A DNA stretch of 42,367 nucleotides. Origin: a virus. The notes under the pieces were generated by a model. That model saw nothing but the letters and a program-made list of their open reading frames with translations, was not told the DNA's origin and ran no database searches. The stretch is taken from positions 1 to 42,367 of IMG/VR virus record IMGVR_UViG_3300027743_000018; one strand, written 5' to 3'. Below are positions 1 through 42,367 of the stretch, piece by piece. The translations under genes were made by a program, and so were the position numbers. Numbering within the stretch: position 1 is the stretch's first letter; each line of letters opens with the position of its first letter.

Positions 1-127
1 CGCCGACCGAGGGCTCAGGCGCATGCTCGTCTTGGTTGTGCTCGATTGTCAGCATGTTGTCAGTAGATGGTAAGCCATCGCTTACCATCCCGAGCCACTG
101 CTCGGCGCTCATCTCGTCAGGGCTCTC
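1..127. repeat. 127-bp terminal direct repeat (circular-assembly overlap)
   Basis: The first 127 bases are identical to 42241-42367. An exact overlap of this size is typical of a circular contig from an assembler using k = 127, so I infer that the unique genome is about 42,240 bp and that the ends are arbitrary. It could instead be a real short terminal repeat. The TerS gene reads straight through the join, which argues for an arbitrary cut. Confidence 0.9.
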
Positions 128-502
128 AGGGCTCGCTGATGGCTTCCTCACCAGCACCTCGGTCTGCTGCCGGTCGATCAGAAGACCATGCAATTTGGCC
201 ACCAGCTGGTACGCCGCGATGGCCGCAGAGCCCTGGCCGAGAGCCCTGCTCTCGCCTGCTACGGCCAGAGCCTCGCGGCTCAGGGAAGCCGCCGACACGG
301 GCTCAGCCGCGACCTTGGAAGCCACGATCTCGGCCTTGCGCTGCTGGACCTTAACCTTTGATAACAGCCGCGACGCAGCCGCCTCGCAGACGGCTCGCGA
401 CTTCGCCTCGCCGTACACCTTGGCGTAGGCGTGGGTGGCAGGCATGCCCTCGACGACAAGCCAGAGGAACTGCTCATGCCTAACGGGCAGCTGGGTGAAC
501 AT
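1..502 (-). CDS. terS: Terminase small subunit (TerS), crosses the contig junction
   Basis: The ATG is at 502-500. The frame is open to position 1 and continues at 42240 to a TAG at 42232-42230, giving 170 aa. The N-terminus has the helical pattern of small terminases (HEQFLWLVVEG, then THAYAKVYGEAKS and a helix with LLSKVKVQQRKAEI), which recognises packaging DNA; the Pro/Glu-rich C-terminus is variable. It lies directly upstream of TerL, the usual order. The Shine-Dalgarno is poor (AGG about 10 nt before the ATG), so the start is moderately certain. Open frames on the plus strand here are GC-driven shadows. Confidence 0.8.
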   Translation of the reverse strand, partial: MFTQLPVRHEQFLWLVVEGMPATHAYAKVYGEAKSRAVCEAAASRLLSKVKVQQRKAEIVASKVAAEPVSAASLSREALAVAGESRALGQGSAAIAAYQLVAKLHGLLIDRQQTEVLVRKPSASPESPDEMSAEQWLGMVSDGLPSTDNMLTIEHNQDEHAPEPSVG

Positions 503-542
503 GCCCGCAGACCTAGCAGGGAAGCCCGCCAGAGCGCAAGAA

Positions 543-574
543 CGCGAAAAGGGCAGGGGATTGCTCCCCTGCCC
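543..574 (-). terminator. Rho-independent terminator
   Basis: A perfect 10-bp stem (551-560 pairs with 565-574) closes a 4-nt loop. Read leftward it is followed by TTTT (550-547). It sits after the stop of the 141-aa gene (613) and before TerS (502), so it separates early genes from the packaging and late genes. Confidence 0.85.
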
Positions 575-612
575 TCAAATCGCTCCTGCGGCCTCCTGCG
601 GCCCGCTGCGGC

Positions 613-1038
613 CTACCAGTCGCAGGCGGCGTCGTCGATGCGCGCCTGCCGCTTGGCGTCGGCGGCCTCGTCGCGCTCGTATTCCGCACGGGCCTCGGCC
701 GCCTCGGCGAGGCGCTCGGCCTCGTCCATCGAGGCATCGTCGGCCTCGTTCTCCAGATCGAGCAGGTCGAGGATCGCCTCGGCCTCGGTGCGGCCCCAGC
801 CCATGCGGCCCTCGCCGCCCTCGTCGCTGTCGCGGTGTGCGCCCCAGTCGAAGCCGCGATCGGGGATCGGCGGGAAGGCGTGCCACGTGACGATCGGGTC
901 GGCAGGGGCGTCGAGGCTGGAACAGCGCGATACGAAGATCGCCCACGCCGCATCGGCGGTGACATCGTCAGAGGCGCGAGAGGTGGCGAGATAGACTTCG
1001 CGCAGGGCGGCGGTGGAGAGGGAAGCGAGAGAGGTCAT
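613..1038 (-). CDS. Hypothetical acidic protein, 141 aa
   Basis: The start is set by the phage's conserved ribosome-binding box GGAGTAACGACC directly before the ATG at 1038. The protein is acidic, with a Glu/Ala/Arg-rich, probably coiled-coil C-terminal half (from about residue 85: EAILDLLDLENEADDASMDE, then a repeated AEAAEARAEYERDEAADAKR-like heptad pattern) and a Trp/Pro-containing middle. I recognise no family. It is the last gene of the early leftward unit before the terminator at 543-574 and is probably cotranscribed with the gene ending at 1076. Confidence 0.75.
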   Translation of the reverse strand: MTSLASLSTAALREVYLATSRASDDVTADAAWAIFVSRCSSLDAPADPIVTWHAFPPIPDRGFDWGAHRDSDEGGEGRMGWGRTEAEAILDLLDLENEADDASMDEAERLAEAAEARAEYERDEAADAKRQARIDDAACDW

Positions 1039-1075
1039 GGTCGTTACTCCGTTGGGTTGAGGGTGAAGCCAGCGC

Positions 1076-1549
1076 CTAGAGGCGCTGGTCGAGACGGTAG
1101 TCGGCCAGCACGCGCTCGCGCTCGGCACAGTCGTCGAGGTGGCGCTCGTAGGAGGCCGCCCCGGTGCGCTCGACATAGGCGTCATGCAGCGCGCCGCACA
1201 GGGCCGTGTGCGACTGCTCCAGCTGCTCGATGGCGCGGTCGAGCGCGACCTCGTAGCGCACCGGGCTCGGGCTCTCGCCGCGCACGTTGGACGTCATGCG
1301 ACCGCAGACGCGGGCGGCGTCGAACGAGACGAACAGGCGGGCGCGCACGACCTCGTCGAAGCCGCCGCACGCGTTCAGGTACAGCGACGAGGTCGTGAAG
1401 CCGACCACCCAATCATTGCCCTTGGCAGGTTCGTTGCGCAGGTCGTGCAGGCGCTGGTCGACGGCGTCGATGCACTCGCGGATGAAGACGATCGAGGCGG
1501 TGATCTGGGCGACGGTGCGGGCGGGGGTGGTCGAGGTCGAGGTCGTCAT
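1076..1549 (-). CDS. Hypothetical protein, 157 aa
   Basis: The start at 1549 follows the GGAGTAACGACC box. It is a soluble, mostly helical protein with four cysteines (CIDAV, NACGGF, RVCGRM, TALCGAL and a later DDCAERERV); they do not form an obvious zinc knuckle. I recognise no family. It is the first gene behind the leftward promoter at 1588-1616, so it heads its own two-gene early unit with the 141-aa gene. Confidence 0.75.
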   Translation of the reverse strand: MTTSTSTTPARTVAQITASIVFIRECIDAVDQRLHDLRNEPAKGNDWVVGFTTSSLYLNACGGFDEVVRARLFVSFDAARVCGRMTSNVRGESPSPVRYEVALDRAIEQLEQSHTALCGALHDAYVERTGAASYERHLDDCAERERVLADYRLDQRL

Positions 1550-1587
1550 GGTCGTTACTCCGGTGGCGGCGTCATTGCCGTCACCCA

Positions 1588-1616
1588 CATATGGGAGCCC
1601 TCGTTGAAGAGTTCAA
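1588..1616 (-). promoter_or_regulatory. Early leftward promoter with operator dyad
   Basis: Read leftward: -35 TTGAAC (1616-1611), a 17-nt spacer, -10 CATATG (1593-1588). The 13-bp dyad TTGAACTCTTCAA (1604-1616) covers the -35 and the start of the spacer and is identical in two other promoters here. Flanking GGAGCCCTC and AGGGCTCC make the whole site an imperfect inverted repeat. It drives the genes starting at 1549 and 1038. This is inferred from sequence only. Confidence 0.7.
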
Positions 1617-1646
1617 GAGGGCTCCACGAATTATTTTTCGAGGGCT

Positions 1647-1817
1647 CTACCGGGAGAGCGCGTCGATCAGGCAGATGAGGCCCCACAAGCCTCCGAGAAG
1701 CGTCGCGCACACCATGAGGAACATGCCCGTGAACTTGAGCGTCGCGGCCGGGGCATTGATCATTCCCATGGTCAGGAACATCAGCACGGGGAACACGAAA
1801 AGCGAGAAGAACAACAT
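1647..1817 (-). CDS. Small two-helix membrane protein, 56 aa
   Basis: The ATG is at 1817 and the TAG at 1649-1647. Residues 2-22 (LFFSLFVFPVLMFLTMGMI) and about 32-52 (MFLMVCATLLGGLWGLICLI) are clear membrane segments joined by a short NAPAATLKFTG loop. It begins three bases after the stop of the metallopeptidase-VWA gene, so the two are cotranslated from one mRNA. There is no strong Shine-Dalgarno, which suggests coupling. It could anchor the VWA protein at the inner membrane or be an unrelated holin-like or superinfection protein; there is no family match by eye. Confidence 0.7.
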   Translation of the reverse strand: MLFFSLFVFPVLMFLTMGMINAPAATLKFTGMFLMVCATLLGGLWGLICLIDALSR

Positions 1818-1820
1818 CGC

Positions 1821-3644
1821 TCAGGCCCCCCTGCCCATGACGGCCGTCAGCTGCTGCAGCCCGGTCTCGGCGACCTGATCGACCTTCACGGCGACCTCGT
1901 TGCGGAAAAGTCCCATCACCTTGGGGCCGATGTGGAGATTGGCAAGCTCGACGCCCATCGCGCGCTCCAGATAGGTGGCGGCGGCGCGGACGACATCGTC
2001 GCCGTTGTTGCAGCCGCCGTCGGTGATCACCAGCATGACGCGCCTTCTGCCGTTGGCGCGCTTCGCCTGCAGGGTCGCGGCGAGCAGCATGTTCTCGGTC
2101 AGGGGGGTGGAGCCGCCGACCTGATTGTAGGCGTATGCGAACTTTCTGCCGTTCGGCTTCTCGCGGCCCTTGGTCATCAGGTCGAGGCCGCTGTCGGTGA
2201 ACACGTGGGCAGTGCAGTTGACGCCCACCTGCGACGCGGCCTGCGCGGCGGTCAGCGCGAGGGCGGCGGCGGCGAGAATGCGCGTGCCCGCCATCGAGCC
2301 CGAACCGTCGATCAGTATCTGCAGGTCGGTGTCGTAGCCCTCGCTGAGAACGCGCTTGCCGAATATCGTCTCGCTGCCGGTGGTCAGCTTGTGCAGGGCC
2401 TTGGTGTTGAGCCGGCCATTGAGGCGGCCGCCGTCGAAATCGTCCTGCTCCTCATGCTTGAGGGCGCGGGCCAGCAGCTGGCGCTGCTTGCCCATCTTCG
2501 AGGCGTTGCCCGTCACGAAAGCGACCGACCCGTCCGTATCGCGGCCGGCGATGCGGCGGTCGCCGACGCCCGCCTTGGACGCCTGCTCGGTGGCGCGGCG
2601 CAGGCCTTGGATGATCTCGCGCTGCGCTTGGGCCTCGTCGCTCTTCGACACCAGATTGCCCTCGGTCGTCGGGGCCATGTCGACAGGATCGACATCGCTG
2701 GCGGTGAACTCGTCGGCAGGCTTGGGCTTGCCACCACCACCACCCTGCACGGGGGCGGCATCGCCGGCCTCGTCAGCCTCGTCGGCTTCAGCCTCTGCCC
2801 CGGGGGCATCGGGGTCATCGCGATCCTCCATCATGCCGCCCTGTTCGGCCACAGGAGCCTGCTCAGAGGCTCCAGCCTCGTCGGCGGTGTCAGACGCCTC
2901 GCCGGCCTCGTCGGCCTCTGGCGCGGCCTCTACGGCCTCAGGCTCGGCATCCTGCGCCTTCTCGGCGAGCATGGCGGCATTGATCGCGGCCACGACCTTG
3001 TCGGCCAGATCGAGGCAATCCCGCGTCGACTGGCAGGCCTTGAGGTCGGCGAGGGCCCACGGCACGACCTGCCCGACGATGCCGTTCGGATTGAGGTTGC
3101 GGGTGATGTCGGAGATGTCGACCGCGTAACCGTTGGCGTGACGGCCCAGCGTGGACAGCGTCCAGCCGATCGAGCGCGGATTGTTCGGGTTGTAGCCGTT
3201 CACGACCGCCTTGGTATGCAGCATGTCGATCAGTTCCGACAGGACCTTCACGGCGTTGTGCGCGATGCCGCGATCGATCGTGCGCTTCTCGATGCGGACG
3301 TCTTCCAGCGCATTCAGCAGCTGGTGGCGGTTGGTGCGGACAGCTCCCTGCCACGTCACCTTGCAGGTGTCGTTGGGGTGGCCGACCTCGTGCAGGCCAT
3401 AGGCCGCCCAATGCCGGAACTCGTCGGCCGACATGCGGTAGGTGGCCTTGCGCACGGGCATGTTGACGGTGACGCGGACGTAAGTCTCGACGCCCGGGGT
3501 GCCTTTCCAGTCGACCGACGCGGTGCCGGAAATGGCATCCGCGACAACGCGGACGTTGAAAATGGTGTTCGGATAGCTCGCCTTCAGCAGGTCGGTGATG
3601 ACGATCTGCAGGGCGTCGAGGGCCTGCGGGTAGAGGTAGGACAT
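1821..3644 (-). CDS. CobT/DUF2201-type metallopeptidase-VWA protein, 607 aa
   Basis: Residues 85-89 are HEVGH, a zinc-protease HExxH motif, followed by NALEDVRIE with Glu114 as the likely third ligand. Residues about 225-310 are an Ala/Glu/Asp-rich linker. The C-terminal VWA domain has a complete MIDAS: DGSGS at 446-450, Thr in GGSTPL (about 513) and Asp in ITDGG (about 542). In bacteria such proteins pair with MoxR/CobS-type AAA+ ATPases as substrate-binding or metal-insertion partners, and the partner is next door (3717-5171). The start follows GGAGTAACGACC. Genes like this are often named cobaltochelatase CobT; no cobalamin genes are here, so that role is unlikely. Confidence 0.85.
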   Translation of the reverse strand: MSYLYPQALDALQIVITDLLKASYPNTIFNVRVVADAISGTASVDWKGTPGVETYVRVTVNMPVRKATYRMSADEFRHWAAYGLHEVGHPNDTCKVTWQGAVRTNRHQLLNALEDVRIEKRTIDRGIAHNAVKVLSELIDMLHTKAVVNGYNPNNPRSIGWTLSTLGRHANGYAVDISDITRNLNPNGIVGQVVPWALADLKACQSTRDCLDLADKVVAAINAAMLAEKAQDAEPEAVEAAPEADEAGEASDTADEAGASEQAPVAEQGGMMEDRDDPDAPGAEAEADEADEAGDAAPVQGGGGGKPKPADEFTASDVDPVDMAPTTEGNLVSKSDEAQAQREIIQGLRRATEQASKAGVGDRRIAGRDTDGSVAFVTGNASKMGKQRQLLARALKHEEQDDFDGGRLNGRLNTKALHKLTTGSETIFGKRVLSEGYDTDLQILIDGSGSMAGTRILAAAALALTAAQAASQVGVNCTAHVFTDSGLDLMTKGREKPNGRKFAYAYNQVGGSTPLTENMLLAATLQAKRANGRRRVMLVITDGGCNNGDDVVRAAATYLERAMGVELANLHIGPKVMGLFRNEVAVKVDQVAETGLQQLTAVMGRGA

Positions 3645-3683
3645 GGTCGTTACTCCGTTGGGGTTGGTGTCGTTGGAGCCCCG

Positions 3684-3712
3684 TATATAGGGGCTCCAAT
3701 TGAAGAGTTCAA
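3684..3712 (-). promoter_or_regulatory. Early leftward promoter with operator dyad
   Basis: Read leftward: -35 TTGAAC (3712-3707), a 17-nt spacer, -10 TATATA (3689-3684). The dyad TTGAACTCTTCAA (3700-3712) is identical to those at 1604-1616 and 5238-5250. It lies between the AAA+ gene (stop 3717) and the metallopeptidase-VWA gene (ATG 3644), giving the latter its own promoter. Confidence 0.75.
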
Positions 3713-3716
3713 GGGG

Positions 3717-5171
3717 TCAGAACGCATTATCCGCGAAGGCCTCGGACGCGGCGGAGGAGGAGGGAGCCTGCGGCGCGGTCTGGCCCAGCATGAGGGCCTC
3801 GAACTCGGCACCCCACTGCAGCGTGGCCATCGTCTCCATGGCGGCGCGCTCGGTGGCGGGAAGCCGGGTCAGCACCGCCATCTCGAAGGCGGACTTGGCA
3901 CCGAACCCATCCTTGAAGGCTCCGACGAAGCCGACCATCTGCCGCAGGCTGAGGGCAACGCCCTCCATCTCGGGCAGCTTGCGGGCACGCGCCATGAACT
4001 CGGCGACATGCTCGGCAGCGGGCAGCGGAATGCCGGTGTGCTGGGTCAGGGCGGAGGCTTCCTGCGCCTTGGTGAGATAATCGACGCGCACCATGCGCTT
4101 GAAGCGGTTCACCAGCGAGGCGTTGGCGGGATTGGTGCCGGCGTACTGGCCGGTCTCGTCGCCCGACCCGTTGGTGTTGTCGGTGATCACGAAGCACACG
4201 CCCGGGGCGACCTTCACGACCTCGCCCGTGGCATGCACGGTATAGGTCCGGTGATCGTCGGTCATGTTCTGGATGATCATCTGCGCGCCGGCGCTCATCA
4301 CCATCGGCTCCTCGATCACGATGACCGTGCCCGGGCGGCGGATCGCTTCCAGCAGCGCGCCATCCTTCCAGAAGGTGGTGCCATCCTTCGCAGCCATGGA
4401 GCCGACGAGGTCGCCGACGTCGGTCTGCTTGGTGCAGGTGATCTTCACGCAGGGGCGACCCGTGAACGCGGCGAACATCTGCACCATCGTGGTCTTGCCA
4501 CTGCCTGACGGCCCGACGGCCCAGACGTTGGTCTCATGCTCGCCGGCGAGGGCAAGGGCCGCCATCGCCTCGACGTCGACCACGTAGAACGGATCGACCA
4601 CGGGAGCGACGCCGTGCGCCTCCCACAGCGACACCGGCTTCTTGCCGAACGCCTGCGAGGTCCGCACGCCGAACAGCTTGGCGAACTCGATCGTCGCGCC
4701 GGTCTTCGTGGCGTAGGGGATCGCACCGAGCGGGGCCTGCGGCGCGGCCGCGACAGTCACGACCTTCTCGACGGTCTGCACGACCGCAGGCTTGTTGGCG
4801 GCGGCGACGACCGGGAGCAGCGCCTGCTCCAGTTCGCGCTTCACCAGCGGGGACAGGAACTGCTCGACGCCCGACAGAAGGCTCTCGACGTCGAAGTTGC
4901 TGGTGATCGGCGTGGGTGAGGTCATGACCATCGAGCCCATGGCGTTGGAGTGCGGAACGAACGCGCCGGTCGGCGCGCTGCCGGTGATCTGGGCGATGAT
5001 CTGCTCGACCTCGGGCAGGATGTCATGCTCGACGGCAAAGACCAGCAGGTCGGCGTTCTTCGCCTCGCGGCTCTCGATGCCCTTGGCGGCGATCCACGCT
5101 TCCCACGCGGTGTGAGCCTTGACGAAGGCGCGGACGGCACCGCGAGCGGCGGTCGGGATCTGGATGTTCAT
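3717..5171 (-). CDS. MoxR/CobS-type AAA+ ATPase, 484 aa
   Basis: Walker A GPSGSGKTT is at residues 220-228, Walker B VIVIEEP at 283-289, a sensor-1 region ITDNTN at about 329-334 and the arginine-finger stretch NRFKR at about 355-359. The N-terminal 200 residues hold a helical region and a variable linker. AAA+ ATPases of this group remodel or load partners through VWA-domain proteins; the partner is encoded immediately downstream under an identical operator. The start follows GGAGTAACGACC at 5171; longer frames upstream lack such a box. The phage substrate is unknown. Confidence 0.88.
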   Translation of the reverse strand: MNIQIPTAARGAVRAFVKAHTAWEAWIAAKGIESREAKNADLLVFAVEHDILPEVEQIIAQITGSAPTGAFVPHSNAMGSMVMTSPTPITSNFDVESLLSGVEQFLSPLVKRELEQALLPVVAAANKPAVVQTVEKVVTVAAAPQAPLGAIPYATKTGATIEFAKLFGVRTSQAFGKKPVSLWEAHGVAPVVDPFYVVDVEAMAALALAGEHETNVWAVGPSGSGKTTMVQMFAAFTGRPCVKITCTKQTDVGDLVGSMAAKDGTTFWKDGALLEAIRRPGTVIVIEEPMVMSAGAQMIIQNMTDDHRTYTVHATGEVVKVAPGVCFVITDNTNGSGDETGQYAGTNPANASLVNRFKRMVRVDYLTKAQEASALTQHTGIPLPAAEHVAEFMARARKLPEMEGVALSLRQMVGFVGAFKDGFGAKSAFEMAVLTRLPATERAAMETMATLQWGAEFEALMLGQTAPQAPSSSAASEAFADNAF

Positions 5172-5221
5172 GGTCGTTACTCCGATTGGCGGGCGGCAGT
5201 CCATCTGCGGCCGGTCCACCA

Positions 5222-5250
5222 CATATACGAGCCCTCGTTGAAGAGTTCAA
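5222..5250 (-). promoter_or_regulatory. Early leftward promoter with operator dyad
   Basis: Read leftward: -35 TTGAAC (5250-5245), a 17-nt spacer, -10 TATATG (5227-5222), with the dyad TTGAACTCTTCAA at 5238-5250. The stop codon of the upstream gene (5249-5247) lies inside the -35 box. It drives the AAA+ ATPase starting at 5171. Confidence 0.75.
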
Positions 5251-5720
5251 GGGCTCCGGGCAATTATTTTTTGGAGCCCTTCATACGCCCGGAGTTTCGC
5301 CCTCAGTTCGGTCGGCCAATAAGACCGATGTATCTGCGCCCCCTTGCGGTCCAGCACCGTCAGCATCCACTTCGAGCCCAGCGCCTCGACCTGCATGAAC
5401 AGCCCGCCCTTGAAATGGCCATGCGAGATCGGCTTGCCCGTGACGCGCTTCCAGTTCCTCGACGACTGGGAGAAGCGCACCTTCTTGACGAGCGCCGTCT
5501 CACGTCCCTTGGCGGCGGCGAGATCGCCCTCCATGTGCCCGGCACAGACACAGCCCACGGCGAGGGGCGCATGATCGGCGTGCGTCATGTGATGCACGTA
5601 GCGGATCGTCATGCGCTCGCACATCTCGCATGTTGCGTCGGGCTCGCCCAAGTCTTCAACATCGGCACAGACCCAGCCCTTGTGAGGGACACCCGGTTTT
5701 GCCCACAGTCCATAGTCCAT
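5247..5720 (-). CDS. Cys-rich putative zinc-binding protein, 157 aa
   Basis: The start at 5720 follows GGAGTGACGACA, a variant of the shared ribosome-binding box; an upstream ATG at 5729 lies inside that box and is rejected. Residues about 30-70 contain CEMC, a His-rich stretch (RYVHHMTHADH) and GCVCAGHMEGD, a pattern expected to bind zinc and seen in uncharacterised phage and bacterial proteins. The C-terminal half is basic (WKRVTGK, LDRKG), so nucleic-acid binding is possible. It follows the helicase gene, with the iteron region in its leader. Function unknown. Confidence 0.75.
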   Translation of the reverse strand: MDYGLWAKPGVPHKGWVCADVEDLGEPDATCEMCERMTIRYVHHMTHADHAPLAVGCVCAGHMEGDLAAAKGRETALVKKVRFSQSSRNWKRVTGKPISHGHFKGGLFMQVEALGSKWMLTVLDRKGAQIHRSYWPTELRAKLRAYEGLQKIIARSP

Positions 5721-5735
5721 TGTCGTCACTCCTGT

Positions 5736-5867
5736 TGCGTCGGTGCGTCGGTCATTTTTGCGTGCGTCGGTGCGTCAGCATCGGTCCCCTTACAGGGGGG
5801 GGGGACCGACGCAGATTTTGCGGCGGTGTGCGTCAGTCTGCGTCAGTCGACCGACGCAACCGACGCA
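5736..5867. repeat. Iteron cluster, nine copies of TGCGTCRG: candidate replication origin
   Basis: TGCGTCGG occurs at 5736, 5744 and 5763; TGCGTCAG at 5771, 5829 and 5839; the reverse complement CCGACGCA at 5806, 5851 and 5860. Between them lie short A/T runs (ATTTTTG, GATTTTG) and a hairpin with a G10 tract. The cluster overlaps the last codons of the RepA-like helicase and the leader of the next gene. Iterons beside a Rep-type gene often mark origins; origin function is inference. Confidence 0.6.
5781..5809. repeat. Perfect 9-bp hairpin with a G10 tract
   Basis: TCGGTCCCC (5781-5789) pairs with GGGGACCGA (5801-5809) around an 11-nt loop; the loop and right arm include ten consecutive G residues (5795-5804). 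No U-tract follows on either strand, so it is not a standard terminator. It is embedded in the iteron cluster. The G10 length may vary or be mis-called. Confidence 0.6.
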
Positions 5868-7474
5868 GTGTCCCAGTCGGTGCCGAAAACGGTGTCCTCC
5901 GGGCGCGTGCCGACCTCAATAAATTCACGCTTGTGGCGGTTGAGATCGAAGCCTTCAACTACCGTTAGCCAGCCCTTTTTGGCCCAGTCGTTCACGACGT
6001 CTTCGACGAGCCTCTTGACGCCCGCTGCCCCCAGATCGAGCCCTAGGGCTCCGGCGATCACGGTTCCAACCCAGTCGACGGCCTTGCTGGATTTTCGAAA
6101 CGTACCCTTGGCGATCTCGTCTTGGGCGGCCCGCACCCGGTGCGGCTCACTGGCGAAGTCGGTTGATGGCGGTGCCCACCGCACCACCACGCCGACGCCG
6201 TCTTCCGGCAAGGCGGCCAGCCCGTCCGCCGGCGCGTCGTCGCCGTTGCCCAGCCCCACGCTCTCGTGCTTGTACCAGTCGGCCCCCGCCCCCGGCGGCA
6301 CCATGTTGGCCTTGGTCGCCTCGTGCTGCACGGCGAAATATGCGCGCGGGTTGCTGATGCCGAACCGCAGCGCCACCGGCGGCGGCATCGGTGCCAGCAC
6401 CCGCGCGTGCCGGGTGGCGTTGATCAGCGCCGACGCGCCGCGCGCGTCGTCCACCGATGCGTCCGACTTGACCCCGGTGCCGGGCTTGCGCGTGTGATGC
6501 ACGATGTCGACCGCGCAGTGGCACTCGTCGGCGATGCGGGCCAGCGCCTTGGCCACGAGGTCGATCGCCATGTTGTCGTTTTCCGACACCATGTGCGCCG
6601 ACACGAATGGGTCCAGCACCAGCACGTCTATCCGGCGCGCCTTTATCACCGCCTTGATCGCCTCGATGACCCCGCCGTTCAGCACCGCCCCGGCCTTCCC
6701 CGCCGCCGCCATGACGATCTGCTTTTCGCGGCCGCTGTCGACGTAGAGCCGGTCGCCCAGATCGGCGTCGTTGATGCCGTAGTGCAGCCCCAGCGCGTGG
6801 ATGCGCCGCCCGAGTTCGATGAGGTCGTCCTCGCCGTTCCACAGCCAGACCCGCAGCGGGGCCCGGACCTTCACGCCCAGCAGTTCGCGCCCGGTGACCA
6901 TGGCCAGTATCTCGGTCATGACCAGCGCCGACTTGCCCATGCCGCCCGGCGCGACGGTCGCCGAGACGTAGCCGCGCATCAGCCGGCCGCCGTACAGCCA
7001 CGGCCGGCGCGGGAACGTCTTGGGGTCGATCAGGCGGAATGCCGCCGTGTCCATGAACTGCGGGATATCGCCGAACACCGACGCGGCCTCCCACTTCTGC
7101 CGCCACGCCGCGAAGGCGTCCGGGTCGGCCTCCTCCGCCATCCGCCGCAGGAGCCCGCCGCCCGACCTGACGTTGGCGCGCACCGTCGTGTCCCAGCGGT
7201 CCTGCGCGCCGGCGGCGTCGTAGTGCTTCGACCGCGCCGAGTAGCTGTCGAAGATCTCGAACGGACCGCCCGCCCCCATGATGCCGTGCATCACCTCGAT
7301 CCACTCCTCGCGCGGCGTCGTGTCCGTGAGCGGGAGGATATCGACGAGGTCTTGGAGGGCCTCGTCGCCCAGCGTCCACTCGAACCGCTTTGTCGACGGA
7401 GCCCCCGGAGCCTTGGCCGGACCCTCCATCGCCGCGAGTTCTTCCACCCGGTAGATCGCGCCGCCCAGCTTCAT
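5843..7474 (-). CDS. RepA-like AAA ATPase / replicative helicase with primase C-terminal-like region, 543 aa
   Basis: Residues about 30-105 (WTLGDEALQDLVDILP, EEWIEVMHGI, the FDSYSARSKHYD stretch and RWDTT) resemble the PriCT region that joins primase and helicase domains. A RecA-like RepA ATPase follows: Walker A APGGMGKS at 175-182, then VWLWNGEDD, Walker B VLVLDPFVSAH and VDIVHHTRK. It should unwind DNA at the origin. It overlaps the upstream primase-like gene by 4 nt (ATGA), so the pair is translationally coupled and may represent a split primase-helicase. The C-terminus is coded by part of the iteron cluster. Confidence 0.85.
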   Translation of the reverse strand: MKLGGAIYRVEELAAMEGPAKAPGAPSTKRFEWTLGDEALQDLVDILPLTDTTPREEWIEVMHGIMGAGGPFEIFDSYSARSKHYDAAGAQDRWDTTVRANVRSGGGLLRRMAEEADPDAFAAWRQKWEAASVFGDIPQFMDTAAFRLIDPKTFPRRPWLYGGRLMRGYVSATVAPGGMGKSALVMTEILAMVTGRELLGVKVRAPLRVWLWNGEDDLIELGRRIHALGLHYGINDADLGDRLYVDSGREKQIVMAAAGKAGAVLNGGVIEAIKAVIKARRIDVLVLDPFVSAHMVSENDNMAIDLVAKALARIADECHCAVDIVHHTRKPGTGVKSDASVDDARGASALINATRHARVLAPMPPPVALRFGISNPRAYFAVQHEATKANMVPPGAGADWYKHESVGLGNGDDAPADGLAALPEDGVGVVVRWAPPSTDFASEPHRVRAAQDEIAKGTFRKSSKAVDWVGTVIAGALGLDLGAAGVKRLVEDVVNDWAKKGWLTVVEGFDLNRHKREFIEVGTRPEDTVFGTDWDTASVASVD

Positions 7475-7977
7475 GACACGACCCGGCCGCTCTTGGTGTG
7501 GGTGCCCTGCGGCAGGCGGTACAGATGCACCGGGTCGAGCGCATTGTCGGACTTGCCCCATACCGGGTGCGTCTTCATCCGCGACCGCAGCGCCCGGTAG
7601 TCCGGTTTCGGGACGCCGTGCGTGCCGTTGGGGCCCGCGAGGGCGAAGCCGTAGTGCCAGTTCCCGTCAGACGTTTCGAGCTTCCACGTCGGTTCGCGCG
7701 GGCAGAACAGGTCGACGGCCTCCTTGTCGAGCTTGGTGCCGACGTCGTCGAGGACGAACGCCATCACCAGCGAACACCAGTCCGCCCGCCGCCCCGGCGC
7801 GCCTTCACGCATCAGGCCGATGCTGAAGTAGCAGTCTTCGCTGTCGGGCAGGTCGCCCGGCTCAAGATGGCAGACCCGCTTGCCGTGCATGTTGCTGGTC
7901 CAGCAGACCCATGCCTCGTCCCAGCGGTGACCGAATATCGCCTGCAGCAGGCGTTCGCTTTCTGTTGATAAAGCCAT
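7471..7977 (-). CDS. Primase-polymerase-like N-terminal protein (split primase), 168 aa
   Basis: Features resemble the catalytic part of plasmid and phage prim-pol/RepB-type primases: VMAFVLDDVGTK (Asp77-Asp78, possible metal ligands), PTWKLETSDGNWHYGF, and near the end YRLPQGTHTKSG, which in relatives leads into the helicase part. Here the frame stops and the helicase gene starts at an ATGA overlap. The ribosome-binding site is AGGAGAAAGTC, not the GGAGTAACGAC box; an unused copy of that box lies at 8062-8052. It should make primers for the nearby DNA polymerase. A sequencing frameshift is possible but not needed. Confidence 0.7.
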   Translation of the reverse strand: MALSTESERLLQAIFGHRWDEAWVCWTSNMHGKRVCHLEPGDLPDSEDCYFSIGLMREGAPGRRADWCSLVMAFVLDDVGTKLDKEAVDLFCPREPTWKLETSDGNWHYGFALAGPNGTHGVPKPDYRALRSRMKTHPVWGKSDNALDPVHLYRLPQGTHTKSGRVVS

Positions 7978-7993
7978 GACTTTCTCCTATATG
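7965..7993 (+). promoter_or_regulatory. Rightward promoter for an antisense transcript
   Basis: TTGATA (7965-7970), a 17-nt spacer, TATATG (7988-7993). The -10 matches those of the other early promoters. It overlaps the start of the leftward primase gene and points at the terminator 8129-8164 with no annotated gene between. It lacks the TTGAACTCTTCAA dyad. Predicted start is near 8000. Confidence 0.6.
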
Positions 7994-8027
7994 TCACGGC
8001 GAAGGACGGGATTGCCCTTCGCCTGTA

Positions 8028-8053
8028 TGGCTGGTTGTGTTGGCTGGTTGTGT
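8028..8053. repeat. Perfect tandem duplication of a 13-mer
   Basis: TGGCTGGTTGTGT is repeated head to tail at 8028-8040 and 8041-8053. On the leftward mRNA it lies between an orphan GGAGTAACGAC box and the leader hairpin of the primase gene. It could be a recent slippage duplication that separated the box from a former start codon. Confidence 0.8.
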
Positions 8054-8128
8054 CGTTACTCCGGGCTTACGCCGCTCCGTCGTCGAATGCAATTCCGTCC
8101 TTTGACCCCGACTACCCTTCTCTGAAAG

Positions 8129-8164
8129 CGACCGCTCCACCCCCCGGCAGCGGTCGTCTTTTTT
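8129..8164 (+). terminator. Rho-independent terminator, rightward
   Basis: CGACCGCT (8129-8136) pairs with AGCGGTCG (8149-8156) around a C/G-rich 12-nt loop, followed by TCTTTTTT (8157-8164). Its U-tract points rightward, although both flanking genes run leftward. In the leftward direction the sequence after the stem is CTTTC, a poor terminator. Confidence 0.8.
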
Positions 8165-8220
8165 GGGCCTCCCCCCACCCAAAGTCCAGCCGCTACATGT
8201 AGCCGCCCAAGGGCCGCCAC

Positions 8221-10131
8221 CTACTTGCCGTAGCGCCGCGAGATCTTGACCTCCGACGCCAGCGGCAGTCCCTTCGCCCATGCCGGCACCGTCTCGACCA
8301 GAATTTTCAACAGGGCCGCCTTGCGCTCGACCACGACCGCCGGAACCTCCCACACGATCTCGTCATGCACCGTCATGATCGGCCGGAGCCCTGCGGCTTC
8401 CGACGCCAGCAGAGCCTCGGCCATGATGTCCCGCGCCACCGACTGCGTGAGGTTCTCCACCAGCTTTCCACCGTATGTCCTCTGGGTTCCCCACTGCTTG
8501 GTGATCGCGTCGACGCCGTCGAACTCCAGCCCGTTCTGCCCCAGCCTCATGTTCTGGTAGGCCAGCTTGACGCCGTTCGGCTTCTTCAGCAGGAGATATC
8601 CCCGCAGCTGGCGCACCGCCACGCCGTGCGTGTCGTACATGATCTTGCCGGGGTTCAGCACCGCCGCCTCGACTGCGTGCTGCAGCGCCTTCCAGTAGGC
8701 CGTGATGCGCGGGTTGTTGGCTCGCCACGCCGTCAGCGCCGCCAGCGCATGCGCCGCCGACAGCTTCACGCCGTACAGAGCCTCGGCGGTCTCTTGGAAC
8801 TTGGCCCAACCCATGCCGTAGCCGCACGCCAGCGTCAGCACCTTGCCCAGCTGGCGGTCCTTGGAACCGACCTTGGCGGCCTGCATGGTGTAGACGTCGT
8901 CCCCCCGCCGGAACGTGTCCAGCACGTCCGCCTGCCCGGCCAGCCACGCCAGCACGCGCGCCTCGATCTGCGACAGGTCGATCGACACCAGCCGCATCCC
9001 GGGCCGCGCCGCCAGACACCCCCGCAGCGATCCCGAGATCGCCTTCATCGGATTGGCCCACGCCATCCCGACCGCGTCCGGTGCCGCCTGCGCCACGCGG
9101 ATCACCGCCGCCGGATCCAGACCCGGTGCCGGCCGGGGCAGGTTCTGGATCTGGATCCCCCTCCCCGCCCAGCGTCCCGTGCGCCCGGCCCCGTAGAACT
9201 GCAACTGCTGCCGCGCGCGGCCGTCATGCACCGACGCCTGCGCCGCCATGCTCGCCAGCTTCGACACCGACGCCTTGGCCGCCAGCTGGCGTATCTCCAG
9301 CACCCGCGCCGCCGTCGCGGCCTTGAGGCTCCCGGCCGCCAGCGCGGCCGCGACTGTCTCCTTGGTCAGGTCGGGCAGGTGGGTGCCGGTATTGGCCAGC
9401 CACGCCAGCAGCCGCGACCCCTGCGTGCCGGGCGACGTCACCGCGCCGCCGGTCAGCTGCGAACACTCAAGGTTGAGCAGTGCCAGTTCGTGCGCCGACG
9501 CCCTCGCCAGAGCCCCGACCGCCTGCAGGTCGACCAGCACGCCGGCGTCGTTGATCTTGGCGTCCACGACCGACAGCGCCTTCTCCCGGGGATCCAGCGG
9601 CGGGATCACCTTGTCGATCGCCCGCTCGGCCTCGACGTCGCGCATGCAGTAGGCGGCGAGGTCCGCCAGCTTGTTCTGCGCCGCCGGGCTCTGGTCGAGG
9701 TGCCAGAAATTGCCGTCCGGCTTGGGCTTGCCCATCTGCAGCATCAGCCGCCGCGCCGTCGCATCCTTGACGACGCCCAGCTTGAGCGCGTCGCCCGCAT
9801 CCTGCAGCGAGGCGGGCAAACCGAACGCCAGCGCCCGCTGCATGACGCAGTCCATCTGCTCCGGCGTGACGTCGAGGCTGTAGGCGTAGCGCAGCACGGT
9901 CCGCTCGAAAGCCGCGTTCCATGCCCTGACGGTGCCGCCTCCCTCGATGTGCGCCCGCACTGGGAAGGGCAGGAACACGGTGGGCCACACCGTCGACTGC
10001 ACCGGCCCCTCGTCGAAGGCCCACGCGATCGCCGTCACGGCGAACTCCGGCTCGCGGACGTAGTTCTCGGTGCCGACCTTCTTGAGGTCCGCCGTGCTGA
10101 ACGTCTCGAAGTCTAGGTGCAATACGCTCAT
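8221..10131 (-). CDS. Family A DNA polymerase with 3'-5' exonuclease domain, 636 aa
   Basis: The exonuclease domain has LDFET (Asp7, Glu9), AWNAAFE (residues 70-76) and YCMRD (Asp165). Polymerase motif A is SIDLSQIEAR (383-392), motif B spans Arg426, Lys430 and the GYG at 437-439, and motif C is VHDEI (588-592). There is no 5'-nuclease domain, as usual in phage Pol I-like enzymes. It should replicate the phage genome. The start follows GGAGTGACGACAGCC; an in-frame extension to 10434 has no such box and crosses the divergent promoter, so it is rejected. Confidence 0.95.
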   Translation of the reverse strand: MSVLHLDFETFSTADLKKVGTENYVREPEFAVTAIAWAFDEGPVQSTVWPTVFLPFPVRAHIEGGGTVRAWNAAFERTVLRYAYSLDVTPEQMDCVMQRALAFGLPASLQDAGDALKLGVVKDATARRLMLQMGKPKPDGNFWHLDQSPAAQNKLADLAAYCMRDVEAERAIDKVIPPLDPREKALSVVDAKINDAGVLVDLQAVGALARASAHELALLNLECSQLTGGAVTSPGTQGSRLLAWLANTGTHLPDLTKETVAAALAAGSLKAATAARVLEIRQLAAKASVSKLASMAAQASVHDGRARQQLQFYGAGRTGRWAGRGIQIQNLPRPAPGLDPAAVIRVAQAAPDAVGMAWANPMKAISGSLRGCLAARPGMRLVSIDLSQIEARVLAWLAGQADVLDTFRRGDDVYTMQAAKVGSKDRQLGKVLTLACGYGMGWAKFQETAEALYGVKLSAAHALAALTAWRANNPRITAYWKALQHAVEAAVLNPGKIMYDTHGVAVRQLRGYLLLKKPNGVKLAYQNMRLGQNGLEFDGVDAITKQWGTQRTYGGKLVENLTQSVARDIMAEALLASEAAGLRPIMTVHDEIVWEVPAVVVERKAALLKILVETVPAWAKGLPLASEVKISRRYGK

Positions 10132-10162
10132 GGCTGTCGTCACTCCTTTTTGTGTCCCCCTC

Positions 10163-10191
10163 CATATGGCCCCTTGAACTCTTAATCGCAA
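10163..10191 (-). promoter_or_regulatory. Leftward promoter of the replication genes
   Basis: Read leftward: -35 TTGCGA (10191-10186), a 17-nt spacer, -10 CATATG (10168-10163). It faces the DNA polymerase gene (ATG 10131) and overlaps the rightward promoter at 10174-10202, so the two probably cannot be occupied at the same time. Confidence 0.6.
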
Positions 10192-10202
10192 GCCCCTATA
10201 TG
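10174..10202 (+). promoter_or_regulatory. Rightward early promoter with degenerate operator
   Basis: -35 TTGAAC (10174-10179), a 17-nt spacer, -10 TATATG (10197-10202). It carries TTGAACTCTTAAT where the three leftward promoters have TTGAACTCTTCAA, so one half of the dyad is altered. It drives the rightward operon starting at 10243. Confidence 0.75.
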
Positions 10203-10242
10203 GGGTGGACGAGACGAACAACCCAAACAGGAGTAACGACCA

Positions 10243-10449
10243 ATGGCACGCTATACCCGCTACAAAGTCGCAATGGATGACTTCGCTCTGGACCCCCGGG
10301 TCGACGAGATCATCCGCGAAGTCGAAGCCGCTGGCGGCACCGTGAATGACGCCTACGACCGACTGGTCGCGGAGGGCTTCGACCGGGGTGCCGTCCAGTG
10401 GGTCCTGAAGCTCTACGCCACCATCACCGCCCACGTCGGCAACGCCTAG
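10243..10449 (+). CDS. Hypothetical small protein, 68 aa
   Basis: The ATG follows AGGAGTAACGACCA. It is small and helical; residues about 33-58 (TVNDAYDRLVAEGFDRGAVQ) resemble a UBA-like three-helix pattern, but that is weak. As the first gene after the rightward early promoter it is a candidate for an early takeover or regulatory protein. No family recognised. Confidence 0.7.
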   Translation: MARYTRYKVAMDDFALDPRVDEIIREVEAAGGTVNDAYDRLVAEGFDRGAVQWVLKLYATITAHVGNA

Positions 10450-10460
10450 GAGTAACGACA

Positions 10461-10754
10461 GTGAACATCAACATACACCCCGCCGACGAACTCGCCGCCG
10501 TCCGCGAGGAGATCAAGCAGTTGCAGGACCGCGAGGCCCACCTGCGCCGCTCCCTGCTGGAGGCCGACGAGGCCGACCGCGACGGCCGCCAGTACTTCGC
10601 CACCGTCATCCTCTCCACCCGCGAGAGCATCGACAAGGCCGCCATCATCGCCGCGATGGGCTACGACCTCGTCGAGCCGTTCATCCGCGAGACCCCCGTC
10701 CAGACCCTCAAGACCATAAGGAAGACCGACAATGACGAAGGCCAGAACCTATAG
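10461..10754 (+). CDS. Hypothetical coiled-coil protein, 97 aa
   Basis: The GTG start at 10461 follows AGGAGTAACGACA. Residues about 8-42 (DELAAVREEIKQLQDREAHL and onward) form a charged coiled coil. The C-terminal half contains STRESIDKAAIIAAMGYDLVE. It overlaps the next gene by 23 nt. No family recognised. Confidence 0.7.
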   Translation: MNINIHPADELAAVREEIKQLQDREAHLRRSLLEADEADRDGRQYFATVILSTRESIDKAAIIAAMGYDLVEPFIRETPVQTLKTIRKTDNDEGQNL

Positions 10755-11034
10755 CCCGGCCAAGCCGCCGCGCTCCCGCCGCGTCGGCGGCAGCGGGGGC
10801 AAGGTCACATATGATCCGCCCGCGTGGCGGTTCGGCGACCTCCTCACCGGGCTTGGATCCGACCAGCAGGTCGCCGCCAAGCTGGTGCAGCGAGGCTACC
10901 CGCTGGTGCCGGTCAACAGCATCACCGGGTGGCGTCTGCGCAATTCCATTCCCCCCTTCTGGGTGCCGGTTCTCATCCAGCTGGGCCTCGACGAAAAGCT
11001 GATCAAGAAGATCGAAGACCTGCGGGTCCAGTGA
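10732..11034 (+). CDS. Putative HTH DNA-binding regulator, 100 aa
   Basis: After a basic, disordered N-terminus (residues 1-25, rich in Arg/Lys/Pro/Gly), residues about 44-82 fit a Cro/YdaS-like helix-turn-helix: DQQVAAKLVQRG, VNSITGWRLRN, SIPPFWVPVLIQLG. The W-R and IP-x-W pattern is typical of small phage regulators. It is the only clear regulator candidate, so it may bind the TTGAACTCTTCAA operators. Its start has AAGGA upstream and overlaps the previous gene. Confidence 0.55.
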   Translation: MTKARTYSPAKPPRSRRVGGSGGKVTYDPPAWRFGDLLTGLGSDQQVAAKLVQRGYPLVPVNSITGWRLRNSIPPFWVPVLIQLGLDEKLIKKIEDLRVQ

Positions 11035-11060
11035 CCCCCAACCGCGACGGAGTAACGACT

Positions 11061-11663
11061 ATGACGAGCATCGAAGAAATCATCGCCAAGACGGAGGCTG
11101 ACCTGAAGGAGGTTCTCGACCAGATCACGACTACCGAATACCGCCTGAAGGCGCTGAACCGCGAGGCGACGATCCACCGCCGCGTGCTGGACGCGCTGAA
11201 GACGGCGCTGGAAGCCACCGCTGGCAGCGCCGCCGCGCAGGCGTTCGACGAGGTTCCGGCACCCGCACCGGAGCCCGCCAAGGAGGTGGCGGCCCCGACC
11301 CCTCTTCCGCAGGCGGTCGCGGCTAATGGCTTCGACCGCGCTGCCATTAAACGACAGCTTCGCGAGTGGCACATCCGATACCCTGTTGCTCGTAGCTATC
11401 GCATACCCTCGCAGATGATGCGGCAGGCCCAGCGCGCCGTCATCCTCGACCACCCGGGCTATCGCGGCGACTGGATCGCCAACGGTGGCGTCGACCTCGG
11501 CAGCAGCAATGTCGTGCATACCATTCAGGACCTCTACGATGCGGGCGCGATGCTGGGCATCGACATCGAGGCGATCGGCAACGCCGCCCACAAGGTGCAG
11601 CGCCTGCTGGCCATCTACGGCACGCCGGGCGTCGACCACCACAACTGGGAGGAACGGCCATGA
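11061..11663 (+). CDS. Hypothetical protein with coiled coil and Pro/Ala linker, 200 aa
   Basis: The start follows GGAGTAACGACT. Residues 1-55 form a coiled coil (EEIIAKTEADLKEVLDQI and on); 56-88 are Ala/Pro-rich; the C-terminal 110 residues are globular (SQMMRQAQRAVILDHPGYRG, VVHTIQDLYDAG). Codon use between about 11335 and 11420 is lower in GC than around it, which hints at a recombined segment. It ends in a 4-nt overlap with the RuvC-like gene. Function unknown; the context suggests DNA metabolism. Confidence 0.7.
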   Translation: MTSIEEIIAKTEADLKEVLDQITTTEYRLKALNREATIHRRVLDALKTALEATAGSAAAQAFDEVPAPAPEPAKEVAAPTPLPQAVAANGFDRAAIKRQLREWHIRYPVARSYRIPSQMMRQAQRAVILDHPGYRGDWIANGGVDLGSSNVVHTIQDLYDAGAMLGIDIEAIGNAAHKVQRLLAIYGTPGVDHHNWEERP

Positions 11664-12118
11664 GGATTATCGCCATCGACCCCGGAGCGGTCTCCGGGGC
11701 CTACGCCCTGTTCCATGACGACGGCAACCAGCCGTGGGTCAACGACCTCCCCGTGGCCGACGGCCAGATGGACGGTGCCGAGTTCGGCCGGCTGGTCCGC
11801 GCGTTCGGGCCCGCCGCCGCCGTCGTCGAGCGCGTCGCGTCGATGCCCAAGCAGGGCGTCGCCTCGACCTTCAAGTTCGGCATGGCGGTCGGCATCATCC
11901 ACGGCGTGCTGCTGTCCAACGAGGTGCCGGTCCATCTGGTGCCGCCGGGCACGTGGAAGCGGCACTTCAAGCTGACGGGCACCGACAAGGACGCCGCCAG
12001 AGCCCTCGCCATAAGGCTCTACCCGGCGGTGCAGGGGCTCCACCGCAAGAAAGACCAAGGCCGCGCCGACGCCCTGCTGATGGGCCGCTGGGCCCTTGAG
12101 ACGGGAGCCGTGTCATGA
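11660..12118 (+). CDS. RuvC-like Holliday junction resolvase, 152 aa
   Basis: This has an RNase H-fold nuclease pattern: IIAIDPG (Asp7), VVERV (Glu57), and KKDQGRADAL (Asp132 and Asp137) near the end; the middle has a GMAVGIIHGVL helix and a VPPGTWKRHF loop. Such enzymes cut branched DNA after replication and before packaging. The Shine-Dalgarno GGAGGAACGG is strong. It overlaps both neighbours by 4 nt. Confidence 0.88.
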   Translation: MRIIAIDPGAVSGAYALFHDDGNQPWVNDLPVADGQMDGAEFGRLVRAFGPAAAVVERVASMPKQGVASTFKFGMAVGIIHGVLLSNEVPVHLVPPGTWKRHFKLTGTDKDAARALAIRLYPAVQGLHRKKDQGRADALLMGRWALETGAVS

Positions 12119-12213
12119 CCACGGTCCTCGCCGCCGCCCTCGTCGCCATCTGGCTGACGGTGCTTGCCGTCTTCATCCACTACCGCATCAGGAGTAACGA
12201 CCGTGACCAGTGA
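12115..12213 (+). CDS. Micro membrane protein, 32 aa
   Basis: The ATG overlaps the RuvC-like stop (ATGA). Residues 2-23 (TTVLAAALVAIWLTVLAVFI) form one membrane helix and the tail is basic (HYRIRSNDRD). The Shine-Dalgarno box of the next gene, GGAGTAACGACC, is translated inside its last codons (RSNDR). Translation-coupled and well formed, but too short to assign a role. Confidence 0.55.
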   Translation: MTTVLAAALVAIWLTVLAVFIHYRIRSNDRDQ

Positions 12214-12472
12214 CAACGACGAACCGGGCGAACGTGGCCGCGTCTACAGCCGCATCGCGCCGCTCATCATGTCCTTCGCCCGCGCCCACGCCGGCCAGTC
12301 CTTCCACATGGAGGACCTGCGGCAGTATGTGCAGGCGCTCGACCCCGGCATCGCACCCGACAGCCCCGGGCGGATCCTCCGGCTCCTGCGCCAAGAGGGG
12401 AAGCTCTACTATGTCGTCATCGACCGCCGGGCTTCGCTCTATCAATTCCGAGCCGTGAGGGCCGCAGCATGA
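12203..12472 (+). CDS. Putative winged-helix-like protein, 89 aa
   Basis: The GTG start follows GGAGTAACGACC; it overlaps the micro membrane gene by 11 nt and the helicase gene by 4 nt. The order SFHMEDLRQYVQ, DSPGRILRLLRQEGKLYYVVIDRRASLYQF suggests a winged helix (helices, then a beta wing), so DNA binding is plausible. It may act with the SNF2 helicase. Not a recognised family. Confidence 0.65.
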   Translation: MTSDNDEPGERGRVYSRIAPLIMSFARAHAGQSFHMEDLRQYVQALDPGIAPDSPGRILRLLRQEGKLYYVVIDRRASLYQFRAVRAAA

Positions 12473-13800
12473 ACGCGCCACTTTACCCATTTCAGGCCGA
12501 CGCCATCGCCCGTGCGGGCAATGGCGAGCAGGTCTACCTCGGCTTCGACCCCGGCCTCGGCAAGAGCCGCACCGCCTTGGAGATCGCCGCCAAGCGCAAG
12601 GCCGCGCGGGTGCTGGTCATCTGCCCCGCCAGCGGCCGCTACGTCTGGGAGGCCGAGACCCGCAAGTGGACCGGCCATCGCGCCACCATGATCACCGACG
12701 TCTCCGGGCTCCGCCAGATGCGCGGCCCCGGGATCTTCGTGATCTCCTACGGCCTGCTGTCCCTGCGCGACAGCCCGTTCGTGTCGACGATCGCCAAGGG
12801 CGAGCCGTTCGACATGACCGTCATCGACGAGGCCGCCGCCGTCAAGAACGCCAAGGCGAACCGCACCAAGGCCATCCTCGTCAAGATGCTGCCCAAGCTG
12901 GGCTACGTCCTCCCCCTGTCCGGCACCCCCGCGCCCAACCACGCCGGCGAACTGTACCCGATCCTCAAGGCCCTCTATCCCGCCGCCATCGAGACGGCAT
13001 CCGGCACGCCGATGCTGCAATGGCAGTTCGAGGACGTGTTCTGCAAGGTCGTCGAGAAACGCTTCGGCGGCGGCCGCGCCATCCGCACCATCGAGGGCTC
13101 CAAGAACCTGCCCGACCTCAAGAGGCGCATCGACCCGTTCATGATCCGGGTCCGCAAGGAAGACGTCCTCAAGGACCTGCCGCCGATCCGCTACGACACC
13201 GTGCCGCTGCCGGTCCAGCCGGTGCAGGTTCCGTCGCTGCCGGCCGGCATGTCCGACGAGGATTTCCTGAAGTACCTGTCGGGTGTCGGCGGTGACGAAC
13301 ACGTCATGCGGCTGCGGCGTATTCTTGGTGAGGCCAAGGTGCTGCCCGCCGCCGACTGGATCAACGACCTGATGGAAAGCCTTCCGGCCAAGCGCAAGGT
13401 ACTGGTGTTCGCCCACCACAAATCGGTGATCAACAATCTGGTCGTCGGCCTCGCCAACTGGAGCCCCGTCGTCCTGACCGGAGCCTCAAACGCGGCCGAG
13501 CGCACGCACGCCGTGGACATGTTCCTGACGCGCCCGTGGCATCGGATCTTCATCGGCAACATCCAAGCCGCCGGCACCGGGCTGACCTTGGTCGGGCCCG
13601 ACTGCGCCTGCAGCGACGTCGTCTTCGTCGAGGCCAGCTACGCCGTCGGCGACAATGTCCAAGCCGCCGCCCGCGTTCACCGCATCGGCCAGCGCGACGC
13701 CGTCGTCGCCCGGTTCCTGACCGCCCACGGGACGATCGACGACCGCATCCAAGATATCCTCGCCCGCAAGGCGCAGGACTTTTCGGAGTTGTTCAACTGA
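12469..13800 (+). CDS. SNF2-family DNA helicase/translocase, 443 aa
   Basis: Motif I is GFDPGLGKS (25-33), motif II VIDEAAAVKN (DEAA at 120-123 instead of DEAH), motif III LSGTPAPN, and motif VI QAAARVHRIGQ near the C-terminus, all typical of SNF2/SSL2-type ATPases. These translocate on duplex DNA; phage members are linked to replication, recombination or fork remodelling. It lies between RuvC-like and nuclease genes in the same overlapping operon. Confidence 0.92.
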   Translation: MNAPLYPFQADAIARAGNGEQVYLGFDPGLGKSRTALEIAAKRKAARVLVICPASGRYVWEAETRKWTGHRATMITDVSGLRQMRGPGIFVISYGLLSLRDSPFVSTIAKGEPFDMTVIDEAAAVKNAKANRTKAILVKMLPKLGYVLPLSGTPAPNHAGELYPILKALYPAAIETASGTPMLQWQFEDVFCKVVEKRFGGGRAIRTIEGSKNLPDLKRRIDPFMIRVRKEDVLKDLPPIRYDTVPLPVQPVQVPSLPAGMSDEDFLKYLSGVGGDEHVMRLRRILGEAKVLPAADWINDLMESLPAKRKVLVFAHHKSVINNLVVGLANWSPVVLTGASNAAERTHAVDMFLTRPWHRIFIGNIQAAGTGLTLVGPDCACSDVVFVEASYAVGDNVQAAARVHRIGQRDAVVARFLTAHGTIDDRIQDILARKAQDFSELFN

Positions 13801-14000
13801 TGTGCGAAGCAGAAGAAAAGCTCTACCGCATACAGCAGTGGTGCGAGGCCTACCCGCTCGCCGTCTTCCCCGAGCCCGACCTGCTCAAGGCCCGGGCGCT
13901 GCTGGAAGCGGGCGGCATGACCCTCGACGCCATCAGCGCCAGCAACATGCGGCACGTCCTGAAGGGCATCCGCAAGATCATCGAGGGTGACGACCGATGA
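13800..14000 (+). CDS. Hypothetical small protein, 66 aa
   Basis: It starts at a TGATG junction with the helicase stop. It is acidic and helical (EEKLYRIQQWCEAYPLA, DLLKARALLEAGG, SNMRHVLKGIRKIIEG), resembling small phage accessory proteins of replication operons. No family recognised; coupled translation suggests it works with its neighbours. Confidence 0.65.
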   Translation: MCEAEEKLYRIQQWCEAYPLAVFPEPDLLKARALLEAGGMTLDAISASNMRHVLKGIRKIIEGDDR

Positions 14001-14131
14001 GCAACCAGCTGGCGAACCGTATCAAGCGCGTGCTGCTGGGAGCCCAGAAGCGCGGAATGCTCAAGGGAGCAAGATCGAAGCGGCGCAGGGCAGAGGCCCT
14101 CGCCCGCAAGCAAAAAGGGAAAGCATCATGA
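13997..14131 (+). CDS. Small basic protein, 44 aa
   Basis: The ATG overlaps the previous stop and the stop overlaps the next ATG (both ATGA). The protein is strongly basic (about one third Lys/Arg, for example GARSKRRRAEALARKQKGK), so RNA or DNA binding is likely. Overlaps on both sides support it as a gene despite its size. Confidence 0.55.
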   Translation: MSNQLANRIKRVLLGAQKRGMLKGARSKRRRAEALARKQKGKAS

Positions 14132-14706
14132 TCACACTTCACCTCGAAGCCGAGACCCTCGCCGAGTTGCGCGACAAGGCCCACGCCGCCCTGTATCTGA
14201 CGGCACCGCTGCACGTGCCGGACGGCAACAGGACGTACCCCGAACGGCCCGGCGCGAACCCCGCATGGGCTGACGTCACGTCCTCACCCGGCACGATCGT
14301 GCCAGACGAGCCACAGGAGCCCGTACAGCGCGACAAGCCCCGGCGGGCCCATAGACGGGTCCGGCCGGTCGAAGCGCCTGTGGCGGCTCCTGTGGCCGCG
14401 CCAGATCCCGAACCCGATCCGCTGGAGGAAGCGATCGACCAGCTGACTAACGAGGTCGACGCCGACGACGCCTTCGCCAAGGCCGACGACGTCGCTGCGG
14501 GCATCGAGGTTCTCGACACCGTCAGCAACGAGATGCTGAAGCGCGAGGTGATCTCCTCGCTGGCCGACATGTTCACGGCCGGCAACGTCAAGGTGGTGCG
14601 GCACGTCCTTCACAAGTACGGCCGTGGCGCGAAGAGCTTCCCCGAGATCGACCCGGTCCACTTCCCCGAGATCAAGGCGGCGCTCGACAGGAACGAGGCC
14701 GCCTGA
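14128..14706 (+). CDS. Hypothetical protein, 192 aa
   Basis: The ATG follows AGGGAAAGCATC. The N-terminus (ITLHLEAETLAELRDKAHAAL) is a beta-helix unit, residues about 50-105 are a Pro/Ala/Asp linker, and the C-terminal 80 residues are helical and globular (IEVLDTVSNEMLKREVISSL, KVVRHVLHKYGRG). The layout resembles phage single-strand-annealing or accessory factors with disordered linkers, but no motif settles it. It ends at a TGATG junction with the DUF2800 gene. Confidence 0.65.
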   Translation: MITLHLEAETLAELRDKAHAALYLTAPLHVPDGNRTYPERPGANPAWADVTSSPGTIVPDEPQEPVQRDKPRRAHRRVRPVEAPVAAPVAAPDPEPDPLEEAIDQLTNEVDADDAFAKADDVAAGIEVLDTVSNEMLKREVISSLADMFTAGNVKVVRHVLHKYGRGAKSFPEIDPVHFPEIKAALDRNEAA

Positions 14707-15446
14707 TGGCTGACCACGCCGCGATGTCCCCCTCATCGGCGGAGATGTGGATGAACTGCCCGGCGAGCATCACCCGCTCCGCCGGGCGGACCCGGCCGTC
14801 GTCTCGCTACGCCCGGGAAGGAACCGCCGCCCACTCGATCGCCGAGATGATCATCAACGGGAATTTGTTCCCGCCCGACAAGATCACCGTCGAGGGCGAG
14901 ACCTTCGTCGTAGGGCTCCCCATGCTGAGAGCCCTGAACCCATACATCCACCACGTCCAGAGCCTCCAGAGCCTCACCGACGACATCCACATCGAGGCCC
15001 GCGTCGGCATGGGCAACGGCACCATGGTGTGGGGCACCGCCGACTGCGCCGCCAAGGTCGCGAACATGCTGCACATCGTCGACCTCAAGTTCGGCATGGG
15101 GGTGCCGGTCCTGCCGAACACCGCCCAGCTGAAGATCTACGCCCTGTCCGCGATCCACACCTTCTGGCCGTTCGACCGCTTTCGCGACGTCTGCCTGACG
15201 GTGGTGCAGCCACGCCTCAACCCGGTGCCGCTGCACCACACGATGATGGCGGTCGACCTCGCCGACTGGAACGACACGCACCTGATCCCGGCGGTCCGCC
15301 GGGTGCTGGACGACGACGGCACCGAGAAGGTCGGGCCGTGGTGCCGCTGGTGCGTGCGCCGCGACGAGTGCGATGCCTTCGCCAAAAGAAAATCCACCCA
15401 AGCCGCCGATACTTTCGACGATGGGGTTGATGTTCTCAATCCTTGA
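14706..15446 (+). CDS. DUF2800-type RecB/Cas4-like PD-(D/E)XK nuclease, 246 aa
   Basis: Catalytic pattern: EGTAAH (38-43), GTAD (Asp113) and IVDLKFG (Asp126, Lys128). Cysteines Cys18, Cys213, Cys216 and Cys222 fit the iron-sulphur staple of AddB/Cas4-like nucleases. Phage DUF2800 genes usually sit beside DUF2815 and polymerase genes, as here. It probably resects or processes DNA ends in recombination. The start ATG is coupled to the previous stop (TGATG). Confidence 0.88.
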   Translation: MADHAAMSPSSAEMWMNCPASITRSAGRTRPSSRYAREGTAAHSIAEMIINGNLFPPDKITVEGETFVVGLPMLRALNPYIHHVQSLQSLTDDIHIEARVGMGNGTMVWGTADCAAKVANMLHIVDLKFGMGVPVLPNTAQLKIYALSAIHTFWPFDRFRDVCLTVVQPRLNPVPLHHTMMAVDLADWNDTHLIPAVRRVLDDDGTEKVGPWCRWCVRRDECDAFAKRKSTQAADTFDDGVDVLNP

Positions 15447-15455
15447 AGTTATATA
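15427..15455 (+). promoter_or_regulatory. Candidate internal promoter before the DUF2815 gene
   Basis: TTGATG (15427-15432), a 17-nt spacer, TATATA (15450-15455), overlapping the end of the nuclease gene. Its start would fall near 15462, after the AAGGAGG box at 15455-15461, so its transcript would use the AAAGGAAATC site before 15537. It could raise expression of the abundant ssDNA-binding-like protein. Confidence 0.5.
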
Positions 15456-15536
15456 AGGAGGTGCCCGCCAATGGGCTCGACACCTAGACCGCCCCGCCAT
15501 GGGCATCAACGAAGCAACGCAACAAAGGAAATCAAA

Positions 15537-16079
15537 ATGGCCACGTCATACAACACGCCTTACGGCACCCTCTCATTCCCGCAGCTGTTCCAGCCACGTG
15601 CCCGCGCCGAGGGTGCGGAGGCCGTATATTCGGCCTCGATCATCTTCAATCCGGCGCAGCAGAAGACCCCTCAGTACAAAGCCCTGCAGGATGCGTGCAT
15701 CGCCGTCGCCAAGGAAAAGTTCGGCGAACGCCTCGACCTGAAGTCGGTTCGGATGCCGTTCCGCGACGCCGGCGAGAAGGAATACGAGGGCTACGAAGCT
15801 GGCCACGTCTACATCAATCCTTGGTCCAAGAATAAGCCCGGCATCGTCAACGCCCAGCGTCAGGATGTCCACCTCCCGGCTGAAGTGTGGGCCGGGCAGC
15901 TGGTCCGCTTCAACGTCACGCCGTTCGCGTGGCTGAACTCGGGCAAGAAGGGCGTCTCCTTCGGCCTCAACCACGTGCAGCTGGTCAAGACCGACACGCC
16001 GCGCATCGACGGACGTGCGTCCGCCGAGAAGTCGTTCGACGACGGCCTCGTCGACGAAAGCGCCGCCGACCTGTTCTAG
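15537..16079 (+). CDS. DUF2815-type ssDNA-binding-like protein, 180 aa
   Basis: The protein begins MATSYNTPYGTLSFPQLFQP, then AVYSASIIFNP, YKALQDAC, RMPFRDAGEKEYEGY, VYINPWSKNKPG, VRFNVTPFAWLNSGKKGVSFGLNHVQLVK and an acidic tail (DDGLVDESAADLF) like that of SSBs. DUF2815 proteins are thought to bind ssDNA. The chosen ATG follows AAAGGAAATCAAA. An in-frame ATG at 15471 with a very strong AAGGAGGTG would add 22 non-conserved-looking residues and could be used from operon-length mRNA. Confidence 0.85.
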   Translation: MATSYNTPYGTLSFPQLFQPRARAEGAEAVYSASIIFNPAQQKTPQYKALQDACIAVAKEKFGERLDLKSVRMPFRDAGEKEYEGYEAGHVYINPWSKNKPGIVNAQRQDVHLPAEVWAGQLVRFNVTPFAWLNSGKKGVSFGLNHVQLVKTDTPRIDGRASAEKSFDDGLVDESAADLF

Positions 16080-16094
16080 TAGTAGGGGGCGATA

Positions 16095-16130
16095 GGGAGC
16101 GGCTTTGCCTCGACGAGGCCGCTCCCTTTT
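16095..16130 (+). terminator. Rho-independent terminator after the DUF2815 gene
   Basis: GGGAGCGGC (16095-16103) pairs with GCCGCTCCC (16118-16126), followed by TTTT. It lies 15 bases after the DUF2815 stop, so the two small genes downstream need read-through or their own promoter. Confidence 0.85.
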
Positions 16131-16159
16131 CCGTGCCGATTTTCAAAGGAGTAACGACG

Positions 16160-16372
16160 ATGCCGGTACACGGTATGGCAACTGAACAGGACCGGATCAT
16201 GGCTCGCGATTATGCGAGGATGTGGCGGGCACGGAAAAGGCGTGAGGCTGATAAGTTTCCGCAGCCGCAGCGCAAAGTTGGCGGCGAGCCGTGCGGTGAA
16301 TGCCATATCCAGCCCGGCGAAACCTGCGACATCTGCGGAGCCGTCAGTCGCCCCCCTGCGGATCAGACGTAA
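16160..16372 (+). CDS. Small putative zinc-finger protein, 70 aa
   Basis: The start follows AAAGGAGTAACGACG. The N-terminal half is basic and helical (DYARMWRARKRREADK); the C-terminal half has two CxxC pairs (PCGEC and TCDIC, nine residues apart), a likely zinc ribbon. Nucleic-acid binding is plausible. It lies after the terminator at 16095-16130. Confidence 0.7.
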   Translation: MPVHGMATEQDRIMARDYARMWRARKRREADKFPQPQRKVGGEPCGECHIQPGETCDICGAVSRPPADQT

Positions 16373-16392
16373 AAAGCAACGGAGCAACGACA

Positions 16393-16713
16393 GTGCAAGA
16401 GCATATGGAAATTTTGAAGAAGGCCCTGCTGATCCTCAAGGACCGGCAGGTCACCTACGGCGACGTCGACAACCACTTCACCCGCGCCGCCAGCATCGCC
16501 TCGCTGTGGGCGGCCAAGCTGATCACGCCGCGCGACGTCGCCATGATCATGGCGTCGGTCAAGATGGCGCGGATCGCCACCACCCCCGACCATGAGGACA
16601 GCTTCGTGGATCTCTGCAACTACGTCGCCTTCACGGCGTCGTTCTCGGGGGAGAAAGCCCCGGCGGACGGCAAGGCTCCAACCATGCCGCCGACGGCGAC
16701 CCTTTCTAGCTGA
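16393..16713 (+). CDS. DUF6378-like protein, 106 aa
   Basis: The GTG start follows GGAGCAACGACA. The core is LKDRQVTYGDVDNHFTRAASIASLW, DVAMIMASVKMARIATTPDHEDSFVDLCNYVAF, the pattern of phage DUF6378 proteins, which look like an all-helical relative of MazG-type domains. No chemistry is established. It is the last rightward gene and overlaps the convergent structural gene by 8 nt. Confidence 0.75.
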   Translation: MQEHMEILKKALLILKDRQVTYGDVDNHFTRAASIASLWAAKLITPRDVAMIMASVKMARIATTPDHEDSFVDLCNYVAFTASFSGEKAPADGKAPTMPPTATLSS

Positions 16714-17242
16714 GTTTCTTTTTCTTTTTCTTATCCTTGATGCGGTACTGACCGCCCGGCTTCGGTATCGGCACGCCCTGCTGGGGTAGCGCCGGACCGT
16801 CGCCAATGGTGATGCCGCCGGGCCGTGCCGTCGGCACCGGAGCCGTCGCAGGCAGGTCTACCGGCGGGCTGCTCGGCAGCTGCGGCATCGGGATGCCGGA
16901 TCCGATCCCCTGTTCGGGGGTCGGTATCCCCGACCCAATGCCCGGCCCCGTCGCCGCGATCGGCACCGGGTCCGGCAGCGGCGCTTCCGGGCGTGGCGTC
17001 GGGATCGGGATGCCGCCCGTGGCCATCGGGTCGACCCCGGCACCGCCACCCTCATGCATGAACTGCTGAGCCGTCGAGTTGCCGAACCCGCCCGCGATGT
17101 TGGCGGAGCGCACGGCTTGGTCGCGATCGTAGCCGACGCGGCCCATGTTCTCTTCCAGCAGCTTCTGATACTCCGCCGCGCTGGCCTGCTGCCGGTTGCC
17201 GGGCCCCATGAGGGAGGCGAGGAAGTCGCGTGCGCCCGCCAT
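16706..17242 (-). CDS. Pro/Gly-rich hypothetical virion-operon protein, 178 aa
   Basis: Residues 1-65 are globular and helical (AGARDFLASLMG, YQKLLEENMGRVGYDRDQAV). The rest is low complexity with PTPRPEAPLPDP, two GIGSGIP units, and a poly-Lys C-terminus (KDKKKKKKLS). Last gene of the late operon, after the lysis genes. It may be a minor virion or DNA-associated protein. It ends inside the convergent DUF6378-like gene. Confidence 0.65.
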   Translation of the reverse strand: MAGARDFLASLMGPGNRQQASAAEYQKLLEENMGRVGYDRDQAVRSANIAGGFGNSTAQQFMHEGGGAGVDPMATGGIPIPTPRPEAPLPDPVPIAATGPGIGSGIPTPEQGIGSGIPMPQLPSSPPVDLPATAPVPTARPGGITIGDGPALPQQGVPIPKPGGQYRIKDKKKKKKLS

Positions 17243-17243
17243 C

Positions 17244-17609
17244 TCAGCCCCTCCCGCCGCCGTGGCTACCGCTTTCGCGCCAGCCGCCGCGACGGCCGTG
17301 GGTTATCCTGTTGGGATCGACCCCGAGCCTGTCCAGCCACCGGCCCGGCATCGGTCCCTGACGAGCCATCGCCTGCGCCAGCATCGTCCTGTCTCCGCCG
17401 CCGCTGCCCGGCTGCACGAAGTTGAGGCCGATGCCCTGCGGCTGGCCGGGGATCGCCGTCGGCCGCACGAGGCCACCCTGCGCCGGCAGCGCCTGCCCGG
17501 GCTCGTAGAAGGCGTTGGTGCCGGTGAAGCCGGGTCCCTTGGCCATCTTGCCGGTCGGCGGCGCGACAGGCCCCTGCAGCTTCGGACCCTTCTTCGATGA
17601 ACTGCCCAT
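17244..17609 (-). CDS. Gly/Pro-rich hypothetical protein, 121 aa
   Basis: Basic and mostly disordered: GSSSKKGPKLQGPVAPPTG at the start, GQPQGIGLNFVQPGSGGG in the middle and a Gly/Arg-rich tail. It sits between the endolysin gene and the last late gene with 1-base gaps on both sides. No recognisable domain; possibly a minor virion protein. Confidence 0.6.
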   Translation of the reverse strand: MGSSSKKGPKLQGPVAPPTGKMAKGPGFTGTNAFYEPGQALPAQGGLVRPTAIPGQPQGIGLNFVQPGSGGGDRTMLAQAMARQGPMPGRWLDRLGVDPNRITHGRRGGWRESGSHGGGRG

Positions 17610-17610
17610 G

Positions 17611-18183
17611 TCAGGCCTCCCTGCTCTCGTCCAGAGCCACTAGGAATTGATCGTGGTACGCCGCGATCAGCGTGTCGTCGTCATTGCCGTTGATGATCCG
17701 GCGGGCGTTGATGGCGTCGTCGGTGTCGTCGTTGAAATACTGGCCCAGCTTGGCCCCGGTGAACCAGCCTTCGGCCATGCCGCGAAACATGACGCGAGCA
17801 GCAATAAGGCTATCAAGGGCAACATCGGGATGAACGACGAGATCACGATCATCGACCAGACCCAGCGCGGCAGACGCATTGCGGTAGTTCTCCTCCCACG
17901 TCAGCTGCACGAACCCGCGCCCGATGTAGGGCCAGTAGGATTTCCCCTGCAAATAGTCGTCGGAGCCGTACTCGGTGACCGGCCACATCTTGTAGGCGGT
18001 CTCATGGTAAGTCGTGGCTAACATATACGCGAGCCAGCGGGTGTCGTTCATGGGGCTCCCGGTCAGCTGGGTCTCCCAGAGCCCTAGGATGACGTTCTGG
18101 CCGTCGACGTTCTGCTGGGTGAGGGCTCCTTCGAACAGGACCTCCCGCACCACCCCGAAATAGATGTCCCGGTCGAACCTCAT
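17611..18183 (-). CDS. Endolysin, GH19 chitinase-like muramidase, 190 aa
   Basis: The GH19 pattern is clear: TTYHETAYKMWPVTEYG gives catalytic Glu61 and Glu71, and YIGRGFVQLTWEENY (86-100) is the family signature. It cleaves peptidoglycan at the end of infection. No signal peptide or membrane anchor is visible, so it should depend on a holin, for which the overlapping upstream membrane genes are candidates. Confidence 0.9.
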   Translation of the reverse strand: MRFDRDIYFGVVREVLFEGALTQQNVDGQNVILGLWETQLTGSPMNDTRWLAYMLATTYHETAYKMWPVTEYGSDDYLQGKSYWPYIGRGFVQLTWEENYRNASAALGLVDDRDLVVHPDVALDSLIAARVMFRGMAEGWFTGAKLGQYFNDDTDDAINARRIINGNDDDTLIAAYHDQFLVALDESREA

Positions 18184-18338
18184 ATCCGCCCGGCCAAGAA
18201 CAGGATCAGCACCACGATCAGCACGATGCCGAGGATGCTGACCGGGTACGGCCCCCAGTCACGCGAGTAGGGCCACGCGGGTGCCGCGCCTATCAAAATG
18301 ACGATCAGAATGATGATCAGTACCGTGGTCAGCGTCAT
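18180..18338 (-). CDS. DUF3309-type small membrane protein, 52 aa (holin candidate)
   Basis: The ATG is at 18338. Two membrane segments, residues 5-19 (TVLIIILIVILIGAA) and 33-49 (VSILGIVLIVVLILFLA), flank the motif PAWPYSRDWGPYP that marks DUF3309, a small family common in alphaproteobacteria. It overlaps the endolysin ATG and the upstream gene stop by 4 nt each, placing it in the lysis cassette. A holin role is inference from position and topology. Confidence 0.75.
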   Translation of the reverse strand: MTLTTVLIIILIVILIGAAPAWPYSRDWGPYPVSILGIVLIVVLILFLAGRI

Positions 18339-18514
18339 TGCCGTGCCTCCTTGCAGGCGTCGATCAGCGCCAGTTCACGCTCCTGCACGCGCTCGGCGTT
18401 GGCGCTGGAAATGAAGTAGACCAACCCCATCGTCGCCATCTGCAGCAGGACGATCGCCAGCAAGGCGGGGGAGCCCTTGAGATCACTGAGGGTACTGGCG
18501 ATCCTGTCGATCAT
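18335..18514 (-). CDS. Single-span membrane protein of the lysis cassette, 59 aa
   Basis: The start at 18514 follows GGAAGG upstream and overlaps the previous stop (ATGA). One membrane helix at residues about 17-37 (PALLAIVLLQMATMGLVYFI) is followed by a charged tail (SANAERVQERELALIDACKE). The layout fits a holin or an inner-membrane spanin. An alternative start at 18535 is less likely. Confidence 0.65.
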   Translation of the reverse strand: MIDRIASTLSDLKGSPALLAIVLLQMATMGLVYFISSANAERVQERELALIDACKEARQ

Positions 18515-18714
18515 ATCGGAAGGGCTTCCTTCCACTTGCCGTTCCCATTGGCCGGAGCCTCGGGGATCTCCTCGGCGTTCCGCTGCAGGGCTTGGGTGAG
18601 CGCGCCCACTTGAGCCTCAAGCTCGGCGACGCGGGCGTTCGCCATCATCAGGTTGACCTGCAGGTCCCCTATGAGGAGCCTGATGTTCTGGTTGAGAATG
18701 TCTTGCGGGTTCAT
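18511..18714 (-). CDS. Coiled-coil small protein of the lysis cassette, 67 aa
   Basis: Residues about 5-45 form a coiled coil (NQNIRLLIGDLQVNLMMANA, then ARVAELEAQVGALTQAL); the tail is Pro/Asn/Gly-rich. It lies head to tail with the lysis genes and may be a tail-associated or accessory lysis protein. No signal peptide is seen. Confidence 0.6.
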   Translation of the reverse strand: MNPQDILNQNIRLLIGDLQVNLMMANARVAELEAQVGALTQALQRNAEEIPEAPANGNGKWKEALPI

Positions 18715-18912
18715 TCAGTCGCATCCTTCCGTTGGCGTTGGCGCACCGGCTTCGCGCACGGTGCCGCCGGTCTCCTTATAGCGCAGCCAGTCGCCCTGCT
18801 GGCAGTCGTCGTCCAGCCACCAGATCGTACCATCCTCATCGACGGCGCGGATCAGGTATTCCGGCGGCGGCATCTCGTTGGCGACGTATTGAGCGGACAC
18901 GAAGGTCGTCAT
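18715..18912 (-). CDS. Small hypothetical protein, 65 aa
   Basis: The ATG at 18912 overlaps the tail-fibre stop (TGATG). It is acidic with a beta-rich core (PEYLIRAVDEDGTIWWLDDDCQQGDWLRY). Small proteins in this place are often fibre chaperones; that is a guess from position only. Confidence 0.6.
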   Translation of the reverse strand: MTTFVSAQYVANEMPPPEYLIRAVDEDGTIWWLDDDCQQGDWLRYKETGGTVREAGAPTPTEGCD

Positions 18913-20009
18913 CACATCCTCGCGTTGAGGGTGTAGGTGGTGGAAAATGTGCCCAGAGCGGCGGTGGCATTGGAGGTCCTGTTCTCGCGGGCGCTGCCCG
19001 CCATAAGGGCCAACGTGCCGACAGTCGCCGGAAAGCTCGTGTTGGCAACGTTGACCCCGGACAGCAACGCTCCGGGTCGCGGTGCAACAGCGTATGGCGT
19101 GTTGGCGAAGTAATTCGTTGCTGTGGTGACTTGACTGGAAAATATCCCGTAAAAGGTCTGCCAGTACCGCTGGCAGGCGCGCAGTTCCTCCGCCTCGTCG
19201 GGCGTCTGCCACGGCGGTGCAAGCCCGGTGTTGTTGGGGTCGAGGTGGAGGCCGACATTGGCGACATCGATGCAGGACGACGCCACCGCCATGACGTTGC
19301 CCAGACCGGAAGAAGGTGCAAGCGCACTATTGGCGGCCCACGCGCCATCGGTTCCCGTGGCCCAAGTCGATCCGGCCATGCCGCAGAAATACAACATCGC
19401 GGTCAGGCTGGTGTCTTTCGGCCACGTCCCGATACCACAGGGTGGTATCGGGATAACGAAGTCCTGCCACGCCGTAGTCAGCGTTACTAGCTTGGTGAAT
19501 GCCGCATCGTTGGCATAAGCCCTGATCGCAAAGCCGATGACCAGCGACGGGACGGTGACGCAGCGCGCCGAGAAGCGCGCCACGGCAGGCTTGGCAGATG
19601 ATGTTCCCCACTGGAAATCCGCGAGGCGAATACCTTCCAGCCGCTGGTAGAGGCTGACCAGATCCCCGGCGGCGATAGCGGTGTCGATCACGGAGCTTGC
19701 GTTGATGCGCAGGTAGTGCGGGTGCGGGGCGGGGTCGTTGGAACGCGCAAGGGTGACAGGCGACCCTCCAGTGATCACAGCGAATTGCCACTGGTCGGCG
19801 GTGTGTGCGTTGTTCGCCGATATCGATGCGTCGAAGCCGTTCTCCTGACTGATCTGCATCGCCGGATTGACGATGCGGTTGCGCGTGTCGGCAGTGGCGA
19901 ACGCCGGGAGGTTCGCACCCCACGCGCTGCCGTTCCACGTATAGGTCGGCCCGCCCGCCGGGGCGTAGATCTGGCCGGGTGTCGGGGAGGCCGGGAAATC
20001 AAATGCCAT
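18912..20009 (-). CDS. Tail fibre / receptor-binding-type protein, 365 aa
   Basis: The N-terminal motif FDFPASPTPGQIYAPAGGPTYTWNG is the short repeat found at phage fibre starts. The rest is beta-rich, with NRIVNPAMQISQENG and TADQW, typical of fibre proteins with a carbohydrate-binding jelly-roll. The long aromatic segment AELRACQRYWQTFYG is a common late motif in such proteins. It overlaps the upstream fibre gene by 11 nt. Host-range determinant by inference. Confidence 0.7.
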   Translation of the reverse strand: MAFDFPASPTPGQIYAPAGGPTYTWNGSAWGANLPAFATADTRNRIVNPAMQISQENGFDASISANNAHTADQWQFAVITGGSPVTLARSNDPAPHPHYLRINASSVIDTAIAAGDLVSLYQRLEGIRLADFQWGTSSAKPAVARFSARCVTVPSLVIGFAIRAYANDAAFTKLVTLTTAWQDFVIPIPPCGIGTWPKDTSLTAMLYFCGMAGSTWATGTDGAWAANSALAPSSGLGNVMAVASSCIDVANVGLHLDPNNTGLAPPWQTPDEAEELRACQRYWQTFYGIFSSQVTTATNYFANTPYAVAPRPGALLSGVNVANTSFPATVGTLALMAGSARENRTSNATAALGTFSTTYTLNARM

Positions 20010-21669
20010 CGGGCTTCTCCTCCCCGATCGACAGCTTGGCTTCCAGAGCCTCGATGCGGTCGAGCGCGTTGGTCAGGGCGGCCCACAGGTACGGCGTGCG
20101 CCTGCCGTAGTCGATGCCCCAAGGCTGGTAGCCCTCCTCTCCGAAAGCAGGCTTGGCCTCGCCTTCGCTCGGCTCCGGCGGCGGCACGGCGAGGTTCTCA
20201 TCGACCGCGTGGGACTTCTGTGCGAACCAGCCGACTGCCTGCTCTCCGGTCGCCTTCCAAGTGAACGCCAGCACCGGGTCGGCCCTGATGATGGCGATGG
20301 CTTCCGCCGGGTCCATCTCGGAGTTGAGTTCCTTATGGTTTTCGTCGGATGTCGTGACGTAGGCGGTGGTCAGGTTGGTGGTGTTGATGGTGCCTGCGGT
20401 GCCGCTGGAGTTCTGGAAAGAACACTGTACCGATAGGGTCGCTACGCCGCGATTGAAAATGGCTGCACCCGCTGTCCCGCACAGACGCTGCCAGTTGCTC
20501 GTGCCTGCGACGTTGGCACCCACTGTGAAATACCCGGTCGTCGGGTCGAAGGTCGCAGCAACGCTAGCCGCCGAGCTTCTGAAGCTGTGCAGGTCGGCGT
20601 CGTAATAGGCGTTGCCAGATAGGGTGGCGTGGGACTGGCCCATCAGCAGGATCGCCGCGCCTAGGCTGGGGCCGTTGCCACCGGAGATTTGCACGGAACT
20701 GTCGGCAGTGGCCGCATAGATATTCGAGTTACCTATGACGACGGTGCCAGCGACGTTCATCGCCCCAGCGACAACCATGTTGCCGTTAGTGTCGATGGTT
20801 GTCTGGCCAACGTTATTGAAGTTGGGGCGCAAATACAGCTGACCACCCGCTGCGGTCGTAGCAAGAATGGCGGTCGCGGCGCTCCCATAAAAAGCGCCGC
20901 CATTCGCATAACAGTTAACGCCAGCGACCAAGCTGCCCGTCGTCCCGATGCCACTGGAGTGGTTGACCGTCAGCGGCCCGGTCATGGTGTCGCCGGTCTT
21001 GGACACCTTGGTGTTGTCCATCGACGGCGGATTGACCTGCACCCACTGCGAGGTGTCGGCGTCGGCGTACCAGATGTACAGGGCTCCGGTGTCGCTCTCC
21101 CACCACATCTGTCCCGGCAGCGGCGAAGCAGGAGGGGTATCCGAGATCGCGGTCCCGGGCGGCACCGACACCGCAGTCCACGCGGCGTTGCGCCTGACGT
21201 ACTGGGTGCTGTCGCTGGGCGCGTCGAGCAGGAACCCGGCGACGGATGCCGTGGCGGCGGCGTGCAGGGCTCCACCGGCCCGGTTGCCGTGCTGGGCGTC
21301 GGTGATCGTGCCCGTAATATCCGTGAACGGGTGCCCGTGCGCCGACGGCGGGAACGTCGCGGGCTTGTTGGCGATGCCGCTCCACTCGGTGGTCCCCGGC
21401 GGGCCTGTGGGTCCCGGGTCGCCCTGCGGCCCGGGCACGCCAGCGTCGCCGGTATCACCCTTCGGGCCCGGCACGGTGCTGTCGGCACCGGGGGCTCCGT
21501 CGACGCCGGGAGGCCCCGGCGGCCCGGGGATGTATTCCGACACCGTCGATAGCTCGACCAGCCCGATGTCCGGTGCCCGCGCCGACGACGGCGTCGACGG
21601 CTGCGGCACGATGGCCGTGAACTCGTCGGTGATGACGTCGCCCGGGTAGGTGATTACGATCTTGGCCAT
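19999..21669 (-). CDS. Tail fibre with collagen-like repeats and S74 chaperone end, 556 aa
   Basis: Residues about 48-93 are Gly-X-Y collagen-like repeats (PGPPGPPGVDGAPG, then GPKGDTGDAG). A beta-helix-like middle follows. Near the C-terminus TTSDENHKELNSEM, then AIIRADPVLAFTWK, VGWFAQ and a terminal coiled coil (DRIEALEAKL) mark an intramolecular chaperone (peptidase S74) that trimerises the fibre and is usually cleaved off. Confidence 0.85.
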   Translation of the reverse strand: MAKIVITYPGDVITDEFTAIVPQPSTPSSARAPDIGLVELSTVSEYIPGPPGPPGVDGAPGADSTVPGPKGDTGDAGVPGPQGDPGPTGPPGTTEWSGIANKPATFPPSAHGHPFTDITGTITDAQHGNRAGGALHAAATASVAGFLLDAPSDSTQYVRRNAAWTAVSVPPGTAISDTPPASPLPGQMWWESDTGALYIWYADADTSQWVQVNPPSMDNTKVSKTGDTMTGPLTVNHSSGIGTTGSLVAGVNCYANGGAFYGSAATAILATTAAGGQLYLRPNFNNVGQTTIDTNGNMVVAGAMNVAGTVVIGNSNIYAATADSSVQISGGNGPSLGAAILLMGQSHATLSGNAYYDADLHSFRSSAASVAATFDPTTGYFTVGANVAGTSNWQRLCGTAGAAIFNRGVATLSVQCSFQNSSGTAGTINTTNLTTAYVTTSDENHKELNSEMDPAEAIAIIRADPVLAFTWKATGEQAVGWFAQKSHAVDENLAVPPPEPSEGEAKPAFGEEGYQPWGIDYGRRTPYLWAALTNALDRIEALEAKLSIGEEKPDGI

Positions 21670-21673
21670 TGCG

Positions 21674-22363
21674 CTATCCCGATACCGTGACCTCGCCCTC
21701 GCACAGCGTCGTGGTGCCCAGCGGGGTGGTGGCGATCAGCGTCCACCAGCACAGGTCCGGCAGCGCCGTGACAGTGTCGGCGGGCAGCGTCAGCACGACC
21801 TCGTTGGCGGCCACGACGGCGACGTCGAAGTTCGCCAGCACGGTGCCGCCGCGCCGCTCGTAGATCTTCGACGATACCGCCGTGCCCGCCGCCGTCAGAT
21901 CGTAGGGCGTGCCCTTCCCGGCATCGGCCCACAGCTTGACGTTGATGACGGCGTCGGTGCCACGGGTCAGCGACAGGTCGATGGTGTCGATGATGTCCTG
22001 CGGCTCGGCCTGCGGCCCGGCTCCGGCGATCGTCGTCATGACGCCGTAGGCCAGCACCCGGGGCTCCCCGGCGATGGTGCCGGTCAGGCGCAGGTTCCAG
22101 CCGTTGGGGTCGTGCATGATGTCGGCCGGGATCGTCGCCCGCGCGATGCCGTTGACGATGTCGACCGCAGGGCACGAATAGAACTCGACGATGTTGCGCG
22201 ACCGCGACGTCAGCTGCATCTGCGCGACGACGTCCGAGGCGATCGGCCCACCGGCTTGGGTCTTGAAGTGGAAGTTGACTTTTGTGTCAATGCCCTGCGA
22301 GACCCGGAAGGCGAGGTACTCGGGCTCGACGGGATTTATATATACGTTTCGGTGCAGGTTCAT
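21674..22363 (-). CDS. Beta-rich tail/baseplate-like protein, 229 aa
   Basis: Two Ig-like units are visible. The second, with RGTDAVINVKLWADAGKGTP, DLTAAGTAVSSKIYERRGG and a closing CEGEVTVSG, matches the pattern of upper-baseplate or fibre-anchor proteins. It lies between two S74 fibres and overlaps the upstream fibre gene by 4 nt, so it may anchor fibres to the tail. Confidence 0.6.
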   Translation of the reverse strand: MNLHRNVYINPVEPEYLAFRVSQGIDTKVNFHFKTQAGGPIASDVVAQMQLTSRSRNIVEFYSCPAVDIVNGIARATIPADIMHDPNGWNLRLTGTIAGEPRVLAYGVMTTIAGAGPQAEPQDIIDTIDLSLTRGTDAVINVKLWADAGKGTPYDLTAAGTAVSSKIYERRGGTVLANFDVAVVAANEVVLTLPADTVTALPDLCWWTLIATTPLGTTTLCEGEVTVSG

Positions 22364-23937
22364 GCCGGAGCCCCCAGAGCCTCTAGGGCCTCGATGCGCT
22401 GCATCGCCTCTTGCAGAGCCCTCGTCACCCCGGCCAAGATCGCCATGAGGTCAGGGCTCTGGATGTCGGGCCCGTCCTTGGTGCCGGTAGCGGCGTGCTG
22501 GTGCAGCTTCTCCTGAAGCTCGTGCGCGACGAAGCCCCACCTGACGGTGTCGTCCTCGACCCAGATGTCATAGGCCTTCTGCTGGTAGCGGATCGGGTTG
22601 AGGCTCTTGACCCGCTCCCACATGCTCGGAAGCGGCGTGACGTTCTTCTTGATGCGGTGGTCGCACTGCCACGTGATCGCGCCCAGCAGGCTGGTCCCGA
22701 CGTAGACGTACTCGTAGGTGCCGTTCCACTGCAGATTGTGGAAGTTGGTCCCGTAGCCCCCTGCGGAGCCGCTCTTGCCGCGCAGTCCGGCACCGAGATA
22801 GGAGCCGTAGACGGAGTGGCTGGCCTCGCCGACGTAGATGTCGTTCGAGTGGTGGAAGTCGCCGACGGTGTCGATGTAGGACTGCTCGGTGGCGCTGGCC
22901 GCGCCGTTGGGGCGGAAGTAGATCGAGCCGCCGTTGGCGGCGGCGAGGATGCAGGACGTATCGCTCGACTGCAGGATGCTGTCGAAGTTCAGCTGGTCGC
23001 CGGTCGTCAGCACGCCGTTGACGGTCACGCTCCCGTACATGACCGCGCTGCCGTTCAGACGGCTGATCGATATCGCCGGGTACGAGGTCGTCCCCGCGTT
23101 GTTGTAGCAGTAGAGGTAGAAGTCCGACCCCACCCGATCGGTGGCGGTCTCGGCGGTGGCATTGCCGAGATCCATGCGCCAGCGCGCCTTGTCGGTCATC
23201 CGGCCATAGATGGATATCGCCTTGCCGCTCGCCGACTTGTCGAGGGTCAGGGTAGTCGACCCTGCGGAGTTGTAGAGCGAAGCGAAGTCGTGCAGCGCCG
23301 TGGCCAGATAGGCACCGGCCGTCGCCACGTCGTTGGAAAAGAAAGTGAAGGCTCCGTTAGCCATGGTCAGCAGCGTCGAGATGCCCGCCGCCGGGGTGCG
23401 CCACGCCGCGCCGTCCCAGACGAGGTTGTTGGAGAACTGCCCGACGGAGTTCAGCCGTCCGCTCTCGTCGATGGCGAAGACGTCGGTGCCGGTGCCGTTC
23501 TCGGCATTGTTGACGGCGAGCCGCTTGTTGTACTTCCCGACCTCGGCGACGCGGCCGATCCACGACATGTCGGCGGTCACCCAGCCGATGCCGTTGATGC
23601 CCGTGGGGGAACTGAAGTGCAGGAAGCCGTTGGTCGGCCCGGCACCCGTGATGCTCACCCCGGTGGTGAACGCCTTGAAATTGTCGACGTAGTTCTTGGT
23701 GGCGGCATCGTCCGGCAGCGTCGGCTCGGCGAGGTCGATGATCTTCTTGTTGTTCATCGGGATGTTGGCGGTCGGCTGCGTGCGACCGTCTTTCGTGATG
23801 CAGGTCGAGAGCCCCGCCGCGAAGCCGTCGTCCTCGTTGTCGTGGCGCAGCGCCGTGATCTTGGTGCCAGCGGCAGCGTCAGCCTGCCAGCCGCCCGCGA
23901 TCACCCGGTTGAACGTTCCATTGGCGTCGAACGGCAT
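22360..23937 (-). CDS. Tail fibre with S74 chaperone end, 525 aa
   Basis: The N-terminal region (TANIPMNNKKIIDLAEPTLP, DDAATKNYVD) is the repeated alignment motif of phage fibres. The C-terminus has CDHRIKKNVTPLPS, LNPIRYQQ, WGFVAHELQE and a final coiled coil (QEAMQRIEALEALG), a complete S74 intramolecular chaperone. It probably forms a trimeric fibre or spike. Confidence 0.85.
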   Translation of the reverse strand: MPFDANGTFNRVIAGGWQADAAAGTKITALRHDNEDDGFAAGLSTCITKDGRTQPTANIPMNNKKIIDLAEPTLPDDAATKNYVDNFKAFTTGVSITGAGPTNGFLHFSSPTGINGIGWVTADMSWIGRVAEVGKYNKRLAVNNAENGTGTDVFAIDESGRLNSVGQFSNNLVWDGAAWRTPAAGISTLLTMANGAFTFFSNDVATAGAYLATALHDFASLYNSAGSTTLTLDKSASGKAISIYGRMTDKARWRMDLGNATAETATDRVGSDFYLYCYNNAGTTSYPAISISRLNGSAVMYGSVTVNGVLTTGDQLNFDSILQSSDTSCILAAANGGSIYFRPNGAASATEQSYIDTVGDFHHSNDIYVGEASHSVYGSYLGAGLRGKSGSAGGYGTNFHNLQWNGTYEYVYVGTSLLGAITWQCDHRIKKNVTPLPSMWERVKSLNPIRYQQKAYDIWVEDDTVRWGFVAHELQEKLHQHAATGTKDGPDIQSPDLMAILAGVTRALQEAMQRIEALEALGAPA

Positions 23938-23946
23938 GGTGGTCTC

Positions 23947-26085
23947 CTAGCTCTCTTCCCGGGACGATTTCTTCTTATCACGGTCGCGCTGCTTGAGCGC
24001 CTCCATCGTCAGGGCTCCGCCGCCTACGGCGGCTGCGGGCACGCTGAAATACGATGCCCGCGACGCCGACGACATCGGCCGCACCGGGGTCAGCTTCTTC
24101 TCGCCCGTGCGCGGGTCGATGTCCTTGCTGCTCGACATGTAGCCGGCTTCCTTGAGCGCCCGGTTGGCTTCCTGCATCTGCTCCATCGACATGCGCGGGA
24201 CCTTTTCAAGGCCCGGGAACATGATCTCGTGGGGCTCCAGACGGTTGCGGATGCGGTCCCACAGCATCCACTGCGACGCGAACGTGCCCTGCCCGGCCGC
24301 GTTGGCCTCGTCGGCATTGGCACCCAGCACCCGCTGGTAGGGCTCCGAGATCCGCGAGACTTCCTTGGGCTCATGCACCCAGCGGGCATTATCAGGCTGC
24401 AGATGCTCCGGCACGTCAGGGTTGATGGCACCCTCGCCGGAGTTCGAGCCGGGCTCCGGCTTGAGCCGCATCTTGGTGGGGGCCGGGGCCTTGTTGAGGT
24501 AACCGAACAGCGCGTCGTTCTTGGCCGCTTGGGGGAGAGCCTCGAAGCGGATCGGCCCGGCACCGGGGTTGGCGGCCATGTATTTCTCGACGGTCTGGTT
24601 CTTGAAGCCCTCGTAATCCTCCGCCGTCGGGAACATGTCGGCCGTGAACTTGCCTGCCATGTGCCGGTCGATCGCCGAGATATTGGCCTTCGCCGGGTTC
24701 TGCCACACGCCCGCGAACGAGCCGGTCTTCGACGACAGACCGGGGGTCTGGTTCATCAGCCGCTCGACGTAATTGGACCAGTTGCTGGCGTGATGCTCGT
24801 CGGGGTGACCGCCTTCCTCGGCACCCCGGAAGCGGAAGAAGTCCGGGTCCTCGTTGACGCGCTGCGCCGTCTCGGCGATGCGGGTGTAGTCGGCAGTGCC
24901 CCGGGCTCCTAGCCCGCCGCGCTCGCCCGCCCCCAGTCCCAGCTGGTTGGCGATCTGGCTGCTCAACTCGTCGCGGCGCGTCGTGTCGATCATCTTCGGC
25001 TCGCCGGACTTGAGGAACTTCGGTTCCTTGGTCTTCTTGTCGACGGCCTGCTTCGACGACATGACGTCCCGCGCGCCCGACGTCGCCGGGTCGTCGCTGT
25101 GCTTCCACGGCACCATGCCGCCCAGCACCTCCAGATCGTCGGTGCCCTCCTTGACCATGGTGCGGGCCACGGCAAGCTCGTTGGGCGACAGCGGCTGGTT
25201 GGGGCTGATCTGGCCCAGCGACAGCTGGTTCATCAGCCGCTCCGGCGACACCGGGCCCTCGGGCGACATGGTCTTGGTGATGCGGTCGTGGATCTGCTGG
25301 TGAAGCTCCGGCGGGATGTCGTTCGGGTTGATGCCCTGCTGCTTGATGTGCAGCAGGTCGTAGTAGGTGAAGGGATCCTGACTGTCGGCACCGCCGGGGA
25401 TCGTGAACATCCGGCCCGCGTTGTCGGTGTGCGTCACCAGCCCGGCATCCCAGTCGGCTTTGCTGGCCGAGCCCAGATTAGGAACGCCGTACTCGTTGCC
25501 GAACCGATGCCACTGCTCCGTGTCGGTGAAGTCGTGCGGGGATACCCCTTCGAACATCACCGACGGATTGTCGAGTTGGCCGATCGTGCCCTTGACCTTC
25601 GGAGCCTTGGTGACCCCCGCCAGAGCCTCACGCCCGACGTTGCCGAGCTTCTTGATGCCCTTGCCCGCCATGTCGCCAGCGCCCGGTACGACGCCTGCAG
25701 CGGTCGCTGCAGCGTTGATCGCCGCCGACAGCCAGTCGCCCTGCTGGACGTCCTCCACGGTCTCCTGCGCGCCCAGCGCGTCGCCGACGCCCGGGATGAA
25801 GTCGGCGGCTCCGGCGATGTCCTCGCCGACCCGGTTGGCGTAGGTCATGCTGCCACCGAGATCGCTGATCAGGCTGCGCGGGATCTCGGCGATGCGCTCG
25901 CGCATGGTCCGGTCGCCGAGATCGGTCGCCTTCAGTTCGCCCTTCGGCTTGACCGGCACGTGCTGGGAGCGCGGCGCTTCCTTGGCGTTGGGGTCGTAGT
26001 CCTCGCCCTCGTCGGCACGCCGCTTGTTGGCGGCGGCGATGCGGCGCTTCCTGTCGTCGTCGCGGGCGAGGGTGAACTGTCCCAT
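23947..26085 (-). CDS. Large virion-associated protein, 712 aa
   Basis: The start at 26085 overlaps the upstream stop (TGATG). Hydrophobic Gly/Ala segments near residues 85-160 (IAGAADFIPGVGDALGAQ, AATAAGVVPGAGDMAGKG) could enter membranes; the central part holds a large globular region (GGHPDEHHASNWSNYVERLM); the C-terminus is basic (KQRDRDKKKSS). Position after two other large proteins and the wall hydrolase fits an ejected internal virion protein. No catalytic motif identified. Confidence 0.7.
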   Translation of the reverse strand: MGQFTLARDDDRKRRIAAANKRRADEGEDYDPNAKEAPRSQHVPVKPKGELKATDLGDRTMRERIAEIPRSLISDLGGSMTYANRVGEDIAGAADFIPGVGDALGAQETVEDVQQGDWLSAAINAAATAAGVVPGAGDMAGKGIKKLGNVGREALAGVTKAPKVKGTIGQLDNPSVMFEGVSPHDFTDTEQWHRFGNEYGVPNLGSASKADWDAGLVTHTDNAGRMFTIPGGADSQDPFTYYDLLHIKQQGINPNDIPPELHQQIHDRITKTMSPEGPVSPERLMNQLSLGQISPNQPLSPNELAVARTMVKEGTDDLEVLGGMVPWKHSDDPATSGARDVMSSKQAVDKKTKEPKFLKSGEPKMIDTTRRDELSSQIANQLGLGAGERGGLGARGTADYTRIAETAQRVNEDPDFFRFRGAEEGGHPDEHHASNWSNYVERLMNQTPGLSSKTGSFAGVWQNPAKANISAIDRHMAGKFTADMFPTAEDYEGFKNQTVEKYMAANPGAGPIRFEALPQAAKNDALFGYLNKAPAPTKMRLKPEPGSNSGEGAINPDVPEHLQPDNARWVHEPKEVSRISEPYQRVLGANADEANAAGQGTFASQWMLWDRIRNRLEPHEIMFPGLEKVPRMSMEQMQEANRALKEAGYMSSSKDIDPRTGEKKLTPVRPMSSASRASYFSVPAAAVGGGALTMEALKQRDRDKKKSSREES

Positions 26086-27299
26086 CACTTTTTCCAGCTG
26101 TCGATCGTCTTCGGGTCGACGAAGGCCGGGGCGTTGTTGCCACGCCCGGCGGAAGCGCCGGCCTTGGCCAGCATGGCGCGCATGGCCTCGACGATCCCCG
26201 GCGGGAGCTTCTCGCCGCGTTCGCCGATGTCGCGGATCGTCGCCGTCAGCTGCTTGTACAGCTTCGGGCTGTAGTCTTTCATGCCCGCCGACGCAGCCTC
26301 TGTGATCCCTCCCGCCACCGGACCGGCACCGCCTGTCAGGTACGCCCACGGCAGCTTGACCAAAGCACCGGCACCGCCGCCGATCGCGCTGCCCGCCTTC
26401 TCGACGACGCTCTTGGCCTTGCGGCCCGATGCCAGCCTGCTGACCTGCTCGCGGATGTCGCGCGTCACGCCGGCCTGCCCGTTGGGGATCTTGTCCATGC
26501 CCCGCAGCATGTCGGCGAACCCGGCGGAGCCCTGTGTCTGGGCCATCCGGGCCTTCTCCAACATCCTGCCGCCCTGCGTGATCTCCTTCTCGGCGGCGTC
26601 GCGCGGCGCTTTCGCTCCCTTGTTCTCGCCCCGGCTTACCTCGGGGACGGTGTCGTAGGCCGAGAGAAGGCTCTCGTCGGTCGGGTATTTCGGGTTGTTG
26701 CGGTTGCGGAAGTTGGAGGCCACCTCGAAGGCGTCGGCACCCAGCGACCCGGCCGCGCCAGCGCCGCCGCCGAACAGCATGGGATTGATCGGGTTCTGGC
26801 CGTGCCCGACGGCGTCGACCCCGGCCAGCGCGGCACCCTCGCCGCCGTAGCCCAGAGCCTTGGTCAGCATGTTGCCGCCGCGCGCGGCGTATCGCTCGGC
26901 CGCCGACGGCTGCATCACCGCCGTGCCGAGATTGAAGGCGTCGTCGATCGAGCCCAGTCGCGTGTCGGCGGCCTGCGTCTCGGCCCGCTCCTCCTCAAGG
27001 TCGGTGCCCTTGAACGCCGAGCGCAGCCGGTCGGTGAGGCCGAACGACACGAAGTCCGACGACGACCTGAGCAGGTCGGGGATCGACTGGCCGGGGTTCA
27101 TCACGCTTTCGCGGACGTTCCTGCCGGTCTCGGCCATGGAGTTGGCCATGCGCTCCATGAGGCCGGGCCCTTCGGCTGGGGCTCCGCCGCCCGCCAGCAT
27201 CTTGGCTCGCGCCTCTCCCAGCACCTTGATGCGCGGATCGTTCGGGTCGAGCTTGTGCAGCTTGCGGATGCCGTCTTCGATTTCCTGCAGCGTCGCCAT
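26085..27299 (-). CDS. Putative internal virion protein, 404 aa
   Basis: The ATG at 27299 overlaps the upstream stop (TGATG). It is helical, with amphipathic and Gly/Ala-rich segments (GGNMLTKALGYGGEGAALAG, NPMLFGGGAGAAGSLGAD, GSAIGGGAGALVK), resembling membrane-active ejection proteins. It is cotranslated with its neighbours. Role inferred from position in the internal-protein cluster. Confidence 0.65.
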   Translation of the reverse strand: MATLQEIEDGIRKLHKLDPNDPRIKVLGEARAKMLAGGGAPAEGPGLMERMANSMAETGRNVRESVMNPGQSIPDLLRSSSDFVSFGLTDRLRSAFKGTDLEEERAETQAADTRLGSIDDAFNLGTAVMQPSAAERYAARGGNMLTKALGYGGEGAALAGVDAVGHGQNPINPMLFGGGAGAAGSLGADAFEVASNFRNRNNPKYPTDESLLSAYDTVPEVSRGENKGAKAPRDAAEKEITQGGRMLEKARMAQTQGSAGFADMLRGMDKIPNGQAGVTRDIREQVSRLASGRKAKSVVEKAGSAIGGGAGALVKLPWAYLTGGAGPVAGGITEAASAGMKDYSPKLYKQLTATIRDIGERGEKLPPGIVEAMRAMLAKAGASAGRGNNAPAFVDPKTIDSWKK

Positions 27300-28681
27300 C
27301 ACGGTATCCCCTTCAGGATGGCGTCGACATCGGCGGAGCCACCGCCGGCACCCGCACCCGGGTCGGCGGGAGGAGCGTTGTCCTCGGTGAACAGCTTGGT
27401 CAGCGCGGAGGTGTCCATCGTCGGCCCGGCGTAGCCCTTGAGCGTGCCGGCCTTTCGGAAGTACTCGACCATCTGGGCCTTGTTGGCGGCGATGGCCTGC
27501 ACCTGCTGCAGCAGGGCCTTGGCGCGGCGGATGTTCTCCTCCGGCCCTTGGTTGATGTCGAAGGCGCGGTTCATCAACTCCGCACCCTCCTTCTCGGTGA
27601 ACTGCGCGCCGAGCGTGGCGCGCAGCGTCTGCTGCACGGTCTCGCGGATGGCGTCGCGGGCGATGTTGATGTCAGGCTGGATGAGCTTCGATATGAACTC
27701 CGGCGCGAGGTCGACGGCACCGGCCTTGAACCCGGACGCGCCCGCGCCGCTCTGCAGGATGTCGATGGCCTTGTTGACCTGCGTGATCGCCTTGACGGCG
27801 TTGGCACCGCCCGAGACGTCCCAGTCGACGAACTCCGGCGCGAACTTCTTGTCGACCTCGGCCTGTCCGGGCATCAGGGCGTCGGCCGGATTGATCTGCT
27901 GCGGGGCCGGGATGTCGCCGGTCAGCATGAACTGCTGGAAGTCCGACGTGCCCTCCACCAAGCCCGCCTTCAGGGCGGCGGCTCTCCGCTCTGCGGCCTG
28001 TGGGCCGATATTGGCGTTCTCGGCCGCCAGCTTCTCCTGTGTCTTCCGGGTCTCCAGCGCGGCGGCGTCGATGGCGTTCTGGTCGCCGCGCGCGTCGGTG
28101 GCGACGGCAGCGGTCTCCTGCGTCTCGGCCAGCTTCTTGGCGGCCTCGGCGGCGCGCGCGTCGTCGGAGACGGCGGCGGCCTCCTGCGTCCCGGCCAGCG
28201 TCGCGGCGGTGGTGTCCTGATGCCCGAACAGCCGGTCCTGCTCGGCGATGCGGGCGTCGCGTTCGGCTTGGCTCTCGCCGGCCCGGAACGACTGGTCGTC
28301 CTCGCGGTTGGCGATGTCGAACCGCTGCTTCATGGCGCGTTCGTATTCCTTGTTGGCGAAGTCGGGATCGAGTTGCTGCATCGCAGCGATCTGCTGCATC
28401 GACGCGCCTTGGTTGGGGTCGATCTGGGTCATGATCTGTGCAAGCTGGGCGCGCGCGTCGGCTTCCTGATTTGCAACCCGACTTTGCTGCATGCTGTCGC
28501 CCAGCGAGTTGACGAGGGCTCCGGCCCCCTGCCACATGTTGGTGATCGGTGGCGCATTGGCCGCAGCGGCCTCCTGCGAGGCGGCAAGCGCCGCCTGACG
28601 GTCCTGCAGGGCCTTGATGGTCAGGGTCTTGGCGGGACCGCGATATCCGGCGTTGTCGCCCCCGGGCTGGAAGATCGGCAT
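27299..28681 (-). CDS. Putative internal virion protein, long helical, 460 aa
   Basis: The start at 28681 is a TGATG junction; a long in-frame extension upstream overlaps the hydrolase gene and is rejected. Residues about 25-250 are Ala/Gln/Glu-rich coiled coil (RQAALAASQEAAAANA, AAEAAKKLAETQETAAV). The C-terminal half is helical and globular (RDAIRETVQQTLRATLGAQF, ENIRRAKALLQQVQAI). Fits an ejected core protein. Confidence 0.7.
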   Translation of the reverse strand: MPIFQPGGDNAGYRGPAKTLTIKALQDRQAALAASQEAAAANAPPITNMWQGAGALVNSLGDSMQQSRVANQEADARAQLAQIMTQIDPNQGASMQQIAAMQQLDPDFANKEYERAMKQRFDIANREDDQSFRAGESQAERDARIAEQDRLFGHQDTTAATLAGTQEAAAVSDDARAAEAAKKLAETQETAAVATDARGDQNAIDAAALETRKTQEKLAAENANIGPQAAERRAAALKAGLVEGTSDFQQFMLTGDIPAPQQINPADALMPGQAEVDKKFAPEFVDWDVSGGANAVKAITQVNKAIDILQSGAGASGFKAGAVDLAPEFISKLIQPDINIARDAIRETVQQTLRATLGAQFTEKEGAELMNRAFDINQGPEENIRRAKALLQQVQAIAANKAQMVEYFRKAGTLKGYAGPTMDTSALTKLFTEDNAPPADPGAGAGGGSADVDAILKGIP

Positions 28682-29940
28682 CAGAACAGTCTCCACGGGT
28701 TGCCGGCGGGCGCTTGCGGCGGCGCTTGGTTCTGCAGGGCGGCCAGCTGCTGCCGGTACTGGTCGATCATCTGCTTCGACATGGTGTTGCTGGCCAGCGG
28801 CCCGCCCTCGGTGGTGACGTTGCCGGGTGCCTGCAGTTGCTTGAGCGGCTGGATCTTCGGCAGGCCCTCTTTGCCGCCGCCCGCGATCGAACCCATGCCC
28901 GAGAACATGTCGCCGAGCGTGTCGCCCCAGCCGGGCTTGTCCTTGGTCGCGTCGACGCCGGACGTCACCGTCGGGTCGGTCGGAGCCCCGGAGCCTCCGG
29001 GCTGGTAGGTCTCGGCACCGGGATTGCTGGTGTCGCCCGCCGGCTTCCCGAGCGCCGTCAGGTACTTGTTGGCGTAGGAGCCTATAGTCGTGCCGAGCGC
29101 GTCTTGGCGATCCGTCTTGCCGATGGAGCCCTCGCCGCCGAGCCACGCCTGTGCCGCACCGCCCTCGCCGTGCTTGGCGACATAGTCCCCGAATTTCTTG
29201 TCGAAGATGGCGTCCTGCAGCTTGGGATCCGCCATGAACTCCTGCGGTGTGATGGCCCGACCCAGCACTTCCTTCGACCAGACCGGGATGTTCTTGCCCA
29301 TGATCTGGTAGCGGCCGTAGGCGCGGTCGCGGCCGCTCTCGGGGTCGCCGGTCCAGACGCCGAGTGCGCCGTAGTCGCCGGAGCCCGCGCTCTCGATCGA
29401 GGCGATGGCGTTGCGCCGTTGTTCGGGCGTGAACTGCTGCACCTGCGTCCCGGCCGTCGGACCCTGCATGTCGCCGCCGGCACCGCCGACGCCCCCACCG
29501 GCCTGCAGGTTCCAGATCTTGGCCTGCTCCGGGTTGAGGCCGCCTTCCCACGAGCCTCCGCCCATCGGAATTTTATCCCCGGCGATGTCGAAGTGCATCA
29601 GGTCGAGGGCTCCGTACTTACCTTTGCCGCCGGAGAAGTACCCGCCCCACCGGAGTTGCTTGGCCAGTTCGGGATCGGTCTGCAGGGCGTGCCGGTAGAG
29701 CGCGTTGGCGTATTCCTGATAGGCACCGAACGTCGTCGGGTCCTGATAGTTGGCGAGGCCCGCGCCGGTCTTGAGGTCGTTCAGCTGCACGTCCATGGCG
29801 TTGCGCAGGCCGTGCTGGCGCTTGTCGCCGGGCCGGTAGCCGGACGTCGGCGTCACCCCGTACTTGTCATACTTGAAGCTCTCGATGAGCCTCGCGAGAC
29901 GCGGGTCGACGTTGTCGAACAGGGCGGAGCGGCTAGCCAT
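28681..29940 (-). CDS. Virion wall hydrolase: M15-like peptidase plus SLT transglycosylase, 419 aa
   Basis: Residues about 30-120 have SGYRPGDKRQHGLRNAMD (His43, Asp50) and LMHFD (His116), the VanY/M15 D,D-carboxypeptidase pattern. Residues about 178-290 form a lytic transglycosylase: SIESAGSGDYGALG with Glu183, then RAYGRYQIM. The C-terminus is a disordered Pro/Gln/Gly region. It should open a local hole in peptidoglycan during DNA entry. Both cleavage types, peptide and glycan, in one ejected protein. Confidence 0.8.
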   Translation of the reverse strand: MASRSALFDNVDPRLARLIESFKYDKYGVTPTSGYRPGDKRQHGLRNAMDVQLNDLKTGAGLANYQDPTTFGAYQEYANALYRHALQTDPELAKQLRWGGYFSGGKGKYGALDLMHFDIAGDKIPMGGGSWEGGLNPEQAKIWNLQAGGGVGGAGGDMQGPTAGTQVQQFTPEQRRNAIASIESAGSGDYGALGVWTGDPESGRDRAYGRYQIMGKNIPVWSKEVLGRAITPQEFMADPKLQDAIFDKKFGDYVAKHGEGGAAQAWLGGEGSIGKTDRQDALGTTIGSYANKYLTALGKPAGDTSNPGAETYQPGGSGAPTDPTVTSGVDATKDKPGWGDTLGDMFSGMGSIAGGGKEGLPKIQPLKQLQAPGNVTTEGGPLASNTMSKQMIDQYRQQLAALQNQAPPQAPAGNPWRLF

Positions 29941-31064
29941 CAGGCGGCATGCCTCCTGCTCAGGACGGCGTAGTCGACGCGGTCGAAGCCGTCCTCGCCC
30001 ATGTGGACGGCGTCGGGGTGCAGGACCTTGGCCTCGTCGGCCATGACGCCGACGTGGGTGCCCTCCGCGCCCCAGTACTTAAACGTGTAGAGAGGCACGC
30101 CGGCCAGCTTCGCGCCGATCGGCGCGACGTCGGACTTGGTGCGGCGGTCGGAGAACGGCAGCATCTTCATGGCACCGCCGGCGAGGCTGAAGATCCCGGC
30201 GTTCTTCTGGGCGGCGTTGTTGGCTTGGATGCCGTAGTTCTGCATCATCGCGCCGGAGATATCGAACGGGTTGACTTGGCCGCCGGAGAAGCCGGGAGAA
30301 CTCGGCATGTAGGACTGGCCCATGCCCGCGAGGGCTCCGATCGACCCCAGCTGGCGATTGTACATGTCGCCCTGCTCGCCATACATCGCACCCCGCAGGG
30401 CGTTGCTCTGGTCGACGCGGGTGTTGGCGTTCTGCCACGTCTGCTGGCGCGGCTTGTTGACACCCTCGGCTTGGGCACGCGCCTCGCCGCCGGCGGCGTT
30501 GTATGCTTGGAGGCTCTGGGCACCCAGCGCGTCCTGCCGCTGGTTGCCGATGTTGTAATACATCTGGCTACCCGGATCCATGCCGCGCGCCGCCAGCTGC
30601 GCGTCCTCGGCGGCCTGCCGGGGAGCAACGTCGCGGTTGTAGGCCGACATTATGTTGGAGCGGACCTGCTCTTGGTACTTCTGGTCCGGCTCGGCCAGAT
30701 TGGGACCCTTGCCGTAAGTCTGCCACGCCGGGAGCCCCGTCGGCTTGAAGCCCTTGGCGAGCGCGCTGCTGGCCGTCCCGGCGGCCTGATTGGCCGCCTG
30801 CGCCATCGTGTAGCGCATCTGCGCTTCCTGATCGTAGACCTTCTGCTCGGCAGGCGACATCGTGGTCGTCTGCGTGAAGCGCGGGATCTGGCGGCCGGTC
30901 GTCGGATCCGTGATGTAGCTGGTGACGTCGCTGCGGGTCGACCCCTGCGGGCCCACTATGTTGGCGTTGCCCATCAGCGAGTTGGCGAACGCCGCGGAGT
31001 AATTCTCGTCGCCCTGCGCCTTGGCCATCGCATACGGGTCGGGAGCCTTGGGGGTGGAGACCAT
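29940..31064 (-). CDS. Virion protein with S74-type C-terminal chaperone, 374 aa
   Basis: Residues 1-290 are helical and Gln/Ala/Gly-rich (QAANQAAGTASSALAKGF, TRVDQSNALRGAMYGEQG), like tail or internal proteins. The last about 75 residues contain FSDRRTKSDVAPIGAK, PLYTFKYWG, THVGVMADEAKVLHPDAV, an S74-like end. It sits next to the internal-protein cluster rather than the fibres, which is unusual. It overlaps both neighbours by 1 nt. Confidence 0.7.
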   Translation of the reverse strand: MVSTPKAPDPYAMAKAQGDENYSAAFANSLMGNANIVGPQGSTRSDVTSYITDPTTGRQIPRFTQTTTMSPAEQKVYDQEAQMRYTMAQAANQAAGTASSALAKGFKPTGLPAWQTYGKGPNLAEPDQKYQEQVRSNIMSAYNRDVAPRQAAEDAQLAARGMDPGSQMYYNIGNQRQDALGAQSLQAYNAAGGEARAQAEGVNKPRQQTWQNANTRVDQSNALRGAMYGEQGDMYNRQLGSIGALAGMGQSYMPSSPGFSGGQVNPFDISGAMMQNYGIQANNAAQKNAGIFSLAGGAMKMLPFSDRRTKSDVAPIGAKLAGVPLYTFKYWGAEGTHVGVMADEAKVLHPDAVHMGEDGFDRVDYAVLSRRHAA

Positions 31065-31558
31065 CAGTTAACTCCCGGGTGTTCTGGGTGGATGACGGCT
31101 GGCGTGCCGAAAGCTATGCGGAACGGCACCCCTTCGAGGTAGGGGCACTCCTCCGGCAGCAGCCCAAAGAGGACGGCGTCGCGCACGCCCTCGATGGCGC
31201 GGCGCTTGTAGCCCTCGTGCTTGAAGCCCATGCGCCACATCTGGTTGAGCGCGGCGTCGTTGGCGGGGTCGACCTCGGCGGTGATGCGAGCGGCGCGTGA
31301 GAACACCGCCCGGGTGACCGCAGTCAGCAGCCGCCGGGTGAGGGCCTTCTTGTCGACGACGGCGGTGGTGACGTAGGCCTCGCACCAGCTTTTGAACTCG
31401 AACGCGATGACCAAGGCGACAGTCCCGCTGTTGCGCCGCGCGGTGACACAGAACCACGTGTCCTCGTCATTGAATTCCGTCGTCGAAAAGTCGACCAGCG
31501 TCGCCGCCGACAGCACGTCGATGGCGTCTTGCTGGAGAGGTGCGAAGGAGACGTTCAT
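31064..31558 (-). CDS. GNAT-like acetyltransferase-fold protein, 164 aa
   Basis: The start at 31558 overlaps the nozzle gene stop (31555-31557). The C-terminal half has the GNAT layout ITAEVDPANDAALNQMWRMGFKHEG then AIEGVRDAVLFGLLPEECPYL, as in acyltransferase-fold proteins of T7-like tail regions. Substrate unknown; it may be structural. Upstream in-frame residues lie within the nozzle gene and are rejected. Confidence 0.65.
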   Translation of the reverse strand: MNVSFAPLQQDAIDVLSAATLVDFSTTEFNDEDTWFCVTARRNSGTVALVIAFEFKSWCEAYVTTAVVDKKALTRRLLTAVTRAVFSRAARITAEVDPANDAALNQMWRMGFKHEGYKRRAIEGVRDAVLFGLLPEECPYLEGVPFRIAFGTPAVIHPEHPGVN

Positions 31559-33426
31559 CCGAACACCGTCCCCTCTTCGTAGAGGATCCCGAACCCGGTG
31601 ATCGCGAAGGAGCAGTTGGCGATGTCGGCGGTGAGCCTGACGGCACCGACGCGGCCGATGCTGCCGACGCCGGTCCAGTTCGCCCACGCCCTCGTGACGC
31701 CGCCCCAGCTGGCTTCGTCCCACACGGCGAGATCCCACGTCGCGCCGTCGTCGGGCGCGTCGGCGATCTCCGGCACGTTCAGCACCTTGCTGTCGTCGTA
31801 GTCGACCTTGATGTCCACCGCGTAGCGCGGATTGCCGTCGGTGACGACGTAGGCCTGCAGCATCTTGAACTGCTTCTCGGCGGGGGTCTTGAACTGCGAC
31901 CACGCCAGCTGCACGTCGACGCGGATCGAGGCTCCGTTGTCGGAGCGGTAGTCCTGATGCATCTGGTAGATGACACCATTGGCGTCGCCAAAGTAGAGGT
32001 ACGGTTCGATCCAGCCCCAGCTGCGGGCGGGGACGCCGTCATAGGTCGACCAGATCGGCTTCGGCATGCGGCGGATGGCTTGGTGGTAGCGGCCGCCTCC
32101 CATCGGCAGGTTGGCGATCAGCCGCCCCGTCGTGGGGTTGAGGAACAGCATCCAGCCGGGCTCGCCGGGGTGGTTGAGGCTGTGGCGCAGGAAGAAGGAC
32201 AGCATGCCGGGGTCGACGGCGTCGACGCCCTCCAGCTGCGACTTGATCTGCGTCGTCATCGGGGTGACGCCGGTCGGAATGAGCGTGAACAGTTCGCCGC
32301 CGTAGTTCAGCACCGAATGCTTCGACATCGGCGGGTCGGAGCGGAATACGCCGACCAGCGAGAAATCCGAGGCCGGGTCGACGCCCGAATAGATCGCCGC
32401 CTCGCCATTGGTCGAGAACACCACCAGCTGATCGTCCATGCCCATGCCGCCGTCGACGGTCCACGTCGCCATGGCGCGGATGGTGCCGCCCTTCTTGAAG
32501 ATCGAGTTCAACGGCAGGACCTGCAGCACGCCGTCCTTGGCCTGCAGCGGCAGGTAGTAGACGGCGAGGTTGGTCTCGTCGGCGAACCAGAGCCGGTTCT
32601 GGTGGGCGAGGACGATCGCGAACTCGTTGGGGTCGAGCCAAGTGTTGTTGAGCGGCGGGACGACCGCGAGCTTCTCGAACGACCCTTGCACGGTCGCGCG
32701 CATGGTGCCGGTGGTCTGGTCGCCGGGGGCTCCGGTGAGGTCCACGCCGACCAGCGAGAACGTGTTGGCGGGATTATTGACCGACGTGATCCGATGCGCG
32801 CCATTGGCCAGCGCGTGGCTGGTGTCGGCACCTGAGATGATCACCGTGCGGCCGGCCACGAACTTGCTGATGTCGGCGGCCGCGACGGTCACCTGACAGG
32901 GGTTCGCGGGCGGCGGTGGTCCTACCGCAGGTCCTCCTGCTATCTTGGTGACCACGACGGCTGCAAGCGCAGGGTCCGCCTTTCCGTCCCAGCCCCATAC
33001 GCCGTCGGCCCCGTTGACCATGACGGTGTATTCGATGTCGCCCAGATTGGAGTGAGAGGTCCAGTGCCAGTCGTCGCTGGTGAAGCCGGAGCGCCAGACC
33101 GCGCCGGTCTCGGCGTCGCACAGGGTCTTATTGGTCGCAGCCGCGAGGCGCGCGGGCACTCCGTAGTGCGGGATCAGATGCTCGACCGGCAGGGCTCCGA
33201 CGCAGGTGGCGATCCGCTTGAAGCCCGACCGCACAGAAATACGATCGTCGTCGACGTTGAAGTTGGTGAGGATCGACGCAAATTCCGGGTCGGCCTCGTT
33301 GGTCGCGGCGAACGACGACATCCCCTTGGCCGGAGGCGCGGCGTGCGCCAGCTTGTAGAGCGCCGCCTTCTTCTTGACGTAGCTCGGAGCGTTGCCGCTG
33401 GCGTATCGGGACGGCAGCATCCTCAT
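31555..33426 (-). CDS. Tail nozzle / gp10-like protein, 623 aa
   Basis: The start at 33426 is an ATGA overlap with the upstream gene. It is almost entirely beta: after MRMLPSRYASGN come SVRSGFKRIATCVG, LIPHYGVPARLAAATNKTL, VWGWDG, then blade-like repeats (LAHQNRLWFADETNLAVYYL, DQLVVFSTNGEAAIYSG, GWMLFLNPTTGRLIANLP). Order and fold resemble P22 gp10 and T7 gp12, which close the short tail below the portal. A key reason for calling this a podovirus. Confidence 0.7.
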   Translation of the reverse strand: MRMLPSRYASGNAPSYVKKKAALYKLAHAAPPAKGMSSFAATNEADPEFASILTNFNVDDDRISVRSGFKRIATCVGALPVEHLIPHYGVPARLAAATNKTLCDAETGAVWRSGFTSDDWHWTSHSNLGDIEYTVMVNGADGVWGWDGKADPALAAVVVTKIAGGPAVGPPPPANPCQVTVAAADISKFVAGRTVIISGADTSHALANGAHRITSVNNPANTFSLVGVDLTGAPGDQTTGTMRATVQGSFEKLAVVPPLNNTWLDPNEFAIVLAHQNRLWFADETNLAVYYLPLQAKDGVLQVLPLNSIFKKGGTIRAMATWTVDGGMGMDDQLVVFSTNGEAAIYSGVDPASDFSLVGVFRSDPPMSKHSVLNYGGELFTLIPTGVTPMTTQIKSQLEGVDAVDPGMLSFFLRHSLNHPGEPGWMLFLNPTTGRLIANLPMGGGRYHQAIRRMPKPIWSTYDGVPARSWGWIEPYLYFGDANGVIYQMHQDYRSDNGASIRVDVQLAWSQFKTPAEKQFKMLQAYVVTDGNPRYAVDIKVDYDDSKVLNVPEIADAPDDGATWDLAVWDEASWGGVTRAWANWTGVGSIGRVGAVRLTADIANCSFAITGFGILYEEGTVFG

Positions 33427-33848
33427 ACGACGCGGCTCCACTCTTCGTCCAAGTCCAGCACCCGGTTGTTGGCGCGGGTGGCGACCTTGGCCATGCGGGT
33501 GGTGAAGTCGCGCATATGCTCTGCGAACTCCAGTCCCTTGGCGGCGAGGAAGCGATATTTGAGGCCCGTGATGGCGAGGCGGCTGTCGAACAAGATCAGG
33601 TCGGTGTCGGCGGTCGGCTCAGACTTGAAGGTGAGGCCGTCGGCGCTGACCAGCCAGTGGCCGTCGCCGAGCAGGTCCTGATAGGGCTCCTCCAGCAGAA
33701 GCTCGTCGGCGATGGCGGCGAGGAGCGCCGTCATCTGGAGGACGTCTTCGTCGCTGGAGCCCAGCGCCTGACTGAGGCTCCGCTGCGCAATGCCGATCTC
33801 GCGCGAGGCGTCGCTCACGGCCTTGAGGACGGAGATCAGCTTGGCCAT
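33423..33848 (-). CDS. Candidate head-to-tail adaptor, 141 aa
   Basis: Helical N-terminus (LISVLKAVSDASREIGIAQ, DVLQMTALLAAIADELLLEE) and a mixed C-terminal part (LILFDSRLAITGLKYRFLAA). Size and place, just before the nozzle and after the capsid, match podovirus adaptors (P22 gp4, T7 gp11). This is positional inference; no sequence motif is decisive. Confidence 0.55.
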   Translation of the reverse strand: MAKLISVLKAVSDASREIGIAQRSLSQALGSSDEDVLQMTALLAAIADELLLEEPYQDLLGDGHWLVSADGLTFKSEPTADTDLILFDSRLAITGLKYRFLAAKGLEFAEHMRDFTTRMAKVATRANNRVLDLDEEWSRVV

Positions 33849-34382
33849 TTAGCTCGCTCCACGGATCCGCAGCTGGTCGATAGTGGACCGGAGGCTGGCG
33901 ATGGTCACGGAGGCGTCCTTGACCTGCTCCTCCAGCACCTCGATGCGGGCGTCGCGGTCCTTCAGCATGACCTCGTACTTGGCGGCTCCGCCCTGCATCT
34001 TGACCAGCTTGGCGGCGCGGTCGCAAAGCTCCTGCAGCTGCGCGGGCATGTCCTTGGTCTTGGCCTTGGCCAGCTGGTCGACGGTGACGATGTCGCGCGC
34101 CGCCAGCATCTTGAACTCGGCCTCGCCGATGGCGGGCCACAGCGCCAAGGGGTAGCCTTCGGCGTAGCTCTGCTTCCGGGCCGACTGCTCCTTCTGGTAC
34201 ATCTCGAAGGCGAGGCGGTGGTCGACGAAATCTTCGGGTTCGGCGACGCGCACGACCGAGAGATACGGGGGTCTATCGAGGCGGACCATGATGTTCTCGG
34301 CGAACACCGGCATGCCGTCGGAGCCTTGCCCGGCATCCTCCCAGCCTGTGAAAAAGCGGACGAGCGTCGGGGCTTCGGACAT
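33849..34382 (-). CDS. Hypothetical protein with C-terminal coiled coil, 177 aa
   Basis: The ATG at 34382 follows GGAGTGATC; an upstream ATG at 34415 lacks a site. The middle contains DHRLAFEMYQKEQSARKQSY and LWPAIGEAEFKMLAARDI; residues about 130-170 are a coiled coil (MLKDRDARIEVLEEQVKDAS). It lies between capsid and adaptor genes. Probably a virion or assembly factor. Confidence 0.65.
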   Translation of the reverse strand: MSEAPTLVRFFTGWEDAGQGSDGMPVFAENIMVRLDRPPYLSVVRVAEPEDFVDHRLAFEMYQKEQSARKQSYAEGYPLALWPAIGEAEFKMLAARDIVTVDQLAKAKTKDMPAQLQELCDRAAKLVKMQGGAAKYEVMLKDRDARIEVLEEQVKDASVTIASLRSTIDQLRIRGAS

Positions 34383-34446
34383 GATCACTCCATGGTGACG
34401 ATAAATGGGGGACATTAATTGTCCCGGGGATTTTTAGTGGTGTGTT

Positions 34447-34474
34447 GCCGGAGCCCTTACGTCAGGGCTCCGGC
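34447..34474. repeat. Perfect 11-bp hairpin in the capsid downstream gap
   Basis: GCCGGAGCCCT (34447-34457) pairs with AGGGCTCCGGC (34464-34474) around a 6-nt loop. It lies 15 bases past the capsid stop in a 107-bp gap. No U-tract follows on either strand, so it may block 3' exonucleases or partially attenuate transcription after the highly expressed capsid gene. Confidence 0.7.
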
Positions 34475-34489
34475 TGCAGCACGCTGTCA

Positions 34490-35443
34490 TCAGGTGCCGG
34501 TGAGGACGATCCTGCCCTGCATCGACCTATTGGAGAGCGTGAGGGCTCCCATGAAGGCGATGTGCTTGGTGATGGCGTCCATGTCGACACTCTGGTCCGG
34601 CAGGTCGAGGGCCTCGAAGTTGCGACCTTCGTAGATCTCGAACTTGAGGTACTTGGTGTTGAGCATGTAGCCGCCCACCAGACCCGTCGCCGCGCCGTCG
34701 AACACAAGGGCTCCAGACTTGTACTTCAGCGTCTCGAAGCCGAGGGCTCCGAGCTTGGCGTCGGTATAACGCTGGTTCTCTTGCAAGCCTCCCTCATACG
34801 TCGAATAGATTTCGCCATCGACCACGACGAGATCGGGATGCTCGGTGCCCCGGATCAGCTTGATCCAGAGTGCATTGAGACCGGCCTTGAGGGCCGGGTA
34901 TTGAAGTCCAGTCGCGCGGGCGATCGAGACGAACTGGTTCTTCCAGAAGGTCCACGTGCCGCTGTCGATGCCGCCGACGATGCCGGTGCCGGCGTCGGTG
35001 ACCATCGCCTTCAGGCCGGCGAACGACTTGGCGACGGTGCCGTCCGAATAGATCGCCTTGGTGATGTTGTTCTTCATCGTCACCTCGGCGTTGGTCATCT
35101 TGCCCTCAAGGAGGTTCAGGATGCGCTCGCGGCCCTTGTTCTTGGCGAGGTCGGGGCCTGACAGGGTGACGCTGGCGACGGCGTTGGCGGGCTCGTAGTC
35201 GGCCTCGGAGATGGTCTCCTTGACCGCACGGGAGAGCAGTTCGCTGCCCATGTACCAAGAGAAATACTCCTCGGCATAGGTCAGAGGGCAGGCGATGGAA
35301 CGGCCGCCGTCGACGGTCCGCATCCGGTTGCCTTCGCGCAGAAGGGCCGTCACGGCGTTCGAGTTGGCGACGTTGTCGGCGAAAGTCTTGTGGTAGTTGG
35401 CCAGCGTGGTTGCGACCAGCTGGTTGACGGTTGGTTCGGCCAT
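34490..35443 (-). CDS. Major capsid protein, HK97 fold, 317 aa
   Basis: The order N-arm (MAEPTVNQLVATTLANYHKT), E-loop-like region (GGRSIACPLTYAEEYFSWYM), spine helix (KGRERILNLLEGKMTNAEVT), P-domain and A-domain (LIRGTEHPDLVVVDGEIYSTYEGG), and the MLNTKYLKFEIYEG strand matches HK97-type capsid proteins of short-tailed phages. There is no obvious N-terminal scaffold domain, consistent with a separate scaffold gene upstream. RBS GGAGCCCCGGCC before the ATG. Confidence 0.88.
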   Translation of the reverse strand: MAEPTVNQLVATTLANYHKTFADNVANSNAVTALLREGNRMRTVDGGRSIACPLTYAEEYFSWYMGSELLSRAVKETISEADYEPANAVASVTLSGPDLAKNKGRERILNLLEGKMTNAEVTMKNNITKAIYSDGTVAKSFAGLKAMVTDAGTGIVGGIDSGTWTFWKNQFVSIARATGLQYPALKAGLNALWIKLIRGTEHPDLVVVDGEIYSTYEGGLQENQRYTDAKLGALGFETLKYKSGALVFDGAATGLVGGYMLNTKYLKFEIYEGRNFEALDLPDQSVDMDAITKHIAFMGALTLSNRSMQGRIVLTGT

Positions 35444-35458
35444 GGCCGGGGCTCCTGA

Positions 35459-36619
35459 CTAGAAGCCGACCTCGTCAGCAGAAGCGTCCAGCACGTCCCG
35501 CAGTGAACCGTTGCCCTTGGTCGCAGCCGTCGGCTTCGATACGGGGCCTGTGAGGCCCCGGACGTTGCCACGGTTCGCAGCTTGGGCCTTGGCGACCGAC
35601 TGCTGCGAACTCACCCGCGCGCGCTCGGCGGCGACCATGCTCTCGAATGTCTTCGGGTTCATGCGTCGGGCCGTGTCGTATGCCTCCTGCAGATCGCGCT
35701 CGGGATTGGCCTTATACAGTTCGAGGATGAACGGCAGATGCTCGTCGAAATCGGGCCGCAACGGCTGTCCGTTGGGGCCTTTCTCGTCGGCGAACCTGTC
35801 GATGTTCCAGCGGGTGCTGCTTAGGGCCTGCTCCTCGGCTTTCTGGGCTTCGGCTTGGCGGATGCTCTGGATCTCGGACTTCAGTGCCTGCAGTTCGCCA
35901 GCCGTCCTGCCGTGTTGGTCGGCAAGGTATCGGACTGCCGGGTCGTCCTTCACGCCGGGCGGAAGGGGACTAGGCGGCGGGTTGCTGCCGACGAATAGCT
36001 TGGCTGGGTCGAAGCCCATCTGCTGGGCAAGCTCGATCATCAGGTTGACACGGTCGTTCACATTGGCGCTGACGGCGCGCTTGTGCATTCCCGCCCATGC
36101 TTGGATCGCTGCGATCGGGTGCAGCTGGTTGTCCCGCATGGAGCGCGAGATGTCGGGGTCCTGAAAGATCGGAGCTAGCGCATTGACGGCTTGGACTGCA
36201 CTGGCATTCGCCTGAGACTTGCGCGTGTAGTCCGCCTCCATCTCCGAATAGCGCCGCCCGAGCATCTCTTTGACGTCTGGCGGGGCCCGATCGTAGATGG
36301 CCTTGTCCTGTGCGCTCCAGTGGTCCGGGGCCTGATTGCTTCTCGCTTGCGCGGCTGGATCAGTCGGTGCTGGGGTCTCGGTGGTGGGTCTTACGGGGCT
36401 GGGAGGACGTGCCTCTGCTTCACCCGGTCTTGCGTCTTGGGATCTAGGCGCAAATCGTCCCCGTTCGTCACGGGCTCTACTGCCTTCGTCGGCAGGAGCC
36501 TCGTCGGGAGTGGAAGTCACATCGTCGTAGGCCCGCTCGGCGATCTCGCGCAGGCTCGGCTGGGGCTCGGGAGCCTCAACGCCAGAAGTCGGGCTGCTTG
36601 GGTCCTGCGGGTCGGGCAT
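35459..36619 (-). CDS. Scaffolding protein, 386 aa
   Basis: It lies directly upstream of the capsid gene. The N-terminal 110 residues are disordered and charged (Pro/Glu/Arg), followed by helices (DKAIYDRAPPDVKEMLGRRY, NDRVNLMIELAQQMGFD) and a helical, basic C-terminus (SSQQSVAKAQAANRGNVRG). This is the usual make-up of internal scaffolds. It overlaps the upstream gene by 44 nt, suggesting coupled expression. Confidence 0.8.
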   Translation of the reverse strand: MPDPQDPSSPTSGVEAPEPQPSLREIAERAYDDVTSTPDEAPADEGSRARDERGRFAPRSQDARPGEAEARPPSPVRPTTETPAPTDPAAQARSNQAPDHWSAQDKAIYDRAPPDVKEMLGRRYSEMEADYTRKSQANASAVQAVNALAPIFQDPDISRSMRDNQLHPIAAIQAWAGMHKRAVSANVNDRVNLMIELAQQMGFDPAKLFVGSNPPPSPLPPGVKDDPAVRYLADQHGRTAGELQALKSEIQSIRQAEAQKAEEQALSSTRWNIDRFADEKGPNGQPLRPDFDEHLPFILELYKANPERDLQEAYDTARRMNPKTFESMVAAERARVSSQQSVAKAQAANRGNVRGLTGPVSKPTAATKGNGSLRDVLDASADEVGF

Positions 36620-36893
36620 TCTCGGCTTTCCGCGCGGCTTTCGCCTTCGCGATCGGGTGCGTGGGACCTATGTCCCGTTCGTCATAGGAGTTCGACTTGA
36701 ATAAGTCCAGTTCGCGCTGGCGGTCGGAGGAGATGGTCTTCTCGGTCACAGGGCTCTGATAGCTCTCGAAGCGGCTGACGAAGAAGGTCCACATGTCGTT
36801 GCGCAGGTCGCGACTGCGCCGGTTGATCTCGTCGTTCAGCACCGCCCGGCGCTTGTCGACGAGCTTGCCGTCCCGGTAGACGTAGACGGTCAC
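36576..36893 (-). CDS. Hypothetical protein, 105 aa
   Basis: A GTG start at 36893 overlaps the upstream stop (GTGA), and the gene ends inside the scaffold gene. The N-terminus VYVYRDGKLVDK is a beta hairpin like those at the starts of short phage proteins; the rest is highly charged (DEINRRSRDLRNDMW, then a Lys/Ala-rich tail). Possibly an assembly accessory protein. Confidence 0.65.
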   Translation of the reverse strand: MTVYVYRDGKLVDKRRAVLNDEINRRSRDLRNDMWTFFVSRFESYQSPVTEKTISSDRQRELDLFKSNSYDERDIGPTHPIAKAKAARKAENARPAGPKQPDFWR

Positions 36894-37183
36894 GACTTTT
36901 TCTTTCGTCCACGCGGGGTGTCGACGTAGTAGTCCCCGGCAACCTCGGACGCGCTGACAATGTCGACCTCGGGCTCCGTCGGCTCGTAGGCCATGGCACC
37001 GGCGATCACGCCGCCGGCGGCGAGGTTCTCGATCGATTGCGGTTCCCAGTGTTCGGCGTCGGTCAGCGCCTGCATCGGATGCACGCGCAGGGTGACGGCC
37101 GCGAAGTCCGGCGGGGCTCCGGTCGGGTAGGGCTCGTTGGGTTCGACGGTGACGGGCGTGGCGCGGGGCAGTGCTTCCGGCAT
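36890..37183 (-). CDS. Hypothetical protein, 97 aa
   Basis: The ATG at 37183 has GGAGA seven bases upstream; ATGs at 37189 and 37198 are too close to that site. It is Pro/Glu-rich at first (EALPRATPVTVEPNEPYP), then contains VTLRVHPMQALTDAE and ends in a basic GRKKKS. No family recognised. It lies directly after the Acb2-like gene. Confidence 0.6.
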   Translation of the reverse strand: MPEALPRATPVTVEPNEPYPTGAPPDFAAVTLRVHPMQALTDAEHWEPQSIENLAAGGVIAGAMAYEPTEPEVDIVSASEVAGDYYVDTPRGRKKKS

Positions 37184-37185
37184 GC

Positions 37186-37413
37186 TCATTTCTCCCATGC
37201 TTGCTTGGTGGCGGCCTTGACAGCCCACATCGCGGCATCCTCGGCACAGGTCTGGGCCTGCGCCTTCAGCCGCCGGATTTCACCCTCGTCGTGATCGGGG
37301 ATGGTCTCGATCAGGTCGATGGCCTCGGCCGCCAGCTGCTTGATGCGGTCGACCATCTCGCTCTTCGAGGGGTTGAAGCTGATGCCGACGCGGTACTCGC
37401 CCTTGGTGGTCAT
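37186..37413 (-). CDS. acb2: Acb2/Tad1-like hairpin-domain protein (anti-CBASS cyclic-nucleotide sponge), 75 aa
   Basis: The sequence fits the Acb2/Tad1 helical-hairpin family: a short N-terminal strand GEYRVGISFNPS, helix EMVDRIKQLAAEAIDLIE, a DHDEGEIRRLKAQAQTC helix and the hallmark ending AAMWAVKAATK. Acb2 proteins of phages such as PaMx33 and T4 (Vs.4) form oligomers that sequester cyclic di- and trinucleotides, blocking CBASS (and, in relatives, Thoeris) immunity. As in other phages it sits among structural genes. Identification is by pattern; ligand residues were not mapped. Confidence 0.72.
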   Translation of the reverse strand: MTTKGEYRVGISFNPSKSEMVDRIKQLAAEAIDLIETIPDHDEGEIRRLKAQAQTCAEDAAMWAVKAATKQAWEK

Positions 37414-37424
37414 ATTCTCCCCTG

Positions 37425-38030
37425 TCAGGTGAAGGTGAAGTTGGCTCCGGCCGACTTGACGCCGTGGTCGATCACCTTGACCACGACGATGCCGGGGCTG
37501 GAGCGCCCGGGGTCCATCAGCACCGCCATCTTCGTCGGCGAAATGTAGCGGTGATACGGCGTGTACACGTTGCCGGTCTCGACGGTGGAATACTGGGTGA
37601 ACTTGGTGCCGGTGATGGTCACCCAGATCGGCACCGCGCCGACGGCGGTGACGGCGGTGTTGGGCGCGAGCGACGAGATCGTCGGGTCGTCGGTGGGCGA
37701 GACGGGCGCGGGGTTGTAAGGCTCGTTCGGGCCGATCCAGCCGCGCGGCTCGGTGATGATGGTGGCGACCGTCAGAGGGGGGTTCATGGCGGCCGCCTTC
37801 TCGGCATGGGTGCGGGGGGTGTACGCACCTGTCGAGTTCGTGGTGGCTTGGTTCTCGTCGCCGTAGGCACCGCCATTGTAGGTCACGACGGGCACGTTGA
37901 TCGGCGGGTAGCCGCCAACCGGCACCGCCGGAGGGAACTTGTGCCAGTTCTTGGGCGTGATCTCGGAGACCACGGCGGCTGCGAGGACGGGGTCCTGAGC
38001 GCGGCGGACGGAAAAAGCCTGCAGTGCCAT
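37425..38030 (-). CDS. IPT/TIG-like Ig-domain virion protein, 201 aa
   Basis: The ATG at 38030 follows GGAGACTTACC; an upstream in-frame start is rejected. Residues about 110-200 (DPTISSLAPNTAVTAVGAVP, IWVTITGTKFTQYST, GIVVVKVIDHGVKSAGANFTF) are an IPT/TIG-like Ig fold common on capsid decoration and tail proteins. It lies between the portal and capsid genes, so a capsid decoration role is plausible. Confidence 0.65.
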   Translation of the reverse strand: MALQAFSVRRAQDPVLAAAVVSEITPKNWHKFPPAVPVGGYPPINVPVVTYNGGAYGDENQATTNSTGAYTPRTHAEKAAAMNPPLTVATIITEPRGWIGPNEPYNPAPVSPTDDPTISSLAPNTAVTAVGAVPIWVTITGTKFTQYSTVETGNVYTPYHRYISPTKMAVLMDPGRSSPGIVVVKVIDHGVKSAGANFTFT

Positions 38031-38061
38031 GGTAAGTCTCCGCTTACAGTAAGTTACATGC

Positions 38062-38313
38062 TCAGGTCGGCGTGGCCGACTTGTAGTAGCCATTGCGGAT
38101 CCAGAAGCCAGACCCGGCCGCCAGCGGCGTCCCCGTCGGGTAGGGAAGCAAGGCGTCGCCCGCCGCCGGATTGACGATGGTCACCGCGACGCCGTGGACG
38201 GCAGTGCGGTAGCCGTCGATCGGGGTCGGCCACGTTCCCGGCACGATGGCCTGCGGCTCGATTTCCGGGGTGTCGCGGGGGGTCGAGGTCTTGCTGGTGC
38301 GGTCGCTGGCCAT
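38062..38313 (-). CDS. Small hypothetical virion-operon protein, 83 aa
   Basis: RBS AGGACCTGTC before the ATG at 38313. The N-terminus is charged and disordered (SDRTSKTSTPRDTPEIEP) and the rest is a small beta domain (DGYRTAVHGVAVTIVNPAAG, GSGFWIRNGYYKS). It follows the portal gene and precedes the Ig-domain protein. Function unknown. Confidence 0.65.
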   Translation of the reverse strand: MASDRTSKTSTPRDTPEIEPQAIVPGTWPTPIDGYRTAVHGVAVTIVNPAAGDALLPYPTGTPLAAGSGFWIRNGYYKSATPT

Positions 38314-38344
38314 GACAGGTCCTTTCAGGGCTTGGAGAGGGTGA

Positions 38345-40603
38345 TCATTGCATCGGCATCCCGGGCGGCATTGCCCCGTTACCCTGCGGTGGCGGCGGAC
38401 CCCCGGGCGGCGGTGACGCGCCCATGCCCGGAGGCGGCATCGACATCGGCAGCATAGGGTTCATCATCTGCGCCTGCAACTGCTCTTGGAAGTTGTCGAT
38501 CATGTCGACGACGCCACGGGAATTGCGGATCGGGTGGATCATCATCTTGATCAGTTCCAGCGTGAACTGGATGACCATCGGGGGAGGAAGGACGCCGGTC
38601 TGGAGAAGGCCGGCGGCGTTCTGCATGATGCCTTGGCACGCCATCATGATCTTGGCGTTGCTCTCCTGCTCGATCTGCTCGTCGACGGAGACGGTGCTGT
38701 CGGTCTCGATGTCGATCGAACACGTGCGCTGGAAGTCGTCGCGCAGGATCGCCTCGATGGCGGGGGTCACTTCCTCGCCGGTCATTCTGGTGAGTGTTGA
38801 GGCATCGAAGTTGGTGGCGATGATCTCCGCCTTCATGCGCAGGAGTTCGCGGGCGAAATTCGCGCATATGTCCTTCTGGGCGGTGAGGCGGTTGGTGCCC
38901 ATGGTGCCCTTGATGCGCTGGGCGGTGGCGGTCTCGTAGGGGGACGAGGAACCGCGCATGATGTCGGAAATGCCCATCACTTCGTAGATCGCCTGCTTGA
39001 TCTGCTCGCGGGCGACGTAGAGTTCCTTGAGCGCGTTGACCCAGTCGATGATGGGGACGAGCCAGATGTGATTTTGAAGACCGCCGTTGATCAGGTCGAC
39101 GCCGGCGACGGGAAGCATCTTGCCGTCGTCGGCGGTCAGCAGTCCTGCAATATCGCGGTTGGATGCGTTGTAACCCCCTCGCACCTTGATCTTGTCGGTG
39201 AGTGCGGAAATGCGACGGCTGGTATCATCAAGGTCCGCCGCAAGGCGGCTGTATAGGTCGTAGTAAGGCCTTGGAAGCATACTGTCCGTCGTGGTGACAG
39301 CCAGTAGGGGCTTTGGCACGGGAAAGAACCCAGAAAGGCCCAGACTGTCGGGGTCAACACGTAGAACAAGGCCGTCGACCTCCCTGATGAACCAGATGAC
39401 CTTGCCAAGGTTCTTGGCCCAGATCTCCCATACCATGGCCTTCTTGATGACGCCGCCCAATTTGTTGGCGGTCTTCATCGCGGAGCCGCCGCCGACCACG
39501 GACTTGGCGGCGCTTTCGTCGGTCCACTTGAGGATCTCCGACATCTTGTTGGCGGCCTTGTAGGCCTGAAGATCTTCGCTGTCGTCGAACTCCGAGAGGA
39601 GAGAGTTCTCGTCGAACAAGTGCCGGAAGGCGACCCAGCTGCCGTCGGCGAACTGGCGCACGGGATCGTACAGCACGTCCTCCCAGTAGACGTACTCGTC
39701 GGCGACGGTCTCCCAGATCTTGACGTCCTGCATCGCCGGCGGCGTGCCGGGCAGCGGGGGTGGTGCCATCGGGTCCGGGGGTGCCGGTTGGGATGAGATC
39801 TGCGGCTTCCAGCGCACCCGGCACGTCCCACGGCCGGGCAGCAGTACGTCCTTGACGGCGGCGCGGATGGCTTCGTGGGATTTGTCGTCGTCGACGACGA
39901 TGGTGAGAGCCTTCTGCATGACGGCGGCGGCCGTCTCGATGTCGTTCTGCTCCGGCATGCCGGGGGGAGGCGGCGCGGGCTGCGGCGGCATCATGGGGAG
40001 GGGCTGGCCCTCGGCAACCATCGGCTGCGGGACCTGCGGTGGCATTTCCGGGGGTGTGGTCGCCTCCGGGGGGAGGGGCGGCGGACCGCCGGGCGGCAAC
40101 GGAGCGGTGGGTCCGGCACCCGGCGGTCCCATGGGCGGCGGTAGTGGGCCCGCGCCCATGTCCTGCGGCGGCTGCAGCTCGACCTGTGGCAAGGGGGGAG
40201 GTCCCATGGGCGGCGGCGGCAGCGGCATCGGCATCGGAGGTGCCGATTTCTTGGCGAAGCGGCTTTTGACGACCGGCTGCGGCGGCGTCGCGTAGATGTT
40301 CGGCAGCATCACTTCGGTGTTGCTGAACAGGATATTGAAGACTATCTCGTCGTTGGTCTTCTTGGTGCCGATCGAGGTCTTTTTGCCGTCATTGCGGTAG
40401 ATGCGGATTATTTCGCGGCCCCGGGATCGCCAGTCGGCTTCGGCCTGTTCGGCATCCGCGAGGGCTCTTTCCCAGAAGCCGATGTCGATTTCCGGCTCTT
40501 CCTCATCAGGAGCCGCTGGAGCGACCGGAGGACGGTCAGGGCGTCCGGTTTCGGCCGAGAGGGTGGGGGCGACGCGGGGGTTGTCATCGATCGGGAACGC
40601 CAT
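38345..40603 (-). CDS. Portal protein with a proline-rich insertion, 752 aa
   Basis: It follows TerL by two bases. Portal-like helices and strands include ADWRSRGREIIRIYRNDG, DEIVFNILFSNTEVMLPNIY, VYWEDVLYDPVRQFADGSW, and the helical DISRGSS-like GISDIMRGSSSPYETATAQR with NARQ-type wing segments. It forms the dodecameric DNA gate. Residues about 121-219 are an unusually Pro/Met/Gly-rich insertion and a second Pro-rich tail ends the protein; low-complexity stretches may be exposed loops. Confidence 0.85.
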   Translation of the reverse strand: MAFPIDDNPRVAPTLSAETGRPDRPPVAPAAPDEEEPEIDIGFWERALADAEQAEADWRSRGREIIRIYRNDGKKTSIGTKKTNDEIVFNILFSNTEVMLPNIYATPPQPVVKSRFAKKSAPPMPMPLPPPPMGPPPLPQVELQPPQDMGAGPLPPPMGPPGAGPTAPLPPGGPPPLPPEATTPPEMPPQVPQPMVAEGQPLPMMPPQPAPPPPGMPEQNDIETAAAVMQKALTIVVDDDKSHEAIRAAVKDVLLPGRGTCRVRWKPQISSQPAPPDPMAPPPLPGTPPAMQDVKIWETVADEYVYWEDVLYDPVRQFADGSWVAFRHLFDENSLLSEFDDSEDLQAYKAANKMSEILKWTDESAAKSVVGGGSAMKTANKLGGVIKKAMVWEIWAKNLGKVIWFIREVDGLVLRVDPDSLGLSGFFPVPKPLLAVTTTDSMLPRPYYDLYSRLAADLDDTSRRISALTDKIKVRGGYNASNRDIAGLLTADDGKMLPVAGVDLINGGLQNHIWLVPIIDWVNALKELYVAREQIKQAIYEVMGISDIMRGSSSPYETATAQRIKGTMGTNRLTAQKDICANFARELLRMKAEIIATNFDASTLTRMTGEEVTPAIEAILRDDFQRTCSIDIETDSTVSVDEQIEQESNAKIMMACQGIMQNAAGLLQTGVLPPPMVIQFTLELIKMMIHPIRNSRGVVDMIDNFQEQLQAQMMNPMLPMSMPPPGMGASPPPGGPPPPQGNGAMPPGMPMQ

Positions 40604-40605
40604 CG

Positions 40606-42045
40606 TCAGAGGTCCAGTTCGCGCAGGCGGAAGGCGTTGGCGACGAGGAAGGGATTGTTGGCGTCGGCACCGTACTCGGCGTCGTGGATCGAATTGGCGC
40701 TGGCATGGTAGGGACGGGACATGCAGGCGTAGCGCACTTCGTCCACGGCGTGGTCCTCGCTGTCGGTGTCAAGATCCTCGGGATTGGTTTCCGAGTGCTG
40801 CATCATCGGCAATGTGCGGATCGTATCACGACATTGGTCGAAAAAGAAAATCATCGGGTGTCCGTCTTCGTTGCCGCGCAGGCGGTTGCGCAGTTGATCC
40901 CATCCACCCATGCGCTTGTCTCGGCCAAGGCGAGCATTGTCTGCTCGTCTAAAATACGCTCCATGTCGGCCGAGGGTCTCGCCAATGCTTGGGCCGGAAA
41001 TGACGGCGAATGCTGCCGGATCGAGGACGCCGTAGGCGATGTCCTCCTGTCCATCTCGCGCAACGATGCCGCCAGCAACCACTTCAGCTGGGAGCTTGAG
41101 GCCTTGGTTAGGTCCAGCTGAACCGTACCACTCGCGATAGCGGACGATAGCCCCCCGGGGAAGGACACGGCCGGGGTTGGAAGCGGGGTGGTGGTCGTCG
41201 GGGACGTGGGCCCACCAGCCGACCGAGAACGGCTTGGCGGAACCCCAATCCATAGACCTAAAGCGGACCCAATGGTCTGGAATACGGAAAGGATGAAGGA
41301 CGTGACGGGATGTAGCGAACTCGGGGAAGAACGCGCCTTCGATGACATTCCAGTCTCCTTCGAGCCATGCGCGGACGAGTTCGGCACTGCCGGAGGCGCG
41401 CAGGCGGTTGACGTATTGCGGATCGTTCTTGGTGAGTGCGGGGTTGTCCGAGAGCTTGGCGGGAATGAAGACGCGGGTCAGTCCTGTATTGGGGTCGGTG
41501 GTGGGGGTAAGAGGACCAATGTCAATCGCCCACTGCTTGACCCAATGGTGTCCGGGGCCGCCGGGATTACAAGTCGCACGAAATTGGCAGCGGATGCCGG
41601 GTACAGGTGAACGAAGCGTGGCGAACAGCTTGAAGATGGACTTGCTGTCGGCGTATTGGGTAAGCTCCTCGACGTAGACACGGGTGAGGCTCCAGCCTTG
41701 ATAGTTCTGCGCATCAGCGTCGGTCTCCAAGTAAGCCATGTTGAGCATTCCGCCTCCAGCGAAGCGGAAGAACTTCTTCTGGTCGTTCCAGACCGCCGCG
41801 CTGCCATACATCTGCTGCGCGGTTTCGATCGTGTCCTTCAGGTCCTCACGTGTCTTGCGGACCATCAGGCCCCGGGCAGCTTGCCCGTGTCGCTCCGCGT
41901 GGAGCCAGAACTCGCCAAGGCTCGCGAAAGACTTTCCGCCGCCGCGCGCGCCGCCGTAGACGACGATGTCGAACGGAGCCCTGATGAACAGGACCTGCGG
42001 GCCCGGCTGCGGCTTGAACCCGATGACGACGCGGGATGATGCCAT
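40606..42045 (-). CDS. terL: Terminase large subunit (TerL), 479 aa
   Basis: ATPase: Walker A GGARGGGKS (31-39), Walker B VYVEEL (123-128, Glu126/127), and coupling motif RATCNPGG (156-163). Nuclease: SMDWG (Asp266), YGVLDPAAF and a later EDHAVDEVRYA supply acidic ligands. It cuts and pumps DNA into the capsid through the portal. An ATG start at 42045 was chosen over a TTG at 42057; neither has a strong Shine-Dalgarno. Confidence 0.95.
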   Translation of the reverse strand: MASSRVVIGFKPQPGPQVLFIRAPFDIVVYGGARGGGKSFASLGEFWLHAERHGQAARGLMVRKTREDLKDTIETAQQMYGSAAVWNDQKKFFRFAGGGMLNMAYLETDADAQNYQGWSLTRVYVEELTQYADSKSIFKLFATLRSPVPGIRCQFRATCNPGGPGHHWVKQWAIDIGPLTPTTDPNTGLTRVFIPAKLSDNPALTKNDPQYVNRLRASGSAELVRAWLEGDWNVIEGAFFPEFATSRHVLHPFRIPDHWVRFRSMDWGSAKPFSVGWWAHVPDDHHPASNPGRVLPRGAIVRYREWYGSAGPNQGLKLPAEVVAGGIVARDGQEDIAYGVLDPAAFAVISGPSIGETLGRHGAYFRRADNARLGRDKRMGGWDQLRNRLRGNEDGHPMIFFFDQCRDTIRTLPMMQHSETNPEDLDTDSEDHAVDEVRYACMSRPYHASANSIHDAEYGADANNPFLVANAFRLRELDL

Positions 42046-42090
42046 TGTAGACTTCAACTTTCTGAAATGGTCTCCGTCAATTTTTAAGGG

Positions 42091-42115
42091 GCCTACAACC
42101 TAGGGTTGTACCCCC
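42091..42115. repeat. Hairpin in the TerL leader
   Basis: TACAACC (42094-42100) pairs with GGTTGTA (42104-42110) around TAG, extended by GGGG/CCCC on the outside. It lies in the 5' leader of TerL, about 45-70 nt before the start. Leftward it is followed by TTAAAAATT rather than a U-tract. It may regulate TerL translation or be part of a packaging site. Confidence 0.55.
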
Positions 42116-42139
42116 ACTTTCCGGGTCGACCCCCGGGGT

Positions 42140-42168
42140 AGTATAGAGTTGCTTAACATGTTAAGCAA
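42140..42168 (-). promoter_or_regulatory. Late promoter P2 before TerL, overlapping a 24-bp palindrome
   Basis: Read leftward: TTGCTT (42168-42163), a 17-nt spacer, TATACT (42145-42140). The -35 and half of the spacer lie inside the 24-bp palindrome at 42147-42170, so a dimeric repressor there would block it. Expected start is near 42133, giving a leader of about 90 nt. Confidence 0.65.
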
Positions 42169-42170
42169 CT
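42147..42170. repeat. 24-bp perfect palindrome (operator candidate)
   Basis: AGTTGCTTAACA and its exact reverse complement meet at 42158/42159 with no loop. A gapless 12+12 dyad between TerS and TerL is far beyond chance and overlaps the -35 of promoter P2. It may be an operator, a packaging-initiation element, or both. Confidence 0.8.
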
Positions 42171-42229
42171 AGTATAGTGCAAGTATAGAATAGTACCAAG
42201 TGGTACGATCATAGTATAGTGCAAGTATA
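42170..42229. repeat. Two 18-bp direct repeats, 42 bp apart, in an AT-rich gap
   Basis: TAGTATAGTGCAAGTATA occurs at 42170-42187 and 42212-42229. The copies are spaced by four helical turns, and the intervening DNA holds the short inverted repeat GTACCA-AG-TGGTAC (42193-42206). Each repeat carries an inverted TATACT -10 element. The whole 184-bp gap (42046-42229) is markedly AT-richer than the genome. Confidence 0.75.
42171..42199 (-). promoter_or_regulatory. Late promoter P1 before TerL
   Basis: Read leftward: TTGGTA (42199-42194), a 17-nt spacer, TATACT (42176-42171). The -35 lies within the GTACCA/TGGTAC inverted repeat. With P2 it forms a tandem pair 31 bp apart. Confidence 0.6.
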
Positions 42230-42367
42230 CTACGAGCCCTCGCCGACCGAGGGCTCAGGCGCATGCTCGTCTTGGTTGTGCTCGATTGTCAGCATGTTGT
42301 CAGTAGATGGTAAGCCATCGCTTACCATCCCGAGCCACTGCTCGGCGCTCATCTCGTCAGGGCTCTC
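42230..42367 (-). CDS. terS: TerS C-terminus (right-hand copy of the junction)
   Basis: This is the 3' part of the TerS gene that starts at 502. From the terminal repeat the frame continues to the TAG at 42232-42230. The last codons lie in a perfect hairpin (GAGCCCTCG, 5-nt loop, CGAGGGCTC at 42234-42256). Most of this stretch duplicates 1-127 and should be counted only once. Confidence 0.85.
   Translation of the reverse strand, partial: ESPDEMSAEQWLGMVSDGLPSTDNMLTIEHNQDEHAPEPSVGEGS

Follow-up and report, generated by a model that had tools for sequence, protein, structure and literature searches.

A short open reading frame among the head genes of an uncultured phage recorded in IMG/VR (IMGVR_UViG_3300027743_000018) raises the question of whether a sponge for bacterial immune signals can reside in a structural operon. 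Tested members of the Acb2/Tad1 hairpin family soak up cyclic nucleotides, which act as bacterial infection alarms, and a preliminary description of this DNA had assigned a 75-aa protein to that group. In the window (the whole stretch of 42,367 nucleotides that was analyzed), the frame is present at 37186..37413 and lies on the minus strand, a detail missing from that description; it runs from an ATG at 37413 to a TGA at 37186, and its translation (MTTKGEYRVGISFNPSKSEMVDRIKQLAAEAIDLIETIPDHDEGEIRRLKAQAQTCAEDAAMWAVKAATKQAWEK) contains the motifs that had been quoted from it. An open frame of this size is by itself no evidence of coding, since the window has a GC content of 65.8% and contains 278 ORFs that are 50 aa or longer. 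Relatives were sought by a single scan of viral contigs with eight-residue patterns taken from the 75-aa protein. This short-peptide scan found relatives encoded in 377 viral stretches, the best 80 of which share 53-70% identity with it. An alignment of 20 diverse clade sequences has 25 invariant columns. Compared with its nearest relatives, the gene shows base differences that cluster at codon position 3 (dN 0.28, dS 1.1-1.5), and its codon-position GC resembles that of the adjoining genes. Additionally, a purine-rich, Shine-Dalgarno-like AGGGGAG (37417..37423, minus strand) lies 3 nt ahead of the ATG. The relatives, the invariant columns, a dN well below dS, the codon-position GC, and the AGGGGAG stretch together identify the 37413..37186 ORF as a genuine gene under purifying selection.

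Its placement inside a structural operon, also claimed previously, is borne out by the neighboring genes, all on the minus strand. The order is terminase (42057-40606), portal protein (38345..40603; phrog_12082, E 2.3e-120), an 83-aa ORF, an IPT/TIG-domain protein (37425..38093; PF01833), the Acb2-like gene, a 99-aa ORF (36890..37189), a scaffold-like protein (36619-35459), and the major head protein (34490..35443; phrog_9953, E 2.1e-71). The TIG gene stops 11 nt before the ATG of the Acb2-like gene, whose own stop is overlapped by the ATG of the 99-aa ORF over 4 nt (ATGA). Given these two junctions and the AGGGGAG stretch, the Acb2-like gene is apparently translated as part of the head operon, with likely translational coupling to the 99-aa downstream gene, for which no family match was found. 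At the other end of the window, a 607-aa VWA/CobT-like gene (1821-3644, minus strand) adjoins a 501-aa MoxR/CobS-like AAA ATPase gene (3717-5222, minus strand; phrog_249). Such a CobT-like/CobS-like pair is otherwise familiar from cobalamin biosynthesis.

We next consider to which family the protein belongs. The Pfam profile PF24729 (Acb2_Tad1_hairpin) matches residues 13-69 with 44.9 bits (E 1.3e-11; curated cut-off 27) and is found in all 20 members of the clade alignment. The positive controls behaved as expected (T4 Vs.4, E 7.1e-20; PaP2/PaMx33-type Acb2, E 3.2e-18; SBSphiJ7 Tad1, E 2.9e-8), and the profile found no match in the reversed protein. The Acb2/Tad1 profile search that the preliminary description had suggested is thus positive. 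To avoid reliance on the Pfam name, we compared a profile of the clade itself with profiles of the verified families using hhalign, taking 40 column-shuffled versions of each as the null. The clade aligned with the PaP2-type Acb2 family at 95.3% (score 42.4; shuffled maximum 13.7), with Tad1 at 89.2% (36.7; 15.7), and with the T4 Acb2 family at 86.7% (33.7; 19.1). A profile search of PDB sequences gave 14 weak matches (E 0.6-1.1), none significant singly, among them the Acb2 homolog 9ptq, several Tad1 entries, and Vs.4. Single-sequence phmmer against the same sequences recovered no Acb2, the distance being too great, and the NCBIfam and PADLOC searches returned only sub-threshold noise. The sole PHROG match is phrog_717 (289 positions; function unknown), whose C-terminal end matches the hairpin (E 3e-6), which suggests larger phage proteins carrying a C-terminal hairpin domain. 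Judging from these profile comparisons, the 75-aa protein is a member of the Acb2/Tad1 hairpin family.

The predicted structure narrows this assignment. AlphaFold2, run with the clade alignment, returned a model with a pLDDT of 95.7 and helices at residues 4-9, 19-36, and 44-69. The predicted architecture is a short N-terminal helix followed by a two-helix hairpin. The Acb2 protomer has been described in the same terms, as a short N-terminal helix and two long helices (PMC10419184, PMC12043709). The model contains no beta domain, only helix and loop, and this points to a stand-alone hairpin of the Acb2 type and not to Tad1. We therefore rejected Tad1 membership for this all-helical protein of 75 aa, which has no N-terminal antiparallel beta-sheet domain. 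Of the sponge identity put forward originally, the Acb2-like part stands (PF24729; hhalign scores of 34-42 vs. 14-19 after shuffling), while the Tad1-like part falls with the missing beta domain. When the model was compared with the PDB by Foldseek, no solved structure of either Acb2 or Tad1 came up with an E-value of 10 or below. As a control, a T4 Acb2 model folded in the same way found itself at E 7e-10 and PaP2 Acb2 only at E 0.11-0.18. The search is thus weak for short hairpins, though not blind, and the negative result for the modeled 75-aa protein speaks only mildly against the Acb2 claim. The two long helices comprise 18 and 26 residues, vs. 33 and 32 in T4 Acb2. In a comparison with predicted viral structures, the top two Foldseek matches both bear the name Acb2/Tad1 hairpin protein (E 1.2e-5 and 2.2e-3).

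The pattern of conserved residues may provide clues to the ligands. Across 64 distinct sequences, G5, F13, N14, P15, V21, K25, I32, D33, R48, A53, E58, and the ten residues of A61-MWAVKAAT-K70 (37204..37233, minus strand), which end the second long helix, are invariant. The hhalign and MAFFT alignments pair K25 (codon 37339..37341, minus) with K23 of T4 Acb2 and K26 of PaP2-type Acb2, and R48 (37270..37272, minus) with R67 of the latter. They also pair T55 (37249..37251, minus), present in 60 of the 64 sequences, with T74 of PaP2-type and T68 of T4 Acb2, and M62 and K66 with M81 and R85 of PaP2-type Acb2. Helix 2 keeps the spacing as well: R48-T55, T55-M62, and M62-K66 lie 7, 7, and 4 residues apart, exactly as in R67-T74-M81-R85. 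These are highly conserved positions in the PaP2-type family (K26 and R85, 69/69; M81, 68/69; T74, 61/69; R67, 59/69). Hence, a helix-1 lysine together with a helix-2 R-x6-T-x6-M-x3-(R/K) is present in the form of K25, R48, T55, M62, and K66. We take K26 and R67 of PaP2-type Acb2 to be ligand-binding residues, with R67 contacting cA3. The R48/T55 pair is shared with PaP2-type Acb2 and is not kept in the T4 family; combined with the R67-cA3 contact assumed above, we would predict from this analysis that the 75-aa protein keeps the trinucleotide pocket. In T4 Acb2, T68M weakens binding (PMC12657230). The N-terminal aromatic residue is less simply placed: Pfam equates F13 (codon 37375..37377, minus; Pfam position 2) with Y8 of T4 and Y11 of PaP2/PaMx33-type Acb2, whereas MAFFT places the equivalent in the GEYR segment. 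The substitution Y8A in T4 Acb2 abolishes function (PMC12657218, PMC12657230). F82 of T4 Acb2 stacks on the ligand (PMC12657218). Its position is occupied by an invariant T69 in the clade and by Ala in PaP2-type Acb2, so that this aromatic residue is dispensable.

On the profile, alignment, and model evidence, we put forward as quite probable that the gene encodes a minimal stand-alone cyclic-oligonucleotide sponge of the Acb2 type. The Foldseek result, the shorter hairpin, T69 at the place of T4's F82, and the disagreement of Pfam and MAFFT over the N-terminus count against it. By analogy with verified Acb2 members, six copies would associate as a compact hexamer. The head-to-head protomer interfaces (F13, K25, and the end of the C-terminal helix) would accommodate cyclic dinucleotides, and the three-fold ends (R48, T55) cyclic trinucleotides, neither kind being cleaved once bound. 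Free CBASS signal during infection would then become too scarce to set off the suicide effector, and cA3 of type III CRISPR might possibly be soaked up too. Gene order in the head operon implies that the sponge would be made alongside the capsid proteins.

In an alternative scenario, which we consider unlikely, the protein is a sponge for a signal other than that of CBASS, such as the gcADPR of Thoeris (as in Tad1), the c-di-AMP of Panoptes-type systems, or an undescribed cyclic nucleotide. Over the second helix, the profile-profile comparison shows the Tad1 hairpin to be about as similar as Acb2, and an invariant N-terminal motif peculiar to the clade, GEYRVGI-FNPS, is absent from Acb2. However, the Tad1 pocket uses loops of the N-terminal beta domain (PMC12043709), which the all-helical protein does not possess, and the positions retained in the clade are those of Acb2. 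A search for tRNAs to assign a host found none in the window. The terminase is nearest to those of Manatee Spring and Pseudanabaena phages, and the head protein to those of Bradyrhizobium, Stenotrophomonas, and Myxococcus phages (34-45% identity), while the nearest relatives of the Acb2-like protein in genomes come from Paracoccus, Defluviimonas, Camelimonas, Bradyrhizobium, and Bacteroidota. An SMODS-type CD-NTase scored above cut-off in only 4 of the 16 genomes that carry relatives, a further point for a non-CBASS signal. Among 387 alphaproteobacteria, an SMODS CD-NTase occurs in 2/8 PF24729 carriers vs. 16/379 others, a marginal enrichment (one-sided p 0.048). We set this co-occurrence aside as evidence given the small sample, the choice of the centre genome as a carrier, and the confounding effect of genome size. 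These marginal and confounded counts do not establish that the host lineage uses CBASS.

To place the presumptive Acb2-type sponge in a wider setting, the context of the gene was surveyed in 66 non-redundant viral loci. Terminase, portal, or major head protein genes lie within 6 kb in 25 of these; helicase, primase, DNA polymerase, ribonucleotide reductase, or Cas4-exonuclease genes are near in 21; and the remaining 20 loci are unassigned or have neighbors of other kinds only. Among isolated phages, FCL-2, EcP1, and the elemo phages have the gene in a group of small genes; in Aaphi23 and Pmp11 it separates the lysis genes from terminase, and in PS3 internal virion genes flank it. Relatives also occur in isolate and metagenome-assembled genomes of Alpha- and Gammaproteobacteria and Bacteroidota. 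As anticipated in the preliminary description, the gene is labeled hypothetical in the annotated phage records inspected. One such case is Microbacterium phage Pabst gp50 (L231, 433-684), an 83-aa "hypothetical protein" matching PF24729 (E 9.8e-15) and located two genes before the terminase gene; it represents another unannotated Acb2-like gene.

Some loci show further peculiarities. Between the portal and the Acb2-like gene, contig L014 carries a GroES-like co-chaperonin gene (3449-3892; phrog_3188), an arrangement shared with L020, L025, L028, L042, L056, and others. In L029, L030, and L031, the Acb2-like ORF is 143 aa long, with a C-terminal extension of ~70 residues beyond AMWAVKAATK, and is flanked by portal and major head protein. 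Seven contigs of one Rhodobacteraceae metagenome-assembled genome (L103-L109) hold seven near-identical copies (~99%) of a phage-like element whose genes, named from reading the ORFs, include an amidase endolysin, the Acb2-like hairpin, and a DNA-adenine-methylase-like gene. We regard this element as a probable Mu-like prophage present in multiple copies, its lysis module carrying the sponge gene.

The survey also bears on whether the protein is a small structural or assembly component of the head that adopted a hairpin fold by chance. This we judge very unlikely, even though the gene lies between portal and major head protein in the window, in L021, and in L029, and just downstream of the portal in ~10 L014-like contigs. 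Close relatives are found beside helicase-primase, ribonucleotide reductase, or Cas4-exonuclease genes (the 21/66 loci near replication genes) and, in isolated phages, in small-gene or lysis modules, and no head or packaging family matched the protein, PF24729 matching instead. Given that the contexts of the relatives vary, with no fixed place among head genes, we rejected a structural role. A well-conserved sequence that turns up in different operons of unrelated phages is more readily explained by a portable, accessory counter-defence gene directed at an unvarying small molecule than by a component of the head. Finally, the least credible reading is a family member that has degenerated or does not bind, kept without sponge function. 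The shorter hairpin relative to T4 Vs.4 and the replacement of F82 by T69 speak for it; strong selection speaks against it, with 25 columns invariant in the alignment of 20 diverse sequences, Acb2-conserved positions under selection too, and dN far below dS.

If the gene does encode an Acb2-type sponge, its position invites a further hypothesis. Phages that lose acb2 can escape CBASS via mutations in the major capsid protein (PMC10419184), and a sponge encoded beside capsid genes might therefore match antidote to trigger. Extending this, several phage lineages may have placed the sponge in the head operon, where it would be co-translated with capsid proteins linked to CBASS triggering and so kept in step with them, and the clade defined by GEYRVGI-FNPS...AMWAVKAATK would be a common environmental form of Acb2 with a ligand range of its own. 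We offer this as a speculative proposal that is rather unlikely to hold in full.

As far as sequence comparison can tell, the protein is a new member of the known Acb2/Tad1 hairpin family. Although Acb2 has been called rare (PMC11722364), the GEYRVGI-FNPS clade appears common in environmental phages, and, with 377 viral stretches as well as bacterial genomes encoding relatives, the tested members seem to underrepresent how far the sponge family has spread. Being compact and predicted with confidence, the clade also lends itself to testing which nucleotide signals phages outside model hosts must neutralise.

How, then, does the protein compare with known systems? The closest match among predicted viral structures is A0A6J5LWM4, an Acb2/Tad1 hairpin domain-containing protein of an uncultured Caudovirales phage. 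It shares 48% identity with the 75-aa protein and was recovered by Foldseek at E 1.2e-5, with a TM of 0.81 relative to the query length; this database entry takes its name from the domain, and we know of no function test for it. Tad1 (SBSphiJ7; PDB 7UAV, 8KBE, and others) shares the C-terminal hairpin, with an R-x4-A-x-T-x2-E-x3-MW aligning ungapped with residues 48-63, but has ~120-142 aa and an N-terminal beta domain that forms the gcADPR/CDN pocket, absent here. T4 Acb2 (Vs.4; PDB 7UQ2) also matches PF24729, closes its last helix with the same MWA-(K/R)A signature, and has T68 where T55 stands here; in contrast, it lacks an equivalent of R48, carries F82 in place of T69, and has much longer helices. 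PaP2/PaMx33-type Acb2 of Pseudomonas phage (PDB 8H2J, 8H2X, 8IXZ) differs in its N-terminal segment (GYRDLSQEE there, GEYRVGI-FNPS here) and in its longer hairpin, with 24% identity over ~54 columns, and the hexamer and binding are predictions in the case of the protein described here. Nevertheless, both are small stand-alone helical proteins matching PF24729, and K26, R67, T74, M81, and R85 of PaP2-type Acb2 correspond to K25, R48, T55, M62, and K66.
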